Assembly (NCBI RefSeq): GCF_003574735.1
Contig: NZ_QORW01000009.1
Coordinates: 1-64,000, forward strand
DNA: 64,000 nucleotides
Origin: Dongia deserti
Lineage (GTDB): Bacteria; Pseudomonadota; Alphaproteobacteria; Dongiales; Dongiaceae
Reading direction: 5' to 3'
Part shown: in pieces, positions 1 through 64,000 of the stretch
Layout: the number at the start of each line of letters is the position of its first letter
Numbering within the stretch: position 1 is the first letter of the stretch
Made by a program: the position numbers and the translations under genes
Notes under the pieces: model-generated
The model's database searches: none
What the model saw: only the letters and a program-made list of their open reading frames with translations
Told to the model about the DNA's origin: nothing

Positions 1-24
1 GCCAATGCGGATAAGCTTATCCAT
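1..24 (-). CDS. Start of a gene running off the left edge
   Basis: Only the first eight codons lie in the window; they read MDKLIRIG on the minus strand from an ATG at position 24. A good ribosome binding site (GAAGGGAG, six bases before the ATG) precedes it, which is why I accept it as a real start. Eight residues are too few to name the product. Confidence 0.4.
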
Positions 25-98
25 GGACGGCTCCCTTCAATGAGATCTGCAACGACCTCATTCTGGCACATCGATGCCGCGCGGGGGCCGTCCACACC

Positions 99-174
99 AT
101 CACGAGTTTGCCTGCCACGGCTGAGTGCTGCCCATCGAAACTCGTGGATGGTCGGACCAAGTCGGACCATGACG
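99..174. repeat. Palindromic 37-bp element, inward-facing doublet (left arm truncated)
   Basis: The right arm (138-174) starts AAACTCGTGGATG and ends CATGACG, with a hairpin (one stem mismatch) and CAA loop between. The left arm (99-109) keeps only the inverted inner end, CACGAGTTT. The two inner ends face each other across about 28 bases. It belongs to the same family as the repeats at 1463-1565 and 35442-35818. Confidence 0.7.
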
Positions 175-215
175 GAGTAACGAGTGCGCAAGGGGGGAGC
201 GTTCGCGCATGGCGC

Positions 216-1433
216 TCATCCGTCTTCCCTGAACCTGCGCTCCAGGTCGTCGATGCCGCGCTCGAGCGAGAAGTGCTGGCGCACGCGCTCGTAGCCGGCC
301 TCGGCCAGGCGCAGGCGCAGTTCGGGATCGCGCATCAGGCGCAAGAGCGCGCCCGACAGGTTCTCCGGCGCGTTCGGCGGCACCAGCAGGCCGGTCTCCC
401 CCGGTACCACCAGCTCTGCAATGCCGGGCAGGTTGGTCGCAATCACCGCCAGCTTCTGGCTCTGCGCTTCCATCAGCACGTTGGGCAATCCGTCACGGTC
501 GCCATCCTCCGCGATGCAGCTGGCCAGCACGAAGATATCCGCGGCCTGATAGGCCTCCAAGACCTGGTCCTGTGGTGCCGCGCCCTGCCAGGTGATGGAG
601 TCCGCGATCTGCAGGGTGTCGGCGAGGTTCTTCAGTTCCTCCAGCAGCGGCCCGCCGCCGATATGATGAAAGTGCCATTGCGCTTCCTTGGGCAGCAGGG
701 CGAGGGCCTGCAGCAGGTCGGCATAGCCCTTCTTGGGCACCGCGCGGCCGACGGAGAGAATGCGCAGCGGCGCCTGCAAGTTGCGTCTGTGGAGCGGCGG
801 CTCGGGAAAGCGCGCGGAATCGAGACCGTGGTACACCAGGTGGATCTTGTCGCGATCCTCCGGCCGTGCAATCTCCCGCAAGTGCTCATAGCCGGCGCGC
901 GTGCAGGTCACCAGCCAGTCGAGCGTCGCCAGCTTCTCGCGCTTGTCCCAGTCGGGCGAGGTCCAGATGTCCTTGGCGTGGGCCGAGCAGCTCCACGGCA
1001 GGCCGGTGATCAGATGTGCGTAATAGGTCGCCGACGCCGGCGTATGGATGAAATGCGCGTGCAGCCGTGTCGTGTCCTTCGGCAGCTCCGCCACCATCAC
1101 GCAGGCCTGGCCGAAGCGCCGCGCGCGGTTGGGCGTCGGATCGCGCAGCAGATCCTTGATCCATTGCTTGAAAGCGCGCCAATAGCCACGCCGGAACTTC
1201 GCCTTGACCCAGGAGCGCAGGACGCGCCACGGCTCCTGATAGAGATATTCCGGCAGATAGGCGACGCCCGCCGCGATCTCGCGATGCACGGGATGCACAT
1301 GCGTGTCGGTTGGAGAGCGCAGCGAGACGATCTTGATCGGAAACCCGCGCTGCTCGAGCGCGCGGATCTCCTGCGCGATGAACGTCTCCGACAAACGCGG
1401 ATAGCCCTTGAGGATGAAAATCAGGCGGGACAC
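216..1433 (-). CDS. Glycosyltransferase family 4 protein
   Basis: A cytoplasmic GT-B fold glycosyltransferase of 405 residues that would move a sugar from an activated donor to a glycan or lipid acceptor. The N-terminus has the typical KGYPRLSETFI opening (about residue 8). The C-terminal half carries the donor-binding region EDGDRDGLPNVLMEAQ (309-324) followed by a conserved glycine-rich stretch. I chose the GTG at 1433 because the family usually begins just before this motif and the upstream part of the open frame is palindromic repeat sequence. It lies downstream of another minus-strand glycosyltransferase (1605-2885), separated by a repeat doublet, so the pair may be co-transcribed. The substrate cannot be told from the sequence. 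Confidence 0.85.
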   Translation of the reverse strand: MSRLIFILKGYPRLSETFIAQEIRALEQRGFPIKIVSLRSPTDTHVHPVHREIAAGVAYLPEYLYQEPWRVLRSWVKAKFRRGYWRAFKQWIKDLLRDPTPNRARRFGQACVMVAELPKDTTRLHAHFIHTPASATYYAHLITGLPWSCSAHAKDIWTSPDWDKREKLATLDWLVTCTRAGYEHLREIARPEDRDKIHLVYHGLDSARFPEPPLHRRNLQAPLRILSVGRAVPKKGYADLLQALALLPKEAQWHFHHIGGGPLLEELKNLADTLQIADSITWQGAAPQDQVLEAYQAADIFVLASCIAEDGDRDGLPNVLMEAQSQKLAVIATNLPGIAELVVPGETGLLVPPNAPENLSGALLRLMRDPELRLRLAEAGYERVRQHFSLERGIDDLERRFREDG

Positions 1434-1462
1434 TGGACACGAACCATAGACGCACTCCGAAT

Positions 1463-1565
1463 CGTCATGGTCGGGCTTGGTTCGACCATCCACGACTTTC
1501 TATCTGCAAACGTGATGCCGCCCCGGACAAACTCGTGGATGCCCGTGCCAAGCACGGGCATGACG
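1463..1565. repeat. Palindromic 37-bp element, inward-facing doublet
   Basis: Two copies in inverted orientation: 1463-1499 (starts CGTCATGG, ends CACGACTTT) and 1529-1565 (starts AAACTCGTGG, ends CATGACG), 29 bases apart. The right copy is a perfect hairpin, ATGCCCGTGC - CAA - GCACGGGCAT. The left copy has seven outer pairs and two mismatches. The arrangement, two palindromes with their constant ends facing inward, matches the doublet around the GIY-YIG pseudogene at 35.4 kb. Confidence 0.8.
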
Positions 1566-1604
1566 AAGAAGTTGAAGGTCATCGCTTTAGACGGTCGTCG
1601 CCCC

Positions 1605-2885
1605 TTACCGCGACTTGCGTCCGGCGAGGCGGGCGAGGCGGGGGCGGCTGTTGCCGGTGCGCTCGGTGCGCTCGCCGGTGCGGTTCCTGCGCACGCGATC
1701 AACGGCATGCGTGACGAGCCGGTTGAGGTTCTCCAGCCCGTCCATCAGGCCGGGCACCACCACATCGCTGGGCAGCGCCTGTTGCGGCAGCTGGCGCAAG
1801 GCGGTGGCCATGCGCTTCCAGTCGCGTTGACCGTGATCCTCCAGCATGGAAGAGAGGCCGAGCTCCTCCGCCCGCTTGGCGCGGATATATTGCTCCATGC
1901 GCGGCTCGGTACGCGGCACGATGACCGCGCGCTTGTCGAAGCTCAAGATCTCGCAGAACGTGTTGTAGCCGCCCATCGCCACGATGCCGATGGCATGCGC
2001 CATCAGATGCTCGATCTGCGCGTCGAAGGTGATGGCCTCGATATTGGGCAGCCTGTTGGCGCGGTGGATGAACTCCGCCTGGCGGTCGGAATGCATGAAG
2101 GGGCCGAGCACCAACAGCGCCGGATACGGCAGCGCCTTGTCGTTCTCATAGGCGCGCAGCACCCAATCGATCACTTCCTCGCCGTCGCCGCCGCCACCGG
2201 TTGTGACCAGCAGGTACGGCGCCTCGATCTTCTGCAGCGTCCAGTGCGCCGGGGTGCCGTGCGGCAGCGAGCGATGCAGATAGCCGGTATAGGTCATCTT
2301 GCGCCGCACCGATTTCGGCAGCTCGATCCCTTCCAGCGGATCGCAGATCTGCGGCAGGCCATAGACCCAGATCGAATCGTAGAGATCACGCAAGGCCGGC
2401 ACCGCCTTCTTGCGCTCCCATTCGGGGATGAGGTGAACAGGGTCATCCATGATGTCGCGCAGTCCAAGCGCCAGGTGCGTGCCACGCTCCTTCAGCATGC
2501 GGAGCGTATTCTCCACTTCGCCGCGTAGCCCCAAGGGCTCCTTGTCCACGATGAAGATGTCGGGATCGAAGATGTCGGCGGCGTGCTGGATGATCGAATC
2601 GCGCATCGCCAGCGTCTCGTCGATATCGATCAGCAGGCTCAAGGGCGTGTAGTCGCCCGAACGCAGCTTGATGACCCCGGGAATGCGCACGAAATCCACG
2701 CGGGCCCGAAAATTGAAGCTGCCGATGATGGGCGAGCCGGTCAGGATGATGACCGACATATCCTTGTTCTGGTCGACCAGGGAATGGGCAATCGTGAGGC
2801 ATCGCCTCAGGTGGCCCAATCCGAACGTGTCGTGTGAATAGATGAGGACGCGCACGTCCTTGTTCTTCGTTTGATTATCGGACAC
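1605..2885 (-). CDS. Predicted glycosyltransferase, MurG-like (COG4671 type)
   Basis: A 426-residue GT-B fold protein. The N-terminal motif SHDTFGLGHLRRCLTIA (about residues 17-33) and the central glycine-rich LLVTTGGGGDG region are typical of the COG4671 group, which is distantly related to MurG. The C-terminal half contains VAMGGYNTFCEILSF, equivalent to the UDP-sugar site of MurG-like enzymes. The last 30 residues are very rich in arginine and look disordered. It precedes the GT4 gene at 216-1433 on the same strand, which suggests a small glycan-assembly unit. Family recognition is firm; donor and acceptor are unknown. Confidence 0.85.
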   Translation of the reverse strand: MSDNQTKNKDVRVLIYSHDTFGLGHLRRCLTIAHSLVDQNKDMSVIILTGSPIIGSFNFRARVDFVRIPGVIKLRSGDYTPLSLLIDIDETLAMRDSIIQHAADIFDPDIFIVDKEPLGLRGEVENTLRMLKERGTHLALGLRDIMDDPVHLIPEWERKKAVPALRDLYDSIWVYGLPQICDPLEGIELPKSVRRKMTYTGYLHRSLPHGTPAHWTLQKIEAPYLLVTTGGGGDGEEVIDWVLRAYENDKALPYPALLVLGPFMHSDRQAEFIHRANRLPNIEAITFDAQIEHLMAHAIGIVAMGGYNTFCEILSFDKRAVIVPRTEPRMEQYIRAKRAEELGLSSMLEDHGQRDWKRMATALRQLPQQALPSDVVVPGLMDGLENLNRLVTHAVDRVRRNRTGERTERTGNSRPRLARLAGRKSR

Positions 2886-3093
2886 GCGCCTTGTCCCCTG
2901 TCAGCGGCGAGCGGCGTGAGTATGACATAGGCTCTTTACCGAAAAAAAGTATGAACCGGGATCGATAGCGGGCATTCCATCATCGCCGCATGATCTTTTC
3001 AAGCTATTGATATACCTTGGTATTTTTGTCACAAATCGGCTCACCGCGACGGAATTCCTGCGGCAGAAAACGCGAACCCTGTTGCCCGCAGGT

Positions 3094-3176
3094 GACAGAA
3101 ATCAGAGCTCGGAAATCAGAGGGCGGGAATGCAATCGTTCGTTCCCGACTTCTGACTTCCGGCTTCCGAGTTCCGG
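3094..3176. repeat. Heptamer inverted array 1
   Basis: The left arm reads in 7-bp steps as GACAGAA ATCAGAG CTCGGAA and so on. The right arm (from about 3143) repeats the inverse in 7-bp steps: TTCCCGA CTTCTGA CTTCCGG CTTCCGA GTTCCGG. It can fold into a long imperfect hairpin. It lies in the 360-base gap before the ABC protein gene; the rest of that gap (2886-3093) is AT-richer and I recognise nothing else there. It has the same period and unit type as the arrays at 32493, 36459 and 46653. Confidence 0.6.
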
Positions 3177-3245
3177 CGCAGCCCCCTATTGTCCCAAAAC
3201 ACAACAGAATCAAGCAACCGGCGCATGTCGGTACGGGGCGCGGGC

Positions 3246-5978
3246 ATGGAACACAATCTATTTCGCTATATATGGCGCAATAGCTGGCGTGACCAATCGG
3301 TCATTCTGGCCATCGTCGCCGTTTCCTACATTTTTTATTTCATCTCCCTCGACCTGCCGAAGCAGATCGTCAACAAGGCGATCCAGGGCGAGGCCTTCGC
3401 TGCCGGCAACACCACGGCAAAGTTCTTGGATCTCTCCATCGGCCCGATCGAATCGATCGGTCTGCCCGAGCTGACCTTGCTTCCCGGCTTCGACCTCGAT
3501 CGCATTTCCTATCTCGTCGCCCTCTGCTTCTCGTTCCTGTTCTTTGTGATCCTGAACGGCTGGGTGAAGCAGATCGTGAATACGGAGAAGGGCCGCCTGG
3601 GCGAGCGCATGCTGCGCCGCCTGCGCTACGAGCTCTATGACCGCGTCCTCCGCTTCCCCTTGAGCCATTTCCGCAAGGTAAAGCAGGCGGAAATCGCGAC
3701 CATGATCAAGGACGAGGTGGAACCGCTGGGCGGCTTCATTGGCGATGCCTACGTGACGCCCGCTTTCCTTGGTGGGCAGGCGCTCACCGCCCTCGTCTTC
3801 ATCATGCTGCAGAGCGTCTGGCTTGGCCTCATCTCGGTCGTCGTGTTGGCAGTACAGCTGGTGGTCATTCCGATCCTGCGCCGACGTATCCTCGAGCTCG
3901 GCCGCCAACGGCAATTGACCGCGCGCCAGCTGGCCGGCCGCATCGCGGAGAATGTCGATGGCGCGGTCGAGATTCATGCAAACGATACCTCCAACTACGA
4001 ACGCGCGGATATCGTCAACCGCCTGGAAAAGATTTTCCTGATCCGGTTCGAGCTCTATCAGCGCAAGTACTTCGTCAAATACATCAACAACATGCTGTCG
4101 CAGGTCACGCCGTTCCTGTTCTACCTGATCGGCGGTTACCTGGCGCTGACCGGGCGGTTCGACGTCGGGTCGCTGGTCGCGGTCATCGCCGCGTACAGCA
4201 ACTTGCCGAGCCCGATCAAGGAGCTGATCGACTGGCAGCAGCAAAGCCAGGACGTGCAGATCAAATACGAGCAGGTGATCGAGCAGTTTACGCCGGACGG
4301 CATGATGCCGCCGGAGTTGCAGCAGCCAACCGACCAGGTTCCAGCCGCTCCTGCGGGCGGCTTCTCCGCTCAATCCGTGGCCTACTACGACGAAGGCGGG
4401 GCACGGCTGCTGGACAATGCGGCGTTGGAGGTCGGCGGCCGCGACCATCTGGCGATCGTTGGGTTCAACGGCTCAGGCAAGGAGGTGCTGGGCCTGATCC
4501 TGGCGCGGCTGACCTGGCCGACGACCGGCACGCTGCGCTGGGGTAATGCCGACATGGCCACGCTGCCGGAAGGCGCGATCGGCCGGCACATCTCCTACGT
4601 CGCCGACGAGACCTACCTCTTCCCGCTCTCCATCCTCGACAACGTGGTCTATGGCCTAAAGCATCGGCCGATCGCGCCGGCGCATTATGAAGGGCGGGCG
4701 CTCATGCACTATCAGCGCCGCATCACGGAGGCCAGGCGCACGGCCAATCCGACGCTCGACATCTATGCGCAATGGATCGATTTCGGAGCGGCCGGTGTCG
4801 ACGATCTTGCCGGACTGAAGCGCCGCATCATCGACCTGCTGCCGGCCGTGGAGCTGGACGATGATGTCTACCAGTTCGGTCTGCGCGGCCGCATCGATCC
4901 CGACGAGCAGCCCGACGTCGCCGCCCGCTTCCTGGAAGCACGCGCTGCCATCCATCGGCGCCTGGAGGAACCGGGCATGAGTCACTTGGTCGAGCATTTC
5001 GATCCCAACCGCTACAACCGCAACATGACGGTGGCGGAGAACCTGCTGTTCGGCACGCCACGCGGCCCGGTGTTCGACCTCGCCGCCTTGCGCGACAACA
5101 AGGTGCTCGCGAACGTGATTGACGCCGTGGGCCTGAAGCCGGCCCTGATGGCGATGGGCGCCAAGATCGGCGAGACCATGGTCGAGCTGTTCGCTGACTT
5201 GCCGCCCGGCCATCCCTTCTTCGAGCAGTTCAGCTTCGTCTCCGCCGACGATCTGCCGCTGGTTCAGCAACTGCTGAACCGCGTGCAGCGTAGTGGGTTG
5301 GAGAACGCCGCCCCGGCCGATCAGCAGCGCCTGGTCGCCATCACCTTCCCCTATATCGAATCCCGACATCGCTTGGGCTTGATCGATGCCGAACTCGAAG
5401 CGCGGCTGCTCGCCGGACGCCGCAGCTTCGCCGAAACCCTGCCGGATGAATACCAGGACTACATCGAGTTCTTCGATCCGGACCGCTACAACGCCGCCGC
5501 CACGGTGCAGGACAACATGCTGTTCGGCCGCCTGGTCTATGGCCAGGCACAGGCCGCACAGCGCATCCATCGCCTGCTGCTCGACGTGGTGACCGAGATC
5601 GGCCTCAAGTCCGAGGTGCTGGCGGTCGGCCTGGAGCATGGCGTCGGGACGGGCGGACGGCGCCTGACGCAAGCGCAGCGGCAGAAAGTGGCGCTGGTGC
5701 GCGCGCTGGTCCGCCGGCCCAGGATTCTGATCCTCAACAACGCCTTGGCGCCGCTGGAAAGCGCAGCGCAGACGCGCCTCGTCAAGGCGCTGCGGCAGGA
5801 GATGAAGGACCGCTGCTTGATCCTGATCGCCGACAACGCTGCCTTGTGCAGCATCATGGACCGGGTGGCGGTGATGCGCGACGGCCGCGTGATCGAGCAG
5901 GGACCATTGGATCGACTGGCGCGGCCGGGGACGGCCCTGTCCGATCTCGGGATCGGACTGCAGATGGCCGCGAGCTAG
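3246..5978 (+). CDS. ABC transporter-like membrane protein with degenerate ATPase domain
   Basis: About 910 residues. The N-terminal part (residues about 15-330) is an exporter-type transmembrane domain with several hydrophobic segments and the cytoplasmic loop LRRLRYELYDRVLRFPLSHF. The C-terminal ATPase is unusual. Its Walker A reads GFNGSGKE (about 405-412), with Glu where Ser/Thr should bind magnesium. The signature is replaced by RRLTQAQRQ (about 803). Walker B reads ILILNNA, lacking both the Asp and the catalytic Glu. Walker A and signature are about 395 residues apart instead of about 100, and the insert carries two related FDP(N/D)RYN...T(V)..N.LFG motifs (near 590 and 740). I chose the ATG at 3246, which fits the usual N-terminus (EHNLFRYIWR); ATG 3225 and TTG 3189 are also possible. 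A cNMP-binding protein and a methyltransferase-like gene follow, so all three may act together. Confidence 0.85.
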   Translation: MEHNLFRYIWRNSWRDQSVILAIVAVSYIFYFISLDLPKQIVNKAIQGEAFAAGNTTAKFLDLSIGPIESIGLPELTLLPGFDLDRISYLVALCFSFLFFVILNGWVKQIVNTEKGRLGERMLRRLRYELYDRVLRFPLSHFRKVKQAEIATMIKDEVEPLGGFIGDAYVTPAFLGGQALTALVFIMLQSVWLGLISVVVLAVQLVVIPILRRRILELGRQRQLTARQLAGRIAENVDGAVEIHANDTSNYERADIVNRLEKIFLIRFELYQRKYFVKYINNMLSQVTPFLFYLIGGYLALTGRFDVGSLVAVIAAYSNLPSPIKELIDWQQQSQDVQIKYEQVIEQFTPDGMMPPELQQPTDQVPAAPAGGFSAQSVAYYDEGGARLLDNAALEVGGRDHLAIVGFNGSGKEVLGLILARLTWPTTGTLRWGNADMATLPEGAIGRHISYVADETYLFPLSILDNVVYGLKHRPIAPAHYEGRALMHYQRRITEARRTANPTLDIYAQWIDFGAAGVDDLAGLKRRIIDLLPAVELDDDVYQFGLRGRIDPDEQPDVAARFLEARAAIHRRLEEPGMSHLVEHFDPNRYNRNMTVAENLLFGTPRGPVFDLAALRDNKVLANVIDAVGLKPALMAMGAKIGETMVELFADLPPGHPFFEQFSFVSADDLPLVQQLLNRVQRSGLENAAPADQQRLVAITFPYIESRHRLGLIDAELEARLLAGRRSFAETLPDEYQDYIEFFDPDRYNAAATVQDNMLFGRLVYGQAQAAQRIHRLLLDVVTEIGLKSEVLAVGLEHGVGTGGRRLTQAQRQKVALVRALVRRPRILILNNALAPLESAAQTRLVKALRQEMKDRCLILIADNAALCSIMDRVAVMRDGRVIEQGPLDRLARPGTALSDLGIGLQMAAS

Positions 5979-6028
5979 CCAAGTTCACAACAATCGAGTC
6001 ATAATTTCAGGGACGGAGACCGAGACAC

Positions 6029-6472
6029 ATGAGCATCATCGACGACGTTGAAGCGCTGAAGCGCATGGAACTGTTCGCCAAGGTGGAGCCGGCCAAGCTG
6101 AAGCTGATGGCCTTCGCGGCGGAACGTACCCAGTTCCGCAAAGGCGAGGAGATGGTGCACCAGGGCGATCCCGCCGACGCCGCCTACATCATCCTGGAGG
6201 GCAGGGCTGATGTGCTGGTCGAAACCCCGACCGGGAACCTCAAGGTTGCGGAGGTCGGGCGCGATGCGTTCGTGGGTGAGATCGGTATTCTGTGCGATGT
6301 GCCTCGCACCGCGACCGTGGTGGCGACCGAGGATCTCACCACGCTCAAGATCACCAAGGACCTGTTCTTCCGCATGGTGACGGATTTCCCGACCATCTCC
6401 ATCGAGGTCATGCGCGTCCTCGCCCAGCGCCTCGAGCACGCCAACGAGCTGCTGGCAGCGACCAGGCATTGA
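6029..6472 (+). CDS. Cyclic nucleotide-binding domain protein (Crp/EPAC-like, no DNA-binding domain)
   Basis: 147 residues, almost entirely one cNMP-binding beta-roll. The phosphate-binding cassette reads FVGEIGILCDVPRTATVVA (about residues 80-98), close to the consensus GE.aLl...pRtATv, including the Arg that contacts the cyclic phosphate. No helix-turn-helix or enzymatic domain follows, so it is a stand-alone sensor that probably acts on a partner protein. It lies 50 bases after the ABC protein gene and its stop overlaps the start of the next gene by four bases, so translational coupling is likely. A role in regulating the degenerate ABC protein is inference from position. Confidence 0.85.
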   Translation: MSIIDDVEALKRMELFAKVEPAKLKLMAFAAERTQFRKGEEMVHQGDPADAAYIILEGRADVLVETPTGNLKVAEVGRDAFVGEIGILCDVPRTATVVATEDLTTLKITKDLFFRMVTDFPTISIEVMRVLAQRLEHANELLAATRH

Positions 6473-6957
6473 GCCGTCTCGATTCCTTCATCCGCCGTCT
6501 GGAGGCACAGCGCGCGTGCCTCAACCGCGCCGCGCAGCTGATCGCGGCGCTCCCGGGCAACGTGCTTGAATTCGGCCTCGGCAACGGGCGCACCTACGAT
6601 CACCTGCGGGAAACGCTACGGGAGCGCGACATCTATGTATTCGAGCGCAAGGTGGCCGCGCACCCCGACTGCATCCCCCCGGACGATCGCCTATTCCTCG
6701 GCGACTTCCTCGAGAGCCTGCCCAAGGCGATCGCGCAACTGGGCCGCAACACCGCTCTTGCCAATCTCGACATCGGCTCCGGCGATGAGGAAGCCAGCAA
6801 ACAGCTCGCGCGCGCCATGCTGCCATCCGTCCTGCAATTGCTGAAGCCAGGCAGCATCCTCATCAGCGATCAGCCGGTCGAAAGCGCCGACCTCGAAGCC
6901 CTTCCGCTGCCTGCCGGCATCAAGCCGGGCCGCTATTTTCTCCATCGCAGGCGCTAG
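6469..6957 (+). CDS. Small class I methyltransferase-like protein
   Basis: 162 residues from a TTG start whose TTGA overlaps the stop of the preceding cNMP-binding gene. The segment NVLEFGLGNGRTYDHLRE (about residues 24-41) matches SAM-binding motif I (EhGxGxGxxxxhL), and NLDIGSGD (about 98-105) is in the place of the acidic motifs. No full catalytic signature can be recognised, so it may bind SAM without being a typical methyltransferase. ATG starts are absent from the first 60 residues, so the coupled TTG is the best choice. The acceptor is unknown. Confidence 0.65.
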   Translation: MSRLDSFIRRLEAQRACLNRAAQLIAALPGNVLEFGLGNGRTYDHLRETLRERDIYVFERKVAAHPDCIPPDDRLFLGDFLESLPKAIAQLGRNTALANLDIGSGDEEASKQLARAMLPSVLQLLKPGSILISDQPVESADLEALPLPAGIKPGRYFLHRRR

Positions 6958-7001
6958 GCAGAACGCTTCCCCCATTCGTCATGGTCGATTGGCCGCATTA
7001 C

Positions 7002-7358
7002 TCAGCGCATCTGCTTCAACATCGCCAGCAGCCGTGCAATCTCCGCTTCGCTCATGCCGCCGATGCGCGTGGCGAGGCGATTGGCAAGCTCTGTCGCCTG
7101 CGGGCTCAAGCCCGCGGTGTCGATGGTCACCCGGGGGTCCGACAGCTCCGCCAGCGCCTTCAATTCATCCACCTCTTCCCAGGCGAGATTAAAGTGGGCC
7201 GCGACCTGCTGCACCAGTCCAGGGGTCGGCTTGCCGCGATGCCCGTGCTCCAGCGCCGACAGGTAGGCCGAGCTCACCTTCAGCGCTTTCGCGAGGTCCT
7301 TGAGCTGGCACTGCCGTGCCTCCCGCAGATCGCGCAGCTTCCGGCCGAAGGGAGTCAT
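7002..7358 (-). CDS. XRE-family helix-turn-helix regulator
   Basis: 118 residues. The N-terminal 60 form a Cro/C1-type HTH: FGRKLRDLREARQCQLKDLA, then VSSAYLSALEHGHRG as the recognition helix. The C-terminal part (about 65-118) is acidic and amphipathic, with no known ligand domain, and may be for dimerisation. I chose the ATG at 7358 (MTPFGRKL) rather than one ten codons upstream because the HTH normally starts there. It is the last minus-strand gene after the smr gene, separated by a palindrome at 7391-7413. In relatives a small XRE protein often accompanies smr and mltA (from memory). Confidence 0.8.
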   Translation of the reverse strand: MTPFGRKLRDLREARQCQLKDLAKALKVSSAYLSALEHGHRGKPTPGLVQQVAAHFNLAWEEVDELKALAELSDPRVTIDTAGLSPQATELANRLATRIGGMSEAEIARLLAMLKQMR

Positions 7359-7390
7359 CGAGGAGCCTGCTCCGCGCATGGCAAGCAACT

Positions 7391-7413
7391 CCCTCCCCCA
7401 AGTTGGGGGAGGG
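7391..7413. repeat. Perfect G/C palindrome between smr and the XRE gene
   Basis: CCCTCCCCCAA and its exact inverse TTGGGGGAGGG are separated by a single base. No T-run follows on either strand, so it is more like a REP-type element than an intrinsic terminator. Related CCCTCCCC-type palindromes occur at 11,913-12,040, 21,136-21,248 and 63,509-63,533. Confidence 0.65.
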
Positions 7414-7443
7414 AAGTGTTATGTGTTCGAGCCGTGCCAGTGG

Positions 7444-8004
7444 TCATTTCTCCCGCACCCGCTTCAGCAGCACGTAGAGCGCGCCTTCGCCGCCGTGCTG
7501 CGGCTCGGCGTAGTCGAAGGCGAGCACCAGCGAGCGGAACGCCGGCTCGTTCAGCCAGCGCGGGACGGCCTGGCGCAGGATGCCGGTCTTCGATGTCGTC
7601 ATGCCCTTGCCCGTCACGACCAGCACGGTGCGCTTGCCGGCTGCGTGCGCGCGCCTCAGAAACGCGAGCAGATCGTCATGCGCGTCCTGTTGCGTGCGGC
7701 CATGCAGATCGATCTTGCCTTCGATCGGCAGCTTGCCCTTGCGGAAGCGCTCGGCCTGCCGCCGGTCGATACCGTGGCTGAGGCCGTGGGCCAGCTCATG
7801 GGGCTTGGCAGACGGCGCTGGCTTCGGCTTGGGCGGTGGAGGAGCCGGCGTTGCAGGCTTGGCAGTTTTCGCCTTCGGCGCGGGCGCGCCTGGCGCCTCT
7901 TCCTTGGGCAGGGCCGCGCGACGCTTGGACTTGATGGGCCGCACGGTTTGCGCGACGTTGCGCCAAAGCTCGAGTTCCTCGGGCGTGACCCGCCGCTTCG
8001 GCAT
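7444..8004 (-). CDS. Smr domain protein (MutS2 C-terminal-like nuclease)
   Basis: 186 residues. After a basic, proline-rich and probably disordered stretch (about 20-70) comes an Smr domain (about 95-186). It has the signature DLHGRTQQDAHDDLLAFL, the loop VVTGKGMTTSKTGILRQAVPRWL, and the final GGEGALYVLLKR. This family includes MutS2-associated and stand-alone endonucleases acting on branched DNA or on RNA. The HGRTQ motif is intact. It starts four bases after the lutC stop and so is probably the last gene of an mltA-lutA-lutB-lutC-smr unit. Confidence 0.9.
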   Translation of the reverse strand: MPKRRVTPEELELWRNVAQTVRPIKSKRRAALPKEEAPGAPAPKAKTAKPATPAPPPPKPKPAPSAKPHELAHGLSHGIDRRQAERFRKGKLPIEGKIDLHGRTQQDAHDDLLAFLRRAHAAGKRTVLVVTGKGMTTSKTGILRQAVPRWLNEPAFRSLVLAFDYAEPQHGGEGALYVLLKRVREK

Positions 8005-8008
8005 CGCT

Positions 8009-8644
8009 CTAGGGTTCGTCGACCAAGATGATGTGCAGACGTTTTGGCCCGTGCGCCCCCATCAGAATGGTCTGCTCGATATCGCCGCTACGTGACGGGC
8101 CGGTGACGAGATTCAACGTGCGCGGCATCACCTCGCCATACTGCGCCTTCAGCCGCTCCCACAGTTCCTCGTAGGTGCCGGTGAGGTCCTTGGCATCGAC
8201 AACAGCGATGTGTGTCTCGGGCAGGAAGTTGAGCAGCGTCGGCGATGACGCGCCGGAGGTGAGCGCAAGCGTGCCCGTCTCGGCGATGCCCGCAAACGCA
8301 CCGGTCACCGAGACAGGATGCGAGCCGTCAGTCCCGCCTATGCTGGTGTTGAGCAATGGCTGCGAAGCCCAATCGAGCTCGGTGATGCGCGGGTCCGGCG
8401 CCAGCCGCGCTTCCGCCGGCAGGTTGTGCTGGCTGAGATAGTTCTTCACAAGGCTGGGCACGTCCGCGCGCGAGCTGGCGCGATCGACCGTAGCCGCCGC
8501 TTGCACCGCCATGCGCGTGAACAACGCCTTGCGTTCCTCGCCGCCGACCTGCCCGCGCTGCGGCACAGGGCCGGAGCCGGGATAAGGTTTCGGCCCAGCG
8601 CGACCCGCGCGAATGCGATTCAAGATTTCGTCGCGCGCACTCAC
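8009..8644 (-). CDS. lutC: LutC/YkgG family lactate utilisation protein
   Basis: 211 residues of the LUD (DUF162) fold, the small subunit of the LutABC iron-sulfur lactate-oxidising complex in the cytoplasm. Recognisable parts are the N-terminal ARDEILNRIRAG, the middle region SVTGAFAGIAETGTLAL, and the C-terminal GPSRSGDIEQTILMGAHGP, which is the family signature. Its ATG overlaps the lutB stop by four bases (ATGA), so the two are coupled. Biochemical function is inferred from the lutABC trio. Confidence 0.92.
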   Translation of the reverse strand: MSARDEILNRIRAGRAGPKPYPGSGPVPQRGQVGGEERKALFTRMAVQAAATVDRASSRADVPSLVKNYLSQHNLPAEARLAPDPRITELDWASQPLLNTSIGGTDGSHPVSVTGAFAGIAETGTLALTSGASSPTLLNFLPETHIAVVDAKDLTGTYEELWERLKAQYGEVMPRTLNLVTGPSRSGDIEQTILMGAHGPKRLHIILVDEP

Positions 8645-10053
8645 TTCTTGCCCCGATACATCGCCATGAAGGTACGGCCCTGGGGCGCGGGCAGATCGCG
8701 GTGCCTGGTCCAGGCTTCGGCCAGCGGCAGGGACGAGAACCGCCCGCGCCGACTACCCAGCATGCCGAGCACGCCGACCCCAACACGCATCGCCAGACGA
8801 TACAGCGCCGGCCGCGTCGCCAGGGCCGCCCACGCCTTCAGCGCCCAGCGCGCGCGGTTGCCGTGCAAGCGCCGCTCGAACGCCTCTTCGCGCCAGTGGC
8901 GCAGCATCTTGGGAATCGGAATGCGGACAGGGCACACCTGCTCGCAGCGGCCGCACAGGGACGACGCTTCCGGCAGCGGCGAGGCATGCTCGATGCCGAT
9001 CAAGGCCGGCGTGGTGATGGCGCCGATCGGGCCGGCATAGACCCAGCCGTAGGCATGCCCGCCGACATTGTGATAGATCGGACAGTGATTGAGGCACGCG
9101 CCGCAGCGGATGCAGCGCAGCATCTCCTCGAACTCGGTGCCAAGCAACTTGCTGCGGCCGTTGTCCACCAGCACGACGTGGAACTCGTCCGGACCGTCGA
9201 CATCGCCCGGCCGCCGCGGCCCGGTCGAGAACGTCGTGTAGGCCGACATCTCCTGCCCGGTTGCCGAGCGCGCCAGCACGCGCAGCAGCAGCCCGGCATC
9301 CTGGAGGCTCGGCACGATCTTCTCGATGCCGGCCAGCACAATGTGGATGCGCGGCAAGGTCTGCGTCAGGTCGCCATTGCCCTCGTTGGTCACGATGGTG
9401 GTGGATCCGGTGTTCGCGATCAGGAAATTGGCGCCGGTGATGCCGACATCCGCCACCAGGAAGCGGCCGCGCAATTTCACGCGCGCCTCGTGCAGCAGGC
9501 TCGAGGGCTCTGTGAGGTTGCGATTGGGATCGAGATCGGTGTGGATCTTGCGGAACGTTGCCTCCACCTGATCCCTGGTCACGTGCACCGACGGCGCGAT
9601 GATGTGGCTGGGCGGTTCGTTCCGGAGCTGGATGATGTATTCGCCGAGGTCGGTCTCGATCGGCTCGATGCCGTTGGCCGCGAGATGATCGTTGATGCCG
9701 ATCTCCTCGCCTACCATGGTCTTGCCCTTGGTCACGGTCTTGGCGCCGGCCGTGCGGCAGATATCCAGGATGGTCTTGCGCGCGTCCGCCGGCGTCGCGC
9801 ACCAGTGCACGCGACCGCCGTTCTTCACCACGTTGCCTTCGAACTCGACAAGATATTCGTCCAGCCGGCTCAGCACGTGGTTCTTGAGATCGCGCGCCGC
9901 GTCGCGCAGCGCGTCGAACTCCGGCAGCGCATCCATCGCGTCCTGGCGCTTGGTGATGAATTTGGTGCGCACGTGGGTCAGCGCCTGCTGCAGGTGCGCA
10001 TCGTTCAGCGCGCGCGCCGCATTGTCCTTGAACAGGTGCGAGGTCGATTGCAT
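8641..10053 (-). CDS. lutB: LutB family iron-sulfur protein (lactate utilisation)
   Basis: 470 residues. An N-terminal LUD domain (about 70-300) is followed by a double 4Fe-4S ferredoxin region with CIRCGACLNHCP and CGRCEQVCPVRIP (about 305-375), which supply eight cysteines. A basic C-terminal tail ends in RGKK. It is the electron-carrying core of the LutABC complex that oxidises L-lactate to pyruvate. The gene starts four bases after lutA and overlaps lutC by four bases. All cluster ligands are present, so it should be functional. Confidence 0.93.
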   Translation of the reverse strand: MQSTSHLFKDNAARALNDAHLQQALTHVRTKFITKRQDAMDALPEFDALRDAARDLKNHVLSRLDEYLVEFEGNVVKNGGRVHWCATPADARKTILDICRTAGAKTVTKGKTMVGEEIGINDHLAANGIEPIETDLGEYIIQLRNEPPSHIIAPSVHVTRDQVEATFRKIHTDLDPNRNLTEPSSLLHEARVKLRGRFLVADVGITGANFLIANTGSTTIVTNEGNGDLTQTLPRIHIVLAGIEKIVPSLQDAGLLLRVLARSATGQEMSAYTTFSTGPRRPGDVDGPDEFHVVLVDNGRSKLLGTEFEEMLRCIRCGACLNHCPIYHNVGGHAYGWVYAGPIGAITTPALIGIEHASPLPEASSLCGRCEQVCPVRIPIPKMLRHWREEAFERRLHGNRARWALKAWAALATRPALYRLAMRVGVGVLGMLGSRRGRFSSLPLAEAWTRHRDLPAPQGRTFMAMYRGKK

Positions 10054-10057
10054 CGGC

Positions 10058-10828
10058 CTATTGCCCTTCGCCGATGGCGGAATCCTGCGCCATGCCGGCC
10101 AGCACCTCGGCGACGTGACGAGCCTCGATCTTGCTGCCCTTGCGCTTCAGCTTGCCGGCGATGTTGAGCAGGCATCCCATGTCGGCGGCCAGCACGACGT
10201 CGGCGCCGGTCGCTTCGATGTTGGCAACCTTGTCCTCCACCATGCGGTTGGAGATGTCGGGGAACTTGACGCAGAAGGTGCCGCCGAAGCCGCAGCACGG
10301 CTCGCTGTCCGGCAACTCCTTGAACTTAAGTCCGCCGACCTTGGCCAGCAGCTCGCGCGGCTGCTTCTTCACCTGGAGCTCGCGCAGCGACGAGCAGGAA
10401 TCGTGATAGGTGACGGTCTGCGCGAACTCGGAATAGACGCCGTCCCATTGCGCAACGTCGCGCAGGAACTGCGTCAGCTCATAGGTCTTGTCGGCGAGCG
10501 CCTTGGCCCGCGCCGCGAACGCGGGATCGCCGGCCAGCAGCTCCGGATAGTGGGTCTTGATCATGCCCGCGCAGGATCCGCTGGGCACCACCACGTGGTC
10601 GAATCCCTCGAACGCCTGGACGACCTGCCGCGCGATGGCGAGCGCGCTCTCCTTGTCGCCGGAATTGTAGCCCGGCTGGCCACAGCAGGTCTGCGCATCC
10701 GGCACTACGACGGTGAACGGACCGCTGCGCTCGATAAGAGCGATCGCGGCGAACCCCACCACTGGCCGATAGAGATCGACCAGGCAGGTGACGAACAGGC
10801 CGACCTGCTTGCGCGGCGTGCCGTTCAT
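10058..10828 (-). CDS. lutA: LutA family (Fe-S)-binding protein (lactate utilisation)
   Basis: 256 residues with the two cysteine-rich CCG domains typical of LutA and GlcF: CCGQPGYNSG in the first half and CCGFGGTFCVKFP in the second. The N-terminus KQVGLFVTCLVDLYRP is characteristic. I chose the ATG at 10828 because it overlaps the mltA stop as ATGA and matches the family start; the longer frame upstream only reads mltA sequence out of frame. With lutB and lutC it completes the lactate-oxidation complex. No lactate permease or LutR regulator is adjacent. Confidence 0.93.
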   Translation of the reverse strand: MNGTPRKQVGLFVTCLVDLYRPVVGFAAIALIERSGPFTVVVPDAQTCCGQPGYNSGDKESALAIARQVVQAFEGFDHVVVPSGSCAGMIKTHYPELLAGDPAFAARAKALADKTYELTQFLRDVAQWDGVYSEFAQTVTYHDSCSSLRELQVKKQPRELLAKVGGLKFKELPDSEPCCGFGGTFCVKFPDISNRMVEDKVANIEATGADVVLAADMGCLLNIAGKLKRKGSKIEARHVAEVLAGMAQDSAIGEGQ

Positions 10829-11898
10829 GAGCCAGCCTGCTGCCTCAGCCAGCGTTCGCCCACGGCGCGCGGCACGATCACCCAATAGGTGCCTTGCTGC
10901 CTCATCGGACCAGCCATGGCCTCCGCTTCCTCCCCCGCGCCCCAGAACAGATCGATCCGCCCTGGGCCCTTGATCGCGCCGCCTTTATCCTGCGCCACCG
11001 CCAGGCGCTGCAAGGGCGCATTTGTCTTTGGGATGGTCGTATCCAGCCAGACCGGCAGCCCGAGCGGCACGAAGGCGGGATCGACCGCGATGGAGCGGCC
11101 CGGCGTCAGCGGCACGCCGAGGGCGCCGAGCGGCCCCACATTCGGATCCGCCTTTGCCTCCTTGAAAAAGACGTAGCGGGGGTTCCGATGCAGCCAGCTG
11201 TCGATCTCGTCGGGATGCGCGTTGAGATAGGCGCGGATCGTCTGCAGCGAGGCTTCCTCCTTGGTCATGATGCCCGCATCGACCATCGCCTTGCCGATCG
11301 AGACGTATTGTCGTTCGTTGGTGCCCGCGAACCCGACGCGCACGACCTCGCCGTTCTCGAGCCGCACGCGCCCCGAGCCCTGCACCTGCAGGAAGAACGC
11401 CTCGACGCGGTCATTGACCCACAGCAGTTCCAGCTTCTTGCCCGCGAACGCGCCGCCATCGATCTCGGCCCTGTCGTACTGCGTCGGATTCGGCGGCAGA
11501 CGGTAGAGCGGATGGGGATGCGCCGCGTCCTTGATGCGGCTGCCTTTCAGCTCCGGCTCATAGTAGCCAGTCACCAGCGCCGACGTGCCGGCACCGGGGT
11601 CGAGTGCGACGAAATGCGCTTCCAGTGTCCGCCGTAGCGCTTGGTCGGGATCGGCGACCAAAGCCGCCCGTAGTTCCGCGATCGCATCGCATGCCTCGCG
11701 CCACTCCGTCGGCGACCCGCCGATCCCGAGTGCCTTGTCGGAGGACAAGGTCGCGATCACCCCGCAGCTCGCCAGCAGCGCAGGATACGCCTGAAAGCTC
11801 GCATCCGCCTGCCAGCCGGGCAGCCGCGACAGTTCCACAAGGTGCGGCAGCGGCGTTTCCCCAGTTGGGACGCAGGCGGCGAGAATGAACACCGTCAA
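10825..11898 (-). CDS. mltA: Membrane-bound lytic murein transglycosylase A
   Basis: About 357 residues. The first residues (TVFILAAC) form a very short lipoprotein signal with a lipobox cysteine at about residue 10. The body has the MltA domain, with TGYYEPELKGS and the DGGAFAGKKLELLWV region. The C-terminal 3D domain has FVPLGLPVWLDT and AQDKGGAIKGPGRIDLFWG, including the catalytic Asp region. It cleaves peptidoglycan glycan strands at the outer membrane. I chose the TTG at 11898, which has AAGGGG nine bases upstream; the long frame beyond reads through a repeat-rich gap. The stop overlaps the lutA start, which joins cell-wall and lactate genes in one transcript. Confidence 0.85.
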   Translation of the reverse strand: MTVFILAACVPTGETPLPHLVELSRLPGWQADASFQAYPALLASCGVIATLSSDKALGIGGSPTEWREACDAIAELRAALVADPDQALRRTLEAHFVALDPGAGTSALVTGYYEPELKGSRIKDAAHPHPLYRLPPNPTQYDRAEIDGGAFAGKKLELLWVNDRVEAFFLQVQGSGRVRLENGEVVRVGFAGTNERQYVSIGKAMVDAGIMTKEEASLQTIRAYLNAHPDEIDSWLHRNPRYVFFKEAKADPNVGPLGALGVPLTPGRSIAVDPAFVPLGLPVWLDTTIPKTNAPLQRLAVAQDKGGAIKGPGRIDLFWGAGEEAEAMAGPMRQQGTYWVIVPRAVGERWLRQQAGS

Positions 11899-11912
11899 AG
11901 AAAGAATCCCCT

Positions 11913-12040
11913 TCCCCCCTCGCGGGGCGGGGCGATTACGGGTGACCGGGTGAGCATCGCTCCCCCTGCCGCACCTTGAGGGAGGGGACTTCAGCGCGTG
12001 CTCGTCACGTGCCCCCGCCCTGTCCGCAAGGAGAGAGGGA
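11913..12040. repeat. GC-rich inverted-repeat region between Tim44-like gene and mltA
   Basis: Runs such as CCCCTTCCCCCC and GAGGGAGGGGAC occur in inverted orientation about 70 bases apart in the 250-base gap. They resemble the palindromes at 7391, 21136 and 63509. The exact limits are uncertain, and no gene or clear terminator can be seen. Confidence 0.4.
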
Positions 12041-12148
12041 AGGATTTTCTTGACTCGCCTGGAGCGAAGAAAGGGATGCAGAAGACTCGACAAAACCATC
12101 CGCCACCCATGCCATGAGTGGGCGGTGATTGCCAACTCTCGTCTGCGC

Positions 12149-12847
12149 TTACAGGGGGCTTTCGGTGGCGACGAGGACCCAGTTCGGGTCGCGCGATTTG
12201 ATGGAGCGCGCGAACGTCCAGATGTCGGTGATGTTGGCGACCTCGGATGGGTCGCCATCGATGATGCGGCCTTCCTGGTCCTTGGTGACATTGATCTGCT
12301 GGGAGACGAACTTCACCGCCACCTGCGCCTCGTCGCCCTTGAGCTCGGCGGCGGCGATGTCGGCGCTCAGGATGCCGACCACGGTCGTCTCGTGGCGATG
12401 CTTGTTGCGATTGCGTTCCTCGATCGCGGCGGTGAAATTGCTATAGACTTGATCGTTGAGCAGCGGCCGCAGCGCCTTGGTATCGCCCTGCGCGAATTCG
12501 TTGACGATCATGTCGAACGCCACGCGGGCGCCGACGACGAAGTCGACCGGATCGAACTTGGGATCGGCGTTGCGGATGGCATCCAGGCCGCGCCGCACAT
12601 CGCCCGCGACCGCACCGATCGCCGCTTCCAGCTTGCGCCGCTCGCGATCCGCGCGATCGTGGCGCGCGGGCGGCTCCGGCAGATGGCGGACATTGCCGTC
12701 GCGCTCCGGCAGAGTGGCCGGCGCCTCCGTGTCCTTGGTGCGGAACGGGTCGAACGGCTTTTCATGGCCGGTGCGGCGCCCCAGCACGCTGTATAATCGC
12801 CAGCCCAGGAATGCGGCAACGATGGCGAAGAACAGGATTTCCAGCAC
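12149..12847 (-). CDS. Tim44-like domain protein
   Basis: 232 residues. One N-terminal transmembrane helix (ILFFAIVAAFLGWRLYSVLG, about 3-22) is followed by a charged linker and a Tim44/MRPL45-type domain (about 95-232), containing FVVGARVAFDMIVNEFAQGD and ending DPNWVLVATES. In alphaproteobacteria such proteins (TimA type) face the inner membrane or cytoplasm, and their role is poorly defined. I chose the GTG at 12847 because the membrane helix starts right after it. The gene is divergent from fxsA with a 174-base shared promoter region and lies upstream of mltA, a neighbourhood common in this class (from memory). Confidence 0.85.
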   Translation of the reverse strand: MLEILFFAIVAAFLGWRLYSVLGRRTGHEKPFDPFRTKDTEAPATLPERDGNVRHLPEPPARHDRADRERRKLEAAIGAVAGDVRRGLDAIRNADPKFDPVDFVVGARVAFDMIVNEFAQGDTKALRPLLNDQVYSNFTAAIEERNRNKHRHETTVVGILSADIAAAELKGDEAQVAVKFVSQQINVTKDQEGRIIDGDPSEVANITDIWTFARSIKSRDPNWVLVATESPL

Positions 12848-13021
12848 GTTATGCGACCTGTGACATTCCTCTAAAGGAAACTGGCCCAAATGTCTGGAGC
12901 AACCGCGCCATGCGCTTTGGACCGATCGCCGTTGCGGTGGCGACCTGTCCCTCTTAGATAGGCAATTGGCGGGGCAAGAGCAAGCTTGGCCCGGGATAGG
13001 TTGACTAAAGAACTAGTAAAG

Positions 13022-13510
13022 ATGCTGAGATTGATCGCCTTCACCGCTATCGCCCTGCCATTCCTGGAAATTGCAGGTTTTGTCTGGCTGGGCGGCAAGC
13101 TGGGCGTGGTCCTGACCCTGGTCTGGGTAATCGGCGCCATAGTGGCCGGCCTCGCGCTGCTGCGCCGGACCGGGCTGCAGGCTGTCGGGCGCCTGCGCGC
13201 CGCCCTGGCCGAGGGGCGGGAGCCCGGCCATTCGATCATCGACGCAGCCTGCTTTGCCGCGGCGGCCATGCTGCTGATCCTGCCGGGCTTCGTCTCCGAT
13301 GCCCTAGCGGTGGTCCTGATGCTGCCCATCACGCGCCATTGGTTGCTGCGGCGAACTGCCGCGCATTTCGAGGCGCACGTCTATCACAGCACGGGCACGA
13401 TTCACGGCGAATTCACCGTCGTGCCGGATGGTGACGAAGATGCACCGAAGGACGAGAAAAAGCCGCCCCCGCGCATCGGTCACGACCGCAAGATCATCGA
13501 TGTCGAATAG
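13022..13510 (+). CDS. fxsA: FxsA family membrane protein
   Basis: 162 residues with three or four hydrophobic segments. The signature LPFLEIAGFVWLGGKLG opens the protein and ILPGFVSDALAVVLMLP follows in the second half. A soluble acidic/basic tail ends at 13510. FxsA is a cytoplasmic-membrane protein first noted for affecting phage F exclusion; its biochemical role is unknown. I chose ATG 13022 (MLRLIAF), preceded by a weak AAAG site. Ten bases separate it from the following phosphatase gene. Confidence 0.88.
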   Translation: MLRLIAFTAIALPFLEIAGFVWLGGKLGVVLTLVWVIGAIVAGLALLRRTGLQAVGRLRAALAEGREPGHSIIDAACFAAAAMLLILPGFVSDALAVVLMLPITRHWLLRRTAAHFEAHVYHSTGTIHGEFTVVPDGDEDAPKDEKKPPPRIGHDRKIIDVE

Positions 13511-13519
13511 CTTGGTTCC

Positions 13520-14050
13520 ATGATCCTCATCCGCCACGGCCAGTCCGAGTTCAACGTCCATTTCAGCCGCACCGGCATCGACCCGGGCATCACCGATCCG
13601 CACCTGACCGAAGCGGGCCGCACCCAGGTGCGCACCACTGCGGAGGCAATCCGGCGCAGCGAGCGCCCGATCGTGCGCGTCGTCACCAGTCCCTACACCC
13701 GCGCGCTGCAGACCGCGGAGATCCTCGCCGACGTGCTGAGGGTGCCGGTCGATGTCGAGCCGCTGGTGCGCGAGCACGCCATGTTCCAGTGCGATGTCGG
13801 CACGTGCCGCTCGGCTCTGAGCCAAAGCTGGCCCGCCCTCAAATTCGATCACTTGGAGGAGACCTGGTGGCCGGCCCTGGACGAGAGCGAGGCCGACGTC
13901 ATCCGCCGCGCCCGCTCCTTCCAGCTGCGCGCCGCCACCTGGATCGACTGGCGCGAGGTCGCGGTGGTGAGCCACTGGGGCTTCCTGCTGCGCCTCACCG
14001 GCAAGTCGCTCGCTAACGCCGAGCACCTGCCGTTCGATCCGACGGGCTGA
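13520..14050 (+). CDS. Histidine phosphatase (phosphoglycerate mutase-like) family protein
   Basis: 176 residues. The catalytic RHG motif is in LIRHGQSEFN (about residues 3-12). The second arginine lies in VVTSPYTRALQTAEIL, and the late catalytic histidine in VAVVSHWGFLLRLTG (about 148-162). All four core residues appear present. It may hydrolyse a phosphate ester of a sugar, nucleotide or protein; the substrate is not predictable. It follows fxsA closely and precedes an AraC regulator by eight bases, so the three may be co-transcribed. Confidence 0.88.
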   Translation: MILIRHGQSEFNVHFSRTGIDPGITDPHLTEAGRTQVRTTAEAIRRSERPIVRVVTSPYTRALQTAEILADVLRVPVDVEPLVREHAMFQCDVGTCRSALSQSWPALKFDHLEETWWPALDESEADVIRRARSFQLRAATWIDWREVAVVSHWGFLLRLTGKSLANAEHLPFDPTG

Positions 14051-14058
14051 GGTCCGGA

Positions 14059-14886
14059 ATGGCGCGGCGGGACACCATCGTCGTCGCGCGTCCCGCCGGC
14101 CTCGAGGGCGTGGAGCTGCTGCAGGCCGTCGACACCCATCATTATTTCCCCAGGCACTTCCACGACACCTATTGCGTCCCGGTGCAGGAGCGCGGCGCGA
14201 TGGTCTCGCTCTATCGCAACCGCCGCAACGTGCTGACCCCCGGCGACGTCGATTTCCTGGAGCCGGGCGAGGTCCATACCTCCTGGGAGGGGGACGGCAG
14301 CGGCTGGTCCTATCGCTGCCTCTATCTCGATCCCGGCTTCGTCGCCTTTGCGGGTCTGGAGCGCGGCGACATGCGGATCCCAACGCTCCGCCAGCTCGCG
14401 CCCCACAAGGACGGGGTCTTGTTCGCGGCCCTCCAAAGTGCCCATGCCGGATTGCTGCGCACCCAGGACGAGGCGTTGGCCGGCGAAACGCGCCTGACCC
14501 AAGCCGTCGCGGCTTTGCTGCAGAAGTCCACGGCAACGAAGATCGCCTCCGCGCGCTCCGGCGCGGAGCCATCCCACGTGCGGCGTGTTCGCCAGTATCT
14601 GCACGATCGCCTCGAGGAGCGTGTCAGCCTGCGGGCGCTCGCCGCCCTGGTCGATCTCAACCCGGTCTACCTGGTCCGCGCCTTCCGCCGCGCGACCGGA
14701 CTGCCGCCCCATGCCTATCAGCGGCAGATCCGCATCAATCGCGCCCAGTCGCTGCTGCGGCAGGGCGAGAGCCCTGCCGCCGTGGCCGCCGCGACGGGCT
14801 TCGCTGACCAGGCCCACCTCACCCGCGCCTTCCGCAACGCCCTCGGCATTACGCCGGCGGCCTATGCCAGGGCGCAAACTGCATGA
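14059..14886 (+). CDS. AraC family transcriptional regulator
   Basis: 275 residues. The N-terminal cupin-like sensing domain (about 10-150) has HHYFPRHFHDTYCVPVQERG, typical of AraC ligand domains. The C-terminal pair of helix-turn-helices (about 175-275) includes VSLRALAALVDLNPVYLVRAFRR and ATGFADQAHLTRAFRNALGITP. The domain order matches small-molecule-responsive AraC regulators. No obvious target operon is attached, and an acidic-phosphatase gene lies just upstream. The effector is unknown. Confidence 0.9.
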   Translation: MARRDTIVVARPAGLEGVELLQAVDTHHYFPRHFHDTYCVPVQERGAMVSLYRNRRNVLTPGDVDFLEPGEVHTSWEGDGSGWSYRCLYLDPGFVAFAGLERGDMRIPTLRQLAPHKDGVLFAALQSAHAGLLRTQDEALAGETRLTQAVAALLQKSTATKIASARSGAEPSHVRRVRQYLHDRLEERVSLRALAALVDLNPVYLVRAFRRATGLPPHAYQRQIRINRAQSLLRQGESPAAVAAATGFADQAHLTRAFRNALGITPAAYARAQTA

Positions 14887-14970
14887 GATCGAGCAGGGCG
14901 GTGTCAACTTTCAAGCGCAACGCTAGTATCATCGGTTGACTATGGGTCAGCCAGTTGGGGGATAAGGACA

Positions 14971-15438
14971 ATGGCCGGCAAGACCTCAAAGAAGTCGGCG
15001 AAGGTCGCACAGAAGGTCGCCGCCAGACGTGCCAACGGGAAGCCGACGCTCCTCTCAGGCGGCAATCCCCAGATTGCTAAGGCCTACGGCGATGCGCCCG
15101 TGCAGGCCTACATCGCGGCAATGCCCGGCTGGAAACGCGATCTCGGGCGGCGCCTCGACGCGCTCATCGTGCGCACCGTCCCCGGCGTGCACAAGGCCGT
15201 CAAGTGGAACTCGCCCTTCTACGGAGTCGAGGACCACGCCTGGTTCCTCAGCTTTCATTGCTTCACGAAATACATAAAAGTGACTTTCTTCCGCGGCGCG
15301 TCGCTGCATCCAGTCCCGGCCGGCGAGTCCAAGCACAAGGACGTGCGCTACCTCGATATCTACGAGGGCCAGCTCGACGAAGCGCAGTTCGTCGATTGGG
15401 TGAAGCAAGCCAGCCAATTGCCTGGCGAACGCATGTGA
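14971..15438 (+). CDS. DUF1801 (YdhG-like) protein
   Basis: 155 residues with a basic, lysine-rich N-terminus (about 1-25) and then a DUF1801 domain: PVQAYIAAMPGWKRDLGRRLDALI, VKWNSPFYGVEDHAWFLSFHCF, KYIKVTFFRGASLHP. The family fold (YdhG-like, alpha+beta) is known but no function has been shown. It has a good ribosome binding site (GGGGGATAAGGACA before ATG). A second DUF1801 gene lies at 16645; between them is a nuclease-like gene. Confidence 0.85.
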   Translation: MAGKTSKKSAKVAQKVAARRANGKPTLLSGGNPQIAKAYGDAPVQAYIAAMPGWKRDLGRRLDALIVRTVPGVHKAVKWNSPFYGVEDHAWFLSFHCFTKYIKVTFFRGASLHPVPAGESKHKDVRYLDIYEGQLDEAQFVDWVKQASQLPGERM

Positions 15439-15527
15439 GTGAGTATATGCACTGGGATCGTCTGTGCGCCGTGTGTGTGTGTCTTGGGGCCCGTGGCGCA
15501 TGGACTTCAAAACTCTGGGGGAGTTTC

Positions 15528-16490
15528 ATGGCGGACAAAATAGCCGTCATTAAGACCGGTTGGTCAGACGACTTCATGGGCAGTCCGGTCGAGGCCGATC
15601 ACCAACACGTGCGCAAATTCAAGGACGGGCACGAGAAGTACAATTTCTTGCCCAGACCTGACGGGCGCTTCTACGCCTACACGCCGCCGCTGGGAAGGAA
15701 GATGGTTGCTCCAAGACCGAAGGAGCTTGAAGGCTGGCTGGTGTTCTCGGTCGCCAAGAAGCCAAAGGAACGGGGGCTTTATCTCACTGGCTGGTATGAG
15801 GGCGCGACCTTTGTGGGCGACTTCGCCGACCGGCCCGAATATGACGCCGCTAATCCATCGCTGCCACGTGATGAGAACGGCCAACCTTATCAATATATTC
15901 TATCGGCGCTGCAGGCCGCGCACCTTGATCTGCGGATGAATAAGCATGTGTTCGCCGGCGAACACATGAAGCGCGCGTCGGTCTTCTACCTCAGGGGCAA
16001 TGGAGTGAAGAACGGCTGGTGCGAGGATCTCGCGCAGCGCCTACTGGAGATCCGCCAACGCTGGAATAACGGTGAGGCCACTGACCAAAGCCCAGTGATT
16101 GACGCCGGCCAAGGCGGGATCTGTGCAGACGCCAAGCGACGTCAAGAGGTTGAGCAGGCGGCTGTTGCGCTTGTGAGAGCGCACTATTCCGAAACCCGGT
16201 ACGAAGTAATAGATCGGCAATCCGACAATTGCGGCTTCGACTTGCTGGTGCGCGCGAAAAAGTCCCGAGATGAGCTGCATGTTGAGGTCAAGGGTACACA
16301 GAATAAAGTGCCGCATTTTCTGATGTCGCATAAGGAATATGCCTATATGCAGGCGTATCCCCGGTGCTGGCGCCTAGCCATGGTCACCGAGGCTTTGTCG
16401 AAGTCGCCCAAGCTTGAGATCATGGATGCAGAGAAAGCACAGGCGCGTTTTTCCTGGAAGGAATTCACCTGGCACGCCACCAGCAAGTAA
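15528..16490 (+). CDS. DUF3883-type protein, putative restriction-like nuclease
   Basis: 320 residues, starting at an ATG with GGGGGAG five bases upstream. The N-terminal 180 residues (GRFYAYTPPLG, LEGWLVFSVAKKPKERGLYLTGWYEGA) look like a small beta-rich recognition domain. The C-terminal part (about 205-310) matches the DUF3883 (NO VEIN C-terminal) group, which has a PD-(D/E)xK-like core: NCGFDLLVRAKKSRDELHVEVKG supplies the Asp and the E-x-K pair. That would fit a DNA-cleaving or DNA-binding role. DUF3883 domains occur often in defence genes (from memory), but no helicase or methyltransferase is adjacent. The surrounding sequence is less GC-rich than neighbours, which suggests acquisition. 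Defence function is inference. Confidence 0.65.
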   Translation: MADKIAVIKTGWSDDFMGSPVEADHQHVRKFKDGHEKYNFLPRPDGRFYAYTPPLGRKMVAPRPKELEGWLVFSVAKKPKERGLYLTGWYEGATFVGDFADRPEYDAANPSLPRDENGQPYQYILSALQAAHLDLRMNKHVFAGEHMKRASVFYLRGNGVKNGWCEDLAQRLLEIRQRWNNGEATDQSPVIDAGQGGICADAKRRQEVEQAAVALVRAHYSETRYEVIDRQSDNCGFDLLVRAKKSRDELHVEVKGTQNKVPHFLMSHKEYAYMQAYPRCWRLAMVTEALSKSPKLEIMDAEKAQARFSWKEFTWHATSK

Positions 16491-16644
16491 GGTGAGGCAG
16501 CTTCAAATCGTCAATAACAGTCGCGCTCACGCGATGGCAAAACGCGTTGGCGAGCTTCATTTGTCCGTACGCCTGACACTCAAGATCGAAGGTGGCTGCG
16601 ACGCAATGAAGGCCGCCGACAACAGCTAAGAAAGCGACACCACC

Positions 16645-17094
16645 ATGAAGAAGAGCAAGAGCGGCTCGAAACAAGCAACAGGAGGCGACTCCCCCTCTCA
16701 GCTGATCGATACCAGGATCAAGGAGCTGAATGATTGGCGAGGCGAGACGCTCGCTCGAGTCCGAATGCTCATCAAGCAGGCCGACCCCGACGTGGTCGAA
16801 GAGTGGAAGTGGAGAGGAGTTCCGGTGTGGTCGCACGCCGGAATCATCTGCACCGGTGAGACCTACAAGAGTGTCGTGAAGATGACGTTCGCCAAGGGCG
16901 CATCGTTGGAGGACCCTTCAGGCCTCTTCAATTCCAGCCTCGAGGGCAACACCAGGCGTGCCATCGATCTCCACGAGGGCGACAAGATCGATGAGAAGGC
17001 GTTGAAGGCGCTCATCCGCGCCGCCGTGGCACTGAATACGTCGAAGGCTGCCGCTCGCCCAGTCCGCTCTCTGAAGCGACCAAAGAGCGCTTGA
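16645..17094 (+). CDS. DUF1801 protein (second copy)
   Basis: 149 residues. After a polar N-terminus come LIDTRIKELNDWRGETLARVRMLI and VVEEWKWRGVPVWSHAGIICTG, then SVVKMTFAKGASLEDPSGLF, which together are the DUF1801 core. It is related to, but clearly different from, the protein at 14971-15438. The C-terminal tail is rich in lysine and alanine. It lies downstream of the DUF3883 gene in the same direction with a 150-base gap. No activity is known for the family. Confidence 0.8.
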   Translation: MKKSKSGSKQATGGDSPSQLIDTRIKELNDWRGETLARVRMLIKQADPDVVEEWKWRGVPVWSHAGIICTGETYKSVVKMTFAKGASLEDPSGLFNSSLEGNTRRAIDLHEGDKIDEKALKALIRAAVALNTSKAAARPVRSLKRPKSA

Positions 17095-17409
17095 GGTCCT
17101 GGTATAATAAATCGCTCGCGTTCAGTAACAGATCGCTCGTCTTTGCGGTCGCCGCAGCGGTCCCGCTTGACTCCCTCCCTCGCAGCCCAAAGACTAGCCT
17201 CATGCCCGACGCAGCCGGGAGAAATGGCTGACGGGCGGGAGGGAGCTGGCCCTGCGCGTGCGGTGACGCCGCGATAACAGAACCATGTTTCGATTGCCGG
17301 AGATTTGTTGCGCAACGATTGTCGGTGCGGCGGCAGGTCTCCTTCTCCCTCCATGTGAAGTCCGTTCCGGCGCCGCTCGTGCGCGCCGATTGGGAGGGAG
17401 GACGATCGC
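17095..17409. other. Intergenic region, no gene recognised
   Basis: 315 bases between the second DUF1801 gene and the sugar-isomerase gene. A TATAAT-like hexamer occurs at about 17103 (GGTATAATAAAT), which could be a -10 box, but there is no convincing -35 at the right distance. The region just before 17410 supplies GGAGGA as a ribosome binding site. I see no RNA gene or repeat. Confidence 0.4.
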
Positions 17410-18465
17410 ATGGCTGCGCACACCAACACTTATCCGAAGCTGCACAACTCGACCTGGCCAGGCGTGGTCGGCAAGGGCGCGCCGGGGGCGGAGCCGATCA
17501 TTCCGCTCGATACACTGCTGGAGCTGACCGCCAATGCCGAGGTCGACGGCGTGAAGTTCGACGGTGTCGATCTGTGGCTCGCCGATCCGCACATCTCGAT
17601 CGAGAGCGCACAAGACGACGTGAAGCGCGTCGCCGATCACATCGCCTCCTATGGCTTGAAGATCGGCTCCTTCGTGGCACCGATCTGGGCGGGGGCCGGC
17701 GGCGGTTCGGCCATGGGCTCGGCCGAGGAGCGGAAGCGCTTCGTCGAGCAGGTGAAGAAGGCCTGCAAGATCGGCCAGCAAATGCGCGAGATGGGCATCC
17801 GTCCGAGCGGCGGCGTCCGAATCGACTCCTCCTGCAGCGTGACCGACTGGGAGAAGGACCCCGTCGGCAACACCAGGAAGATCGCCGAGACCTTTCGCGA
17901 GGCGGGCAAGATCGCCGAGGATCATGGCGAATACCTCTTCGCCGAGGGCGAAATCTGCTGGGGCGGGATGCAGTCCTGGCGCAAGAACGTGAACCTGCTC
18001 GAAGAGGTCGGCATGCCGGGCGTGGTCGGCTACCAGGCCGACATGGCGCACTCCATGCTCTTCACTCTGGGCTACAATTCCGAGGAGGACCGGCTGCTGC
18101 CGAAGGATTACGACTGGAAGGACCGTTCGCAACTCGACGCCGCCTATAAGAAGGTGGCCGATGCCTTGCGGCCCTGGACCTATGATTTCCATGTCGCGCA
18201 GAACGACGGCACGGTCTTCGGCTCCGGCGATCATGAGAAGACCGGCCGCCACGTCCAGGCGACGGATCCCAACGGCAAGCTCGATGTGCCGAAGAATGCC
18301 GGCTACTGGCTGCGTGACGAGAGCGGCACCCTCACCAGGAAGATGCGGCATATCTGCTGGGACGGCTGCATGTTCCCCAATGCGGTGATGACCCAACAGC
18401 AGACCTGGAACGACGTGCTCGCGACCATGATCAAGGTGCGCGACGCGCACGGTTGGCAAGAGTAG
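17410..18465 (+). CDS. Sugar phosphate isomerase/epimerase family (TIM barrel)
   Basis: 351 residues of the xylose-isomerase-like/AP-endonuclease-2 TIM barrel. Visible pieces are [53 protein letters not shown] and [17 protein letters not shown], with Glu, Asp and His residues spread as metal ligands would be. It probably isomerises or epimerises a keto-sugar or inositol derivative. It is immediately followed (20 bases) by a Gfo/Idh/MocA oxidoreductase, a common pairing in inositol and unusual-sugar catabolism. No transporter or regulator is beside the pair, so the substrate stays open. Confidence 0.85.
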
Positions 18466-18485
18466 GAAGGCTGGCGCGAGGCATC

Positions 18486-19628
18486 ATGACCAGGAAGAAG
18501 CTTAATATCGCGATCATCGGCGGCGGCTTCATGGGCCGCACCCATTCCAACGCCTTTCGCCAGGCGCCGGCGTTCTTCGTGCTCGACCATGAGCCGGTGT
18601 TGAAGGCGGTCTGCACACGCAATGCCAAGGGTGCGGCCGATTTCGCCGCCAACTGGGGCTTCGAGTCCTCGGAGAGCGATTGGCGCAAGCTGATCGATCG
18701 CAAGGACATCGACCTGATCGACATCGCCAGCCCCAACGACACCCATGCCGAGATCGCCGTGGCGGCAGCCGAAGCCGGCAAGATGGTGATGTGCGAGAAG
18801 CCGCTCGGCCGCACGGCCGCCGAGGCGGAGAGGATGGTCGCCGCGGTCGAGAAGGCCAAGGTCGCGAACATGGTCTGGTACAACTACCGGCGCGTGCCGG
18901 CGGTGACCTTGGCCAAGACGCTGATCGACGAGGGCCGCTTGGGCCGCATCTTCCACTACCGCGCCAAATTCCTGCAGGATTGGACCATTTCGGCCGAGGT
19001 GCCGCAGGGCGGCCGCGGCACGTGGCGCCTCGACGCAAATGTCGCGGGGAGCGGCGTCACCGGCGATCTCCTGGCCCATTGCATCGACACCGCGATGTGG
19101 CTCAACGGCGGCATCGACAGCGTCACAGGCGCCACCGAGACCTTCGTCAAGCAGCGCAAGCACGCGGAGACCGGCCAGACCGCCGAGGTCAAGATCGACG
19201 ACGCCAGCATGTTCCTGTCGCGCTTTAGGAACGGCTCGCTCGGCATGTTCGAGGCGACGCGCTATGCCCGCGGGCACAAGGCGCTCTACACGCTGGAGAT
19301 CAACGGCGAGAAGGCTTCGATCTTCTGGGACCTGCACGACCTCCATCGCCTGCAGTGGTTCGACCACCGCGATGAAGGCCAGCTGCGCGGCTGGCGCTCG
19401 ATCCACATCACGGACGGCGAGCATCCCTATATGAGCCATTGGTGGGTGCCCGGCCTGCAGATCGGCTACGAGCACACCTTCATCCACCAGGCCGCCGATT
19501 TCCTCGAAGGCCTCTCCAGCGGCAAGCCGGCATCGCCGACCTTTCGCGACGCGCTCGCGACGGAATACGTCACGGACGCGGTGCTGAATTCGGCCAAGTC
19601 CGGTCACTGGGAGACGGTGCGGAGCTGA
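18486..19628 (+). CDS. Gfo/Idh/MocA family oxidoreductase
   Basis: 380 residues. The N-terminal Rossmann fold has [16 protein letters not shown] (about residues 7-22) for NAD(P) binding and [16 protein letters not shown] (about 100-115), whose Lys is part of the EKP catalytic motif. The C-terminal alpha/beta domain has [17 protein letters not shown] with the His/Asp active-site pair. It oxidises or reduces a sugar or cyclitol, probably with the TIM-barrel enzyme just upstream. I chose ATG 18486, 11 codons into the longest frame, because the Rossmann fold begins directly after it. Its last 24 bases are echoed at 21019-21042. Confidence 0.92.
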
Positions 19629-19702
19629 ACGCATGGATGGTGCGGACGATCGCACACCATGCGAGCAAAATGCCCTCCGCAGGACATTGCCGCCTCACTG
19701 AT

Positions 19703-20845
19703 CTAGTTCGGATTGGGTGGCGCACCGCCCTCGGCGATGTCGCCCGCAGGCCCGCTTCCAATGCGCACAAAGCCGACAATTCTGGGATCGTTCAGTTCGC
19801 GCTCCACGAGGCGGACGGCGTTTGCCATGTTGCCGGTAATGATCGAGAGCTTCGTGCCGGTGATGCTGTATACGACGCCAGAGGTTCCGGATGGAATCTG
19901 GCCACGCGGATCAACGAATTTGGCGACGTCTTCCGGCGTCCGTGCCAGGAAGACTAGATCACCCGGAAGAACCGCCCTTTCGCCGCTCTTGAACGCGATC
20001 CCCTTTTCGACGCTGCTGCCCCACATGATAAAATGCGTCGCAGCCAATTGGATCGAATCGGGATTCCCCGCTTGCTTGAGCAACCACGCGATGAAGACGG
20101 CGCTCCACGGCATTGCCGGATCGATGGTCTCGGCCAAAGGTCCAGGGATGGCCGACCAGTACTTCCTGATCGTATCGGGCGAGGCATTCTCTTCGACGTC
20201 ATTATTGATTTCGCCGACCGCGATTGACAGCAGACGTGTTGCGGCCTTGGTTTGGGTCGGATTCGCATCAGGCAACATTAGATCATAAGCCGGTATGCCT
20301 GTGCCCAATGTCGGCGGAATGCCGACGCTCTCGCTGCCCTTGCCGAGCGTCTTCAGGTCGTTCAGCGCCATTTTCTCGAGCTCTTCGCGATTGAGGCTGT
20401 TCAACACGCCGGCCCGAACGAGGAACAGCAGGACTTTTGCGCGGCCCTCCATGTCGCCACTCTTGGCCAGTTCCTGCTCTATGATTTTATAGGCGAAGGC
20501 GCGCTCCTCCTTAGTCGTTTCGCGGCTGGCATCCGCGCTCTTGCCTTGTTCCTCGAGTTGAGATTCGATCTGTTTCAGTCGTGCGGTGTTCTCCGCGTTG
20601 TCTTTGCTCAACACCAGCCCGCTGATGGCATTGGCAGCAATCGTGATGGTTCCGACCAGAGCAACGACGAGCGGGGTATTGTGCCAGAATTGCTTTTGGG
20701 CGAGCGAGGCTGTGCGTCGTTGGTTGCGTTCGTCGAACAGCTTTTCCACAAGCAGCTTCTTGAGCTCGGGATCCAGATCGGCATCCTTGAGCACGGTCAT
20801 GGCCTCTTGCTTGAACTTAGAAATATCGTCGACCTGTTCGCTCAT
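19703..20845 (-). CDS. Membrane-anchored protein with DUF2272-like cell-wall domain
   Basis: 380 residues. It starts with a soluble helical segment (1-50), then one transmembrane helix (TPLVVALVGTITIAANAISG, about 58-77) and a coiled-coil region with heptads (AENTARLKQIESQLEEQGK, about 87-105). The C-terminal half has AMPWSAVFIAWLLKQAG and later GDLVFLAR, matching the Trp-Ser-Ala-x-Phe and GD(L)V motifs of DUF2272/NlpC-like domains that act on peptidoglycan or occur in contractile-injection and defence effectors (from memory). I cannot identify a catalytic Cys in PWSAVF, so activity is uncertain. It is the only minus-strand gene in this stretch, it is less GC-rich, and sequence related to the preceding gene's 3' end lies on its other side, which suggests insertion. 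Confidence 0.6.
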   Translation of the reverse strand: MSEQVDDISKFKQEAMTVLKDADLDPELKKLLVEKLFDERNQRRTASLAQKQFWHNTPLVVALVGTITIAANAISGLVLSKDNAENTARLKQIESQLEEQGKSADASRETTKEERAFAYKIIEQELAKSGDMEGRAKVLLFLVRAGVLNSLNREELEKMALNDLKTLGKGSESVGIPPTLGTGIPAYDLMLPDANPTQTKAATRLLSIAVGEINNDVEENASPDTIRKYWSAIPGPLAETIDPAMPWSAVFIAWLLKQAGNPDSIQLAATHFIMWGSSVEKGIAFKSGERAVLPGDLVFLARTPEDVAKFVDPRGQIPSGTSGVVYSITGTKLSIITGNMANAVRLVERELNDPRIVGFVRIGSGPAGDIAEGGAPPNPN

Positions 20846-21017
20846 GGCCGGGCTCCGGGAGCGAGAAGAATAGTTGAAGAATAGGGCCACAACGGATGCG
20901 GGGCAATCGACAGCCGTGCGCATCCGTTCCGGTGCGCGATCCGCGACAAGTTTGGCCAGGCAGCACCCGATAACCGGCCCACAACCGATGAAATGATGTC
21001 GCCACCCCTTGCGGAAA

Positions 21018-21054
21018 TCGGCCAAGTCCGGCCAGTGGGAGACTATGGAGCTGA
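21018..21054 (+). pseudogene. Relic of the 3' end of a Gfo/Idh-type gene
   Basis: Bases 21019-21042 match the 3' end of the Gfo/Idh gene (19591-19614) at 22 of 24 positions, and both encode SAKSG(H/Q)WET in the same frame. A two-base indel then shifts the frame. Only the last 13 or so codons remain. The rest of the gap 20846-21388 shows no gene. Confidence 0.6.
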
Positions 21055-21135
21055 GCGGACGCTCATTTCGTTCGGCTCCGCATCTTTCTCCCACACAGGG
21101 CTGTCGCGTTTTGGCAATGCGCAGCTCGGTTCTGC

Positions 21136-21248
21136 TTCCCCAAGCCGAGGGAGGGCTGGGGTCGGGGTTTGTTCTCTCTAGCGAAGACTATGTCGAGCTG
21201 AACCGCCTCGCCCCCACCCTAACCCTCCCTCGCCTCGGGGGAGGGAAT
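21136..21248. repeat. Large inverted repeat of G/C-rich type
   Basis: The left arm has CCGAGGGAGGGCTGGGG and the right arm CCACCCTAACCCTCCCTCG, about 60 bases apart and inverted to one another. It belongs to the same loose family as the palindromes at 7391, 11913 and 63509. It lies upstream of the EamA transporter gene. Confidence 0.55.
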
Positions 21249-21388
21249 CACAGCGCGCTGCGAGAGCCATATGCGATCGCCCTGCCAGCTCGGGAGACGA
21301 GACCTCAACCTTCCTCATATGCGAGAGAAGCGCTCTGAGGTTCATAGCGTTCAAGATCACGGAGCACGCGGCGCCGTAGCGTTGCGGC

Positions 21389-22285
21389 ATGGAAGCCGTC
21401 CTGCACCATGTTCGCCCGCTGGATCGCCGCGCCCTGCTGCTGGTTGCGCTGCTGTGCGTCTGCTGGGGGCTCTACCAGGTTTCGGTGAAGATCGCAGGCG
21501 CCGGCGTTCCGCCGCTGATGCAGGCGGGGCTGCGCTCCCTCGGCAGCGCGCTCCTGGTGATGGGCTGGTGCCGGTTGCGCCATGTGCCGCTGTTCGGCCG
21601 GGACGGAACGCTCGGCGCGGGATTGCTGGCGGGCGTGCTGTTCGCCCTGGAGTTCGCCTTCATCTATCTCGGTATCGCCCGCACCGATGTCGCGCGCGCC
21701 GTGCTGCTCATCTACCTCTCGCCCTTTGTGGTGGCGATCGGCGCGCATTTCCTGGTGCCGGGTGATCGCCTCTCCGTCGTCAAGCTCGTCGGCCTGATCG
21801 CGGCCTTCAGCGGCCTCACTTTTGTATTCTCGGGCGCCGAACGCGAAGCGCATCTGCTCGGCGACCTGTTCTGCGTGCTGGGCGCCGTCACCTGGGGTGC
21901 GGCGACCCTGGTGATCAAGGTCACCCGCCTGGCGCGGATCAGCGCCGAGAAGATCCTGTTCTACCAGCTCGCCGTCTCGGCGCTAGCGCTGTTGCCCGCC
22001 TCCCCGCTGCTGGGCGAGCCGCTTCCGGATTTCTCGCAAGGGCCGGTGCTGATCGCCCTCGCCTATCAGATCGTTGTCGTCTCGTTCGCCAGCTACATCG
22101 TCTGGTTCTGGCTGATCACCCAATATGCGCCGTCCAACCTGGCCGCCTTCACCTTCCTGACGCCCGTGTCAGGCGTGCTGTTCGGTGCCATGGTCTTAGA
22201 CGAGCCCGTGACGAGTGCCATCCTCGCCGCCCTCGCCCTGATCGGCGCCGGGATCTATCTGGTCAACAGGGGGCGCTTTATTTGA
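21389..22285 (+). CDS. EamA/DMT superfamily transporter
   Basis: 298 residues with about ten hydrophobic segments in two repeated halves, as in the drug/metabolite transporter family. Typical parts are LLLVALLCVCWGLYQVSVKIAGAG at the start, GVLFALEFAFIYLGIARTDVARAVLL in the first repeat and YIVWFWLITQYAPSNLAAFTFLTPV in the second. It is an inner-membrane exporter or importer of a small metabolite, which cannot be named. Its last eight bases overlap the convergent SGNH hydrolase gene. Confidence 0.9.
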   Translation: MEAVLHHVRPLDRRALLLVALLCVCWGLYQVSVKIAGAGVPPLMQAGLRSLGSALLVMGWCRLRHVPLFGRDGTLGAGLLAGVLFALEFAFIYLGIARTDVARAVLLIYLSPFVVAIGAHFLVPGDRLSVVKLVGLIAAFSGLTFVFSGAEREAHLLGDLFCVLGAVTWGAATLVIKVTRLARISAEKILFYQLAVSALALLPASPLLGEPLPDFSQGPVLIALAYQIVVVSFASYIVWFWLITQYAPSNLAAFTFLTPVSGVLFGAMVLDEPVTSAILAALALIGAGIYLVNRGRFI

Positions 22286-23024
22286 GTGCGGCGAGCGCGG
22301 CCTCCGCGATCCCCTCGCCGAGCTTGCGCTGGCCTTGCTCGGTGAAGTGGATGCCGTCGACGCCATCCGTCGGCGTCAGCGTGCCGGCATCCAGGAAGGA
22401 GACGCCGGCGGCCTCCGCGATCGCTTTGTAGGCTGCCGCCATCTCTTTCGACGTCTCTTCGGCGCCGGCGAACACCTCGCCGAAAACTCTCTGCGGGCCG
22501 ACTGGCGGCGGCGCCACCAGCAGGACCTTGGGCGCGGGATAGGTGTACCAGCCGGCGCCGAACATGTTGCCGCTGCTCTGCACCATGTCGACCAGCTTGC
22601 CGGCGCCCAGCGCGATGCGGAAGGCGCTGCGCTTGAAATACTGCTTCGTATCGTTGGTACCGAGCATGATGATGACGAGGTCGAGCGGCAGGTGCGCTGC
22701 GATCACAGACGGCAAGGCGGCGCTGCCGTCGAGCCCGGCGCCCGTCAGTTGTTGGAAGGTGGGATCGGCTACGTCCGTGGTGCGGCCGCTCAGGGCATCG
22801 ACCACCACTTCATAGTCGCTGCCGAGCTTGGCCTGCATCACGAACGGCCACTGCTTGTCCTTGGGATAGCGGCCCGATGGGCTGCCTTTCTCCACCGGGA
22901 TCCAGCCCCAGCTGTTCGAGTCACCGAACACCAGGATCCGTTTGACCTCGGCCTCCGCCGCGCCGCCGGCCAAGGCCGCAGTGACGAGCAGAACGAATCC
23001 AAGCAGAATCCGGACAGACCGCAT
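22278..23024 (-). CDS. SGNH/GDSL-type hydrolase (secreted esterase)
   Basis: 248 residues with a signal peptide (ILLGFVLLVTAALAGGAAEAE, cleavage near residue 26). Block I is FGDSNSWGW with the catalytic Ser, block III GTND (Asn) and block V DGIHF (Asp and His), so the catalytic set is complete. It should be a periplasmic carboxyl-ester hydrolase acting on short acyl esters or aryl esters. A good ribosome binding site (GGGAGG, five bases before ATG) supports the start. It is convergent with the EamA transporter and overlaps it by eight bases. Confidence 0.9.
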   Translation of the reverse strand: MRSVRILLGFVLLVTAALAGGAAEAEVKRILVFGDSNSWGWIPVEKGSPSGRYPKDKQWPFVMQAKLGSDYEVVVDALSGRTTDVADPTFQQLTGAGLDGSAALPSVIAAHLPLDLVIIMLGTNDTKQYFKRSAFRIALGAGKLVDMVQSSGNMFGAGWYTYPAPKVLLVAPPPVGPQRVFGEVFAGAEETSKEMAAAYKAIAEAAGVSFLDAGTLTPTDGVDGIHFTEQGQRKLGEGIAEAALAALK

Positions 23025-23114
23025 CGCATCCTCCCATGTGGTTTCAGGAGGAATCGATCGGATGGGTCGAGGTTCCCAATTAAACGCGGCTGCCGGCTGT
23101 TTTGTGGCGAGCGC

Positions 23115-24152
23115 CTACGGCACCGGGATCGTCCACACCTTGTGCAGCTCTTCGATCTCCTTCACCAGCTCCGGCGACAGCTTGAGATCGATGCTGGCGA
23201 TGTTGCTCTTCAGCTGGTCGAGCGTGGTGGCGCCGATGATGGTTGAGGTGGTGAAGTCCCGGCCATTCACCCAAGCGAGGGCCATCTGCGCCGGGTCGAG
23301 CCCATGCTTGCGGGCGAGGCCGACATAGGCCGCTGTCGCCTCCTGGGCGCGCGGTGCCATGTAACGCGGAAAATTGGGGAACATGGTCATGCGTGCGCCG
23401 GCCGGCCGCGCGCCGCCCAGATACTTGCCGGAGAGCGTGCCCATCGCGAGCGGCGAGAAGGCGAGCAGCCCGCATTGCTCGCGGATCGCGACCTCCGCCA
23501 TCCCCACCTCGAACATCCGGTTCATCAGGTGATAGCAGTTCTGGATCGAGACCATGCGCGGCCCGGCGCCCTGCTCCGCCGCCTTGAGCCAGCGCATGGT
23601 GCCCCATGGCGTCTCGTTGCTGAGGCCGACATGGCGGATCTTGCCCGCCTTCACCGCTTCGCCCAACGCGCCCAGCACCTCCTCGAACGGCGTGAAGGTC
23701 TGCTCGGGATGGTGCTGATACATCAGCCGACCGAAAGCGTTGACCGTGCGCTCCGGCCAATGCAGCTGGTAGAGGTCGATGTAATCGGTCTTGAGCCGCT
23801 CCAGGCTGGCATCGATTGCCGCCAGGATGTTGCGCCGGTCGAAACTGTTGTTGCCGCGGACATTCCTGAAGCGCTGGTCCGGCCCGATGATCTTGGTGGC
23901 GAGGATCACCTCGTCGCGCTTCCTGCGGCTCGCGAACCAGCTGCCGATGATCCGCTCGGTGTTGCCGAAGCGCTCCTCAGTCGGCGGCACGGGATACATT
24001 TCCGCCGTGTCCCAGAAGTTCACGCCACGTTCCAAGGCATAATCCATCTGGGCGTGGCCTTCCGCTTCGCTGTTCTGTTGCCCCCAGGTCATAGTGCCCA
24101 GGCAGATTGCGCTGACCTTTACGTCGCTTCGTCCTAACCGTCTGTATTCCAT
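23115..24152 (-). CDS. tas: Aldo/keto reductase, Tas-like
   Basis: 345 residues. The opening MEYRRLGRSDVKVSAICLGT followed by MTWGQQNSEAEGHAQMDYAL matches E. coli Tas closely (from memory). The catalytic tetrad is visible: Asp-Tyr in NFWDTAEMYP, Lys in ILATKIIGP and His in YQLHWP. NADP-binding residues near the C-terminus lie in IIGATTLDQLKSNIAS. It reduces aldehydes or ketones in the cytoplasm. I chose ATG 24152 because AGGA lies seven bases upstream. It stands alone on the minus strand. Confidence 0.92.
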   Translation of the reverse strand: MEYRRLGRSDVKVSAICLGTMTWGQQNSEAEGHAQMDYALERGVNFWDTAEMYPVPPTEERFGNTERIIGSWFASRRKRDEVILATKIIGPDQRFRNVRGNNSFDRRNILAAIDASLERLKTDYIDLYQLHWPERTVNAFGRLMYQHHPEQTFTPFEEVLGALGEAVKAGKIRHVGLSNETPWGTMRWLKAAEQGAGPRMVSIQNCYHLMNRMFEVGMAEVAIREQCGLLAFSPLAMGTLSGKYLGGARPAGARMTMFPNFPRYMAPRAQEATAAYVGLARKHGLDPAQMALAWVNGRDFTTSTIIGATTLDQLKSNIASIDLKLSPELVKEIEELHKVWTIPVP

Positions 24153-24308
24153 GAAATTTCCTGATGATCGAAGGCGTTGCGATTTTGGCGGGCCGGTGAC
24201 GCAAGTCACAGCCGGAATGCCCCGGGATCGCCATGATTAGCACATCAAAAAGCCGAAGGAGTCCCCGAAGCTGATCTCATGAGGACAGAGGTCAAGAGGA
24301 CAGGGGCA

Positions 24309-24488
24309 GTGAAGAAAATGACCAAGACCATCTTCCGTATCCAACCGATCTCGCGTCCGCTGGTGCGCCCGCTGGCGCTCGCCGCGCTGCTGGTCGTTTT
24401 GGGCCTCTCGGTCGGCGGCGCGCTCGCCGAGCGCATGGAGGAGCGCGCCACGCAGGATCGCCTCAGCGTCGGCGAGATCGCGAAGTAG
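24309..24488 (+). CDS. Small exported protein, micropeptide copy A
   Basis: 59 residues from GTG 24309 (ATG 24318 is the alternative). A basic N-terminus and a long hydrophobic stretch (LALAALLVVLGLSVGGALA, about 32-50) end in an Ala-x-Ala signal-peptidase site. The remaining 19 residues would be the mature peptide, ERMEERATQDRLSVGEIAK. A paralogue lies 209 bases downstream with the same architecture (24697-24837). I find no known family. A secreted or periplasmic peptide is a direct reading of the sequence; any signalling role is guesswork. Confidence 0.65.
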   Translation: MKKMTKTIFRIQPISRPLVRPLALAALLVVLGLSVGGALAERMEERATQDRLSVGEIAK

Positions 24489-24696
24489 GGCTGAGCGCCA
24501 CTCGCAGCGCTGCGACATTTTTTCGCTGCGCTATGTCGGCCGAAAACCACCTCGTTCGTCCTAAGACCAATGGAAATCGACGCACGTTCGTGTGCTTTCT
24601 TCTCAGAAGAAGTGAGCTGCATTAACGAGTGATCAAACAAGCTGTCGGATGATGACGATCAGAGGAACCGCATCACACCAAGCGCGGTTTAGTAAT

Positions 24697-24837
24697 ATGA
24701 AGAAGCCGGTCACAGCCCTGTCCGTTCTGATCATTGTAGCCTTGACCATCGGCGTTGCTGTGGCCGAGCGCATGGAACAGCGCGCCCAAAAGGACCGTTT
24801 CTCCCTCGGCGGCGCCACAGAGCAGGCGGCGCAGTAA
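24697..24837 (+). CDS. Small exported protein, micropeptide copy B
   Basis: 46 residues: MKK, a hydrophobic core (VTALSVLIIVALTIGVAVA) and an Ala-x-Ala cleavage site, then about 23 mature residues starting ERMEQRAQKDRFSLGG. Copy A has ERMEERATQDRLSVGE at the same point, so the block ERME.RA..DR.S.G is conserved while the signal peptides differ in sequence. The start is ATG 24697; the longer frame upstream has no hydrophobic n-region. Conservation limited to the mature part argues for selection on the peptide. Confidence 0.65.
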   Translation: MKKPVTALSVLIIVALTIGVAVAERMEQRAQKDRFSLGGATEQAAQ

Positions 24838-24915
24838 GCGCACACATCTTTCGTAAAATTTGATCGATCGGTCGGTATCGGCCGGCGCCGTCTTTCGCCG
24901 TTCGTCCGCGCGCGC

Positions 24916-26058
24916 CTACTCCGGCTCCACGAACAGGGCGAGGACGCCGGTGTGGCCGTAGAGGCGGCGGTGGCTGATTTCGCCGTTGGCGAAGAAGCCG
25001 GCGAGCGGGATGTCGCCGAGATGGTCGCGCAGGATCGCCATCTCCGTCCCTGCGTCGCCGAACAGGTTGTGCCCGCGCGACAGGCAGGAGAAATAGAGCC
25101 CGCCCTGGATCGGCCGCGCGATGCGCTTCTTCACGCTCTCCAGCATCTTCACCAAGTCCGCATTGGCGGTGGAGCGGTCGCGCTTGGTGAACATGATGCC
25201 GTCGCCCGATTCGATCTGATCGCCGATCGCGATCCAGCCCTTGTTGGGGTCGATCCCCATCAGGTTGCGCACCAGGTAGTCGCCGGTGTCCGACCCGCCG
25301 ACCGGCAGCGCGGCATAGATGAAGTTGGCGCAGCGCTCCAGGTTGCGCGCCAGCATCTCGCCGATCTCCTCCTTGAAGACGTCGAGCGCCGGGCGGCCGT
25401 CGATCTCCATCACCACGTTCTTCTGCGCCGTGGTGGCGACGTGGGCCGGACCGATCGGCGCGCAGCCCTGGCTCAAGCCGGCGACCAGGTTGATGGAGGA
25501 GCCAATCCACGCACCGGAGGCGCCGCCTTCGCTCACCTCGCCCGCGATCTGCACCATCGCCCCGCGCGAGGAGGCCAAGCCGCCGACCAGATAGGCGCCG
25601 CTCGCCTCCGCCAGGCGGTCCAGCATCAAGGGCAGGCGCTGGGCGCGCGGATCGGCATGCACGATCGCGACATTGGGGCGCTGCGCCTCGAACCACTCGC
25701 TGCCGGCACCCGCAGCGTCATCGCCGCGGCCGGGAAACACGCGGAAGGAATCATCCGGCAGATCGGCGATGAGCGCGCTGACCGCTGGCTGATCGTAGTA
25801 TTCGCCGCTGCCGTGGGCGGAGGCGCCGAGGATGCCGATGCCCGTCGCGCCGATCCAATGCTCGACGCCGGTCTCGCGCCGCAGCCGGTCGAGGACTTCG
25901 CCGGCCTGCTCCGCGATCACGTCGGTGACGTAGAGGAATCCCAACCGGCTCGTCTTCGACGGATTGTCATGCGGTGCCTGTTTCAGCTCCTTGAGACAGG
26001 CATCGACCGCCTCGCGCCAATCGGCGCCGGCCGCATGTCCGGCACGGAAGCGCGTCAC
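24916..26058 (-). CDS. FIST domain sensory protein
   Basis: 380 residues. The FIST N domain (about 30-220) includes GVEHWIGATGIGILG and AYLVGGLASSRG, and the FIST C domain (about 225-360) includes GLYFSCLSRGHNLFG and DIPLAGFFANGEISH. The Cys-Arg-Gly and GFFANGEI motifs are family hallmarks. FIST domains are proposed to bind small ligands such as amino acids. No kinase or cyclase output domain is attached. Its GTG start overlaps the tesA stop (GTGA), so it is probably translated from the tesA transcript. Confidence 0.9.
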   Translation of the reverse strand: MTRFRAGHAAGADWREAVDACLKELKQAPHDNPSKTSRLGFLYVTDVIAEQAGEVLDRLRRETGVEHWIGATGIGILGASAHGSGEYYDQPAVSALIADLPDDSFRVFPGRGDDAAGAGSEWFEAQRPNVAIVHADPRAQRLPLMLDRLAEASGAYLVGGLASSRGAMVQIAGEVSEGGASGAWIGSSINLVAGLSQGCAPIGPAHVATTAQKNVVMEIDGRPALDVFKEEIGEMLARNLERCANFIYAALPVGGSDTGDYLVRNLMGIDPNKGWIAIGDQIESGDGIMFTKRDRSTANADLVKMLESVKKRIARPIQGGLYFSCLSRGHNLFGDAGTEMAILRDHLGDIPLAGFFANGEISHRRLYGHTGVLALFVEPE

Positions 26059-26720
26059 GACGCACCTTCCATGCGGTCCATCGCGTGCGTCACATAGGGC
26101 AGCAGATTGCGCACCATCACAGCCACGCCATTGCCATTGGGATGAATTCCGTCCCCCTGATTGAGATCAGAGATCTGCGCCACATCCTGCAGCAGGAATG
26201 GCATGAGCAAAAGATTATGCGCCTTCGCCAACTCTGGATAGATGGCATCGAAGGCGGTCTTGTATTCGCTGCCGAGATTGGGCGGGGCCAGCATCCCGGC
26301 CAGCACGATTTCGACGTCCGCCGCCTTGGCTTTTTCGATAATTCCTTCCAGATTGGCGCGGGTGGTCTTGGGATCGAGCCCCCGCAACATGTCGTTGGCC
26401 CCCAGCGCCAGGATCATGATCTGGGGCTTGTCCGCGAGCGCCCAATCGATGCGGGTCAGGCCATCGGCCGTCGTATCGCCGGAAACACCACCATTGATCA
26501 CGACCGCAGGCCGACCCATCTTGTTGAGGGCGTCCGCGAGCCGGGCCGTCAGCGTATCGGCTTCGGGCAGCCCGTAGCCTGCCGTGAGGGAATCACCGAA
26601 GGCCAGGATGCGGATCGGTTCGGCGGCCTGCGTGGGGGTTGTGGCAAGGCCGAAACAGAGCAGTAACGCGGCGGTAATGCGAAAGGTGAGAAGCGTGAAC
26701 GAAGGCAGCATTGAACGCAT
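26055..26720 (-). CDS. tesA: Arylesterase / thioesterase I-like SGNH hydrolase
   Basis: About 221 residues with a signal peptide ending near TPTQAAEP. Block I FGDSLTAGYG (catalytic Ser), block III GANDMLRG (Asn) and block V GDGIHPN (Asp, His) are intact. It is the periplasmic multifunctional acyl-CoA thioesterase/lysophospholipase type. I chose ATG 26720, but ATG 26711 is also reasonable. The divergent ABC ATPase gene starts at 26695, so the two 5' ends overlap. The tesA versus ybbA-ybbP divergent layout is the same as in E. coli (from memory). Confidence 0.88.
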   Translation of the reverse strand: MRSMLPSFTLLTFRITAALLLCFGLATTPTQAAEPIRILAFGDSLTAGYGLPEADTLTARLADALNKMGRPAVVINGGVSGDTTADGLTRIDWALADKPQIMILALGANDMLRGLDPKTTRANLEGIIEKAKAADVEIVLAGMLAPPNLGSEYKTAFDAIYPELAKAHNLLLMPFLLQDVAQISDLNQGDGIHPNGNGVAVMVRNLLPYVTHAMDRMEGAS

Positions 26721-27417
26721 AAGCCCGGCCATTCCGGCAATCCATCTGGAGAACGTTTCTCTGACACTGGCGAGCGAGGCCGGCCGCGTCAACATCCTGC
26801 AGAACATCCACCTTCACATCGACGTGGGCGAGACCGTCAGCCTGGTCGGCCCATCCGGTTCCGGCAAGACCTCGCTGCTGCTTCTGATTGCTGGCTTGGA
26901 ACAGCCGACCATTGGCCGCATCGCGTTATCGGGCCGTGACATTACGACAATGTCGGAGGATGAACTCGCCTTGCTGCGCCGCGATCAGGTCGGCATCGTG
27001 TTCCAGAGCTTCCATCTCATCCCCACCATGAGCGCCCTGGAGAACGTCGCCGTACCGCTCGAGCTGGCCGGCGCAGCCGATGCGTTCGAGCGCGCGGAGG
27101 CGGCGCTTGGCGCCGTCGGCCTCGCACGTCGCTTGAGCCACTACCCGTCGCAGTTGTCCGGCGGCGAGCAGCAGCGCGTGGCCTTGGCGCGCGCGCTCGC
27201 ACCGCGACCGAAGATCCTGCTGGCGGACGAACCCACCGGCAACCTCGACCTCGATACCGGTGCCAGGATCATCGACCTGATGTTCGAACGCGCCCACGCC
27301 ATCGGCGCCACATTGCTGCTCATCACCCACGATCCCTCCCTAGCGGGACGCTGCCGCCGCCAGCTCCACATGGCTGACGGCCACATCGTCCGCGACAGCG
27401 CAAGGGTCGCCGCGTAA
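26695..27417 (+). CDS. ABC transporter ATP-binding protein (YbbA/LolD-like)
   Basis: 240 residues. Walker A is VGPSGSGKTSLL (about 51-62), the Q-loop lies in IVFQSFHLIPTMSALENV, the signature is LSGGEQQRVALARAL (about 155-169), Walker B ILLADEPTGNLD follows and the switch His is in LLITHDP. All nucleotide-binding motifs are intact. The FQSFHL-type Q-loop is typical of the LolD/MacB/YbbA group that works with FtsX-type permeases. GTG 26695 has AAGGTGAG seven bases upstream. Its partner permease follows at 27581, after an inserted palindromic element. Confidence 0.93.
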   Translation: MNEGSIERISPAIPAIHLENVSLTLASEAGRVNILQNIHLHIDVGETVSLVGPSGSGKTSLLLLIAGLEQPTIGRIALSGRDITTMSEDELALLRRDQVGIVFQSFHLIPTMSALENVAVPLELAGAADAFERAEAALGAVGLARRLSHYPSQLSGGEQQRVALARALAPRPKILLADEPTGNLDLDTGARIIDLMFERAHAIGATLLLITHDPSLAGRCRRQLHMADGHIVRDSARVAA

Positions 27418-27445
27418 TGGCGGGCGACGCACCGACCACTCTCCT

Positions 27446-27550
27446 GTCATCCCGGCCAAGCGAAGCGCGAGCCGGGATCCATTTTTCCACCGCACGTGCG
27501 ATTGCCCAATGGACCCCGGATCACGCCGCTGCGCGGCTGTCCGGGGTGAC
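27446..27550. repeat. About 105-bp palindromic element (GTCATCCCGG type), copy 1
   Basis: The outer ends are inverted repeats: GTCATCCCGG at 27446 and CCGGGGTGAC near 27550. The interior (27487-27505) contains CCACCGCACGTGCGATTGC, which recurs identically at 30856-30874. Three more elements with GTCAYCCCGG ends lie at 30823, 37463 and 41253. It sits between the ABC ATPase and permease genes. Confidence 0.7.
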
Positions 27551-27580
27551 GGAACGAGAAGCGGTAGCAGGGTGCGAAGT

Positions 27581-30124
27581 ATGACTCGTTCTGCCCTCTT
27601 CCTCCCCTTCCGCCTCGCTGGGCGCGAGCTGCGCGCTGGCACGCATGGCTTTCGCTTGTTCATTGCGTGCCTGATCCTCGGCGTCGCGGCGATTGCCGGG
27701 GTCGGTTCGATCAGCACGGCGGCGATCACCGGGATCGCGGCCAATGCCAAGGCGATCCTGGGTGGCGACATGGAGGTGCGCCTGACGCACCGCGCCGCGA
27801 CGCCCGATGAGCTGGCCGCGATAGAACGTCTTGGCGAGATCTCGCACGTGATCGAGATGCGCGCCATGGCGAAGCCGACGAGCGAGGGCGCGCTGCCGGT
27901 GCTGGTGGAGCTCAAAGGCGCAGATGACGTCTACCCGCTCTACGGTGCGCTCACGCTGACCGAGCAGAAGCCGCTCGCCGAACTGCTGGCGAAGCAACCC
28001 GACGGAACCTATGGCGCGCTGGCGCATCGCGTGCTGCTGCAGCGTGCGCACCTGAAGGTCGGCGATCGCCTGATTGTTGGCAATGCGCGCTTCGCCATCA
28101 CCGGCGCGATCGAGCGCGAGCCCGATTCCACCACGCAGGTCTTCGCGTTCGGCCCGCGCCTGCTGATCTCGCAGGCGGCGCTGGATGCGACGGGCCTTGT
28201 CCAGCCGGGCAGTCTCGTCTACCACTCCTATCGCATCAAGATGCCGCCGACCGTCGACCGCGTCGCCGCAGCGGCGGCACTCAATGCGGAGTTCCCCAAT
28301 GCCGGCTGGCGCATTCGCCAGCTCGAGGATGCGGGCGCCCGCACGCGCAATTTTCTGGAGAACACCCGCGCCTATCTCGATCTCATCGGGCTCAGCGCGC
28401 TGCTGATCGGCGGGCTCGGCATCGCCAACGCCGTGCGCGCGCACCTCGAGGGCAAGGCGCGCACCATCGCCATGCTGAAATGCATCGGCGCGACCTCCGG
28501 CCAGATCGCGTCCATCAACCTCATCACTATTGGCGTGATGGCAGGCATCTCCATCGTCATTGCGCTGGCGATCGGCGCCGCGGCGCCCTTCATATTCCAG
28601 GCCTCGCTCGCCCAGATGGACGTGGATCTGGCGACCGGCATCTACCCAGTGCCACTGCTGCGCGCGGCTGCGTTCGGGGCTCTGACCGCGCTTGCCTTTT
28701 CGCTGCCGTCGCTCCTGCGCGCGCGCCGTACCAAGCCGGCGCAATTGTTCCGCGCCGCCGCCATCGAACTCGGCACCGTCAACCGCAAAGATGTGATCGC
28801 GGTCGGCACCGCCGGCCTTGCGCTCGCGGCCGTGGTCGTCGCGACGGCCGAGAACAAGGTGTTGTCCGCCGGTTTTGCCCTGGCCGCGATCGCGACCCTC
28901 GCCGCCTTCCGCGGGCTGGCCACGATCATCCAGGCCGCCGCGCATCGCGGACAGCAACGCTTGAAGCCAGGCCGGAGCGCGCGCGCCTTGCGCTTCGCCC
29001 TCGCCACCCTCGGCCGCCGCTCCGCGCCGGTCGCGAGCATCGTGCTCTCCATCGGGCTCGGCCTCACGGTGATCATCGTGGTGGCGCTGATCCAGCACAG
29101 CATCCTCAACGACTTCGCGCGCTCCATGCCGGCGCGAGCACCCAGCTTCTATTTCATCGACATCCAGCCGGATCAGGTCGCAGGTCTGGAGTCCACCGTG
29201 ATGGCGACGCCCGGCGCCAATGACTTTGAGCGCGTGCCGATGCTGCGCGGACGCATCGTGCGCATGAACGACGTGTCCGTGGACAAGATCACGCCGCCCA
29301 AGGACCACGAATGGGTGCTGCGCGGCGATCGCGGGCTCACCTGGTCCGCGGCGCCGCCGCCGGACGCGAACATCGTCGCCGGAGACTGGTGGCCTAGCGA
29401 CTACAAGGGCGATCCGCTGATTTCGCTTGATCAGGGCACCGCCGAAGCCTTCGGCCTCAAGATCGGCGACAGCATCACCGTCAACCTGCTGGGCCGCGAG
29501 GTGACGGGAAAGATCGCCAACCTGCGCGCGGTGGACTGGTCGACCTTCTCGATCAACTTCGTGATGGTGTTCTCTCCCGGCCTCATGGAATCGGCGCCAC
29601 AGACCAGCATCGCCACCGTGCGCGTGCCGGAGGACGAGGAAGGCGCGTTGATGAACCGCGTGGCCGCCCAATACCCGAACATCTCCGCCATCCGGGTAAA
29701 GGATGCGCTGGCGACCGCGCTCGACCTGCTGACCCAAGTCGGCGGCGCGATCCGCGGCACCGCCCTGGCGACGCTCGGCGCCGGCATCCTGGTGCTGGCG
29801 GGCGCCGTGGCGGCCGGGCGCGAGAAGCGCATCTACGAAGCCGTGCTGCTGAAGATGCTGGGCGGGCGGCGGCGCGACATCGCGTTCGGCTATGTCTGGG
29901 AGTTCGCGCTGCTGGCGCTGGTGAGTGTTGCCCTTGCCATCGTGCTGGGGAGCTTTGGCGCCTGGCTGTTCCTCAAGCTCAACCTGGAAACCCCGCTGGT
30001 GGTGGAGCCGGTTGTGCTGGCGGGCGTCCTGGCCCTGGCTCTGGCGCTGGCCCTGGTGCTCGGCTTCTGGGGCTCCTGGCGCGCCTTAGGAGCAAAGGCC
30101 GCACCGTTCCTGCGCAACGAATAG
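27581..30124 (+). CDS. FtsX-type ABC transporter permease (YbbP-like)
   Basis: About 847 residues. It starts with one helix (FIACLILGVAAIAGVGS), then a large periplasmic domain (about 50-245), a first FtsX unit with three or four helices (about 255-400), further helices (about 405-510), a second periplasmic domain and a final FtsX unit (about 715-840) containing LLKMLGGRRRDIAFGYVWEFALL. Two FtsX units in one chain are typical of YbbP/LolC-like permeases acting on lipids or lipoproteins. ATG 27581 was chosen since the upstream frame is inside the palindromic element. It pairs with the ATPase at 26695. Confidence 0.9.
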   Translation: MTRSALFLPFRLAGRELRAGTHGFRLFIACLILGVAAIAGVGSISTAAITGIAANAKAILGGDMEVRLTHRAATPDELAAIERLGEISHVIEMRAMAKPTSEGALPVLVELKGADDVYPLYGALTLTEQKPLAELLAKQPDGTYGALAHRVLLQRAHLKVGDRLIVGNARFAITGAIEREPDSTTQVFAFGPRLLISQAALDATGLVQPGSLVYHSYRIKMPPTVDRVAAAAALNAEFPNAGWRIRQLEDAGARTRNFLENTRAYLDLIGLSALLIGGLGIANAVRAHLEGKARTIAMLKCIGATSGQIASINLITIGVMAGISIVIALAIGAAAPFIFQASLAQMDVDLATGIYPVPLLRAAAFGALTALAFSLPSLLRARRTKPAQLFRAAAIELGTVNRKDVIAVGTAGLALAAVVVATAENKVLSAGFALAAIATLAAFRGLATIIQAAAHRGQQRLKPGRSARALRFALATLGRRSAPVASIVLSIGLGLTVIIVVALIQHSILNDFARSMPARAPSFYFIDIQPDQVAGLESTVMATPGANDFERVPMLRGRIVRMNDVSVDKITPPKDHEWVLRGDRGLTWSAAPPPDANIVAGDWWPSDYKGDPLISLDQGTAEAFGLKIGDSITVNLLGREVTGKIANLRAVDWSTFSINFVMVFSPGLMESAPQTSIATVRVPEDEEGALMNRVAAQYPNISAIRVKDALATALDLLTQVGGAIRGTALATLGAGILVLAGAVAAGREKRIYEAVLLKMLGGRRRDIAFGYVWEFALLALVSVALAIVLGSFGAWLFLKLNLETPLVVEPVVLAGVLALALALALVLGFWGSWRALGAKAAPFLRNE

Positions 30125-30243
30125 CCACACCCGCATTAGGCGAAATATCAATCGCCATCCCATCTGAATCTGGTAGGATCGCGCCCGCGACCGACGGACC
30201 TGTGGGGACGGGTCTCAAGTGGGCAGGAGTGAGGGCCGGGCGC

Positions 30244-30780
30244 ATGTATCTGTTACCGCCGGAGGCATCCGAGGCGGAGTTCCGCGAGCTGTTGTCTTAT
30301 TGGCAGTCGAAGCTGGTGCCGGGCCGCTTGCCCGGGCGGCAGCACATCGACCCGACCGAATTGCAGCCGCGCCATCTCTCCCAGGTGCTGCTGCTGGACG
30401 TAGTGGACGGTGCGCCACCGAAGGCGCGCCGCCGTTATCGGTTCCGCCTCGCCGGCACCGGCTTTGCCGCCATTGCCGGGCGCGACGTCACTGGGCTGCA
30501 CTATGACGAGATCGGCGCGCCCGAGCGCTCCCTGCCGGTCATCCGGGCGCTCGACCTGATCGTCGAGCGCAAGGCGCCGGTCTTCCTCTCCGGCTGCCTC
30601 AGCGTGCCTTCGCAGGATTACGTCTGGGTAAAGCGCCTTGGCCTGCCGCTGGCGCATGACGGGCACAACGTCGACATGATCCTGGCGGTCTGGCTCGCCG
30701 AGCGCCGCTCCCTCGCCGACCTCGCCCGCAACGAACCGGAGCGCGAAGCCGGCACACCGCAGGTGCTGGAGCGGCGGTGA
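30244..30780 (+). CDS. PAS domain protein (PAS_5 type)
   Basis: 178 residues that match the short PAS_5 group common in Rhodospirillales (from memory). Typical parts are LLSYWQSKLVPGRLPGRQHIDP near the N-terminus, RRYRFRLAGTGFAAIAGRDVTG in the middle and the C-terminal HNVDMILAVWL. No output domain is attached. ATG 30244 is preferred over a GTG upstream because the family starts near this point; the choice is not decisive. It may sense a small ligand or act as a docking module, but its partner is unknown. Confidence 0.8.
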   Translation: MYLLPPEASEAEFRELLSYWQSKLVPGRLPGRQHIDPTELQPRHLSQVLLLDVVDGAPPKARRRYRFRLAGTGFAAIAGRDVTGLHYDEIGAPERSLPVIRALDLIVERKAPVFLSGCLSVPSQDYVWVKRLGLPLAHDGHNVDMILAVWLAERRSLADLARNEPEREAGTPQVLERR

Positions 30781-30822
30781 GTGACCTTTCAACACGACGT
30801 ACCATGACGCAACTTCTCAGTT

Positions 30823-30903
30823 CGTCATCCCGGGTTTGACCCGGAATCCATCCATCCACCGCACGTGCGATTGCGAATGGACCTCGGCTCAAGGCTGGGT
30901 GAT
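30823..30903. repeat. Palindromic element (GTCATCCCGG type), copy 2
   Basis: Starts GTCATCCCGGG and ends near GGCTGGGTGAT. It contains the identical 19-bp core CCACCGCACGTGCGATTGC (30856-30874) seen in copy 1. It fills the gap between the PAS gene and the convergent murJ gene. Confidence 0.65.
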
Positions 30904-30919
30904 AGTATGAGAAGCTAGC

Positions 30920-32494
30920 TCATCGCCGCAGCGCGTGGCGTTTGAAGTCGGTCAGCGTGTAGGCGCCGAACATCAGGACCAGCAGGAGGTAGACGATTGC
31001 TGCCGCCCCGACCAGCAGTCCGAGCGAGCCGATACGTTCGATAAGCGAGCCGATGAGCCATGGTGCCAGCACCTGCTGGCCGCCGATGAGAACGATCGCC
31101 ATCGCCACGTTCGCGATCAGGAGCCGCGGCAGGTTGCGTTTCAACCGCGCATCGAGCACCAGGAAGCCGCGGCGGCGCAGCGTGCGATAGAGGAGCGCGC
31201 TGTTGATCCAGGCAGCGAGGCCGGTGCCGAGCGCGATCCCGACAAAGCCGATGCCCCAGCGGCGGAGCCACCAGAACAGGGCGAGGCAGATGATGACGTC
31301 CGCGACCACGGTGACGATCGAGTATTTGAACGGCGTCACCGTGTCCTCGCGCGCGAAGAAGCCGGGCTGCAGCGCCTTGTTGAGCACGAAGGCCGGCAAG
31401 CCGATGGAGATCGCCATCAGCGCCAGCGCGGTGTTGTGCGTCGCCGCGGGTGAAAAGGCGCCGCGCTCGTAGAGCACGCGCACGATCGGCTCCGCCGCGG
31501 CGATGAGGCCAACCGTCGCCGGGAGGATGAGCAGCGCCGCGAACTCCAGCGAGCGGTTGAAGGCCGCCATTGCCTCCGCATCGCGGCCGCCGCGGATGGA
31601 GCGGGACAGGGTCGGGAGCAGCACGACGCCGATCGCCGCCCCGATCAGCGCCAGCGGCAGCTGATAGAGCCGGTCGGCATAGGCGAGGTACGAGACGGCT
31701 TGATCCTGCAGCGAGGCGAGGATGGTCGCGATCATGATGCTGATCTGGACGAGGCCGCCGCTCAAGAGCCCCGGTACCATCAGCTTCACGACGTGGCGGA
31801 TCTCCGCATTGAAGCTGGGCCACGGCAGCTTGAGCCCGTAGCCCAGCTTCGCCGCCACGATGTAGAGCCAGAGAAATTGCAGCAGTCCCGCCAGCGTCGT
31901 GCCCCAGGCGAGCACCAGGCCGGGCTGTTCGACGTTCGGCGCGATGAACAGCAGGCCCAGGACCAGCACCACGTTAAGCAGGATCGGCGCCGCCGCCGCG
32001 TGGCCGAAATGTTGCAGCGAATTGAGGATGCCGCCGAGCAAGGCGCCCAGGAACATGAACAGCAGATAGGGAAAGGCGATCGCAGTCAGCAGCACGGTGA
32101 GGCCGAACTTGCCGGGATCGTCGATAAAGCCGGGCGCGAAGATCATGATCAGCAGCGGCATCGCGACCTCCGCTACGATCGTCAGCAGCAGCATGAAGGC
32201 GAGCATGCTGGCCAGCACGCGCTCCGCGAAGGCGCGCGCCGCCGCCTGCCCGCCCTGCTCCAGCCGGCCCCCTTGTTCAAGGCGAGCGGCGAACATCGGC
32301 ACGAACGCGGAATTGAAAGCGCCCTCCGCGAACAGGCGCCGGAACAGGTTCGGCAGACGCTGCGCCACGAACCACGCATCCGCGATCGGCCCCGTGCCAA
32401 TCAAATTCGCGATCAGCACATCGCGCACGAACCCCAGCACGCGCGAGCCGAGTGTGAAAGTGCCGACCTTGAGAACGGAGCGGATGGAGAACAT
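30920..32494 (-). CDS. murJ: Lipid II flippase MurJ
   Basis: 524 residues with about 14 transmembrane helices. The signature N-terminus GSRVLGFVRDVLIANLIG and the segment FRRLFAEGAFNSAFVPMFA (about 50-68) carry the conserved charged residues for lipid II export. Gly/Pro-rich helices and the RGAFSPAATHNTALAL loop follow. It flips undecaprenyl-linked peptidoglycan precursor across the inner membrane and is essential in most Gram-negative bacteria. It lies directly downstream of glnD. Its ATG is embedded in a heptamer array, with no recognisable ribosome binding site, which is odd for an essential gene. Confidence 0.96.
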   Translation of the reverse strand: MFSIRSVLKVGTFTLGSRVLGFVRDVLIANLIGTGPIADAWFVAQRLPNLFRRLFAEGAFNSAFVPMFAARLEQGGRLEQGGQAAARAFAERVLASMLAFMLLLTIVAEVAMPLLIMIFAPGFIDDPGKFGLTVLLTAIAFPYLLFMFLGALLGGILNSLQHFGHAAAAPILLNVVLVLGLLFIAPNVEQPGLVLAWGTTLAGLLQFLWLYIVAAKLGYGLKLPWPSFNAEIRHVVKLMVPGLLSGGLVQISIMIATILASLQDQAVSYLAYADRLYQLPLALIGAAIGVVLLPTLSRSIRGGRDAEAMAAFNRSLEFAALLILPATVGLIAAAEPIVRVLYERGAFSPAATHNTALALMAISIGLPAFVLNKALQPGFFAREDTVTPFKYSIVTVVADVIICLALFWWLRRWGIGFVGIALGTGLAAWINSALLYRTLRRRGFLVLDARLKRNLPRLLIANVAMAIVLIGGQQVLAPWLIGSLIERIGSLGLLVGAAAIVYLLLVLMFGAYTLTDFKRHALRR

Positions 32495-32621
32495 CAGGGA
32501 TCAGAGGTCAGATATCAGGAATCAGAAAGCAAGCTTGCAGCCCATGAATACCACGTCCTGATGATTCGCGCGGAATCAGCCGACGCCCCTCTGATCCCTG
32601 ATACCTGATTCCTGATCCCTG
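32493..32621. repeat. Heptamer inverted array 2, between glnD and murJ
   Basis: The left arm 32493-32527 has five 7-bp units (ATCAGGG ATCAGAG and three more). The right arm 32589-32621 has five inverse units (CTCTGAT CCCTGAT ACCTGAT and so on), separated by about 61 bases. It provides the murJ start codon and the last residues of GlnD. Confidence 0.75.
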
Positions 32622-35380
32622 CCCTCGGCCAACACCTCGAGCAGCGCCGTCTTGATCGCCGTCAGCTTCGGCTCGGCCTCGACCTTCAGGCCGAAGCGAT
32701 CCTTCACGTAGAATGTGTCGACCGCGCGGTGGCCAAAGGTCGAAATCTTGGCATTTGCGATGCGCAGGTCCTGCTCGGTCAGGACGGCGGTCAGGGCGTG
32801 GACCAGGCCGCGTCGGTCGCGGCCGGTGATTTCGACCAGGGTGTAGGCGGCGCTCGCCTTGTTGTCGATGAGGACGCGCGGCGCCACCGGGAACGCCTTG
32901 GTCTTCGGATTGACGTGGGGCGGCAGGGTCTTCAGCGTCGCCAGAGTCTGCTCCGGTGTTCCCAGCACGCGCTCGATCGTGGCGGTGAGGCGCGCCAGCT
33001 GTGTCGGCTGCTCGATGGCACCGCCTTCCGAATCCTGGATCGCGAACACGTCCAGCGCCTTGCCGTTCTTCAAGGTGAAGATGCGTGCTTCGACGATGCT
33101 GGCGCCGCACAGGGCGAACGCGCCGGCGAGCTGCGAGACCAGACCCACGCGATCGGGCACATAGATCGTGACCTCGGTCATCGCCTCCCAGGAATCGACG
33201 CGGAAATCGACCGACAGAGCCCGCCCATCCAGCTCGGCATCGCGCACGAGACGCGCATGGCGCTCCAGGATCGGCATGGGGAACGAGAGCCAATAGCCCG
33301 GGTGGCCACGCTCGAGATGCACCTCGACATCCTCAGCCGGCCAGTCCGCGAGCTTCCCGCGCAGTTCCGCCAGCACCTTGTCCACTTCACGTTCGCGGCC
33401 TGCGAAGATAAGGCCGCCGGAGAGGAATTCCTCCGTGCGGTTGAAGAGGTCGCGCAGCAGCTGCGCCTTCCAGCCGTTCCAGGTCTTCGGCCCCACCGCG
33501 CGGATGTCGGCGACCGTCAGCACGAGCAGTTGGCGCAGCCGCTCCATCGATTGCACCTGCTCCGCGAAGGCCTGGATGGTGGCGGGATCATCGAGGTCGC
33601 GCCGGAACGCGGTGTTGGACATCAGCAGATGGTTGCGCACCAGCCAGGCCACCGTCTCCGTCTGGTCCTCGGTGAAGCCGAGCCGCGGGCAGAGCTGCTC
33701 CGCCAGCTCCGCGCCCAGGATCGAGTGATCGCCCTTGCGCCCCTTGGCGATGTCGTGCAGCAGCACCGCGACATAGAGCACGCGGCGCGACTGGATCTCA
33801 TGCACCACCCGCGTGGCGATCGGCGCTTCCTCGGAGAGCTCTCCGGTCTCGATCTTGTGCAGGATGCCGAGCGCATAGATCGTGTGCTCGTCGACCGTGA
33901 AATGGTGGTACATGTCGAACTGCATCTGCGCCACCACGCGCCCGAAATCGGGGACAAAACGGCCGAACACGCCCGCTTCGTTCATCCGGCGCACCGCCAC
34001 CTCCGGCCCCTTCGACCGCGAGGTGAGGATCTTCATGAAGATGGCGTTGGCCTCCGGATTCTCGCGATAGGCCCTGTCGATCAACCGGGTTTTTTCCGCG
34101 ATCCAGGTGAAGGTCATCGGCTGGACGTCGAGGTCGTGCTTCTGCGCCACGCGGAAGATGCGCAGGAGATCCAGCGGATGCTTGTCGAAATGCTTGGCAT
34201 TGGGGACGGAGAGCCGCCCGCCATCAAGCCCAAACCCTTCCAGCTCGCGCTTGCGCAGTCCGATCGACGGCAGGCGGATGAAGGAGCGCTTCACGTGCTG
34301 CGCCTCCACCGCCGTGCAGAAGAAGCGCGTCAGCTCGCCCACCGACTTCGCGGTGAGGAAGTAATGCTTCATCAGCCGCTCGACCGCGTTGTTGCCGGCA
34401 TGGTCGCGATAGCCCAACCGCCGGGCGATCTCGAGCTGGATGTCGAAGGTGAGCTTCTCCTCGCCCCGCTCGCGCAGGAAATGCAGGTGGCAGCGCAGCA
34501 GCCAGAGATACGCCTCCGCCTTGTCGAAGCGGTGCGCCGCATCTCGCGTCAGCACCCCTTCATCCACCAGCTTGTCGATCGTGTCAGAGCCATAGAGGAA
34601 GCGCCCGATCCAGCGCAGGGTCTGCAGGTCCCTGAGCCCGCCTTTGCCTTCCTTGATGTTGGGCTCGAGGGCGTAGCGCGACGGGCCGAACCTCTCGTGC
34701 CGCACGCGCCGCTCGTTCAGCTTGGCCTGGTAGAAGGCCTCGCCCTGCCCCGCGACGCATTCCTTGTGGAACCGCTTGCGGAACTTGTCGAACAGCGCCT
34801 GCTCGCCCCACAGGTAGCGCGCCTCGAGCAGACTGGTGAGGATGGTGAGGTCCCCCTTCGCCCGGCCGATGCACTCGTCGATCGAACGCGCCGACTGCCC
34901 GACCTTCAGGCCCAGGTCCCACAGGCGGTAGAGGATGTACTCCACTACCTGCTCGCAATGCGGCGTCAGCTTGTAGGGCAGCAGGAACAAGAGGTCGATA
35001 TCGGAATAGGGCGCCAGCTCCGCGCGGCCGTAGCCGCCGACCGCCACCAGCGCGATCTTCTCCGCTTCCGACGGATTGGACAGCGGATAGAGCTGCGTGG
35101 TGGTGAAGTCGTAGATGGCGCGGATCAGCTGGTCGATCATGAAGCTGGTCTCGCGCGCCAGGCGCCGCCCGCTTTCCGCCGCGCGCGGGTCGGCCTCGAA
35201 CCGGCGTCGGATCTCCGCCCGGCCCAGCGCCAGGTGCTCGCGCAGGACCGCCCCCACCGCCGCCGTGTCGGCGTGGGGATCGCGCGACCCGGCGACGGCG
35301 TCCTTCAACGCCTGGGTCAGCGCCCGCCGGTCCAGGATCTCCCGCTGTTTCTCGATGTCGGGCCGAGTCTGGATGTTCAT
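32576..35380 (-). CDS. glnD: Bifunctional [protein-PII] uridylyltransferase/uridylyl-removing enzyme
   Basis: 934 residues in the full domain order. The nucleotidyltransferase has GGYGRAELAPYSDIDLLF (115-132). The HD phosphohydrolase has VLLHDIAKGRKGDHS (about 540-555). Two C-terminal ACT domains start near 737 and 847. It adds or removes UMP on PII proteins according to glutamine level and so controls nitrogen assimilation. The catalytic G-x-D-x-D and HD residues are intact. The last residues (GRDQESGIRDQ) are encoded by a heptamer array rather than by conserved glnD sequence. murJ follows, the usual order in alphaproteobacteria (from memory). Confidence 0.95.
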   Translation of the reverse strand: MNIQTRPDIEKQREILDRRALTQALKDAVAGSRDPHADTAAVGAVLREHLALGRAEIRRRFEADPRAAESGRRLARETSFMIDQLIRAIYDFTTTQLYPLSNPSEAEKIALVAVGGYGRAELAPYSDIDLLFLLPYKLTPHCEQVVEYILYRLWDLGLKVGQSARSIDECIGRAKGDLTILTSLLEARYLWGEQALFDKFRKRFHKECVAGQGEAFYQAKLNERRVRHERFGPSRYALEPNIKEGKGGLRDLQTLRWIGRFLYGSDTIDKLVDEGVLTRDAAHRFDKAEAYLWLLRCHLHFLRERGEEKLTFDIQLEIARRLGYRDHAGNNAVERLMKHYFLTAKSVGELTRFFCTAVEAQHVKRSFIRLPSIGLRKRELEGFGLDGGRLSVPNAKHFDKHPLDLLRIFRVAQKHDLDVQPMTFTWIAEKTRLIDRAYRENPEANAIFMKILTSRSKGPEVAVRRMNEAGVFGRFVPDFGRVVAQMQFDMYHHFTVDEHTIYALGILHKIETGELSEEAPIATRVVHEIQSRRVLYVAVLLHDIAKGRKGDHSILGAELAEQLCPRLGFTEDQTETVAWLVRNHLLMSNTAFRRDLDDPATIQAFAEQVQSMERLRQLLVLTVADIRAVGPKTWNGWKAQLLRDLFNRTEEFLSGGLIFAGREREVDKVLAELRGKLADWPAEDVEVHLERGHPGYWLSFPMPILERHARLVRDAELDGRALSVDFRVDSWEAMTEVTIYVPDRVGLVSQLAGAFALCGASIVEARIFTLKNGKALDVFAIQDSEGGAIEQPTQLARLTATIERVLGTPEQTLATLKTLPPHVNPKTKAFPVAPRVLIDNKASAAYTLVEITGRDRRGLVHALTAVLTEQDLRIANAKISTFGHRAVDTFYVKDRFGLKVEAEPKLTAIKTALLEVLAEGRDQESGIRDQRGVG

Positions 35381-35441
35381 GGGGCGAACATAAGACCTGA
35401 AGGCCTATAGGGAAAGCGAAGCTCCGCCGCCCTTTCAACTC

Positions 35442-35818
35442 CGTCATGCCAAGGCTTGGCCTTGGCATCCACGAGTTTGCCTAGGCCAGGATCAGGTCAT
35501 AGAGGTCATTCCACTCAGGATTTTCCTTAACAATCAGCCTGATTTTCCAGGCCCGCGGCCAGCCTTTGATGACCTTCTCGCGCCGGATGGCACCTTGGAT
35601 TGTCTCGTGGGGCTCGACAAAAACCAGCCGTTTCAATCCGTGGCGTTTCGTGAAGCCCGGTATCGCGCCCGTGCGATGCTGCCACACACGATGGGCAAGG
35701 CTGCTGGTGACGCCGACGTAAAGCGTCCCATTGGGCTTGTTGGTCGTGATGTAGACCCATCCACCCTATCCTACCTCTGTCAAACTCGTGGATGCCAAGG
35801 CCAAGCCTTGGCATGACG
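35442..35818. mobile_element. Candidate GIY-YIG element bounded by perfect inverted palindromic repeats
   Basis: The outer 38 bases are perfect inverted repeats: 35442-35479 (CGTCATGCCAAGG... ending in GAGTTTG) and 35781-35818 (CAAACTCGTGG... ending in CATGACG). Each arm is itself a hairpin, ATGCCAAGGC - CAA - GCCTTGGCAT. The 300-base interior is a GIY-YIG endonuclease reading frame. The inner ends face inward, as in the doublets at 99-174 and 1463-1565. AACT occurs next to both outer edges but with one extra base on the left, so a target duplication is not proven. Mobility is inference. Confidence 0.6.
35481..35765 (-). pseudogene. GIY-YIG endonuclease, start codon lost
   Basis: The frame encodes about 94 residues of a COG2827-type GIY-YIG (UvrC/URI-like) nuclease: GWVYITTNKPNGTLYVGVTS, then LAHRVWQHRTG, LVFVEPHET, AIRREKVIKGWPRAWKI and the end DLYDLILA. 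The GIY-YIG-equivalent VYI...LYVGV, the Arg and the Glu are present. The first usable start codon (GTG in HRVWQH) would remove the motif. Upstream in frame is TAG, in the context AGGATAGGGTGGATGG. Removing one A restores ATG GGT GGA TGG, the usual family start, after an AGGTAGG binding site. So one base insertion, or a sequencing error, breaks the gene. Confidence 0.7.
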
Positions 35819-35833
35819 AACTTTATAGGCTGG

Positions 35834-36385
35834 TTAGTCCCCCGGCGCCCGCATCTTGGCCAGGGCGGCGTAGACCGGGTCCAGGCCGCCGGCTGCGCAG
35901 CCCACACCGATCACGTGGCGCTTGAACCCGCCGAAAGCCGGGTGAAGGTAGCGCTGGATTGCGATGCAGTGCGAGGGCGTACCGCTGATATCGGAAACGA
36001 ACTCGGCGGTGTCATAGCCGGCCTTGTTGCCGATGCCGTTCCAGTCCTTCACCTCGACGCCGGAAAAGAAGTCGCGCGTGTTCTCCCGCAGGTTCTGGTA
36101 GCGCATGTGGAGGCCGCTGGAGGTGAGGCGGATGCTGACCAGAGTGAGGAACATCGAGCGCTCGTCGGAGGTGACGCTGATCACGTCCGATTGGCTCTGG
36201 CCGGTGGCGCCGTCCTTGCGGGGCTGCGCCTCGTAGCGCAGGCAGTCGACCAGATAGCCGTCGCCTGAGAAGCTGAACGGCGTGCTGCTGCAATCGATCG
36301 CGTCTTCTTCGGCCGACGAGGCCGGCGAAGCCATTAGTGCGCCGCACACCAATGCGGCCGCCAAGGCCGCCATCCAGACCTTCAT
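35834..36385 (-). CDS. Secreted protein of unknown function
   Basis: 183 residues. An N-terminal signal peptide (MAALAAALVCGALMASPASSAEE) is cleaved near residue 25. The mature protein has at least four cysteines, as in IDCSSTPFS, DCLRYE, SHCIAIQRY and GVGCAAGG, so disulfides in the periplasm are possible. No domain is recognised. ATG 36385 was chosen because the signal peptide begins there. A periplasmic or outer-surface location is the only thing the sequence supports. Confidence 0.75.
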   Translation of the reverse strand: MKVWMAALAAALVCGALMASPASSAEEDAIDCSSTPFSFSGDGYLVDCLRYEAQPRKDGATGQSQSDVISVTSDERSMFLTLVSIRLTSSGLHMRYQNLRENTRDFFSGVEVKDWNGIGNKAGYDTAEFVSDISGTPSHCIAIQRYLHPAFGGFKRHVIGVGCAAGGLDPVYAALAKMRAPGD

Positions 36386-36458
36386 GAAATCCGCCCCCTC
36401 CGCGAGGCCCCAAATATAGTGACAACTCTTGCCGAACTGCCGCCCGGCCCGCAAGTAG

Positions 36459-36559
36459 GTCAGAAGCCAGAGGACAGATATCAGGCGTCAGATGTCAGGA
36501 GGCTTGCTGGAACCTCTCGCTCCTGATTGCTGGCATCTGGTATCTGACATCTGACTTCT
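36459..36559. repeat. Heptamer inverted array 3
   Basis: The left arm 36459-36500 has six 7-bp units: GTCAGAA GCCAGAG GACAGAT ATCAGGC GTCAGAT GTCAGGA. The right arm 36521-36559 has the inverse units, TCCTGAT TGCTGGC ATCTGGT ATCTGAC ATCTGAC TTCT. A 20-base loop separates them. It lies 105 bases before the ABC ATPase gene. Confidence 0.75.
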
Positions 36560-36663
36560 TGCCATCCCTAGTAAGCCGGGCCTAATCTCGCGTTAACGCG
36601 GGTAAAAAGCCCGCCGCGCCGGTCTGACGAGTGACGAGCGCAAGGCGTAAACAGGGGGTCTGA

Positions 36664-37437
36664 ATGGCGGAAAAGGCGCTGGTCGTCGAGGATCTGCACA
36701 AGCGATTCGGCGACCTGGAGGTGCTGAAAGGCGTGTCGGTCGACGCCAATGTCGGTGATGTGGTCGCCATGATCGGCTCCTCCGGCTCCGGCAAGAGCAC
36801 CCTGCTTCGCTGCATCAACCTCCTGGAGACGCCGGATTCCGGCCATGTCTATGTCAGCGGCGAGCTGATCCGCATGCGCCCGACCAAGGATGGCCATGCG
36901 GTGCCGGAGGACTGGAAGCAGGTCGACCGCATCCGCTCCACCCTTGGCATGGTGTTCCAGAGCTTCAACCTCTGGTCCCACATGACGGTAATCGAGAACG
37001 TGATCGAGGCGCCGGTCCATGTGCTGAAGGTGCCGAAAAAGGAAGCGGTCGAGCGAGCCGAGAAGCTGCTTGCCAAGGTCGGCATCGCCGACAAGCGCAA
37101 CCACTATCCGAGCCACCTCTCCGGCGGCCAGCAGCAGCGCGCCGCCATCGCCCGCGCGCTGGCGATGGAGCCGAAGGTGATGCTGTTCGACGAGCCCACC
37201 TCTGCGCTCGATCCCGAGCTGGTTGGCGAGGTGCTGCGGGTCATGCGCCAGCTCGCCGAAGAGGGGCGCACCATGCTGGTGGTGACTCACGAGATCGGCT
37301 TCGCCCGCGAGGTCGCCAACAAATGCATCTTCCTCCACCAGGGCCGGATCGAGGAGCAAGGCAACCCCAAAGAGGTGTTTGCCAACCCCAAGTCCGACCG
37401 CCTGCGCCAGTTCCTCACCACGACGCATCATAGATAG
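36664..37437 (+). CDS. Polar amino acid ABC transporter ATP-binding protein
   Basis: 257 residues, close to HisP/OccP/GlnQ. Walker A is [13 protein letters not shown] (about 39-51), the Q-loop [16 protein letters not shown], signature [15 protein letters not shown] (about 152-166), Walker [19 protein letters not shown] and the switch His in VVTHEIGF. All motifs are intact. The insert [17 protein letters not shown] is typical of histidine/octopine-type subunits. A strong site (AGGGGGT) precedes the ATG. No permease or binding protein is adjacent, so its partners are encoded elsewhere. Confidence 0.9.
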
Positions 37438-37462
37438 CGCGCCATGAGTGGCACATTATAAT

Positions 37463-37566
37463 GTCATCCCGGGCAAGCGTAGCGCGCCCTGGGACCCATA
37501 CAATGGCTCAGCGACGCGGACCAGGCGCATAGGTCCCGGCTCTCGCTAACGCTCGGCCGGGATGAC
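37463..37566. repeat. Palindromic element (GTCATCCCGG type), copy 3
   Basis: Begins GTCATCCCGGGC (37463) and ends GGCCGGGATGAC (37566). The interior has two further half-palindromes (AGCGTAGCGCGCCCTGGGA and its partial inverse). It separates the ABC ATPase gene from the alcohol dehydrogenase gene. Confidence 0.7.
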
Positions 37567-37601
37567 AAATTGGAGAGTGGCAAGAGCGAGCGCACGCTGG
37601 C

Positions 37602-38738
37602 ATGGCATTGATCCAATATCTCACCCTCATCCAGTTCGACCCCGGCGCGGTGCGCCTCGTCGGGCAGGAATGCGCGCGCCTCAACATCGCGCGGCCGCTG
37701 ATCGTGACCGACAAAGGCGTGCGCGCGGCCGGCCTGCTTGACCGCGTGATGGTGCACCTGAAGGAAGGCGTGCCGGTCTATGACGGCACGCAATCCAACC
37801 CGACCGAAGCCTCGGTCCTGGACGCCACGCAGCTCTACAAGGCGCACGCTTGCGACGGCGTGATCGCCTTGGGCGGCGGCTCTTCCATCGACCTCGCCAA
37901 AGGTGTCGCGCTTGCCGCCACCCACGAGGGGCCGCTCAAGGGCTACGCCGTGATCGAAGGCGGCATTCCGAAGATCACCGCCGCGATGGCGCCGATCATC
38001 GCCATTCCCACCACGGCGGGCACCGGCAGCGAAGTGGGCCGCGGTGCCGTCATCATCATGGAAGACGGGCGCAAGCTCACCATGATCTCGCCGCACATGA
38101 TCCCGAAGGTGGCGATCTGCGATCCCGAGCTGACCTATGGCTTGCCGCCGCTGCTGACCGCCGCGACCGGCATGGACGCGATCGCCCATTGCATCGAGAC
38201 CTTCCTGTCGCCGGCCTTCAACCCGCCGGCCGACGGCATCGCGCTCGACGGATTGCGCCGCGCCTGGGCGCATATCGAGCGCGCGACCAAGAACGGCAGC
38301 GCCGACCCTGAAGCGCGTCTCAACATGATGAGCGCCTCGATGCAAGGCGCGCTCGCCTTCCAGAAAGGATTGGGCTGCGTGCACTCGCTCAGCCACTCAC
38401 TGGGCGGCGTGAACCCCAAGCTCCACCACGGCACCTTGAACGCGATGTTCCTGCCCGCCGTGATCCGCTTCAACGCCAAAGCCGAGAGCGTGAAGCGCGA
38501 GCGCAAGATCGAACGCCTCGCTGAATGCATGGGCCTCAAGAGCGCCGAGGACGTCGCCCCAGCCATCAAGACGATGAACACCAAGCTCGCCCTGCCCAGC
38601 GGCCTGAAGGCGATGGGCGTGACGGAAGACCTCTTCCCCAAGATCATCCAAGGCGCCCTCGCCGACCACACGCACAAGACCAATCCGCGCGAGGCGAGCG
38701 CGGGGGATTATGAGAAGATGCTGCGGGAAGCGATGTGA
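37602..38738 (+). CDS. Iron-containing alcohol dehydrogenase
   Basis: 378 residues of the group III (Fe-ADH) family. NAD-binding GGGSSIDLAKG (about 89-99) and PTTAGTGSEVGRGAVI (about 137-152) are followed by metal-ligand regions MDAIAHCIETFLSP and the GCVHSLSHSLGG histidines (about 260-271). These ligands are all present. It oxidises an alcohol or reduces an aldehyde with NAD(P)H. The substrate is not predictable, and the neighbours give no hint. Confidence 0.93.
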   Translation: MALIQYLTLIQFDPGAVRLVGQECARLNIARPLIVTDKGVRAAGLLDRVMVHLKEGVPVYDGTQSNPTEASVLDATQLYKAHACDGVIALGGGSSIDLAKGVALAATHEGPLKGYAVIEGGIPKITAAMAPIIAIPTTAGTGSEVGRGAVIIMEDGRKLTMISPHMIPKVAICDPELTYGLPPLLTAATGMDAIAHCIETFLSPAFNPPADGIALDGLRRAWAHIERATKNGSADPEARLNMMSASMQGALAFQKGLGCVHSLSHSLGGVNPKLHHGTLNAMFLPAVIRFNAKAESVKRERKIERLAECMGLKSAEDVAPAIKTMNTKLALPSGLKAMGVTEDLFPKIIQGALADHTHKTNPREASAGDYEKMLREAM

Positions 38739-38754
38739 TGCCGAAAGGGCCAAC

Positions 38755-39621
38755 TTACTCCGTCGATCCCCATCCCTCTACTGGCGATGTCCTTTGGATA
38801 ACAAATCCTTCGAGCACTTCGGTCGCGCGATCAAATACCGCATCCACCTTGCACAAGCGGCTTCCATCAAAGTAGATCGTTAGCGGAAACCCTTCGAATT
38901 CCCGCGTCGCGTGGCACCACGCATGATGATAGAGCGCGGTACATTCCACCATCGTGTCGTAGCTCTTTCCTTCGCGCACGCGCGCAAATACCGTCGCTCT
39001 ATCGAATGGATAGCGGGGAGGCGTGAGGTGTTGGGCTCCATGCCGACGCCTTCTGTACATATCATAGTCGCAGATTGCATCATCCAAGTAGACGTGGTTC
39101 TTATAATACCAGTCTGGATTCCCTAGCTTCGCGCCGAGTAGGCCGTTTGCCTCCCGCTCATCAAATGGGTGGCGGAACACGCTGAGCTTTGCACCCAATC
39201 TCCTGAGCCAAGGGTAAGTCGTCTGCGCATCCGAACTTTTTGGAGCTTCCGCTGCTCCTTGATCTCGCAATCTAGCGAAATACTCTCGTGTCCAGGGCTC
39301 GCCGGTATCGTAGTCGAAATCGATCGATATTTCGGACTGCGCCCCACCGCTTAGGGCCGTCGTGAAGTTGAAATAAGCGAGCGGGACTCGAAATGTGATG
39401 CTGCGACCATTCGTGATCCACCTTTCGCGATCGGTGTATTCGTAGATGGTAACATCGACAGGAGTCATGCTGCCGGTGCTGTAGCCGCTGCCGTAAATGC
39501 GCGGTGGAATTTGATCGGGCCGCTTCGAAAGCTCCCAGAGGGCGAACGAGCCAAGCGCGACTAGCGCGGCGAGGAGCCACCAGAGTTTCTTGGACGAGGC
39601 CGGAATGGGGAGGAGAGGCAT
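38755..39621 (-). CDS. Hypothetical single-pass membrane protein
   Basis: 288 residues from ATG 39621 (ATG 39654 is the alternative; neither has a good ribosome binding site). A transmembrane helix (KLWWLLAALVALGSFALWEL, about 12-31) anchors a periplasmic domain rich in Tyr, Trp and Arg, with sections such as IYEYTDRERWITNGRSITF and ECTALYHHAWCHATREFEG. No known domain is recognised. Codon use is less GC-biased than the genes on either side, which hints at acquired DNA. It is convergent with the alcohol dehydrogenase. Confidence 0.7.
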   Translation of the reverse strand: MPLLPIPASSKKLWWLLAALVALGSFALWELSKRPDQIPPRIYGSGYSTGSMTPVDVTIYEYTDRERWITNGRSITFRVPLAYFNFTTALSGGAQSEISIDFDYDTGEPWTREYFARLRDQGAAEAPKSSDAQTTYPWLRRLGAKLSVFRHPFDEREANGLLGAKLGNPDWYYKNHVYLDDAICDYDMYRRRRHGAQHLTPPRYPFDRATVFARVREGKSYDTMVECTALYHHAWCHATREFEGFPLTIYFDGSRLCKVDAVFDRATEVLEGFVIQRTSPVEGWGSTE

Positions 39622-39953
39622 GTGGCGAGGACGTGAAAATTCGTGCGCTGCCATCCTGGGATGGGATTCCCTAAAACTTGGTGGAGGGAGCCCTTGCAGA
39701 TTGAGAGCAGCCTTACCGCCTTTTACGTAAACCCAACGCGCCCTTTCGCCGCGGAACTGAATCGGAACGATTCGAGATTCCGGAGGAGAACGCGGTTGTG
39801 CGATTCAAAGTGAGCCAATACAATGGCTTGCGGTAGCGTTCTTAAAGTGGTTTCGATGTTTCCGCTTTGTGCCGGTTGGGCCGCCCCGAGTCGCGCCCGA
39901 GTCGCACATTGAAGCGGCTGGCATTTTCGGATTTCGGCGGGTAACAGGCGCGA
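39622..39953. other. Intergenic region, no gene recognised
   Basis: 332 bases upstream of two divergent genes (the hypothetical gene at 38755-39621 and the aminotransferase at 39954). The interior is AT-richer, with an imperfect palindrome GAATCGGAACGATTC near 39760. Promoters for both genes probably lie here, but I cannot place them. Confidence 0.4.
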
Positions 39954-41213
39954 ATGACGACAGACCGACTCGAGTCGCTGATGCGGTTTCACCCGTTCAC
40001 GCGCCTCAACAAACTGTTGGAAAGCGTACAAGCGGGCGGCGGGAATACGCCGCTCGCGTTGTCCGTGGGGGAGCCGCAATTCGCCCCGCCCGCCATGGTC
40101 GCCCGCCTGATCCACGAGCAGGCGCCGCTCTGGGGCAAGTATCCGCTGCCGACCGGCACCGAGCCGTTCCGCCAAGCGGTGGCGGGATGGCTCACCCGCC
40201 GGTTCCGCCTGCCCGACGACATGGTCGACCCCGCGCGCCACGTGATGCCGGTCACCGGCACGCGCGAGGCACTGTTCCACATCGCGCTCTCCGCCGTGCC
40301 GGAAGTCGGCCCGGGCGAGGAGAAGCCGGTCGTGCTGATGCCGAACCCGTTCTATCACGTCTATGCCGGCGCTGCGGCCGCGGCTGGCGCCGAACCCTAT
40401 TTCCTCAACGCGACGGGAGAGAACAGCTTCCTGCCGGAGATCGCCGCGATCCCCGAGGCGATCCTGAAGCGCACCGCGCTCGCCTACATCTGCTCACCGT
40501 CCAATCCGCAAGGCGCCGTCGCGCCGCTCTCCTATCTCTGCGACTGGCTCGCGCTCGCGCGGCGGCACAACTTCGTGCTGGCGAGCGATGAATGCTATTC
40601 GGAGATCTATCGCGGGACACCGCCGCATGGCGCGCTGGAAGCCGCACGCGATCTGGGCGGCCAGAATCCAGCGAGCCTCGACAACCTCATCATCTTCCAT
40701 TCGCTCTCCAAGCGCTCGAGCGGGGCGGGCATGCGCTCCGGTTTCGTCGCGGGCGAGGCGCGGCTGATCCAGCGCCAGGCGCAGTTGATCAATTTCGGCG
40801 GCGTCGCGACGCCGTATCCCATCCTCGCCGCCGCGACCGAGCTGTGGCAGGACGAGGAGCACGTCCAGGGCTACCGCGCCAAATATATCGAGAACTTCAA
40901 CGCCGCGCAGGATGCACTGGAAGACATCTTTGGCGAAGTGCGCGCGGAAGGCGGCTTCTTCCTGTGGCTCGACGTCGGCGATGGCGAAGCGGCCGCGCAA
41001 GCGTTGTGGCAGCATGCCGCGATCAGGGTGTTGCCCGGCGGCTACATGGCAAGACCCGATGCGAACGGAATGAATCCCGGCCAGCGTTACATTCGCGTCG
41101 CACTCGTGCTCGAACCCGCTGAAATGTCTGCCGCTTTGAAACGCATGGCGCCGGTGCTCGAGCGCGTGGTGGACCAACAGCGCAAAGCACAAGAGCGGGC
41201 GAAGATGGTATGA
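39954..41213 (+). CDS. dapC: PLP-dependent aminotransferase (succinyldiaminopimelate transaminase type)
   Basis: 419 residues of the class I/II fold. Visible parts are LSVGEPQFAPP near the start, TGTREALFHIAL (phosphate site), CSPSNPQGAV, SDECYSEIYRG (PLP-ring Asp), and SLSKRSSGAGMRSGF with the PLP Lys (about residue 247). DapC supplies N-succinyl-diaminopimelate for lysine and peptidoglycan. Assignment to dapC rests on overall sequence feel and on position before ftsK; another aminotransferase role is possible. A palindromic element follows before ftsK. Confidence 0.75.
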   Translation: MTTDRLESLMRFHPFTRLNKLLESVQAGGGNTPLALSVGEPQFAPPAMVARLIHEQAPLWGKYPLPTGTEPFRQAVAGWLTRRFRLPDDMVDPARHVMPVTGTREALFHIALSAVPEVGPGEEKPVVLMPNPFYHVYAGAAAAAGAEPYFLNATGENSFLPEIAAIPEAILKRTALAYICSPSNPQGAVAPLSYLCDWLALARRHNFVLASDECYSEIYRGTPPHGALEAARDLGGQNPASLDNLIIFHSLSKRSSGAGMRSGFVAGEARLIQRQAQLINFGGVATPYPILAAATELWQDEEHVQGYRAKYIENFNAAQDALEDIFGEVRAEGGFFLWLDVGDGEAAAQALWQHAAIRVLPGGYMARPDANGMNPGQRYIRVALVLEPAEMSAALKRMAPVLERVVDQQRKAQERAKMV

Positions 41214-41252
41214 TGTTTTGAATGAACACTCGGACTCGACCCACTCTCGCAC

Positions 41253-41343
41253 GTCACCCCGGCCTTGAGCCGGGGTCCATTCGTCAACTGCTCCAGCGCC
41301 GGCCCCATGGATCCCGGCTCGCGCTGCGCTTGGCCGGGATGAC
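41253..41343. repeat. Palindromic element (GTCATCCCGG type), copy 4
   Basis: Begins GTCACCCCGGCC (41253) and ends GGCCGGGATGAC (41343). The two arms, GTCACCCCGGCCTTGAGCCG and a partner near 41310, can each fold as well as pair with each other. It lies between the dapC-like gene and ftsK. Confidence 0.7.
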
Positions 41344-41384
41344 AGGTGGTGAGGCGGTGAGCGAGTGCGAACAACGGTGACTGC

Positions 41385-43889
41385 ATGGCGATGACCGGCG
41401 ATCAGATTTATGGACGGCCTTCGCTGCCGCGGATGAGTGGCGGCGGGTGGGGCGCGTTTGTGCGCCGGCGGCTGGCCGAGATCGCGGGCGGCACGCTCCT
41501 TCTGATCGCGCTCGCGTACCTGCTGAGCGTGCTCACCGCGCACGAGAGCGACCCCAGCTTCAACCGCGCGGTCGATGGGCCGACGCTGAACCTGATGGGG
41601 CCGATCGGCGCCCATGTCGGCGACTTCGCGCTGCAGGGCTTAGGGCTAGCCGCGATCATCTTCGTGTTGGCGCCCGCAGCCTGGGGCTGGAAGCTGATCC
41701 GCGACCGGCGGCTCGAGCGCTGGTGGCTCAAGATCACGCTGCTGCCCCTTGCCGCTTTGCTCAGCGCCGGCGCCTGCGCCGCCATCCCCTCGAGCGGGCA
41801 ATGGCCGTGGACGGCGGGCATGGGCGGGTTCTCTGGCCGCCTGCTGCTGATCGGCGCCGATGGCAAGCAAGGGCTCCGAGCGCTGCTCGACACGCTCGGC
41901 GTGCCGGCAGTGCTGGAGCACCCGCTGCTGCTCCCTACGCTCATCCTTGCGCTCGCGGCGGCCGTCGCTCTGTTCTTCACCCTCGGCATCACCCTGGGCG
42001 GCTATATCCGCGCCGGCAAGCGCGTCGCCACCGCCGGCCAGAAGTTCGGCGAGGCCTTGGATCGCGGCCGTCTGTCGTTGGGCCGTCGCAAGGCCGATGA
42101 GGACGACGAAGACGAAGACTCAGCCGCCGCGCAACGCCCGGGTTTCTTCAAGCGCCTGTTCCAGCGGTCTCCGAAGCCCGCCGCCGCGCCGCGCGCGCGG
42201 ATCGAGCCGAGCCTCGGCGCCGCCGCCCGCGCCCAGGACATCGATCTGCCGCCCGCGCCTTCCGTCCAGCCGGAGCCGAAAGGCGGCCTGGTCTCCGTGT
42301 TCCAGCGTGAGAAGAAGCCGAAGGCCAAGCCGGCCAAGCGCGAAAGCGTGAAGCAGACCAAGCTCGATTTCGAAGGCGAGTTCGAACTGCCCTCGGTCGA
42401 TCTGCTGTCTCGCCCTGTCGCCAACGCCGCCGCGCAACGCATCAACGAAGAGAGCCTGGAGAAGAACGCGCGGCTGCTCGAGACCGTGCTGGACGATTTC
42501 GGGGTCAAGGGCCAGATCGTGCGCATCCGCCCTGGGCCGGTCGTGACGCTCTACGAATTGGAACCCGCGCCCGGCACCAAGACCTCGCGCGTCGTCTCCC
42601 TCGCCGACGACGTCGCGCGCTCCATGAGTGCCGTCAGCGTGCGCATCGCGGTGGTGCCCGGCCGCTCGGTCATCGGCATCGAGCTGCCGAACCGTGAGCG
42701 CGAGACCGTGGCGTTGCGCGAGCTCTTAGAGGACGACGCCTACCATTCGTCGCAGGCGAAGCTGGCGCTGGTGCTGGGCAAGGATATCGGCGGGCAGCCG
42801 ATCGTGGTGGACCTCGCGCGCATGCCGCATCTCTTGATCGCCGGCACCACCGGCTCGGGCAAGTCGGTCGCGATCAACACCATGATCATGTCGCTGCTCT
42901 ATCGGCTGACGCCCGACCAGTGCAAGTTCATCATGATCGATCCCAAGATGCTGGAGCTGTCGGTCTATGACGATATCCCGCATCTGCTGTCGCCGGTCGT
43001 CACCGAGCCGAAGAAGGCCATCGTCGCGCTGAAATGGGTGGTGCGCGAGATGGAGAACCGCTATCGCGCCATGTCCAAGCTCGGCGTGCGCAACATCGAG
43101 GGCTACAACCAGCGCCTCGAGCAGGCGCGCAACGCCGGCGAGCAGCTGACGCGGCGCGTCCAGACCGGGTTCGATCCCGAGACCGGCAAGCCGATCTACG
43201 AGGAAGAGCCGTTCGATCTCTCGCCCCTGCCGTTCATCGTCGTGGTGGTCGACGAGATGGCCGACCTCATGCTGGTGGCCGGCAAGGATATCGAGGCCGC
43301 CATCCAGCGCCTGGCGCAGATGGCGCGCGCGGCCGGCATCCACATCATCATGGCGACCCAGCGGCCGTCGGTCGACGTCATCACCGGCACCATCAAGGCG
43401 AACTTCCCGACTCGCGTTTCCTTCCACGTGACGACCAAGATCGACAGCCGCACCATCTTGGGGGAAACCGGCGCGGAGCAGCTGCTGGGCCAGGGCGACA
43501 TGCTCTACATGGCGAACGGTGGGCGCATCACGCGCATCCACGGTCCCTTCATCTCCGACCGCGAAGTCGAATCAATCGTGAAGTTCCTGAAGACCCAGGG
43601 CGAACCCGCCTACCTGCAGGAAGTGACCGAGAGCGACGAGGACAGCCCGCTCGGCGAGGACGGGGGATTCGGCAGCAACAGCGGCTCCGGCGACGATCTC
43701 TACGACCAGGCCGTTGCGCTGGTCGCGCGCGAGCGCAAATGCTCCACCAGCTTCATCCAGCGCTACCTGCAGATCGGCTACAACCGCGCCGCCCGCATCG
43801 TCGAGCGCATGGAAAAGGAAGGCGTGGTGAGCCAAGCCAACCACGTCGGCAAACGCGAAGTGCTGGCACCGGAAGGCGGCGCACGGTAG
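41385..43889 (+). CDS. ftsK: DNA translocase FtsK
   Basis: 834 residues. Four N-terminal transmembrane helices (about 25-205) anchor it at the division septum. A charged linker (about 225-330) follows, then the alpha/beta motor with Walker [11 protein letters not shown] (about 487-496) and Walker [15 protein letters not shown] (about 616-629), and the C-terminal gamma winged helix (about 772-825) that reads the KOPS sequences. It segregates chromosomes and activates XerCD recombination at dif. All catalytic motifs are intact. The linker is shorter than in E. coli, as is usual in this class. Confidence 0.96.
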
Positions 43890-44031
43890 GGCAGGGCGCC
43901 GTATGCGATCTGCCGCCACGGGTAAGAAGCTGATCGCTTATGCACCGATGCTGCGGTAGAATGTGCGCCTTCACCGGACCTCGATCGGCCTAAACCCGTT
44001 CGCTTTGTGTATCCTCTCGGGGTGAGTCCCC

Positions 44032-44985
44032 ATGCTCGTCCGGCCTGCGCGGCGCGACTATCGCACCTGGATACTCGACAGCCGTCGCTGGGGACAGTAT
44101 CGGCCGCGTTCAGACGACATCGTCATTGCGACCTATCCGAAATGCGGCACCACTTGGATGCAGCGGATCGTCGGGCTGCTCATCTTTCAAAGCCCGGAAC
44201 CACTGCCGGTGATGCAGATCTCGCCGTGGATTGATCGCCGCTTCCCCGAGCCGATCGAGGCCGTTCTCGGCCGGCTCGACGCACAGGAACACCGCCGCTT
44301 CCTCAAGGCGCATTTGCCTGCCGATGGCCTGCCGATTTACGACGACGTGAAGTACGTGCATGTCGCGCGGGACGGGCGCGACGCGTGCATGTCCTTCCAC
44401 AACCACGGCTCGGGCTTCACACCCCGGATGCTGGAAGATCTCGATCGGGCCGGACTGGCGGACGAGTCTGTCGGTCGGCCCTACCCGCGCGTCCCTGCCG
44501 ACCCGGAAGTGTTCTTCCACCGATGGCTGACCGAAGGCGCGGTGCCAGGCAACGAGGATGGCCTGCCCACAATGTCCTTTTTCCACTGCGAGCGGACCTG
44601 GTGGGCGGAGCGGCACCGGCCGAACGTGCTGCTCGTCCACTTCAATGACCTGAAGGCAGATCTTGCGGGAGAGATGTGGCGCCTCGCCGACTTCCTCGGC
44701 ATCGCGATCGACCCGGATCTCTGGCCCTCGCTCGTCGAGGCCGCCGGCTTCGAGGCGATGCGCCGGAGCGGCGCCGCGCTGATGGGGCGTGTCGCAGAGA
44801 GCTTCCGCGGGGGCGCGGACCACTTCTTCCACAAGGGCACGAACGAGCGCTGGCGGAGCGTCTTCCGCGACGAGGACCTCTCGCTCTACGAGATCAAAGC
44901 CGCAGCGATGCTGTCGTCGGCCTGCGCTCAGTGGGTTGCCGCCGGCCGCCTCAGGGCCGGCGATCCTCGGCTCGCGGCGGACTGA
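44032..44985 (+). CDS. Sulfotransferase domain protein
   Basis: 317 residues of the PAPS-dependent sulfotransferase fold. The 5'-phosphosulfate loop is YPKCGTTWMQRIV (about 35-47) and the 3'-phosphate region is VHVARDGRDACMSFHNH (about 108-124). HFNDLKADLAGEMWRLADFL is also typical. It transfers sulfate to a hydroxyl or amine of a small molecule or glycan. It sits between ftsK and lolA, which I recall as neighbours in many relatives, so it is probably an insertion. It may act with the sulfotransferase-like proteins of the polysaccharide island. Confidence 0.88.
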   Translation: MLVRPARRDYRTWILDSRRWGQYRPRSDDIVIATYPKCGTTWMQRIVGLLIFQSPEPLPVMQISPWIDRRFPEPIEAVLGRLDAQEHRRFLKAHLPADGLPIYDDVKYVHVARDGRDACMSFHNHGSGFTPRMLEDLDRAGLADESVGRPYPRVPADPEVFFHRWLTEGAVPGNEDGLPTMSFFHCERTWWAERHRPNVLLVHFNDLKADLAGEMWRLADFLGIAIDPDLWPSLVEAAGFEAMRRSGAALMGRVAESFRGGADHFFHKGTNERWRSVFRDEDLSLYEIKAAAMLSSACAQWVAAGRLRAGDPRLAAD

Positions 44986-45073
44986 AGGAAGTCCCGCCGC
45001 TCCGCCCTTCTGAGTTCAATTCGCGCCGAGCAGGGCTGCGCAATTGATTGGCGGGGTGTTCTCGCCCTGTCGG

Positions 45074-45493
45074 CTAGCTCGCCTTCGGCAGCACGAAACA
45101 GTCGCGCGCCAGCTCGGAGCGCAGCGTCTCCTTCGGGTAGTAGCGCAACAGAAGGTCCGGCGCGAACAGCTCCGGGTGACGCGCGGCGAAGTCCTCCCAC
45201 ACGAGCACTCTTGCACCCGCCAGCTCGACGACAGTCCCTTGCTCGACCAGGTCCTCCGCCATGCGCTGGTGGATCAGTGCGAGAAAGGCGGCGGTGACGG
45301 TCTCGTGATAGAGCCCCTGCTTGCCGTGATGGGCGGCGAAGCGGCGCAATGCCTGCGCCATCGCGCTCAAGGCCCCGGCAAACCCGAGACGCTGCAGATA
45401 CGTGAAGCCCGCCCGCACATGGGCGCGGTGATCCAACGCGGCCGGTGGCAACGTCAGGTCCTCCAGCCGCTCGATCAGCTCATCGCACGTCAT
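45074..45493 (-). CDS. Hypothetical protein, second gene of a two-gene cassette
   Basis: 139 residues, all soluble. The conserved-looking parts are LDHRAHVRAGFTYLQRLG (about 26-43) and HHGKQGLYHETVTAAFLALIHQR (about 68-90), with His residues spaced as in metal-binding helices. I recall this pattern (HxxHVRxaW, LYHETiT) as widespread in alphaproteobacteria without a known function. Its ATG overlaps the stop of the upstream small protein gene as ATGA, so the two are translationally coupled. The first gene encodes a ribbon-helix-helix-like protein. Confidence 0.75.
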   Translation of the reverse strand: MTCDELIERLEDLTLPPAALDHRAHVRAGFTYLQRLGFAGALSAMAQALRRFAAHHGKQGLYHETVTAAFLALIHQRMAEDLVEQGTVVELAGARVLVWEDFAARHPELFAPDLLLRYYPKETLRSELARDCFVLPKAS

Positions 45494-45756
45494 CCGCGTT
45501 TCTCCTTCAGCCGGTGGCTGTCGTTCGCACTCAAGGTCAGCCCATAGATCCGCTTCAGATCCTCGATGTGCTTCAGCGTCGTCTTTTCGAACGGCGCCTT
45601 GCCTTCGAAGGAATGCAGCACGATGCCCTCGACCAGGTCGCCCAGGGTCATGTCGCAATATTCCGCGAGCGCCTTCAGCACCTTCAGCAGGCGCCTTTCC
45701 AGCCGGATGCCGGTCTGCACCCGCTCGACCGCGACAGTGGGCTCGTTCTTGGCCAT
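45490..45756 (-). CDS. Small ribbon-helix-helix-like protein, first gene of the cassette
   Basis: 88 residues. The N-terminal segment VERVQTGIRLERRLLKVLKALAEYCDMTLGDLVEGIV (about 8-44) has the strand-helix-helix spacing of RHH (CopG/Arc-like) proteins. The rest is a polar helical tail. ATG 45756 was chosen because the conserved-looking part begins just after it. It would bind DNA as a dimer if the fold assignment is right. The RHH-plus-unknown layout recalls a toxin-antitoxin pair, but the partner does not look like a toxin. Confidence 0.7.
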   Translation of the reverse strand: MAKNEPTVAVERVQTGIRLERRLLKVLKALAEYCDMTLGDLVEGIVLHSFEGKAPFEKTTLKHIEDLKRIYGLTLSANDSHRLKEKRG

Positions 45757-45973
45757 TGGTATGTTTGTACTAATGTACCACGTCGCCGTCAATGGCTCTC
45801 CGGAGATCGCGCTCGCACCCATCAAAAGGACACGATTTCAGAGATTTAATGGACTAGAGCGCGCTTGCGCGATCGTGATGGGCCGGTCGTGGCAATGGGT
45901 CGCGCAACAAACTATATCTCTTGCCATTGGTTACGAGACTGGACCCAGAGCCCCAAAGCGCAGAAGGGAGCGC

Positions 45974-46654
45974 ATGAAGACCTCGAAGCGACAGCACTAT
46001 CACATGGATCGCCGCGGCCTGTTGCGCGCGAGCGCTGGCCTCGTTGGCGCCGCCGCGGTCGGCAGCCTCCTGCCATCCATGGCCCTGGCGCAAGGCATTC
46101 AGGCGGCGCAGCTGAGCGAGTCCGATAAGGCGGACCTTACGCGCGTCGAGGATTACCTCAACGGCATCAGCTCGATGAAGGCGAGCTTCCAGCAATTCAC
46201 CCAGGGCGAGGGCCTGGCATTCGGGCGCATCTATTTGCGCCGGCCGGGGCGGCTGCGCGTCGAATATGATCCGCCGTCGGAAATCCTGCTGATCGCGGAC
46301 GGCACCCTGCTCTCCTACTACGACGCGGAGCTCAACCACATTGAGCAGGTGCCGCTGAGACTCTCGCCCATGTGGTTCCTGCTGCGCGACAACGTGCGGC
46401 TGGGCGGCGACGTGACCGTCACGTCGTTCAAGAAGGCTGCCAACGCTATCCTGATCGGCATGGTGCAGTCGGACGAACCGGAAGCCGGCTCAGTCCTGCT
46501 GGAGTTTGGCGACAAGCCGCTGGAGCTGCGGCAATGGTCGATTACCGATTCCGCCGGCAGCGAGGTGCGCGTCGGCCTCTATAACACCGAGTTCGGCATC
46601 CCCCTCAGTGCAGCCCTGTTCGCCACCCCACGCAAGCGGCCGAGGAACAGATGA
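45974..46654 (+). CDS. lolA: Outer-membrane lipoprotein carrier LolA family protein
   Basis: 226 residues. The N-terminus has a twin-arginine-like signal (MDRRGLLRASAGLVGAAAVG) and a cleavage site near SMALAQG (about 40). The mature protein has the LolA fold: LNGISSMKASFQQFTQGEG, GRIYLRRPGRLRVEYD, ILLIADGTLLSYYDAE, and the C-terminal LGL-like VGLYNTEFG. It ferries lipoproteins from LolCDE across the periplasm to the outer membrane. AGGGAG lies seven bases before ATG 45974. Its position after ftsK is the familiar one. The stop is at the edge of a heptamer array. Confidence 0.92.
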   Translation: MKTSKRQHYHMDRRGLLRASAGLVGAAAVGSLLPSMALAQGIQAAQLSESDKADLTRVEDYLNGISSMKASFQQFTQGEGLAFGRIYLRRPGRLRVEYDPPSEILLIADGTLLSYYDAELNHIEQVPLRLSPMWFLLRDNVRLGGDVTVTSFKKAANAILIGMVQSDEPEAGSVLLEFGDKPLELRQWSITDSAGSEVRVGLYNTEFGIPLSAALFATPRKRPRNR

Positions 46655-46727
46655 CAGGGATCAGGAATCAGATGTCAGATCAGATTCCGCTTTGTCAGAT
46701 ACCTGATACCTGATACCTGACGTCTGA
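46653..46727. repeat. Heptamer inverted array 4, filling the lolA-GATase gap
   Basis: The left arm has units GACAGGG ATCAGGA ATCAGAT GTCAGAT. The right arm (46694-46727) has ACCTGAT ACCTGAT ACCTGAC GTCTGAT. The array spans the whole 72-base gap from the lolA stop to the ATG of the next gene, so the start codon of that gene is within the last unit. Confidence 0.75.
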
Positions 46728-47536
46728 TGAAGCTTGCGAACGACGCGCCGATCGTGGCTGTCCCGATGTGCGTGAAGCAGATCGACGGGCAGAATTTCCA
46801 CACCGTCGGCGAGAAATACCTGACCGCGGTGATCCAGGGCGCGGAGGCCTATCCGCTGTCCTTCCCGGCCCTGGGGCCGGTGCTGGACCCGGCGGCGCTG
46901 CTGGGCCAGGTGGATGGCGTGCTGTTCACCGGCAGCCCGTCCAATGTCGCGGTACATCACTACGAGGGCGAGCCGGACCGGCCCGACAGCCCCCAGGATC
47001 CCGGGCGCGATGCGGTCACACTGCCGCTGATCCGCGCGGCGATCGCGCGGGAGGTGCCGATCTTCTGCATCTGCCGCGGCTTCCAGGAGCTGAACGTGGC
47101 GCTGGGCGGCACGCTGGACACCCAGGTCCACATCGCTGACGGGCGCATGGACCACCGTGCGCCGCAGGACGTGCCGTACGAGCAGATGTATGGGCCGCGC
47201 CACAAGGTCACCTTCGCGGCCGGTGGCCAGTTCGCGCGCATCCTCGGCAAGAACGAGACGGAGGTGAACTCGCTGCACTGGCAGGGCATCGCAAAGCCGG
47301 CACCGCGGATCCAGGTGGAAGGCCGCGCCGAAGACGGGGTTATCGAGGCGGTGAGCCTCCAGGATTATGCCGGCTTCTGCCTGGGCGCGCAGTGGCATCC
47401 GGAATTCCGGGTGACCGAGAACGCCGATTCCATGGCCCTTTTCAAAGCGTTCGGCGCGGCTGCTCGCGCACGGCGTCAGCAGCGCCTGGGCGGTGGCGCG
47501 AAATCAGCAGCCAGGAAGGCCGGCGCAGCGGCGTAG
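46727..47536 (+). CDS. Class I glutamine amidotransferase-like protein (gamma-Glu-GABA hydrolase family)
   Basis: 269 residues with the triad-type motifs of the peptidase C26/PuuD group: FCICRGFQELNVALGG with the nucleophile Cys (about 110) and LGAQWHPEF with the His and Glu (about 225). A hydrolase of gamma-glutamyl compounds is the most likely role. Because no other putrescine-degradation genes are nearby, the substrate is open. It has no Shine-Dalgarno; the repeat array runs right up to the ATG. The C-terminal 25 residues are basic and low in complexity. Confidence 0.88.
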   Translation: MKLANDAPIVAVPMCVKQIDGQNFHTVGEKYLTAVIQGAEAYPLSFPALGPVLDPAALLGQVDGVLFTGSPSNVAVHHYEGEPDRPDSPQDPGRDAVTLPLIRAAIAREVPIFCICRGFQELNVALGGTLDTQVHIADGRMDHRAPQDVPYEQMYGPRHKVTFAAGGQFARILGKNETEVNSLHWQGIAKPAPRIQVEGRAEDGVIEAVSLQDYAGFCLGAQWHPEFRVTENADSMALFKAFGAAARARRQQRLGGGAKSAARKAGAAA

Positions 47537-47639
47537 GCAATTCACAGGACGGCGGGAAAAAGGATGTACGACTAAAGAAACAGCGGCAGCAGGCCGTTTT
47601 CGCTTACATTTCAAGGCTTCGCGATTTTGTGAGCAGATT

Positions 47640-47931
47640 CTTGGAAAGCGCTGTTGAAACTTTGGAAAGCATTGCCACATAGTTTACTAGAGCAGATAGC
47701 CGTAGCCGCAATGGCTGCGGTTTTCCCAGGAAGCGGTCTCCCCCACCGCCCCTGGGCTCCGACAACGGAGAAAGAACGCCCGGTCCTCCCCTGGCCGGGC
47801 GTTCGCTTTTTGGGGCATTTTCCCGAACAAGATTTCTTCCCACCGCCCATGGTCTTGGCTATACGGTCCAGACTTGCCCAGCCGGATACCGATTTGCCGG
47901 CCGTTGAATAATTGGGGGCTGCGAAACGCCT
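47640..47931 (+). promoter_or_regulatory. Probable promoter and structured leader of the polysaccharide operon
   Basis: TTGAAA (47655) and an ACATAG/TAGTTT hexamer about 17-20 bases later are candidate -35 and -10 boxes. Downstream are a small hairpin CCGCA-ATGGC-TGCGG followed by TTTT (about 47709-47728), a larger one pairing CCCAGG with CCTGGG (about 47727-47757), and the strong terminator at 47774-47811, all before the uxs start. This order suggests transcription attenuation or antitermination, which is inference. The rest of the gap from 47537 shows no gene. Confidence 0.35.
47774..47811 (+). terminator. Rho-independent terminator-like hairpin in front of the polysaccharide operon
   Basis: GAACGCCCGG (47774-47783) pairs with CCGGGCGTTC (47795-47804), a ten-base-pair perfect stem with an 11-base loop. 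A run of five T follows two bases later. It lies 121 bases upstream of the uxs start and about 240 bases downstream of the preceding gene, so it could either end that gene's transcript or act as an attenuator. Confidence 0.65.
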
Positions 47932-48888
47932 ATGGCTCTGCGCGATCGGCCGAGGGTGCTCGTCACCGGAGGCGCTGGATTTCTGGGAAGCTTCCTGTGC
48001 GAGCGGCTGGTGCAGGATGGCCACGACGTGATCTGCGTCGACAATTTCTATACCGGCCGCAGACAGAACATCTTCCATCTGACGCCGCACGAGAACTTCG
48101 AGGTCCTGCGCCACGACATCACCTTCTCCCTCTATGTGGAGGTGGACCAGATCTACAACTTGGCGTGCCCGGCCTCGCCCGTTCACTACCAGTATGACCC
48201 GGTGCAGACGACGAAGACCTGCGTCCATGGCACCATCAACATGCTGGGGCTCGCCAAGCGCTGCGGCGCCAGGATCCTGCAGGCCTCGACCAGCGAGGTC
48301 TATGGCGATCCCCAGGTCCATCCGCAGCGCGAGGATTATTGGGGCCACGTGAACCCGACCGGTCCGCGCGCCTGCTACGACGAGGCCAAGCGGTGCGCCG
48401 AGACCCTCTTCTTCGACTACTACCGGCAGCATGGCACGCGCATCAAGGTGGCGCGCATCTTTAATACCTACGGCCCGCGCATGCTGCACAACGACGGGCG
48501 CGTGATCTCGAACTTCGCGGTGCAGGCGCTGCGCGGCGAGCCGATCACCATCTACGGCGACGGCAGCCAGACCCGGTCTTTTTGCTATGTCGAGGATCTC
48601 ATCGACGGGCTGATCCGCCTGATGAACAGCCCCGATGAGGTGACGGGCCCGATCAACCTCGGCAACCCGGCGGAGGTCACGGTGAAAGAGGTGGCCGAGG
48701 AGATCATCGCGCTGACCGGCTCGCGCTCGACGCTGTCGTTCCACCCGTTGCCCCAGAACGACCCGGTGCGCCGGCGGCCGGACATTTCGCTGGCGACCAG
48801 TGTCCTGGGCTGGCAGCCCACGGTCCCCCGCGCCGAGGGGCTGAAGAAGACCATCGCGTATTTTCAAAGCCAGCTTGCTGGCGAGTAG
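47932..48888 (+). CDS. uxs: UDP-glucuronate decarboxylase (UDP-xylose synthase)
   Basis: 318 residues of the extended SDR fold. [11 protein letters not shown] (about 12-22) binds NAD. The catalytic Ser/Thr is in [12 protein letters not shown] and the YxxxK pair in [10 protein letters not shown] (about 144-153). [20 protein letters not shown] is a signature of UXS. It converts UDP-glucuronate to UDP-xylose through a 4-keto intermediate. It is the first gene of the polysaccharide operon; galE follows 15 bases later. Confidence 0.93.
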
Positions 48889-48903
48889 GGTCGTTCAAAG
48901 ACG

Positions 48904-49893
48904 ATGAAGATTCTGGTGACAGGTGGCGCAGGCTATGTCGGGAGCCATGCCTGCAAGGCGCTGGCTCAGGCAGGTCACCACCCCATCGTCTACGACAATC
49001 TCTCCCGCGGCCACCGGAGCCTGGTGAAGTGGGGAACCTTCGAGCAGGGGGACATTCTCGACCCGTCGCGGCTGGACGAGGTTCTTGGCCGCCACCGGCC
49101 GGACGGCGTGCTGCATTTCGCGGCCCTCGCCTATGTCGGCGAATCGGTCGAGGATCCGGCGCTGTATTACCGGAACAATGTCGTCGGCAGCCACTGCCTG
49201 CTCGACGCCATGCGACGGCACAGCATCAACCGGCTGGTCTTCTCGAGCACGTGCGCGACCTATGGCCCGCCGCTTCGGACGCCGATCGACGAGGACCACC
49301 CGCAGCAGCCGGTCAATCCCTATGGGGCGACCAAGCTGGCCGTGGAGCGCATGCTGCACGATTATGGACAGGCGTACGGCCTGCGCTGGGCGGCCTTGCG
49401 CTACTTCAACGCGGCCGGGGCGGATGCCGACGGTGAGATCGGCGAGATGCACGAGCCCGAGACTCACGCCATCCCGCTCGCGATCTTCGCCGCGCTCGGC
49501 CGGATCCCGTCATTCCAGCTTTACGGCACCGATTACCCGACGCGGGACGGCACCGCCGTGCGCGACTACATCCATGTCGCCGATCTCGCGACGGCGCATG
49601 TGAAGGCGCTGGACTACCTCGCGGGTGGTGGCGACTCTCTTGCCCTCAATCTCGGAACGGGACAGGGTACCTCGGTCCTGGAGATCATCCGCGCGGTGGA
49701 GCGCGTCACGGGCAGGCCAGTGCCGACCACGCATTGCGCGCGGCGAGCCGGCGACCCGAGCGCACTGGTCGCGGATGGGAGCCGCGCGCGTTCGGTGCTC
49801 GGCTGGACGCCCCGCTATCGCGACGCGGACAGCATCATCGCATCGGCGTGGCGGTGGCATGCGTCGCGCAACGAGCCCGGTATTTCGGAATAG
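48904..49893 (+). CDS. galE: UDP-glucose 4-epimerase
   Basis: 329 residues of the extended SDR fold. TGGAGYVGSHA (about 6-16) binds NAD, with VFSSTCATYGPP carrying the Ser/Thr, NPYGATKLAVE the Tyr and Lys (about 140-150), and RYFNAAGAD the conserved Asn. The motif order fits GalE, which interconverts UDP-glucose and UDP-galactose or their GlcNAc/GalNAc forms. It is the second gene of the polysaccharide operon. The giant glycosyltransferase gene starts 22 bases after it. Confidence 0.93.
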   Translation: MKILVTGGAGYVGSHACKALAQAGHHPIVYDNLSRGHRSLVKWGTFEQGDILDPSRLDEVLGRHRPDGVLHFAALAYVGESVEDPALYYRNNVVGSHCLLDAMRRHSINRLVFSSTCATYGPPLRTPIDEDHPQQPVNPYGATKLAVERMLHDYGQAYGLRWAALRYFNAAGADADGEIGEMHEPETHAIPLAIFAALGRIPSFQLYGTDYPTRDGTAVRDYIHVADLATAHVKALDYLAGGGDSLALNLGTGQGTSVLEIIRAVERVTGRPVPTTHCARRAGDPSALVADGSRARSVLGWTPRYRDADSIIASAWRWHASRNEPGISE

Positions 49894-49915
49894 TGATTGG
49901 CGTAAGGTTATTCAG

Positions 49916-52900
49916 GTGAACGATTCGCGACGTAAGCAGGCGCAGGCAGTGGATAGTAGAGGCAAACGCACGGCCGTCATCGTGCTCGGGATGCATCGTA
50001 CCGGCACATCCGCACTAAGCGGCATCCTTCACATGCTTGGTGCTGGCGGTCCATCACGCTTTGACGACGCCAACCAATACAATCCCAAGGGTTACTGGGA
50101 GAGTGCCGCCATTCGCGCATTCGATGATCAGTTGCTGAGCGCTTCGGGAAGCAACTGGAGCGACTGGAGCGAGCTTCGGTTTGATTCTCTTTCAAGCGAG
50201 ACAGCTGAGCGAGCAGAACGACTTGCCGAAGTCATCACTCAAGAATACGGAGAATCGCGTCTCTTTGTTGTTAAAGATCCGCGGCTTTGTCGCATCGCGC
50301 CGCTATTGATGCGCGCGCTGGAGAATCTATCGGTCCAACCACGAATTGTCATTCCAGTCAGAAACCCGTTGGAATCGGCACAGTCGCTCTATGAGCGCGA
50401 TCGGATGGCTCTGGAGGAAGGGCTACTGTTGTGGTTGCGGCATATGCTCGACGCGGAGAAAGCGAGCCGCGGCCATCCTCGTTGCTTCGTTTGGTTCGAC
50501 GATCTGTTGGACGACTGGCGACGGGTCGCGGATCGGCTGACGGCGACCTTGGGCATCGAGTGGCCCACGAACCCGGCGGCGGAAGAAACGATCGACGCCT
50601 TTTTGTCCGCCGAACTGCGCCATCATCGTATTCCGTTGGATGAGCTCAAGCAGCTTCACTGGGTGCCCGCGTGGGTGCCCTGCGTATACGAGATAATGTT
50701 GGAATTGGCGCGTGGCGGGGAGCTGACGCCCGCCAGGGCTGAGCAGCTGGATGACGTCCGCCGTAACTTCAATACCGCGACGCCGGCTTTCCGCTCGATC
50801 ATTCGGGCACGCGAGAGCCTTGCGCGCGAAGCGCGCGACCTCGAAACGGCCGCCCGCGAGCAGGTCGCCCGCCTCGAAACCGATCTCCACGAATTGTCCG
50901 CGCGCACACACGCCCAGGCCGAGACCGCGCGCGAGCAGATCGCGGCTCTCAATACGAAACTGCAGGAGGTGTCCACGCGCGCCCAGGAACAGGCCGAGGT
51001 GGCTCGCGAGCAGATCGCCATCCTCAATGCAAATCTCCAGGAAGTGTCCGCGCGAGCCAAGACAGAGACCGAAATTGCCCGCAAACGACTCGAGCGGAGC
51101 GCACAAGAGGCGGAGGACTACCGTAGCAGGCTGGCAGCATCCGAGGTGAGCCTGGCGGCGCAAACACAGGAGTCCGGCAGAACGCGTTCAGAAATGCAGG
51201 CGCGGATAAGCGTGTTGGAGACGGAGAACGCACAGTCCTGGCTCGATCTCGTCAGGGCGCGCGTTGCCCTTCACAAGGCGCTGAACAAGGATGCTGCTCG
51301 AAAGCTCTCGGTCGGTTGGCCGGGTTCCGCCGGCAAGCAGCGCATGTCGAAGGCCGAACGCGAGCAGCGGCAGGCGGATCTCATCCGGGTGTCCGGGTTG
51401 TTCAGTTCCGAATGGTACCTGTTGCACTACCCCGACGTCAGCCAGGCCGGTATCGACCCGGTGCTCCACTATCTGCGCCACGGCTGGGCGGAGCTTCGTG
51501 ATCCAGGGCCCCGCTTCTCGACCAGCGCGTACCTGCGGCGCCACCTGGACGTGGCGTCGGCCAAGGCGAATCCGCTGGTGCATTTTCTGGAGTTCGGCAT
51601 CAACGAAGCGCGCCTGATCGAGCCGGCGGGCGGCTTGCCGCCGACAGCGACAGCAATTGCCGAGCCGGCGAAGCAGGAGCCATCCGGGGCAGGCGTCACG
51701 GCCGAGCATCTCAAATTCACGCGCCGCGGACCCGAATATGAAGAGTTCGATTCTGGAATCCTGGCAGGCGTCACCCCGGACGTGAAGGTGCTGGCATTCT
51801 ATCTGCCGCAGTTTCATGCCATCCCCGAGAACGACCGGAGTTGGGGAAAGGGTTTCACTGAGTGGCGCCAGGTCGCCCGAGGCCTGCCGAGATTTCCGGG
51901 CCACTACCAGCCGCGCCTGCCGCGTGATCTTGGCTTCTACGACCTGACCGATCCCGATGTTATGCGTCGGCAGATCGCGCTCGCCAAGGCGGCAGGCATT
52001 AACGGGTTTGGATTCTACTACTACTGGTTCGACTCTCACCGCGTGCTCGAGCAACCGGTCGAAACCTTTCTGACTTCCCCCGACATGGATATGCCGTTCA
52101 TGGCGATCTGGGCGAACGAGAACTGGACCCGGACCTGGGATGGCATGAGCGGCGAGATCCTGCTGCACCAGAACTATGATCCGCAGCACGAACCGGCGCT
52201 GCTCGCCGACCTTGCGCGCCATTTCAAGGACCCGCGGTATATTCGGTTCGGTAATCGGCCGTTCTTCGTGATCTACCAGCCGAGGCATGTTCCCGATCCG
52301 CGAGAGACCTTCGCCCGCTGGCGCGCGCGCTGGAAGTCCGAGTTTGGACTGGAGCCGCTCATCTTCATGGCCCAGACCTTCGGCGTGGAGGACCCGAGCG
52401 AATTCGGTCTGGATGGCGCGATCGAGTTCCCGCCGCACAAGCTGACGAACAACTTGCCCGGACGCCCCGTCCCCGACGCATTCGATCCTGCGTTCAAAGG
52501 CAGGGTCGTCAGCTACGATGAGGTGGCAGCGATCTCGCTCGCGGAGGCAGAGCCCGCCTATCCGCTCATCAAGACTATTGCTCCGGGCTGGGACAACGAT
52601 GCTCGCCGCCCGATGCGCGGGACGACCCTGGAAGGTTCGACCCCGCGCAAATACGGGCGGTGGCTTACAGAACTCGTTGCACGAGCCAGGGCAAAGCCCA
52701 CGCTGGGCGAGCGGATCGTTGCGATCAACGCTTGGAACGAGTGGGCGGAGGGCGCCTATCTCGAGCCGGACCTGTACTATGGCTCCGCCTATTTGAATGC
52801 AACCGCCCGGGCGCTGCTGCCGCACTCGGAGGTTGATGCCCGACGGTCCAAGAACGGTGTCGTCCTCGTCGGCCACGATGCTCTTGATTTCGGGGCTCAG

Positions 52901-54808
52901 CGACTGCTGTTGAACATCGGCGGCGTGCTGACCCGTCAATTCGGAGTTCGGGTGCGGTATGTCCTGTTCGAGGGTGGTTCTCTGCTCCCGCGCTACGAGG
53001 CAATCGCGCCCTGCATCATCCTGTCCCCCATGCGCTCGGCAAAGGATGTGTTGGCGGACCTGGCGGAGCAGGGCTACACGCTGGGGATCAGCAACACGAC
53101 GGTGGTCGGCAGTCTAGTCACGGAGATGAAAGCGGCGGGACTTCGCACCTTGTCGCTCATTCATGAGCTGCCTCACCTCATTCGAAGCTATGGTCATGAG
53201 GAGAGCGCGGCTGCCGTCGGACGCAGCAGCGATCTGGTGGTGTTTGCGGGATCGTTCGTCCGTGACAGCTTCCGGCAGATATCCGGCGAAATCACCGGCC
53301 GCACGCTCATAAAGCCTCAAGGTCTCTATCGTAACGAGATCGCACCAGATCCCGCTGCGGCCGGGGCGGTACGCGACGCTCTCGGTGTGCCGCGCGATGC
53401 GAAGCTGGTACTGAATGTCGGGTACGGCGATCTCCGCAAGGGATTCGATCTGTTCATTCGCACCGCGAAGACTGTCGCGAAGCACCGGCATGATGTGTAC
53501 TTCGTTTGGGTCGGAAAGGTGCTGAGCAAAGGACCCGACGTAGACTCATTAGATGGTGGTGGCAGGCGCAACAACGACAAGGTCATGGCCGTTGGCCAAC
53601 AGGAGGACGTCTCTCGATACTATGCTGCGGCCGATGTGTTCTTTCTGTCATCGCGGGAGGATCCCTACCCCTCGGTCGTGCTCGAGGCGATGGCCGCGGG
53701 GCTTCCAGTGCTGGGCTTCGCTGGCGCGACCGGATGCGAGGACCTGATCAAGGCGCACGGCACCATCGTGCCGTTCGAAGACATCGATGCCGCGGTCGGG
53801 GCGATCGAAGGCGTTCTGGAGATCCCAACCGATCGCGCCCGCGCGAACGCCGAGGCGAGGATTGCGGAGATCCGGACCAACTATGATTTCAAGGACTACT
53901 GCTTCTGGCTGCTGCAGCAGCTCAGCCCCGACCTGCAGCGCGTCTCTGTCGTGGTGCCGAACTACAACCATGAGCGATACCTTCGGGAGCGACTCGGCAG
54001 CATTTTCAGGCAATCGTGGCCCATCTGCCAGATTGTTGTTCTCGACGACGCCTCGACGGACAACAGTGTTGCCGTGATCCGCCGCATAGCAACCGAGCAT
54101 CGGCGCGAGATCGCACTGATTGCCAACGAAACCAATGGCGGCAGCCTGGCCAAGCAGTGGAGAAAGGGGCTCGCCCAGTGCACCGGCGATTTCGTCTGGA
54201 TCGCCGAATCCGACGATGTCGCCGATCCGGCATTCCTTGCGGAATGCGTGCAGGCGCTCGAGCGCAGCGGCGCTGATTTCTGCTTCACCGATTCCTGGCA
54301 GATCGATGACGACGGCAAACGCGTCGGTGACAGCTACATACGCTACGTCGACGAGATCGAACCGGGGACATTCACGCACGATTTCGTCATGGCGGGCGAG
54401 GAGTTCCTGCGCCGCTTCCTGAGCGTCAAGAACGTCATCTTGAACATGAGTGGTGTGCTATGGCGTCGCGAAGCCTTGGAGCAGGCCATCAAGGCCACCG
54501 GCGAGGAACTTCAAAGCTTCAGGATCGCCGGCGACTGGCGCCTCTACGCGGCGGCCTGTGCGGCAGGCCAGAGTGTGGCCTATCTGGCGAAAGCATTGAA
54601 TGGGCACCGTCGGCACAAACAAAGCATAACGAGTTCACTGCAGAAGGAGCGGCATGTTGAAGAGATTCGGCAGATCCAGATGCTCGCCGCACGTGAAGTG
54701 AAGCTAAACGAAGATTGCCGCGCCAAAGCGCAGAAGCATTTAGCGGATGTACATCGGTATCTCGGCCTGACAATGGCCCCCTCCGCAGAGACTGCCGATG
54801 TCCCGTAA
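49916..54808 (+). CDS. Giant multi-domain glycan-assembly protein (sulfotransferase-like, coiled coil, WbsX, GT4, GT2)
   Basis: About 1,630 residues from GTG 49916; no earlier ATG exists in frame after galE. Domains in order: a sulfotransferase-like P-loop with GMHRTGTSALSG (about 24-36); an Ala/Glu/Arg coiled coil with three 25-residue repeats (314-388); a PDV..AGIDP..HY-type repeat region (about 480-575); a WbsX (GH99-like) domain opening VLAFYLPQFHAIPEND (about 623-970); a GT4 domain with the E-x7-E region SSREDPYPSVVLEAMAAGLP (about 980-1335); and a GT2 domain with VVVPNYNHERYL and the ESDD metal motif (about 1341-1580). Three polysaccharide-building activities and a possible sulfation or tethering module in one chain point to chain assembly on a membrane or surface scaffold. 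Which sugars it joins is unknown. Confidence 0.88.
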   Translation: MNDSRRKQAQAVDSRGKRTAVIVLGMHRTGTSALSGILHMLGAGGPSRFDDANQYNPKGYWESAAIRAFDDQLLSASGSNWSDWSELRFDSLSSETAERAERLAEVITQEYGESRLFVVKDPRLCRIAPLLMRALENLSVQPRIVIPVRNPLESAQSLYERDRMALEEGLLLWLRHMLDAEKASRGHPRCFVWFDDLLDDWRRVADRLTATLGIEWPTNPAAEETIDAFLSAELRHHRIPLDELKQLHWVPAWVPCVYEIMLELARGGELTPARAEQLDDVRRNFNTATPAFRSIIRARESLAREARDLETAAREQVARLETDLHELSARTHAQAETAREQIAALNTKLQEVSTRAQEQAEVAREQIAILNANLQEVSARAKTETEIARKRLERSAQEAEDYRSRLAASEVSLAAQTQESGRTRSEMQARISVLETENAQSWLDLVRARVALHKALNKDAARKLSVGWPGSAGKQRMSKAEREQRQADLIRVSGLFSSEWYLLHYPDVSQAGIDPVLHYLRHGWAELRDPGPRFSTSAYLRRHLDVASAKANPLVHFLEFGINEARLIEPAGGLPPTATAIAEPAKQEPSGAGVTAEHLKFTRRGPEYEEFDSGILAGVTPDVKVLAFYLPQFHAIPENDRSWGKGFTEWRQVARGLPRFPGHYQPRLPRDLGFYDLTDPDVMRRQIALAKAAGINGFGFYYYWFDSHRVLEQPVETFLTSPDMDMPFMAIWANENWTRTWDGMSGEILLHQNYDPQHEPALLADLARHFKDPRYIRFGNRPFFVIYQPRHVPDPRETFARWRARWKSEFGLEPLIFMAQTFGVEDPSEFGLDGAIEFPPHKLTNNLPGRPVPDAFDPAFKGRVVSYDEVAAISLAEAEPAYPLIKTIAPGWDNDARRPMRGTTLEGSTPRKYGRWLTELVARARAKPTLGERIVAINAWNEWAEGAYLEPDLYYGSAYLNATARALLPHSEVDARRSKNGVVLVGHDALDFGAQRLLLNIGGVLTRQFGVRVRYVLFEGGSLLPRYEAIAPCIILSPMRSAKDVLADLAEQGYTLGISNTTVVGSLVTEMKAAGLRTLSLIHELPHLIRSYGHEESAAAVGRSSDLVVFAGSFVRDSFRQISGEITGRTLIKPQGLYRNEIAPDPAAAGAVRDALGVPRDAKLVLNVGYGDLRKGFDLFIRTAKTVAKHRHDVYFVWVGKVLSKGPDVDSLDGGGRRNNDKVMAVGQQEDVSRYYAAADVFFLSSREDPYPSVVLEAMAAGLPVLGFAGATGCEDLIKAHGTIVPFEDIDAAVGAIEGVLEIPTDRARANAEARIAEIRTNYDFKDYCFWLLQQLSPDLQRVSVVVPNYNHERYLRERLGSIFRQSWPICQIVVLDDASTDNSVAVIRRIATEHRREIALIANETNGGSLAKQWRKGLAQCTGDFVWIAESDDVADPAFLAECVQALERSGADFCFTDSWQIDDDGKRVGDSYIRYVDEIEPGTFTHDFVMAGEEFLRRFLSVKNVILNMSGVLWRREALEQAIKATGEELQSFRIAGDWRLYAAACAAGQSVAYLAKALNGHRRHKQSITSSLQKERHVEEIRQIQMLAAREVKLNEDCRAKAQKHLADVHRYLGLTMAPSAETADVP

Positions 54809-55928
54809 TCTCATCGTTCCGATGAATGACCTTAAGCGCCTATACACTGCATACCAAGCAGATATCGAAACCGCGGCGTTGGCAGCGATGAGATCGGGCT
54901 GGTGGTTGAATGGAGGCTGCGCCAAATCATTCTGTGCCAGCTTCGCGCGTGCGTGTGGGGCATCAGAATGCATCCCGGTGGCCAACGGAACCGACGCGTT
55001 AGAGATCGCCCTACGCGCCGTCGCGACGGCCCGCTCTCCAGCAGGCCGGGAGGTGATCACCGTCGCCAATGCGGGCGGATATACTACAGTCGCCTGCCGG
55101 CAGAGCCAGTTGGTGCCGGTCTACGCGGATGTCGAGGAACGTAGCCAGCTCCTCGCAATCGAATCGGCGGTCGCGGCACTGTCGGACCAGACCCTCGCCA
55201 TCGTCGCAACGCATCTCTATGGTGGGGTGGTCGATGTTCCCGTGCTCAGGCGGATGCTACGGGAGGCGGGCTACGGCCACGTCGCAATCGTAGAGGACTG
55301 CGCCCAAGCGCATGGCGCTCGCTCAGGCGACGCACCGGTCGGCTCGTTAGGTGACATCGCGGCGTTCAGTTTCTATCCTACCAAGAACCTCGGTGCCATG
55401 GGAGATGCCGGCGCGATCGTAACTTCTGACGCGGTGTTGGCGGACATCGTTCGAAAGCTTCGGCAGTACGGCTGGAGTGCTAAGTATCACGTGGACCTCG
55501 GTGGCGGTCGGAATTCGCGCATGGATGAGGTTCAAGCCGCAATTCTCCAAACCATGTTGCCGCGTCTTGGCGCACTGAACGCCGAACGAGCCCGGATCCG
55601 TTCGCGGTTGAGCGAGGCGGCCGGAGATTCGTTGGAGTTCGTGGACGGTGGCCCGGGCGCCGTTGTGCATCTCGCCGTCGTAAGATCGCCTACGCGCGAT
55701 GCCCTCAGACGTTTCCTGGTCGAGCGGGGTGTGGAATCCGAAATCCACTATCCGGTACTGGACTGCGATCAGCTGGGCTGGGAACACCTGCCGATGCGCA
55801 TCGCACCCGGCGGACTACCGATCGCGCGCCGGAGCGTGGGCGAGATTTTGACCCTGCCCTGCTTTCCCGGCATGACGAAGCACGAGCTCACCGCGCTCTG
55901 CACTGCGCTCGAGGAGTGGAGGCAATGA
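54798..55928 (+). CDS. DegT/DnrJ/EryC1/StrS sugar aminotransferase
   Basis: 376 residues. The PLP Lys lies in FSFYPTKNLGAMGDAGA (about 190-206), with NGTDALEIALRA (phosphate site) and EDCAQAHGA (Asp/Gln) also typical. It transaminates a nucleotide-linked 3-keto or 4-keto deoxy-sugar. The following acetyltransferase/ketoisomerase fusion indicates the 3-amino branch, as with FdtB/QdtB. The gene overlaps the giant glycosyltransferase by 11 bases, and its own stop overlaps the next start. No nucleotidyltransferase or dehydratase of the RmlA/RmlB type is in the window. Confidence 0.92.
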   Translation: MSRNLIVPMNDLKRLYTAYQADIETAALAAMRSGWWLNGGCAKSFCASFARACGASECIPVANGTDALEIALRAVATARSPAGREVITVANAGGYTTVACRQSQLVPVYADVEERSQLLAIESAVAALSDQTLAIVATHLYGGVVDVPVLRRMLREAGYGHVAIVEDCAQAHGARSGDAPVGSLGDIAAFSFYPTKNLGAMGDAGAIVTSDAVLADIVRKLRQYGWSAKYHVDLGGGRNSRMDEVQAAILQTMLPRLGALNAERARIRSRLSEAAGDSLEFVDGGPGAVVHLAVVRSPTRDALRRFLVERGVESEIHYPVLDCDQLGWEHLPMRIAPGGLPIARRSVGEILTLPCFPGMTKHELTALCTALEEWRQ

Positions 55929-56881
55929 CCGCGCGTTCACTCATCATTCCCATCTACCGCAATGCGGAGAGCGTCCCTCGTCTCCTTGAGGCACTCGAAG
56001 GCATCAGCGCCGCGCTGAATGGCGAGCTCGAGGTCGTCTTTGTTGTCGATGGTTCGCCGGACGAATCCGGGGCCCTGCTCCTCGAGCGTGCGCCGAAATG
56101 CTCCTTTCCGAGCAAGGTTGCCTTCCACAGCCGGAACTTCGGGTCATTCACGGCGATCCGCACTGGGATGGAACTGGCGCAAGGAGAGCACCTAGCGGTC
56201 ATGGCAGCCGACCTCCAGGAGCCGCCCGAGCTCATGGTGGAGTTCTTCCGAGTCCTTGCCGCCGGGCGCGCGGAGGTCGTCTTCGCCAAACGTGAAGGAC
56301 GCGGCGATCCGCTGTTGTCGCGCTTGCTATCAGCGGTCTTCTGGCGCATGTATCGCCGCTTCATCCTGCCGGACATGCCGGCGGGCGGGATCGACGTGTT
56401 TGCGTGCTGTCGGAAGGTGCGCGACGCCGTCCTGGAGATCGAGGAGCCCAACAGTTCCTTGATCGCCCAGCTGTTCTGGGTGGGCTTCCGACGCGAATTC
56501 ATACCGTATATGCGCCGCCCGAGACTGGAGGGAAAGAGCGCGTGGGCCCTGTCGCGGCGCTTTCGTTACATGATGGACAGCATCTTTTCCTTTTCCGACC
56601 TGCCGATCATGGTAGTGCTCTGGCTGGGCGTCATTGGCTGCACGATCAGCAGCGTACTGGGCTTGATCACGCTTGGCGCGCGTCTTGCCGGATATATCCA
56701 GGAAGCTGGATATACCAGCATCATACTGCTGATCGCGTTCTTGGGTTCCCTGATCCTTGCGGTGCAGGGCATATTGGGATGCTATCTCTGGCGCGCGACG
56801 GAGAACTCGAAACGCCGCCCGCTGCGCATCATCAGCCGCGTGGTGCATTTGCAGGGAGACCTTAACGAGCGGACGACATGA
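55925..56881 (+). CDS. GtrB-like polyprenyl-phosphate glycosyltransferase (GT2)
   Basis: 318 residues. The N-terminal GT2 domain has IPIYRNAESVPRLLEALE, FVVDGSPDES (metal motif region) and AADLQEPPELMVEFF. Two transmembrane helices follow at the C-terminus (IMVVLWLGVIGCTISSVLGL and ILLIAFLGSLILAVQGILG). This is the architecture of GtrB/DPM1-type enzymes, which charge undecaprenyl phosphate with a sugar for flipping. It pairs naturally with the GtrII-like membrane enzyme three genes on. The ATG overlaps the previous stop (ATGA), with GGAGG just before. Confidence 0.9.
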   Translation: MTARSLIIPIYRNAESVPRLLEALEGISAALNGELEVVFVVDGSPDESGALLLERAPKCSFPSKVAFHSRNFGSFTAIRTGMELAQGEHLAVMAADLQEPPELMVEFFRVLAAGRAEVVFAKREGRGDPLLSRLLSAVFWRMYRRFILPDMPAGGIDVFACCRKVRDAVLEIEEPNSSLIAQLFWVGFRREFIPYMRRPRLEGKSAWALSRRFRYMMDSIFSFSDLPIMVVLWLGVIGCTISSVLGLITLGARLAGYIQEAGYTSIILLIAFLGSLILAVQGILGCYLWRATENSKRRPLRIISRVVHLQGDLNERTT

Positions 56882-57843
56882 AGAGCAACAAGACAGGGAT
56901 CTTTATCCACGAGCGTGGGATCTGCGAGAGTGACTCGGTCGGGGAGGGCACACGCATCTGGGCTTTCGCTCATGTGCTTCCTGGCGCTCGGATCGGCAAG
57001 AACTGCAACGTCTGCGATCACGTCTTCATCGAGAACGACGTTATCATTGGAGACGACGTCACCATCAAGTCGGGCGTCCAGCTTTGGGATGGCGTGCGGC
57101 TGGGAAACAGTGTCTTTGTGGGCCCGAACGCCACCTTCGCAAATGACAAGTTCCCCCGTTCCAAGCGCTATCCCACTCGGTTGCTCAATACCGTAGTCGA
57201 AGACGGAGCCTCCATCGGGGCCAACGCGACCATCCTGCCTGGCATACAGATCGGCAGCGGAGCAATGGTGGGTGCAGGCGCAGTCGTAACGAAGAGCGTT
57301 CCGCCGAACGCCCTGGTCGTCGGCAATCCCGCGGTGATCGTTGGATATGAAGGCGCGAAACATGCCGAAGGGGCGGCACCGGCGACCCAATCGCTGGATG
57401 CGGCACCGGGCTCGTTTATCAGGCTCGATGTTGGCGACACGCAGCTATGGCGATTGCCGCATTTTACCGATCTCCGCGGCGATCTCTATCCACTGGAGAT
57501 GGAACGGGACTTGCCTTTCGCGCCACGACGGACCTTTCTGGTTCGGGACGTGCCGACGAACAAGGTAAGGGGCGAGCATGCCCATCTTTCCTGCCATCAG
57601 TTCCTGGTCGCCGCTCACGGCCGCCTGTCGGTCGTAGTAGATGACGGAAGGAGCCGCCTGGAGGTGTCATTGTCTGACCCTTCGATCGGCCTTTATGTGC
57701 CGCCCATGGTGTGGTGCATCCAGTACAAGTTCGAGGCTGACACTGTCTTGATGGTCATGGCTTCGCACCCCTACGAGGCGGCGGACTACGTTCGCGACTA
57801 TGGCCGCTTCCGGCAGCTTGTCAAAGGAGAGGGAAAGGCGTGA
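56878..57843 (+). CDS. Bifunctional sugar acetyltransferase / 3,4-ketoisomerase (WxcM-like fusion)
   Basis: 321 residues. Residues about 1-165 form a left-handed beta-helix acetyltransferase of hexapeptide repeats (IGKNCNVCDHVFIENDVIIG, ..GASIGANATILPGI). Residues about 180-321 form a cupin-type WxcM/FdtA domain (PLEMERDLPF, RGEHAHLSCHQFLVAAHGRL, PPMVWCIQYKF) with the His pairs of sugar-nucleotide 3,4-ketoisomerases. The fusion would isomerise a TDP-4-keto-6-deoxy sugar and N-acetylate its 3-amino form after the DegT protein acts. This gives TDP-Fuc3NAc or TDP-Qui3NAc; which one cannot be told. Its ATG overlaps the preceding stop. Confidence 0.9.
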   Translation: MKSNKTGIFIHERGICESDSVGEGTRIWAFAHVLPGARIGKNCNVCDHVFIENDVIIGDDVTIKSGVQLWDGVRLGNSVFVGPNATFANDKFPRSKRYPTRLLNTVVEDGASIGANATILPGIQIGSGAMVGAGAVVTKSVPPNALVVGNPAVIVGYEGAKHAEGAAPATQSLDAAPGSFIRLDVGDTQLWRLPHFTDLRGDLYPLEMERDLPFAPRRTFLVRDVPTNKVRGEHAHLSCHQFLVAAHGRLSVVVDDGRSRLEVSLSDPSIGLYVPPMVWCIQYKFEADTVLMVMASHPYEAADYVRDYGRFRQLVKGEGKA

Positions 57844-59438
57844 CGCTGCACGGATCAAGAGTAAACGTGTTCCTGGCCCATCTCAGCGATTTCAGGAATT
57901 TCCAGCGGCCGTTCATTATCCTGCTGGCGATCTTCTCGACCTTCTACTTCCTCCAGCTGGTCGGCTTTTCTCTTTCCATCGACGACGAGGTTGCAGCGCT
58001 GCGCGAGGACCCGGCGCCGTGGGTGGGCCAGGGCCGATGGCTGATCTACGTGCTGGAGCGGTTCATCCTCTCGCAGCCGGTGCTTCCGTTTTTCACCCTC
58101 TTCACGTTCGGCGTCCTCGTGAGCGCGAGTTACATCGTCCTCGGAAAGGCCCACTCGTACCGGACCGACAGCGCGCCGCTGTTCCTGCTGTTCGCGCTCT
58201 TCGCCGCGTTTCCGACCTTGTATTTCATCCTGAATTTCGCCGCCAACACTGTCGGACTGGGCATCGGAATCCTGCTCGCCTGCATGTGCGTACTTCTGTT
58301 CGACCGGGCCGTGGCCGCGCTGCTTGCGGGAGAGCGCCTGCGCTCAGAGGCCGCAGGGCGCTTTCTCCTGCAGGCGGGCTTGGGCACCGCCGCGATCGGC
58401 GCCTACCAGTCGCTGATCCTGCTGGTTGCCGTCGGCTGCTGCGGGGTCTTCATCCTGCGCTACCTCCGCAGTCCGGGCATCTCGTGGCGACAGGTGGCCG
58501 TCATCCATGCCTACTTGGCGTTCGTCATCTTGGCGAGCGTGCTCCTCGGGCTGCTCCTGGCCCGCGGATTTCAGATGGCACTGGGCGTAGCGCCGATCTA
58601 CATCGAGAACTTCCTGCGCCCTGATGCCCTACTGCACGGGCCGGGCGCCGTGTTCGGCAAACTCGTCAAGCAGTACTGGCAGGTCTATGGCGGCAAGCGC
58701 AGCGTCTATGGTTTCCGGTATTGGACTTTCCCGGCCTTGATTCTGCTGGGCGTTTTCGCCTTGACGGCGCGCGTCCCGGACCGCACTGCAGCGCGTCTTG
58801 TCTTCACGTTCCTGTACCTGATGGGAATGACCGCGATTCCATTCGGCCTGAACATCGTTGCCGGCGGGACGGTGCCCTACCGCACCCTCGTTGCGGTCCC
58901 GTACGTCTTCTGGTTCCTGGCCGCCGGCGCCGTCCTCAGCGATAGCGCCGCTGTCCGTCGCATCGCCGTCATCCTTGTCGTCATCGTGGCGGCCCAGTGC
59001 CTCTACACCTTCTCCGCGTTCCAGGCCAGCAGGCGCTTGGCGTTCGAGCATGACGTGCAGCTCGCTTCGCGGATCTACGAGCGGATCGCGACCGAAATCC
59101 CGAACTTCGACCGGACGAAGGTCTATCGCGCCGACTTCTACGGCGCGCTGGGCTTCGACTCCATCTACCGCGATGCGCTCCATTCAACCATTTCTGCGTC
59201 CTTCTTCGAGTGGGACGGCGGCAATCCCCATCGGATCGCGTCCATCCTGAAGATCCTGGGATACTCGAACATCGTTGCGCTCGACGAGAAGAGACGGCGC
59301 GCCCTGCTGCCGGTCATCCAGCAGATGCCGATCTGGCCGGCCAACGGATCGGTAAGAGTCGTGGATGATGTCGTCTTGGTCCGCTTAGGCCAGCAGCCGG
59401 GAACCGTCCATCGGAAGCTGCTCGCGGCAGGGGATTAG
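57840..59438 (+). CDS. GtrII-like membrane glucosyltransferase
   Basis: 532 residues with about ten or eleven transmembrane helices. The first periplasmic segment has SIDDEVAALRED and VGQGRWLIYVLERFIL, which match the Asp-Glu and Gly-Arg-Trp pattern of the Glucos_trans_II (GtrII) family. The C-terminal 110 residues are soluble and periplasmic. Such enzymes transfer a sugar from undecaprenyl phosphate onto O-antigen or a lipid-linked glycan outside the membrane. GTG 57840 overlaps the preceding stop (GTGA), with AGGAGAGGG upstream. It is the last gene of the tightly coupled set from 47932. Confidence 0.85.
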   Translation: MTLHGSRVNVFLAHLSDFRNFQRPFIILLAIFSTFYFLQLVGFSLSIDDEVAALREDPAPWVGQGRWLIYVLERFILSQPVLPFFTLFTFGVLVSASYIVLGKAHSYRTDSAPLFLLFALFAAFPTLYFILNFAANTVGLGIGILLACMCVLLFDRAVAALLAGERLRSEAAGRFLLQAGLGTAAIGAYQSLILLVAVGCCGVFILRYLRSPGISWRQVAVIHAYLAFVILASVLLGLLLARGFQMALGVAPIYIENFLRPDALLHGPGAVFGKLVKQYWQVYGGKRSVYGFRYWTFPALILLGVFALTARVPDRTAARLVFTFLYLMGMTAIPFGLNIVAGGTVPYRTLVAVPYVFWFLAAGAVLSDSAAVRRIAVILVVIVAAQCLYTFSAFQASRRLAFEHDVQLASRIYERIATEIPNFDRTKVYRADFYGALGFDSIYRDALHSTISASFFEWDGGNPHRIASILKILGYSNIVALDEKRRRALLPVIQQMPIWPANGSVRVVDDVVLVRLGQQPGTVHRKLLAAGD

Positions 59439-59755
59439 ACGCTAGTCAAAGTGCTGGCCTAGGATTTTGATGCGTCTCGCTCCGCGAATGCCGCAAGCGT
59501 TTGCTCGAATTTGCGAACGCGCCGAGCAAGACTCGCGACAGCGCGCACAAGAAGATCTTGCTGCCCTTCGAGTCACTCAATCTCAATGAGATTCACGACG
59601 CCCTCAGCCCCGGGCTCTTCGAATGGCGTCGTCTGATGGCCGACACGTTGGCTCCGATACATTCGGTCAGGATAAAGAAGAAGCCGCCCACCGGGCGGCT
59701 GGCGCTAGGGATGGCCGGGTTGACACTCCGCAGGCGGCGTGCATGATTGCGGCCC
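59439..59755. other. Intergenic region, no gene recognised
   Basis: 317 bases after the polysaccharide operon. It has an 81-codon open frame (59501-59746) with no recognisable domain, so I do not call it a gene. A GCCGCCC-ACC-GGGCGGC hairpin lies at about 59684-59700, without a T-run. GC content falls from this point on, up to about 62600. Confidence 0.4.
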
Positions 59756-60397
59756 ATGATCGAAGGACCATGGTTCATTTGGATGCACTTTCCGAAGTGC
59801 GCTGGCTCGGCGACTGAGGCAGCATTGCGAAGGCTATACCTCGGAAAGCCTGGCTACACGTTCGATCAGCCGGCTCCGGCTTGGCACGAAAATGTCGCAC
59901 AGCGAATGAAGCGCGTTCCTGGATTTGCGCCCGGCGATCGCACGATCATCTGCAACTTCCGGCGCCTGCCATCCTGGATCATCAGCCGGGTGCGCTACGA
60001 GCAGTCCCAGCCACCCCACCATGCCGCTCCGCGCGAGATGTTCCTTTCCGGCCGATTCTTTGAGAACGATGGAAGCATCAATACCGCAGAGGGGTATGTG
60101 AAGCACTACATGGCCGCCAACAAATGGATTAGGGCCGAGCATCTTGCTGAAGATTTCGAGAAGGCATTCGGCGTCTCAGCACCGATTGAGCGTGTGAACG
60201 AGACGTCACCAGAAGTATCGGATGTTCGGTTCCACCTGAGTAGGGATGACATCGTTCGGCTCTATGAAATTTGCCCCACATGGGCTGCGCTTGAACGCAA
60301 GCTATACGGCTCCCTCGCCGTTGAGGAGGCGCAGAGCGGATGGCCAAGTTTCGCATCCACACCAGCGGGCTGCGGAAACCAGGGTCGGACGGCGTGA
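59756..60397 (+). CDS. Sulfotransferase-family-like protein
   Basis: 213 residues. The opening WFIWMHFPKCAGSATEAALRRL (about 6-27) has the P-loop pattern of membrane-glycan sulfotransferases (HxPKxAGT type), here with Ser-Ala in the last positions. The rest (NFRRLPSWIISRVRYE, RAEHLAEDFEKAFG, LSRDDIVRLYEICP) fits the same family's shape. It would transfer sulfate to a sugar hydroxyl of the surface glycan. Whether the altered P-loop still binds PAPS is unclear. ATG 59756 was chosen as the only ATG before the motif; GC content is lower than in the core genes. Confidence 0.7.
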   Translation: MIEGPWFIWMHFPKCAGSATEAALRRLYLGKPGYTFDQPAPAWHENVAQRMKRVPGFAPGDRTIICNFRRLPSWIISRVRYEQSQPPHHAAPREMFLSGRFFENDGSINTAEGYVKHYMAANKWIRAEHLAEDFEKAFGVSAPIERVNETSPEVSDVRFHLSRDDIVRLYEICPTWAALERKLYGSLAVEEAQSGWPSFASTPAGCGNQGRTA

Positions 60398-60951
60398 TAG
60401 AGATCACTGTCGGTCTCCGCAGTAGAGACATGGCGGTCCGTTTTGGCCTCCGATATCATCGAGCCCGGCTCAATCCAGAGCGAGCCGCGGCGCTTTCCAT
60501 TGTGCCCAAGGTGGCGACGCTGATCGCCTAAACCCTCTCGGCAGATGGATCGACAAGATGGGCATCAAACTCGATTTCTAGGCGCATTGCAGTTTCCGCA
60601 CGTTGCCGGCGCTGTCCTTCACGATGAGGGTCGCCGTTTTCTCTGCGGATACAACATGGCTAGTATTGTCCCAGAGATTCCAGAACTCCGACGTCCATTC
60701 CTTAGCGCTGTTGCTCATCAGCAGCCTTGATACGACAACGTGTCGCTGCTAAATGCCAAAGAGGGTGGATGCAGTCGCCCATTGTTGCCTCGTCAGCTGC
60801 AGCAGCCGTTCGCTGCGAATCCACCGAGATCGGCCGCGCTGCATCGCAGGAGAGGCCAAGACTTGGGGCAGAGGCACATTGGGGCCCAATTACCGTCGCA
60901 TATGGCTCGTGAGCCATCCGGGAACTTGGCGCCCTAGAGGGGTCTTGCGCT
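60398..60951. other. Low-GC intergenic region with gene debris
   Basis: 554 bases. Apart from the small minus-strand frame at 60578-60718, only short overlapping frames are seen; a tail reading RWIDKMGIKLDF (about 60543-60580, plus strand) looks like a broken protein end. No insertion-sequence ends or transposase motifs are visible. I regard it as decayed acquired DNA. Confidence 0.4.
60578..60718 (-). CDS. Possible small protein, 46 residues
   Basis: The frame starts MSNSAKEWTSEFWNLWDN and ends in KLQCA before TAG. An AAGG lies about eight bases upstream of the ATG. Codon use in its second half is typical of the genome, but the protein has no signal peptide, helix or family I know. It could also be the last part of a larger broken gene, or chance. 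Confidence 0.3.
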   Translation of the reverse strand: MSNSAKEWTSEFWNLWDNTSHVVSAEKTATLIVKDSAGNVRKLQCA

Positions 60952-61686
60952 ATGCCTGATGAACAAACGGAACCTGTTTATGCGCACGACGGCTATTGTC
61001 CAGTCTGCCAGAAGCCGGTACGCTTTGCTGCAGCTGGCTCCTGGTACCGTCAGCACCTCCTGTGCCCGCTATGCCAGTCTGTGGTGAGAGAGCGTGCGCT
61101 CGCCCTCATCCTGTTTGAGGAGCGCCCAAACTGGCGAACGCTTACCATTCACGAATCCTCGCCTTTGAACCGCGGCATATCGGCAAAGCTTAAGGCTGAG
61201 GGTGGAAACTACATTCCTTCCCATTACTTCCCCGATCAACCCCTTGGCATAGAATTTCGAGGGTTCCGCAACGAGAACCTCGAACGCCAGACATTTCCAG
61301 ATGACAGCCTGGACATTGTCATATCTCTGGACGTCATGGAGCACGTCTTTCACCCTGATTTGGTCTATTCCGAGATATACCGGACGCTCAAGCCTGGTGG
61401 CGTCTATCTCCACACCTTTCCCATCGCCAAAACCATGGTGCCGGCGTTTCGCCAGCGCGCCCGCCTGGAGGAGGATGGGACGGTGTGCCATCTGGTCGAG
61501 CCACCGCAGTACCATGGCAATCCAGTGGACGCACAGGGATCACTTGTAACCTACGACTATGGATATGAGGTGGACCGCCAGATCGCTGCTTGGGCGCCAT
61601 TCGACGTGCGCGTGACGCGCTTCTGGGACCAGACGCACGGAATTATCGGCGATTACACGGAAGTTGTGATCTGCACGAAGCCCTGA
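60952..61686 (+). CDS. Class I SAM-dependent methyltransferase with N-terminal zinc-ribbon-like segment
   Basis: 244 residues. The first 45 have two CxxC knuckles (CPVC and CPLC, about residues 15 and 38), then a methyltransferase domain with DIVISLDVMEHVFHPDL (about 118-134) and LKPGGVYLHTFPI. Motif I is replaced by LTIHESSPLN, which is unlike the usual GxGxG. Methyltransferases with a small Cys-rich head occur in sugar and antibiotic pathways. It lies in the low-GC end of the island and may modify the surface glycan; this is inference. Confidence 0.75.
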   Translation: MPDEQTEPVYAHDGYCPVCQKPVRFAAAGSWYRQHLLCPLCQSVVRERALALILFEERPNWRTLTIHESSPLNRGISAKLKAEGGNYIPSHYFPDQPLGIEFRGFRNENLERQTFPDDSLDIVISLDVMEHVFHPDLVYSEIYRTLKPGGVYLHTFPIAKTMVPAFRQRARLEEDGTVCHLVEPPQYHGNPVDAQGSLVTYDYGYEVDRQIAAWAPFDVRVTRFWDQTHGIIGDYTEVVICTKP

Positions 61687-61771
61687 TAGTCCCGGCCACC
61701 GCCTAGACCTATGCATTTGCATGAGGTGACGACGCCTTGTAGTTTGGTAAGAAATTTGAAGGAGGTGTCGC

Positions 61772-62608
61772 TTGCGCAGTGTTCCGGCAAGATTTCGAAC
61801 CCTCTCCGACGAGCAATGGACCAACCTTCTTGTGAGAAGTGTTCATGAGCCCGTCATCGATGGTTTCGAGTTTCCTCGTTTTCCCGCCGACGTAGTGCAG
61901 TCGAACTTTGTCGGATCGTCAAACGAGACCGCCCTTCGCGAGGCCTCGAAATTCTACTCCTTCGTCAAGGACAATGCTCGGTCGTTGGAGTCGCCAATTT
62001 CGGATGACAGCGTGCTACTGGATTTCGGGTGCGGCTGGGGACGCTTCCTGCGCTTCTTCTGGCGTGACCTGCCCGCAGATCAGATCATCGGCGTGGATGT
62101 CGATCCGGTAATTCTATCCGAATGCCGCAAAGCCGGCATCCAAGCGCATCTCCAGCACATCGAGCCGGTTGGCAAGTTGGCTCTGGCCGATCGAAGCGTC
62201 TCGCACATCATTGCATACAGCGTCTTCACCCATCTGCCTGAGAATGTCCACCAGCACTGGCTGGACGAACTGGCGCGCGTTGCCAAGCCCGGTTGCGTGT
62301 TTGTCTGCACCACCGAACCGCGACGCTTTCTCGACTTCGTTGCGGGTATTCTCCCGGATTCGCCCTCTCGCTGGCACGCCGCGCTGAGACGCGCCGCCGG
62401 CAATATCGAAGATAAGAAGAGGCAGTTCGATGCGGGCCAATTTGTCTACATCCCGACCGGGGGCGGGGACTTTAGAGACAAGACCGTGTACGGAGATGCT
62501 GTGATTCCGCCGTCCTACATCGAACGGGTTTGGTCCTCGAGATTCGCCGTGCGGTCCTATCACGAGGAAGGCTTCTGGCAAGCCGCCGTCGTGCTCCAGA
62601 AAGAATAG
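61772..62608 (+). CDS. Class I SAM-dependent methyltransferase
   Basis: 278 residues from TTG 61772, which has AAGGAGGTG five bases upstream, so the start is convincing despite the codon. Motif I is VLLDFGCGWGRFLRFF (about 76-91), motif II VDVDPVILSECRKAG, and SHIIAYSVFTHLPENVHQHW matches the post-motif region. The fold is clear; the acceptor is not. It is the last gene of the low-GC part, before xthA. A sugar or glycan O-methylation is plausible given the neighbours. Confidence 0.85.
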   Translation: MRSVPARFRTLSDEQWTNLLVRSVHEPVIDGFEFPRFPADVVQSNFVGSSNETALREASKFYSFVKDNARSLESPISDDSVLLDFGCGWGRFLRFFWRDLPADQIIGVDVDPVILSECRKAGIQAHLQHIEPVGKLALADRSVSHIIAYSVFTHLPENVHQHWLDELARVAKPGCVFVCTTEPRRFLDFVAGILPDSPSRWHAALRRAAGNIEDKKRQFDAGQFVYIPTGGGDFRDKTVYGDAVIPPSYIERVWSSRFAVRSYHEEGFWQAAVVLQKE

Positions 62609-62721
62609 CGAGCAATCCGCCGTGCTCTCTGACGAACCCGGCAAGTATCGTTGCTCTTGTCATCGGACATTTTCCCGACTAGATGAGCGGGTTTCGTAGG
62701 ACTGTCTCGATATCCACCCCC

Positions 62722-63507
62722 ATGCGCCTCGTCACCTGGAACATCAACTCCCTCCGCCTCCGCCTCGACCTGCTGCGCCGGCTGGTGCAGGAGGAGCAGC
62801 CCGATGTCATCTGCCTGCAGGAGATCAAGGTGCAGGACAGCGAGTTTCCGGAAGAGGAGCTCAAGAGCCTGGGCTATCCCCACATCCTGCGCCACGGGAT
62901 GAAGAGCTATAACGGCGTCGCCATCCTGTCGCGCCTGCCGTTCCTGGCCAAGGATCCGCAGAACTGGTGCGACAAGGGCGATTCCAGGCACGGCCGCGTG
63001 GTGCTGGGCGGCGATCTCGATCTGCAGAATTTCTACGTGCCGGCGGGCGGCGACATTCCGGACGCGAAGAAGAACGTGAAGTTCGCCCACAAGCTCCAGT
63101 TCCTGGACGAGATGCACGCTCATTTCCAGAACGCACGCCGCCGGAAGAAGAGCATCATGGTCGGCGACCTCAACATCGCGCCCCTGGAGCATGACGTGTG
63201 GTCGCACAAGCAGCTGCTCGACGTGGTCAGCCACACGCCGATCGAGGTGGAGAAGCTGACCGGCATCAAGGCGGCCGGCACATGGGTCGACGCCGTCCGC
63301 CACTTCGTGCCGGAGAGCGAGAAGCTCTTTTCCTGGTGGAGCTACCGGTCGCCCGACTGGACCAGGAACGACCGCGGCCGGCGCCTCGACCACATCTGGG
63401 TCACGCCCGATTTGCAGAAGGATTTGAAGGCCGCCCGCATTCGCCGCGACATGCGCAGCTGGAAACAGCCCTCGGACCATGTGGCGGTGATTTTGGATTT
63501 CGGATAG
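62722..63507 (+). CDS. xthA: Exodeoxyribonuclease III
   Basis: 261 residues. All catalytic motifs of the exonuclease III/AP endonuclease family are visible: LVTWNINSLRLRL (residue 3 on), LQEIKVQD with the metal-binding Glu, GDLNIAP, and the C-terminal SDHVAVILDF with the catalytic Asp-His. It repairs abasic sites and digests 3' ends in DNA. ATG 62722 was chosen because MRLVTWNIN is the family start. In relatives I recall it following lolA, so the island lies between the two. Confidence 0.95.
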   Translation: MRLVTWNINSLRLRLDLLRRLVQEEQPDVICLQEIKVQDSEFPEEELKSLGYPHILRHGMKSYNGVAILSRLPFLAKDPQNWCDKGDSRHGRVVLGGDLDLQNFYVPAGGDIPDAKKNVKFAHKLQFLDEMHAHFQNARRRKKSIMVGDLNIAPLEHDVWSHKQLLDVVSHTPIEVEKLTGIKAAGTWVDAVRHFVPESEKLFSWWSYRSPDWTRNDRGRRLDHIWVTPDLQKDLKAARIRRDMRSWKQPSDHVAVILDFG

Positions 63508-63508
63508 T

Positions 63509-63533
63509 CCCCTCCCCCATTTTTGGGGAGGGG
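63509..63533. repeat. Palindrome between convergent genes
   Basis: CCCCTCCCC and GGGGAGGGG flank a seven-base loop of mainly T. It lies right after the xthA stop and before the end of the minus-strand gene at 63556, so it may act as a two-way terminator. It is of the same type as 7391-7413. Confidence 0.6.
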
Positions 63534-63555
63534 TCGCCGCGAGTCGTGCCGCCCT

Positions 63556-64000
63556 CTAACTCCGCTCGAAATCCACTGCCATCGTGTTGCCGCCGCACAC
63601 CAGAACGCCGACGCGCTCGTCCGGGGCGGGCTTGTAGGCGCCGCTGAGCAGGGCGGCGAAGGCCGCGGCGCCGCCCGGTTCCGCCACCACGCGCAGTGCC
63701 TGCCACAGCGCACGCTCGGCCGCGCGGATCGCCTCGTCCGGCACCAGCACCGATTCCGCCACATAGCGCTGCGCGATCGGGAACATGAGCGTGCCGACCT
63801 GCTTCGGCGCCAGCGAGTCCGCGGCGATGCCGCCGGCCGGCGCCTCCACCGGGCAGCCCGCCTGGCGCGCCATGTGGAGCGTCGGCGCCGCCTCCGGCTC
63901 CACCGCCACGATCTTGTGCCGGCCGGCGCTCCACGCCGCCATGCCGCCGATGAGGCCGCCGCCGCCCACCGCCACCAGCCAGGTGGTCGCGGCTGGCGCC
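63556..64000 (-). CDS. PLP-dependent threonine/serine dehydratase family, N-terminal part outside the window
   Basis: The 148 residues seen are the C-terminal half of a fold-type II PLP enzyme. AVGGGGLIGGMAAW is the glycine-rich phosphate loop, then VAVEPEAAPTLHMA, and the C-terminal GGAAAFAALLSGAY and VLVCGGNTMAVDFE complete the dehydratase core. The catalytic Lys lies in the missing part. It would deaminate threonine or serine, or racemise serine. It is convergent with xthA. Confidence 0.85.
   Translation of the reverse strand, partial: APAATTWLVAVGGGGLIGGMAAWSAGRHKIVAVEPEAAPTLHMARQAGCPVEAPAGGIAADSLAPKQVGTLMFPIAQRYVAESVLVPDEAIRAAERALWQALRVVAEPGGAAAFAALLSGAYKPAPDERVGVLVCGGNTMAVDFERS

Follow-up and report, generated by a model that had tools for sequence, protein, structure and literature searches.

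The locus at positions 35442–35818 of the window, by which we mean the whole stretch of 64,000 nucleotides of Dongia deserti DNA analyzed here, raises the question of what ties a small GIY-YIG nuclease to the palindromic repeats that enclose it. An earlier first-pass annotation had described a GIY-YIG frame standing alone between perfect 38-bp inverted repeats, each arm a ten-base-pair hairpin with a CAA loop, and this description is accurate. Both arms are 38 nt long and perfect inverted copies of each other, each with a 10-bp stem and a 3-nt TTG/CAA loop, and between them lies the GIY-YIG frame only (PF01541, 45.5 bits, E = 9.5e-12; Table 1). The two gene-free doublets that it listed, one of them truncated, are likewise present. 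Its statement that they carry the same palindrome holds for the scaffold (CGTCAT head, hairpin and ATCCACGAGTTT tail) but not for the stems, which are of the CCAAGGC type at the gene and of the GTCGGG, CCGTGC and GTCCGA types in the window doublets.

Table 1. Repeat and nuclease features of the window
Feature	Positions	Strand	Description
Left CGTC REP	35442..35479	+	Outward-facing CGTC head, stem of 10 bp, TTG loop, CCACGAGTTTG tail toward the gene
Right CGTC REP	35781..35818	-	Perfect inverted copy of 35442..35479
GIY-YIG nuclease frame	35481..35765	-	About 94 codons; canonical start codon absent
Gene-free REP doublet	1463..1565		103 bp, inward polarity, scaffold common to the gene arms, stems different
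Truncated doublet	99..174		Right arm complete; of the left arm only the tail remains
Inward pair, other CGTC REP type	41252..41344		Stems CACCCCGGCC and CATCCCGGCC
Single CGTC-type REP	27445..27478	+	Long loop
Single CGTC REP	30823..30847	+	Stem imperfect

The repeat is not confined to this locus. Its core, ACTCGTGGATG with at most one mismatch, occurs six times in the window, where 1.26 occurrences are expected, a count reached in none of 100 shuffles. A wider scaffold pattern has 41 matches in the genome, with none for a reversed-pattern control, and 107 in the sister genome G003. The palindrome is a CGTC-tagged REP and belongs to a repeat class already known, which was defined by Di Nocera et al. 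in 2013 (PMC3733652). Like the window repeats, the published ones have a CGTC or TGTC head, an A-T stem base, a CCA tail and inward dimers, and they show a bias to alphaproteobacteria, the host group here as well; dRS3 of Neisseria also belongs to the class (PMC3733652). Published stems are 8–9 bp and loops 4–5 nt long, whereas the window type has 10 bp and 3 nt; in this respect many REPs of the relatives (8–9 bp stem, 4–5 nt loop) also differ from those of the window. According to the 2013 survey, CGTC REPs "apparently lack a dedicated transposase": no Y1 transposase was found flanked by them, the possibility of their mobilization in trans by RAYT-like enzymes was left open, and what mobilizes them was the closing open question (PMC3733652). 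In contrast to that survey, which associated no enzyme gene with CGTC REPs, we find one GIY-YIG clade associated with them. The first-pass annotation, which knew of no description of such a system, recognized neither that the repeat class is known nor that a related nuclease family, Ssn, has reportedly been linked by biochemistry to such a repeat in Neisseria. In the literature searched, no paper joins GIY-YIG proteins with REPs or REPINs.

The window nuclease frame keeps catalytic-type residues; R27, E64 and N83 are invariant in the protein alignment. Its opening follows a TAG, and the first start is a GTG at 35687, beyond the GIY-YIG motif. The ortholog in the sister species (L006 on G003:C9, at 128557; also L095) has an intact ATG at the same place, the same neighbors and flanking REPs identical to those of the window gene. 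Because the start is missing here and the ATG is intact in the sister ortholog, the window copy is probably a recent pseudogene that lost its start codon and is decaying.

Are other GIY-YIG genes enclosed in the same way? Of the five PF01541 genes of the genome, one is UvrC, one is of a distant type without REPs, and three belong to one subfamily. The three are encoded on the contig of the window, the two besides the window gene being intact, and every one of them is enclosed by inward CGTC-type REPs whose stem and tail are particular to that gene. We extended the comparison to 80 non-UvrC GIY-YIG loci from 31 related genomes, using random 300-bp stretches from the same loci (n = 2980) as a control. 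Strict hairpins were present on both sides of 15 loci and on one side of another 15, compared with 0 and 59 random stretches, respectively. In the protein tree, every flanked gene falls inside one clade of 46 (support 97/94). By the strict test, 30 of the 46 clade members are flanked versus none of the 32 members of other GIY-YIG subfamilies from the same genomes (Fisher p = 3e-10, computed on strict hits only, with tree labels partly assigned by eye). The left–right inverted-repeat score is a poor test on its own because unrelated genomes have CGTC REPs in common, and the statistics were based on strict hairpin counts. A further 40 loci, mostly one per family, gave nine with REPs on both sides and eight on one side, two of the latter (L195 and L200) looking unrelated; the random values were 0 and 77 of 2557. 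The gene and the repeats are both intergenic and the repeats are common, but mere proximity of the two is extremely improbable given 30/46 against 0/32 and no both-sided hit among 2980 and 2557 random stretches, and it was rejected.

The gene-bearing unit is a clade gene with a CGTC REP on each side, both facing inward. The same arrangement is found in records of Neisseria, Aeromonas, Azospirillum, Sinorhizobium, Rhizobium, Shinella and Sphingobium, and, going by the contig labels, across phyla in MAG contigs of Parcubacteria and Bacteroidetes. A single-protein search of the genome contigs had returned only 10 loci, and NCBIfam holds no model for the clade proteins. Two of the records, L145 (Neisseria gonorrhoeae, about 2.2 Mb) and L155 (Aeromonas caviae, 4.9 Mb), are labeled as plasmids and are evidently chromosomes. 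In Planktothrix agardhii (L151), a clade homolog without CGTC hairpins has an MmeI-type restriction gene on one side and DISARM drmA on the other.

Next, we asked whether the clade gene and the repeats occur in the same genomes. In a sample of 144 genomes of the class, mostly one per family, the gene was called above 100 bits (the next score, 66, leaves a clear gap) and was present in 46; genomes with ten or more REPs by pattern were considered repeat-rich. Repeat-rich were 26 of the 46 genomes with the gene versus 6 of the 98 without it (odds ratio 20, p = 6e-11; p = 9e-5 in genomes of at least 3 Mb only), phylogeny being not fully corrected for either here or in the tail distances below. On the point raised by the first-pass annotation, namely whether the repeat is abundant where the gene is absent, the association is strong, but six genomes without the clade gene are repeat-rich. 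In G058, G095, G096 and G106 repeats are present and no clade GIY-YIG match appeared even at E = 0.01. In 15 genomes that carry the clade gene, the pattern finds few repeats. The REP-rich G106 has many REP arrays in the same direction.

The two partners also diversify together. Over 21 loci from one family of genomes, REP tail and protein distances are correlated (Mantel r = 0.41, p = 0.0002), and the tail difference is 0.71 between nucleases of one genome versus 0.33 between similar nucleases of different genomes. The REP tail type tracks the nuclease lineage, not the genome. A rival proposal is that RAYT or other Y1 tyrosine transposases move CGTC REPs in trans, with the GIY-YIG gene as a passenger. 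The hairpin-with-tetranucleotide design resembles that of GTAG REPs, and this is the route left open in 2013. However, a search of the window genome at E = 1e-5 gave no Y1 transposase match, repeat abundance across genomes shows no relation to the presence of Y1 genes (7/35 versus 25/109, p = 0.82), and no such gene was seen flanked by CGTC REPs in the survey (PMC3733652). We rejected this proposal on the first two counts and consider it very improbable.

Among 19 doublets from G003 and G000, 17 measure 101–104 bp and 11 are exactly 102 bp long; they have conserved ends, a variable middle and unique flanks. A pyrimidine occupies position -1 at all 38 ends, at which no direct target duplication was found. 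In 33 doublets of G003 the two arms are never identical (homotypic pairs 0 versus 5.3 expected). Instead, they form fixed combinations, 13 of CCCAAGGC with GGCAAGGC and 7 of GGTCGGAC with GGTCGTGC, and none of 10,000 permutations was equally concordant; it follows that the doublet is copied whole. The exact gene-flanking stem is rarely present in doublets of G000 and G003. In L222–L241 and the G003 doublets, the arms almost never have the same stem, though each stem is near-perfect, perhaps because long perfect inverted repeats are avoided.

Doublets are also present or absent at corresponding sites of sister species. The site of the doublet at G003:C9:14575 is a short intergenic gap in the window genome, and at the site of window position 41252 G003 has an extra CAAGGC-type doublet. 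Together with fixed length and unit copying, this bears out the first-pass suggestion that the doublets are REPIN-like. The empty and filled sites that it proposed to compare were thus found between sister species, but no nucleotide-exact excision or insertion was found between near-identical strains.

Gene units have changed as well. The unit at G000:C51:100427-100823 is inverted in place relative to G003:C9:75488-75852 of the sister species, and the counterpart in G003 of the unit at C51:123.1k is a gene-free doublet. In Azospirillum lipoferum 4B, the sufB–sufC gap is 617 bp long and filled by the gene and, on each side of it, a REP pair, whereas in three relatives of 94–95% it measures 87, 91 and 129 bp and has no REPs. 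Sinorhizobium meliloti Ak57 (L147:1668-1828) has a REP-bounded unit, adjoining a full one, in which just the final quarter of the gene remains; this internally deleted copy, left with the 3' end, resembles a MITE derivative. In G014, two gene units are 78% identical over 405 bp, the similarity ending at about the outer REP edges. Within-genome copies of gene units are at most 83% identical, with no recent multiplication, and multiple near-identical gene-bearing copies, as expected of an autonomous insertion sequence, were not found in the genomes compared. Since no within-genome gene pair exceeds 83%, gene units move rarely. RAYT genes likewise move rarely.

Could the REPs instead be immobile, their main role being to end transcripts or to form regulatory hairpins for a small gene? 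Stable hairpins do lie near both gene ends, and REPs in general are located mainly downstream of genes (PMC3733652). Yet such a role is at odds with gene-free doublets of the same polarity, with presence/absence and with in-place inversion, and the upstream hairpin would precede the gene. We regard it as very improbable.

In many respects the system resembles REPIN/RAYT (PMC3116915, PMC2817692). In both, inverted hairpins whose head tetranucleotide is unpaired flank the enzyme gene, doublets lacking the gene spread as units of fixed length and leave no target duplication, and the repeat type is specific to the enzyme and co-diversifies with it. The differences lie in the enzyme, an HUH Y1 tyrosine transposase there and a GIY-YIG protein (PF01541) here, and in the hairpin foot, GTAG there and CGTC or TGTC here. 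The clade has its catalytic fold in common with GIY-YIG homing endonucleases; unlike them, it is encoded outside introns, has a single small domain and interrupts no recognition site.

Ssn proteins of the GIY-YIG superfamily (Chenal et al., Nat Commun 2025) are reportedly site-specific single-stranded-DNA nucleases, and that of Neisseria is reported to cut ssDNA at a repeat. They are reportedly described as a transformation modulator and tool enzyme, not as a partner of mobile doublets. The gonococcal homolog, which we take to be Ssn, aligns inside the clade and sits in an array of dRS3-type repeats. It is therefore conceivable, though we think it rather unlikely, that clade nucleases recognize the repeats, cut repeat-bearing ssDNA and modulate transformation or recombination, while the repeats multiply otherwise. 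Both the tie of a small GIY-YIG protein to an abundant short repeat and the lack of recent multiplication of gene units agree with this. On the other hand, such a role alone leaves unexplained the inward-facing bracketing, the unit copying and the internally deleted REP-bounded gene copies.

Taken together, the partnership between nuclease and repeat is well supported, and we infer that the nuclease drives the copying. The locus is likely, if by no means certainly, part of a dispersed repeat system that has a small GIY-YIG nuclease, from a single clade, as its dedicated protein. The GIY-YIG analog of REPIN/RAYT proposed by the first-pass annotation is partly supported, by the flanking of the clade and the REPIN-like doublets; the part of the transposase may fall to the nuclease. 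In such a system, REPs would be recognized by the nuclease in their single-stranded hairpin form and nicked at the CGTC head or next to it, in the way that RAYT enzymes nick at GTAG. More speculatively, a doublet or gene unit may be nicked at its two ends while the DNA is single-stranded, during replication or as incoming ssDNA, and the unit so freed or exposed may be copied elsewhere by host repair or template switching. Rejoining would have to be the host's, because a GIY-YIG enzyme, unlike an HUH transposase, forms no covalent DNA intermediate. The gene unit would then be the autonomous form, moving rarely, and doublets, including internally deleted gene copies, the non-autonomous one. Ssn-type cutting of ssDNA would supply the enzymatic step, and it is equally the basis of the main rival reading.

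Of candidates for the missing CGTC-repeat enzyme, the clade nuclease is so far the strongest. It may be, at not quite even chances, that a GIY-YIG nuclease propagates the CGTC REPs, which are one of the two large superfamilies of REPs, and that this system evolved independently of REPIN/RAYT. The self-bracketing of the clade, its co-occurrence with the repeats and the co-diversification of tails make the question of CGTC REP mobilization directly testable, and they supply natural nuclease–target pairs for ssDNA tools. If true, a hydrolytic nuclease, not a transposase, would be running a system of mobile repeats, and a REP-plus-enzyme system would have arisen by convergent evolution with an unrelated enzyme.
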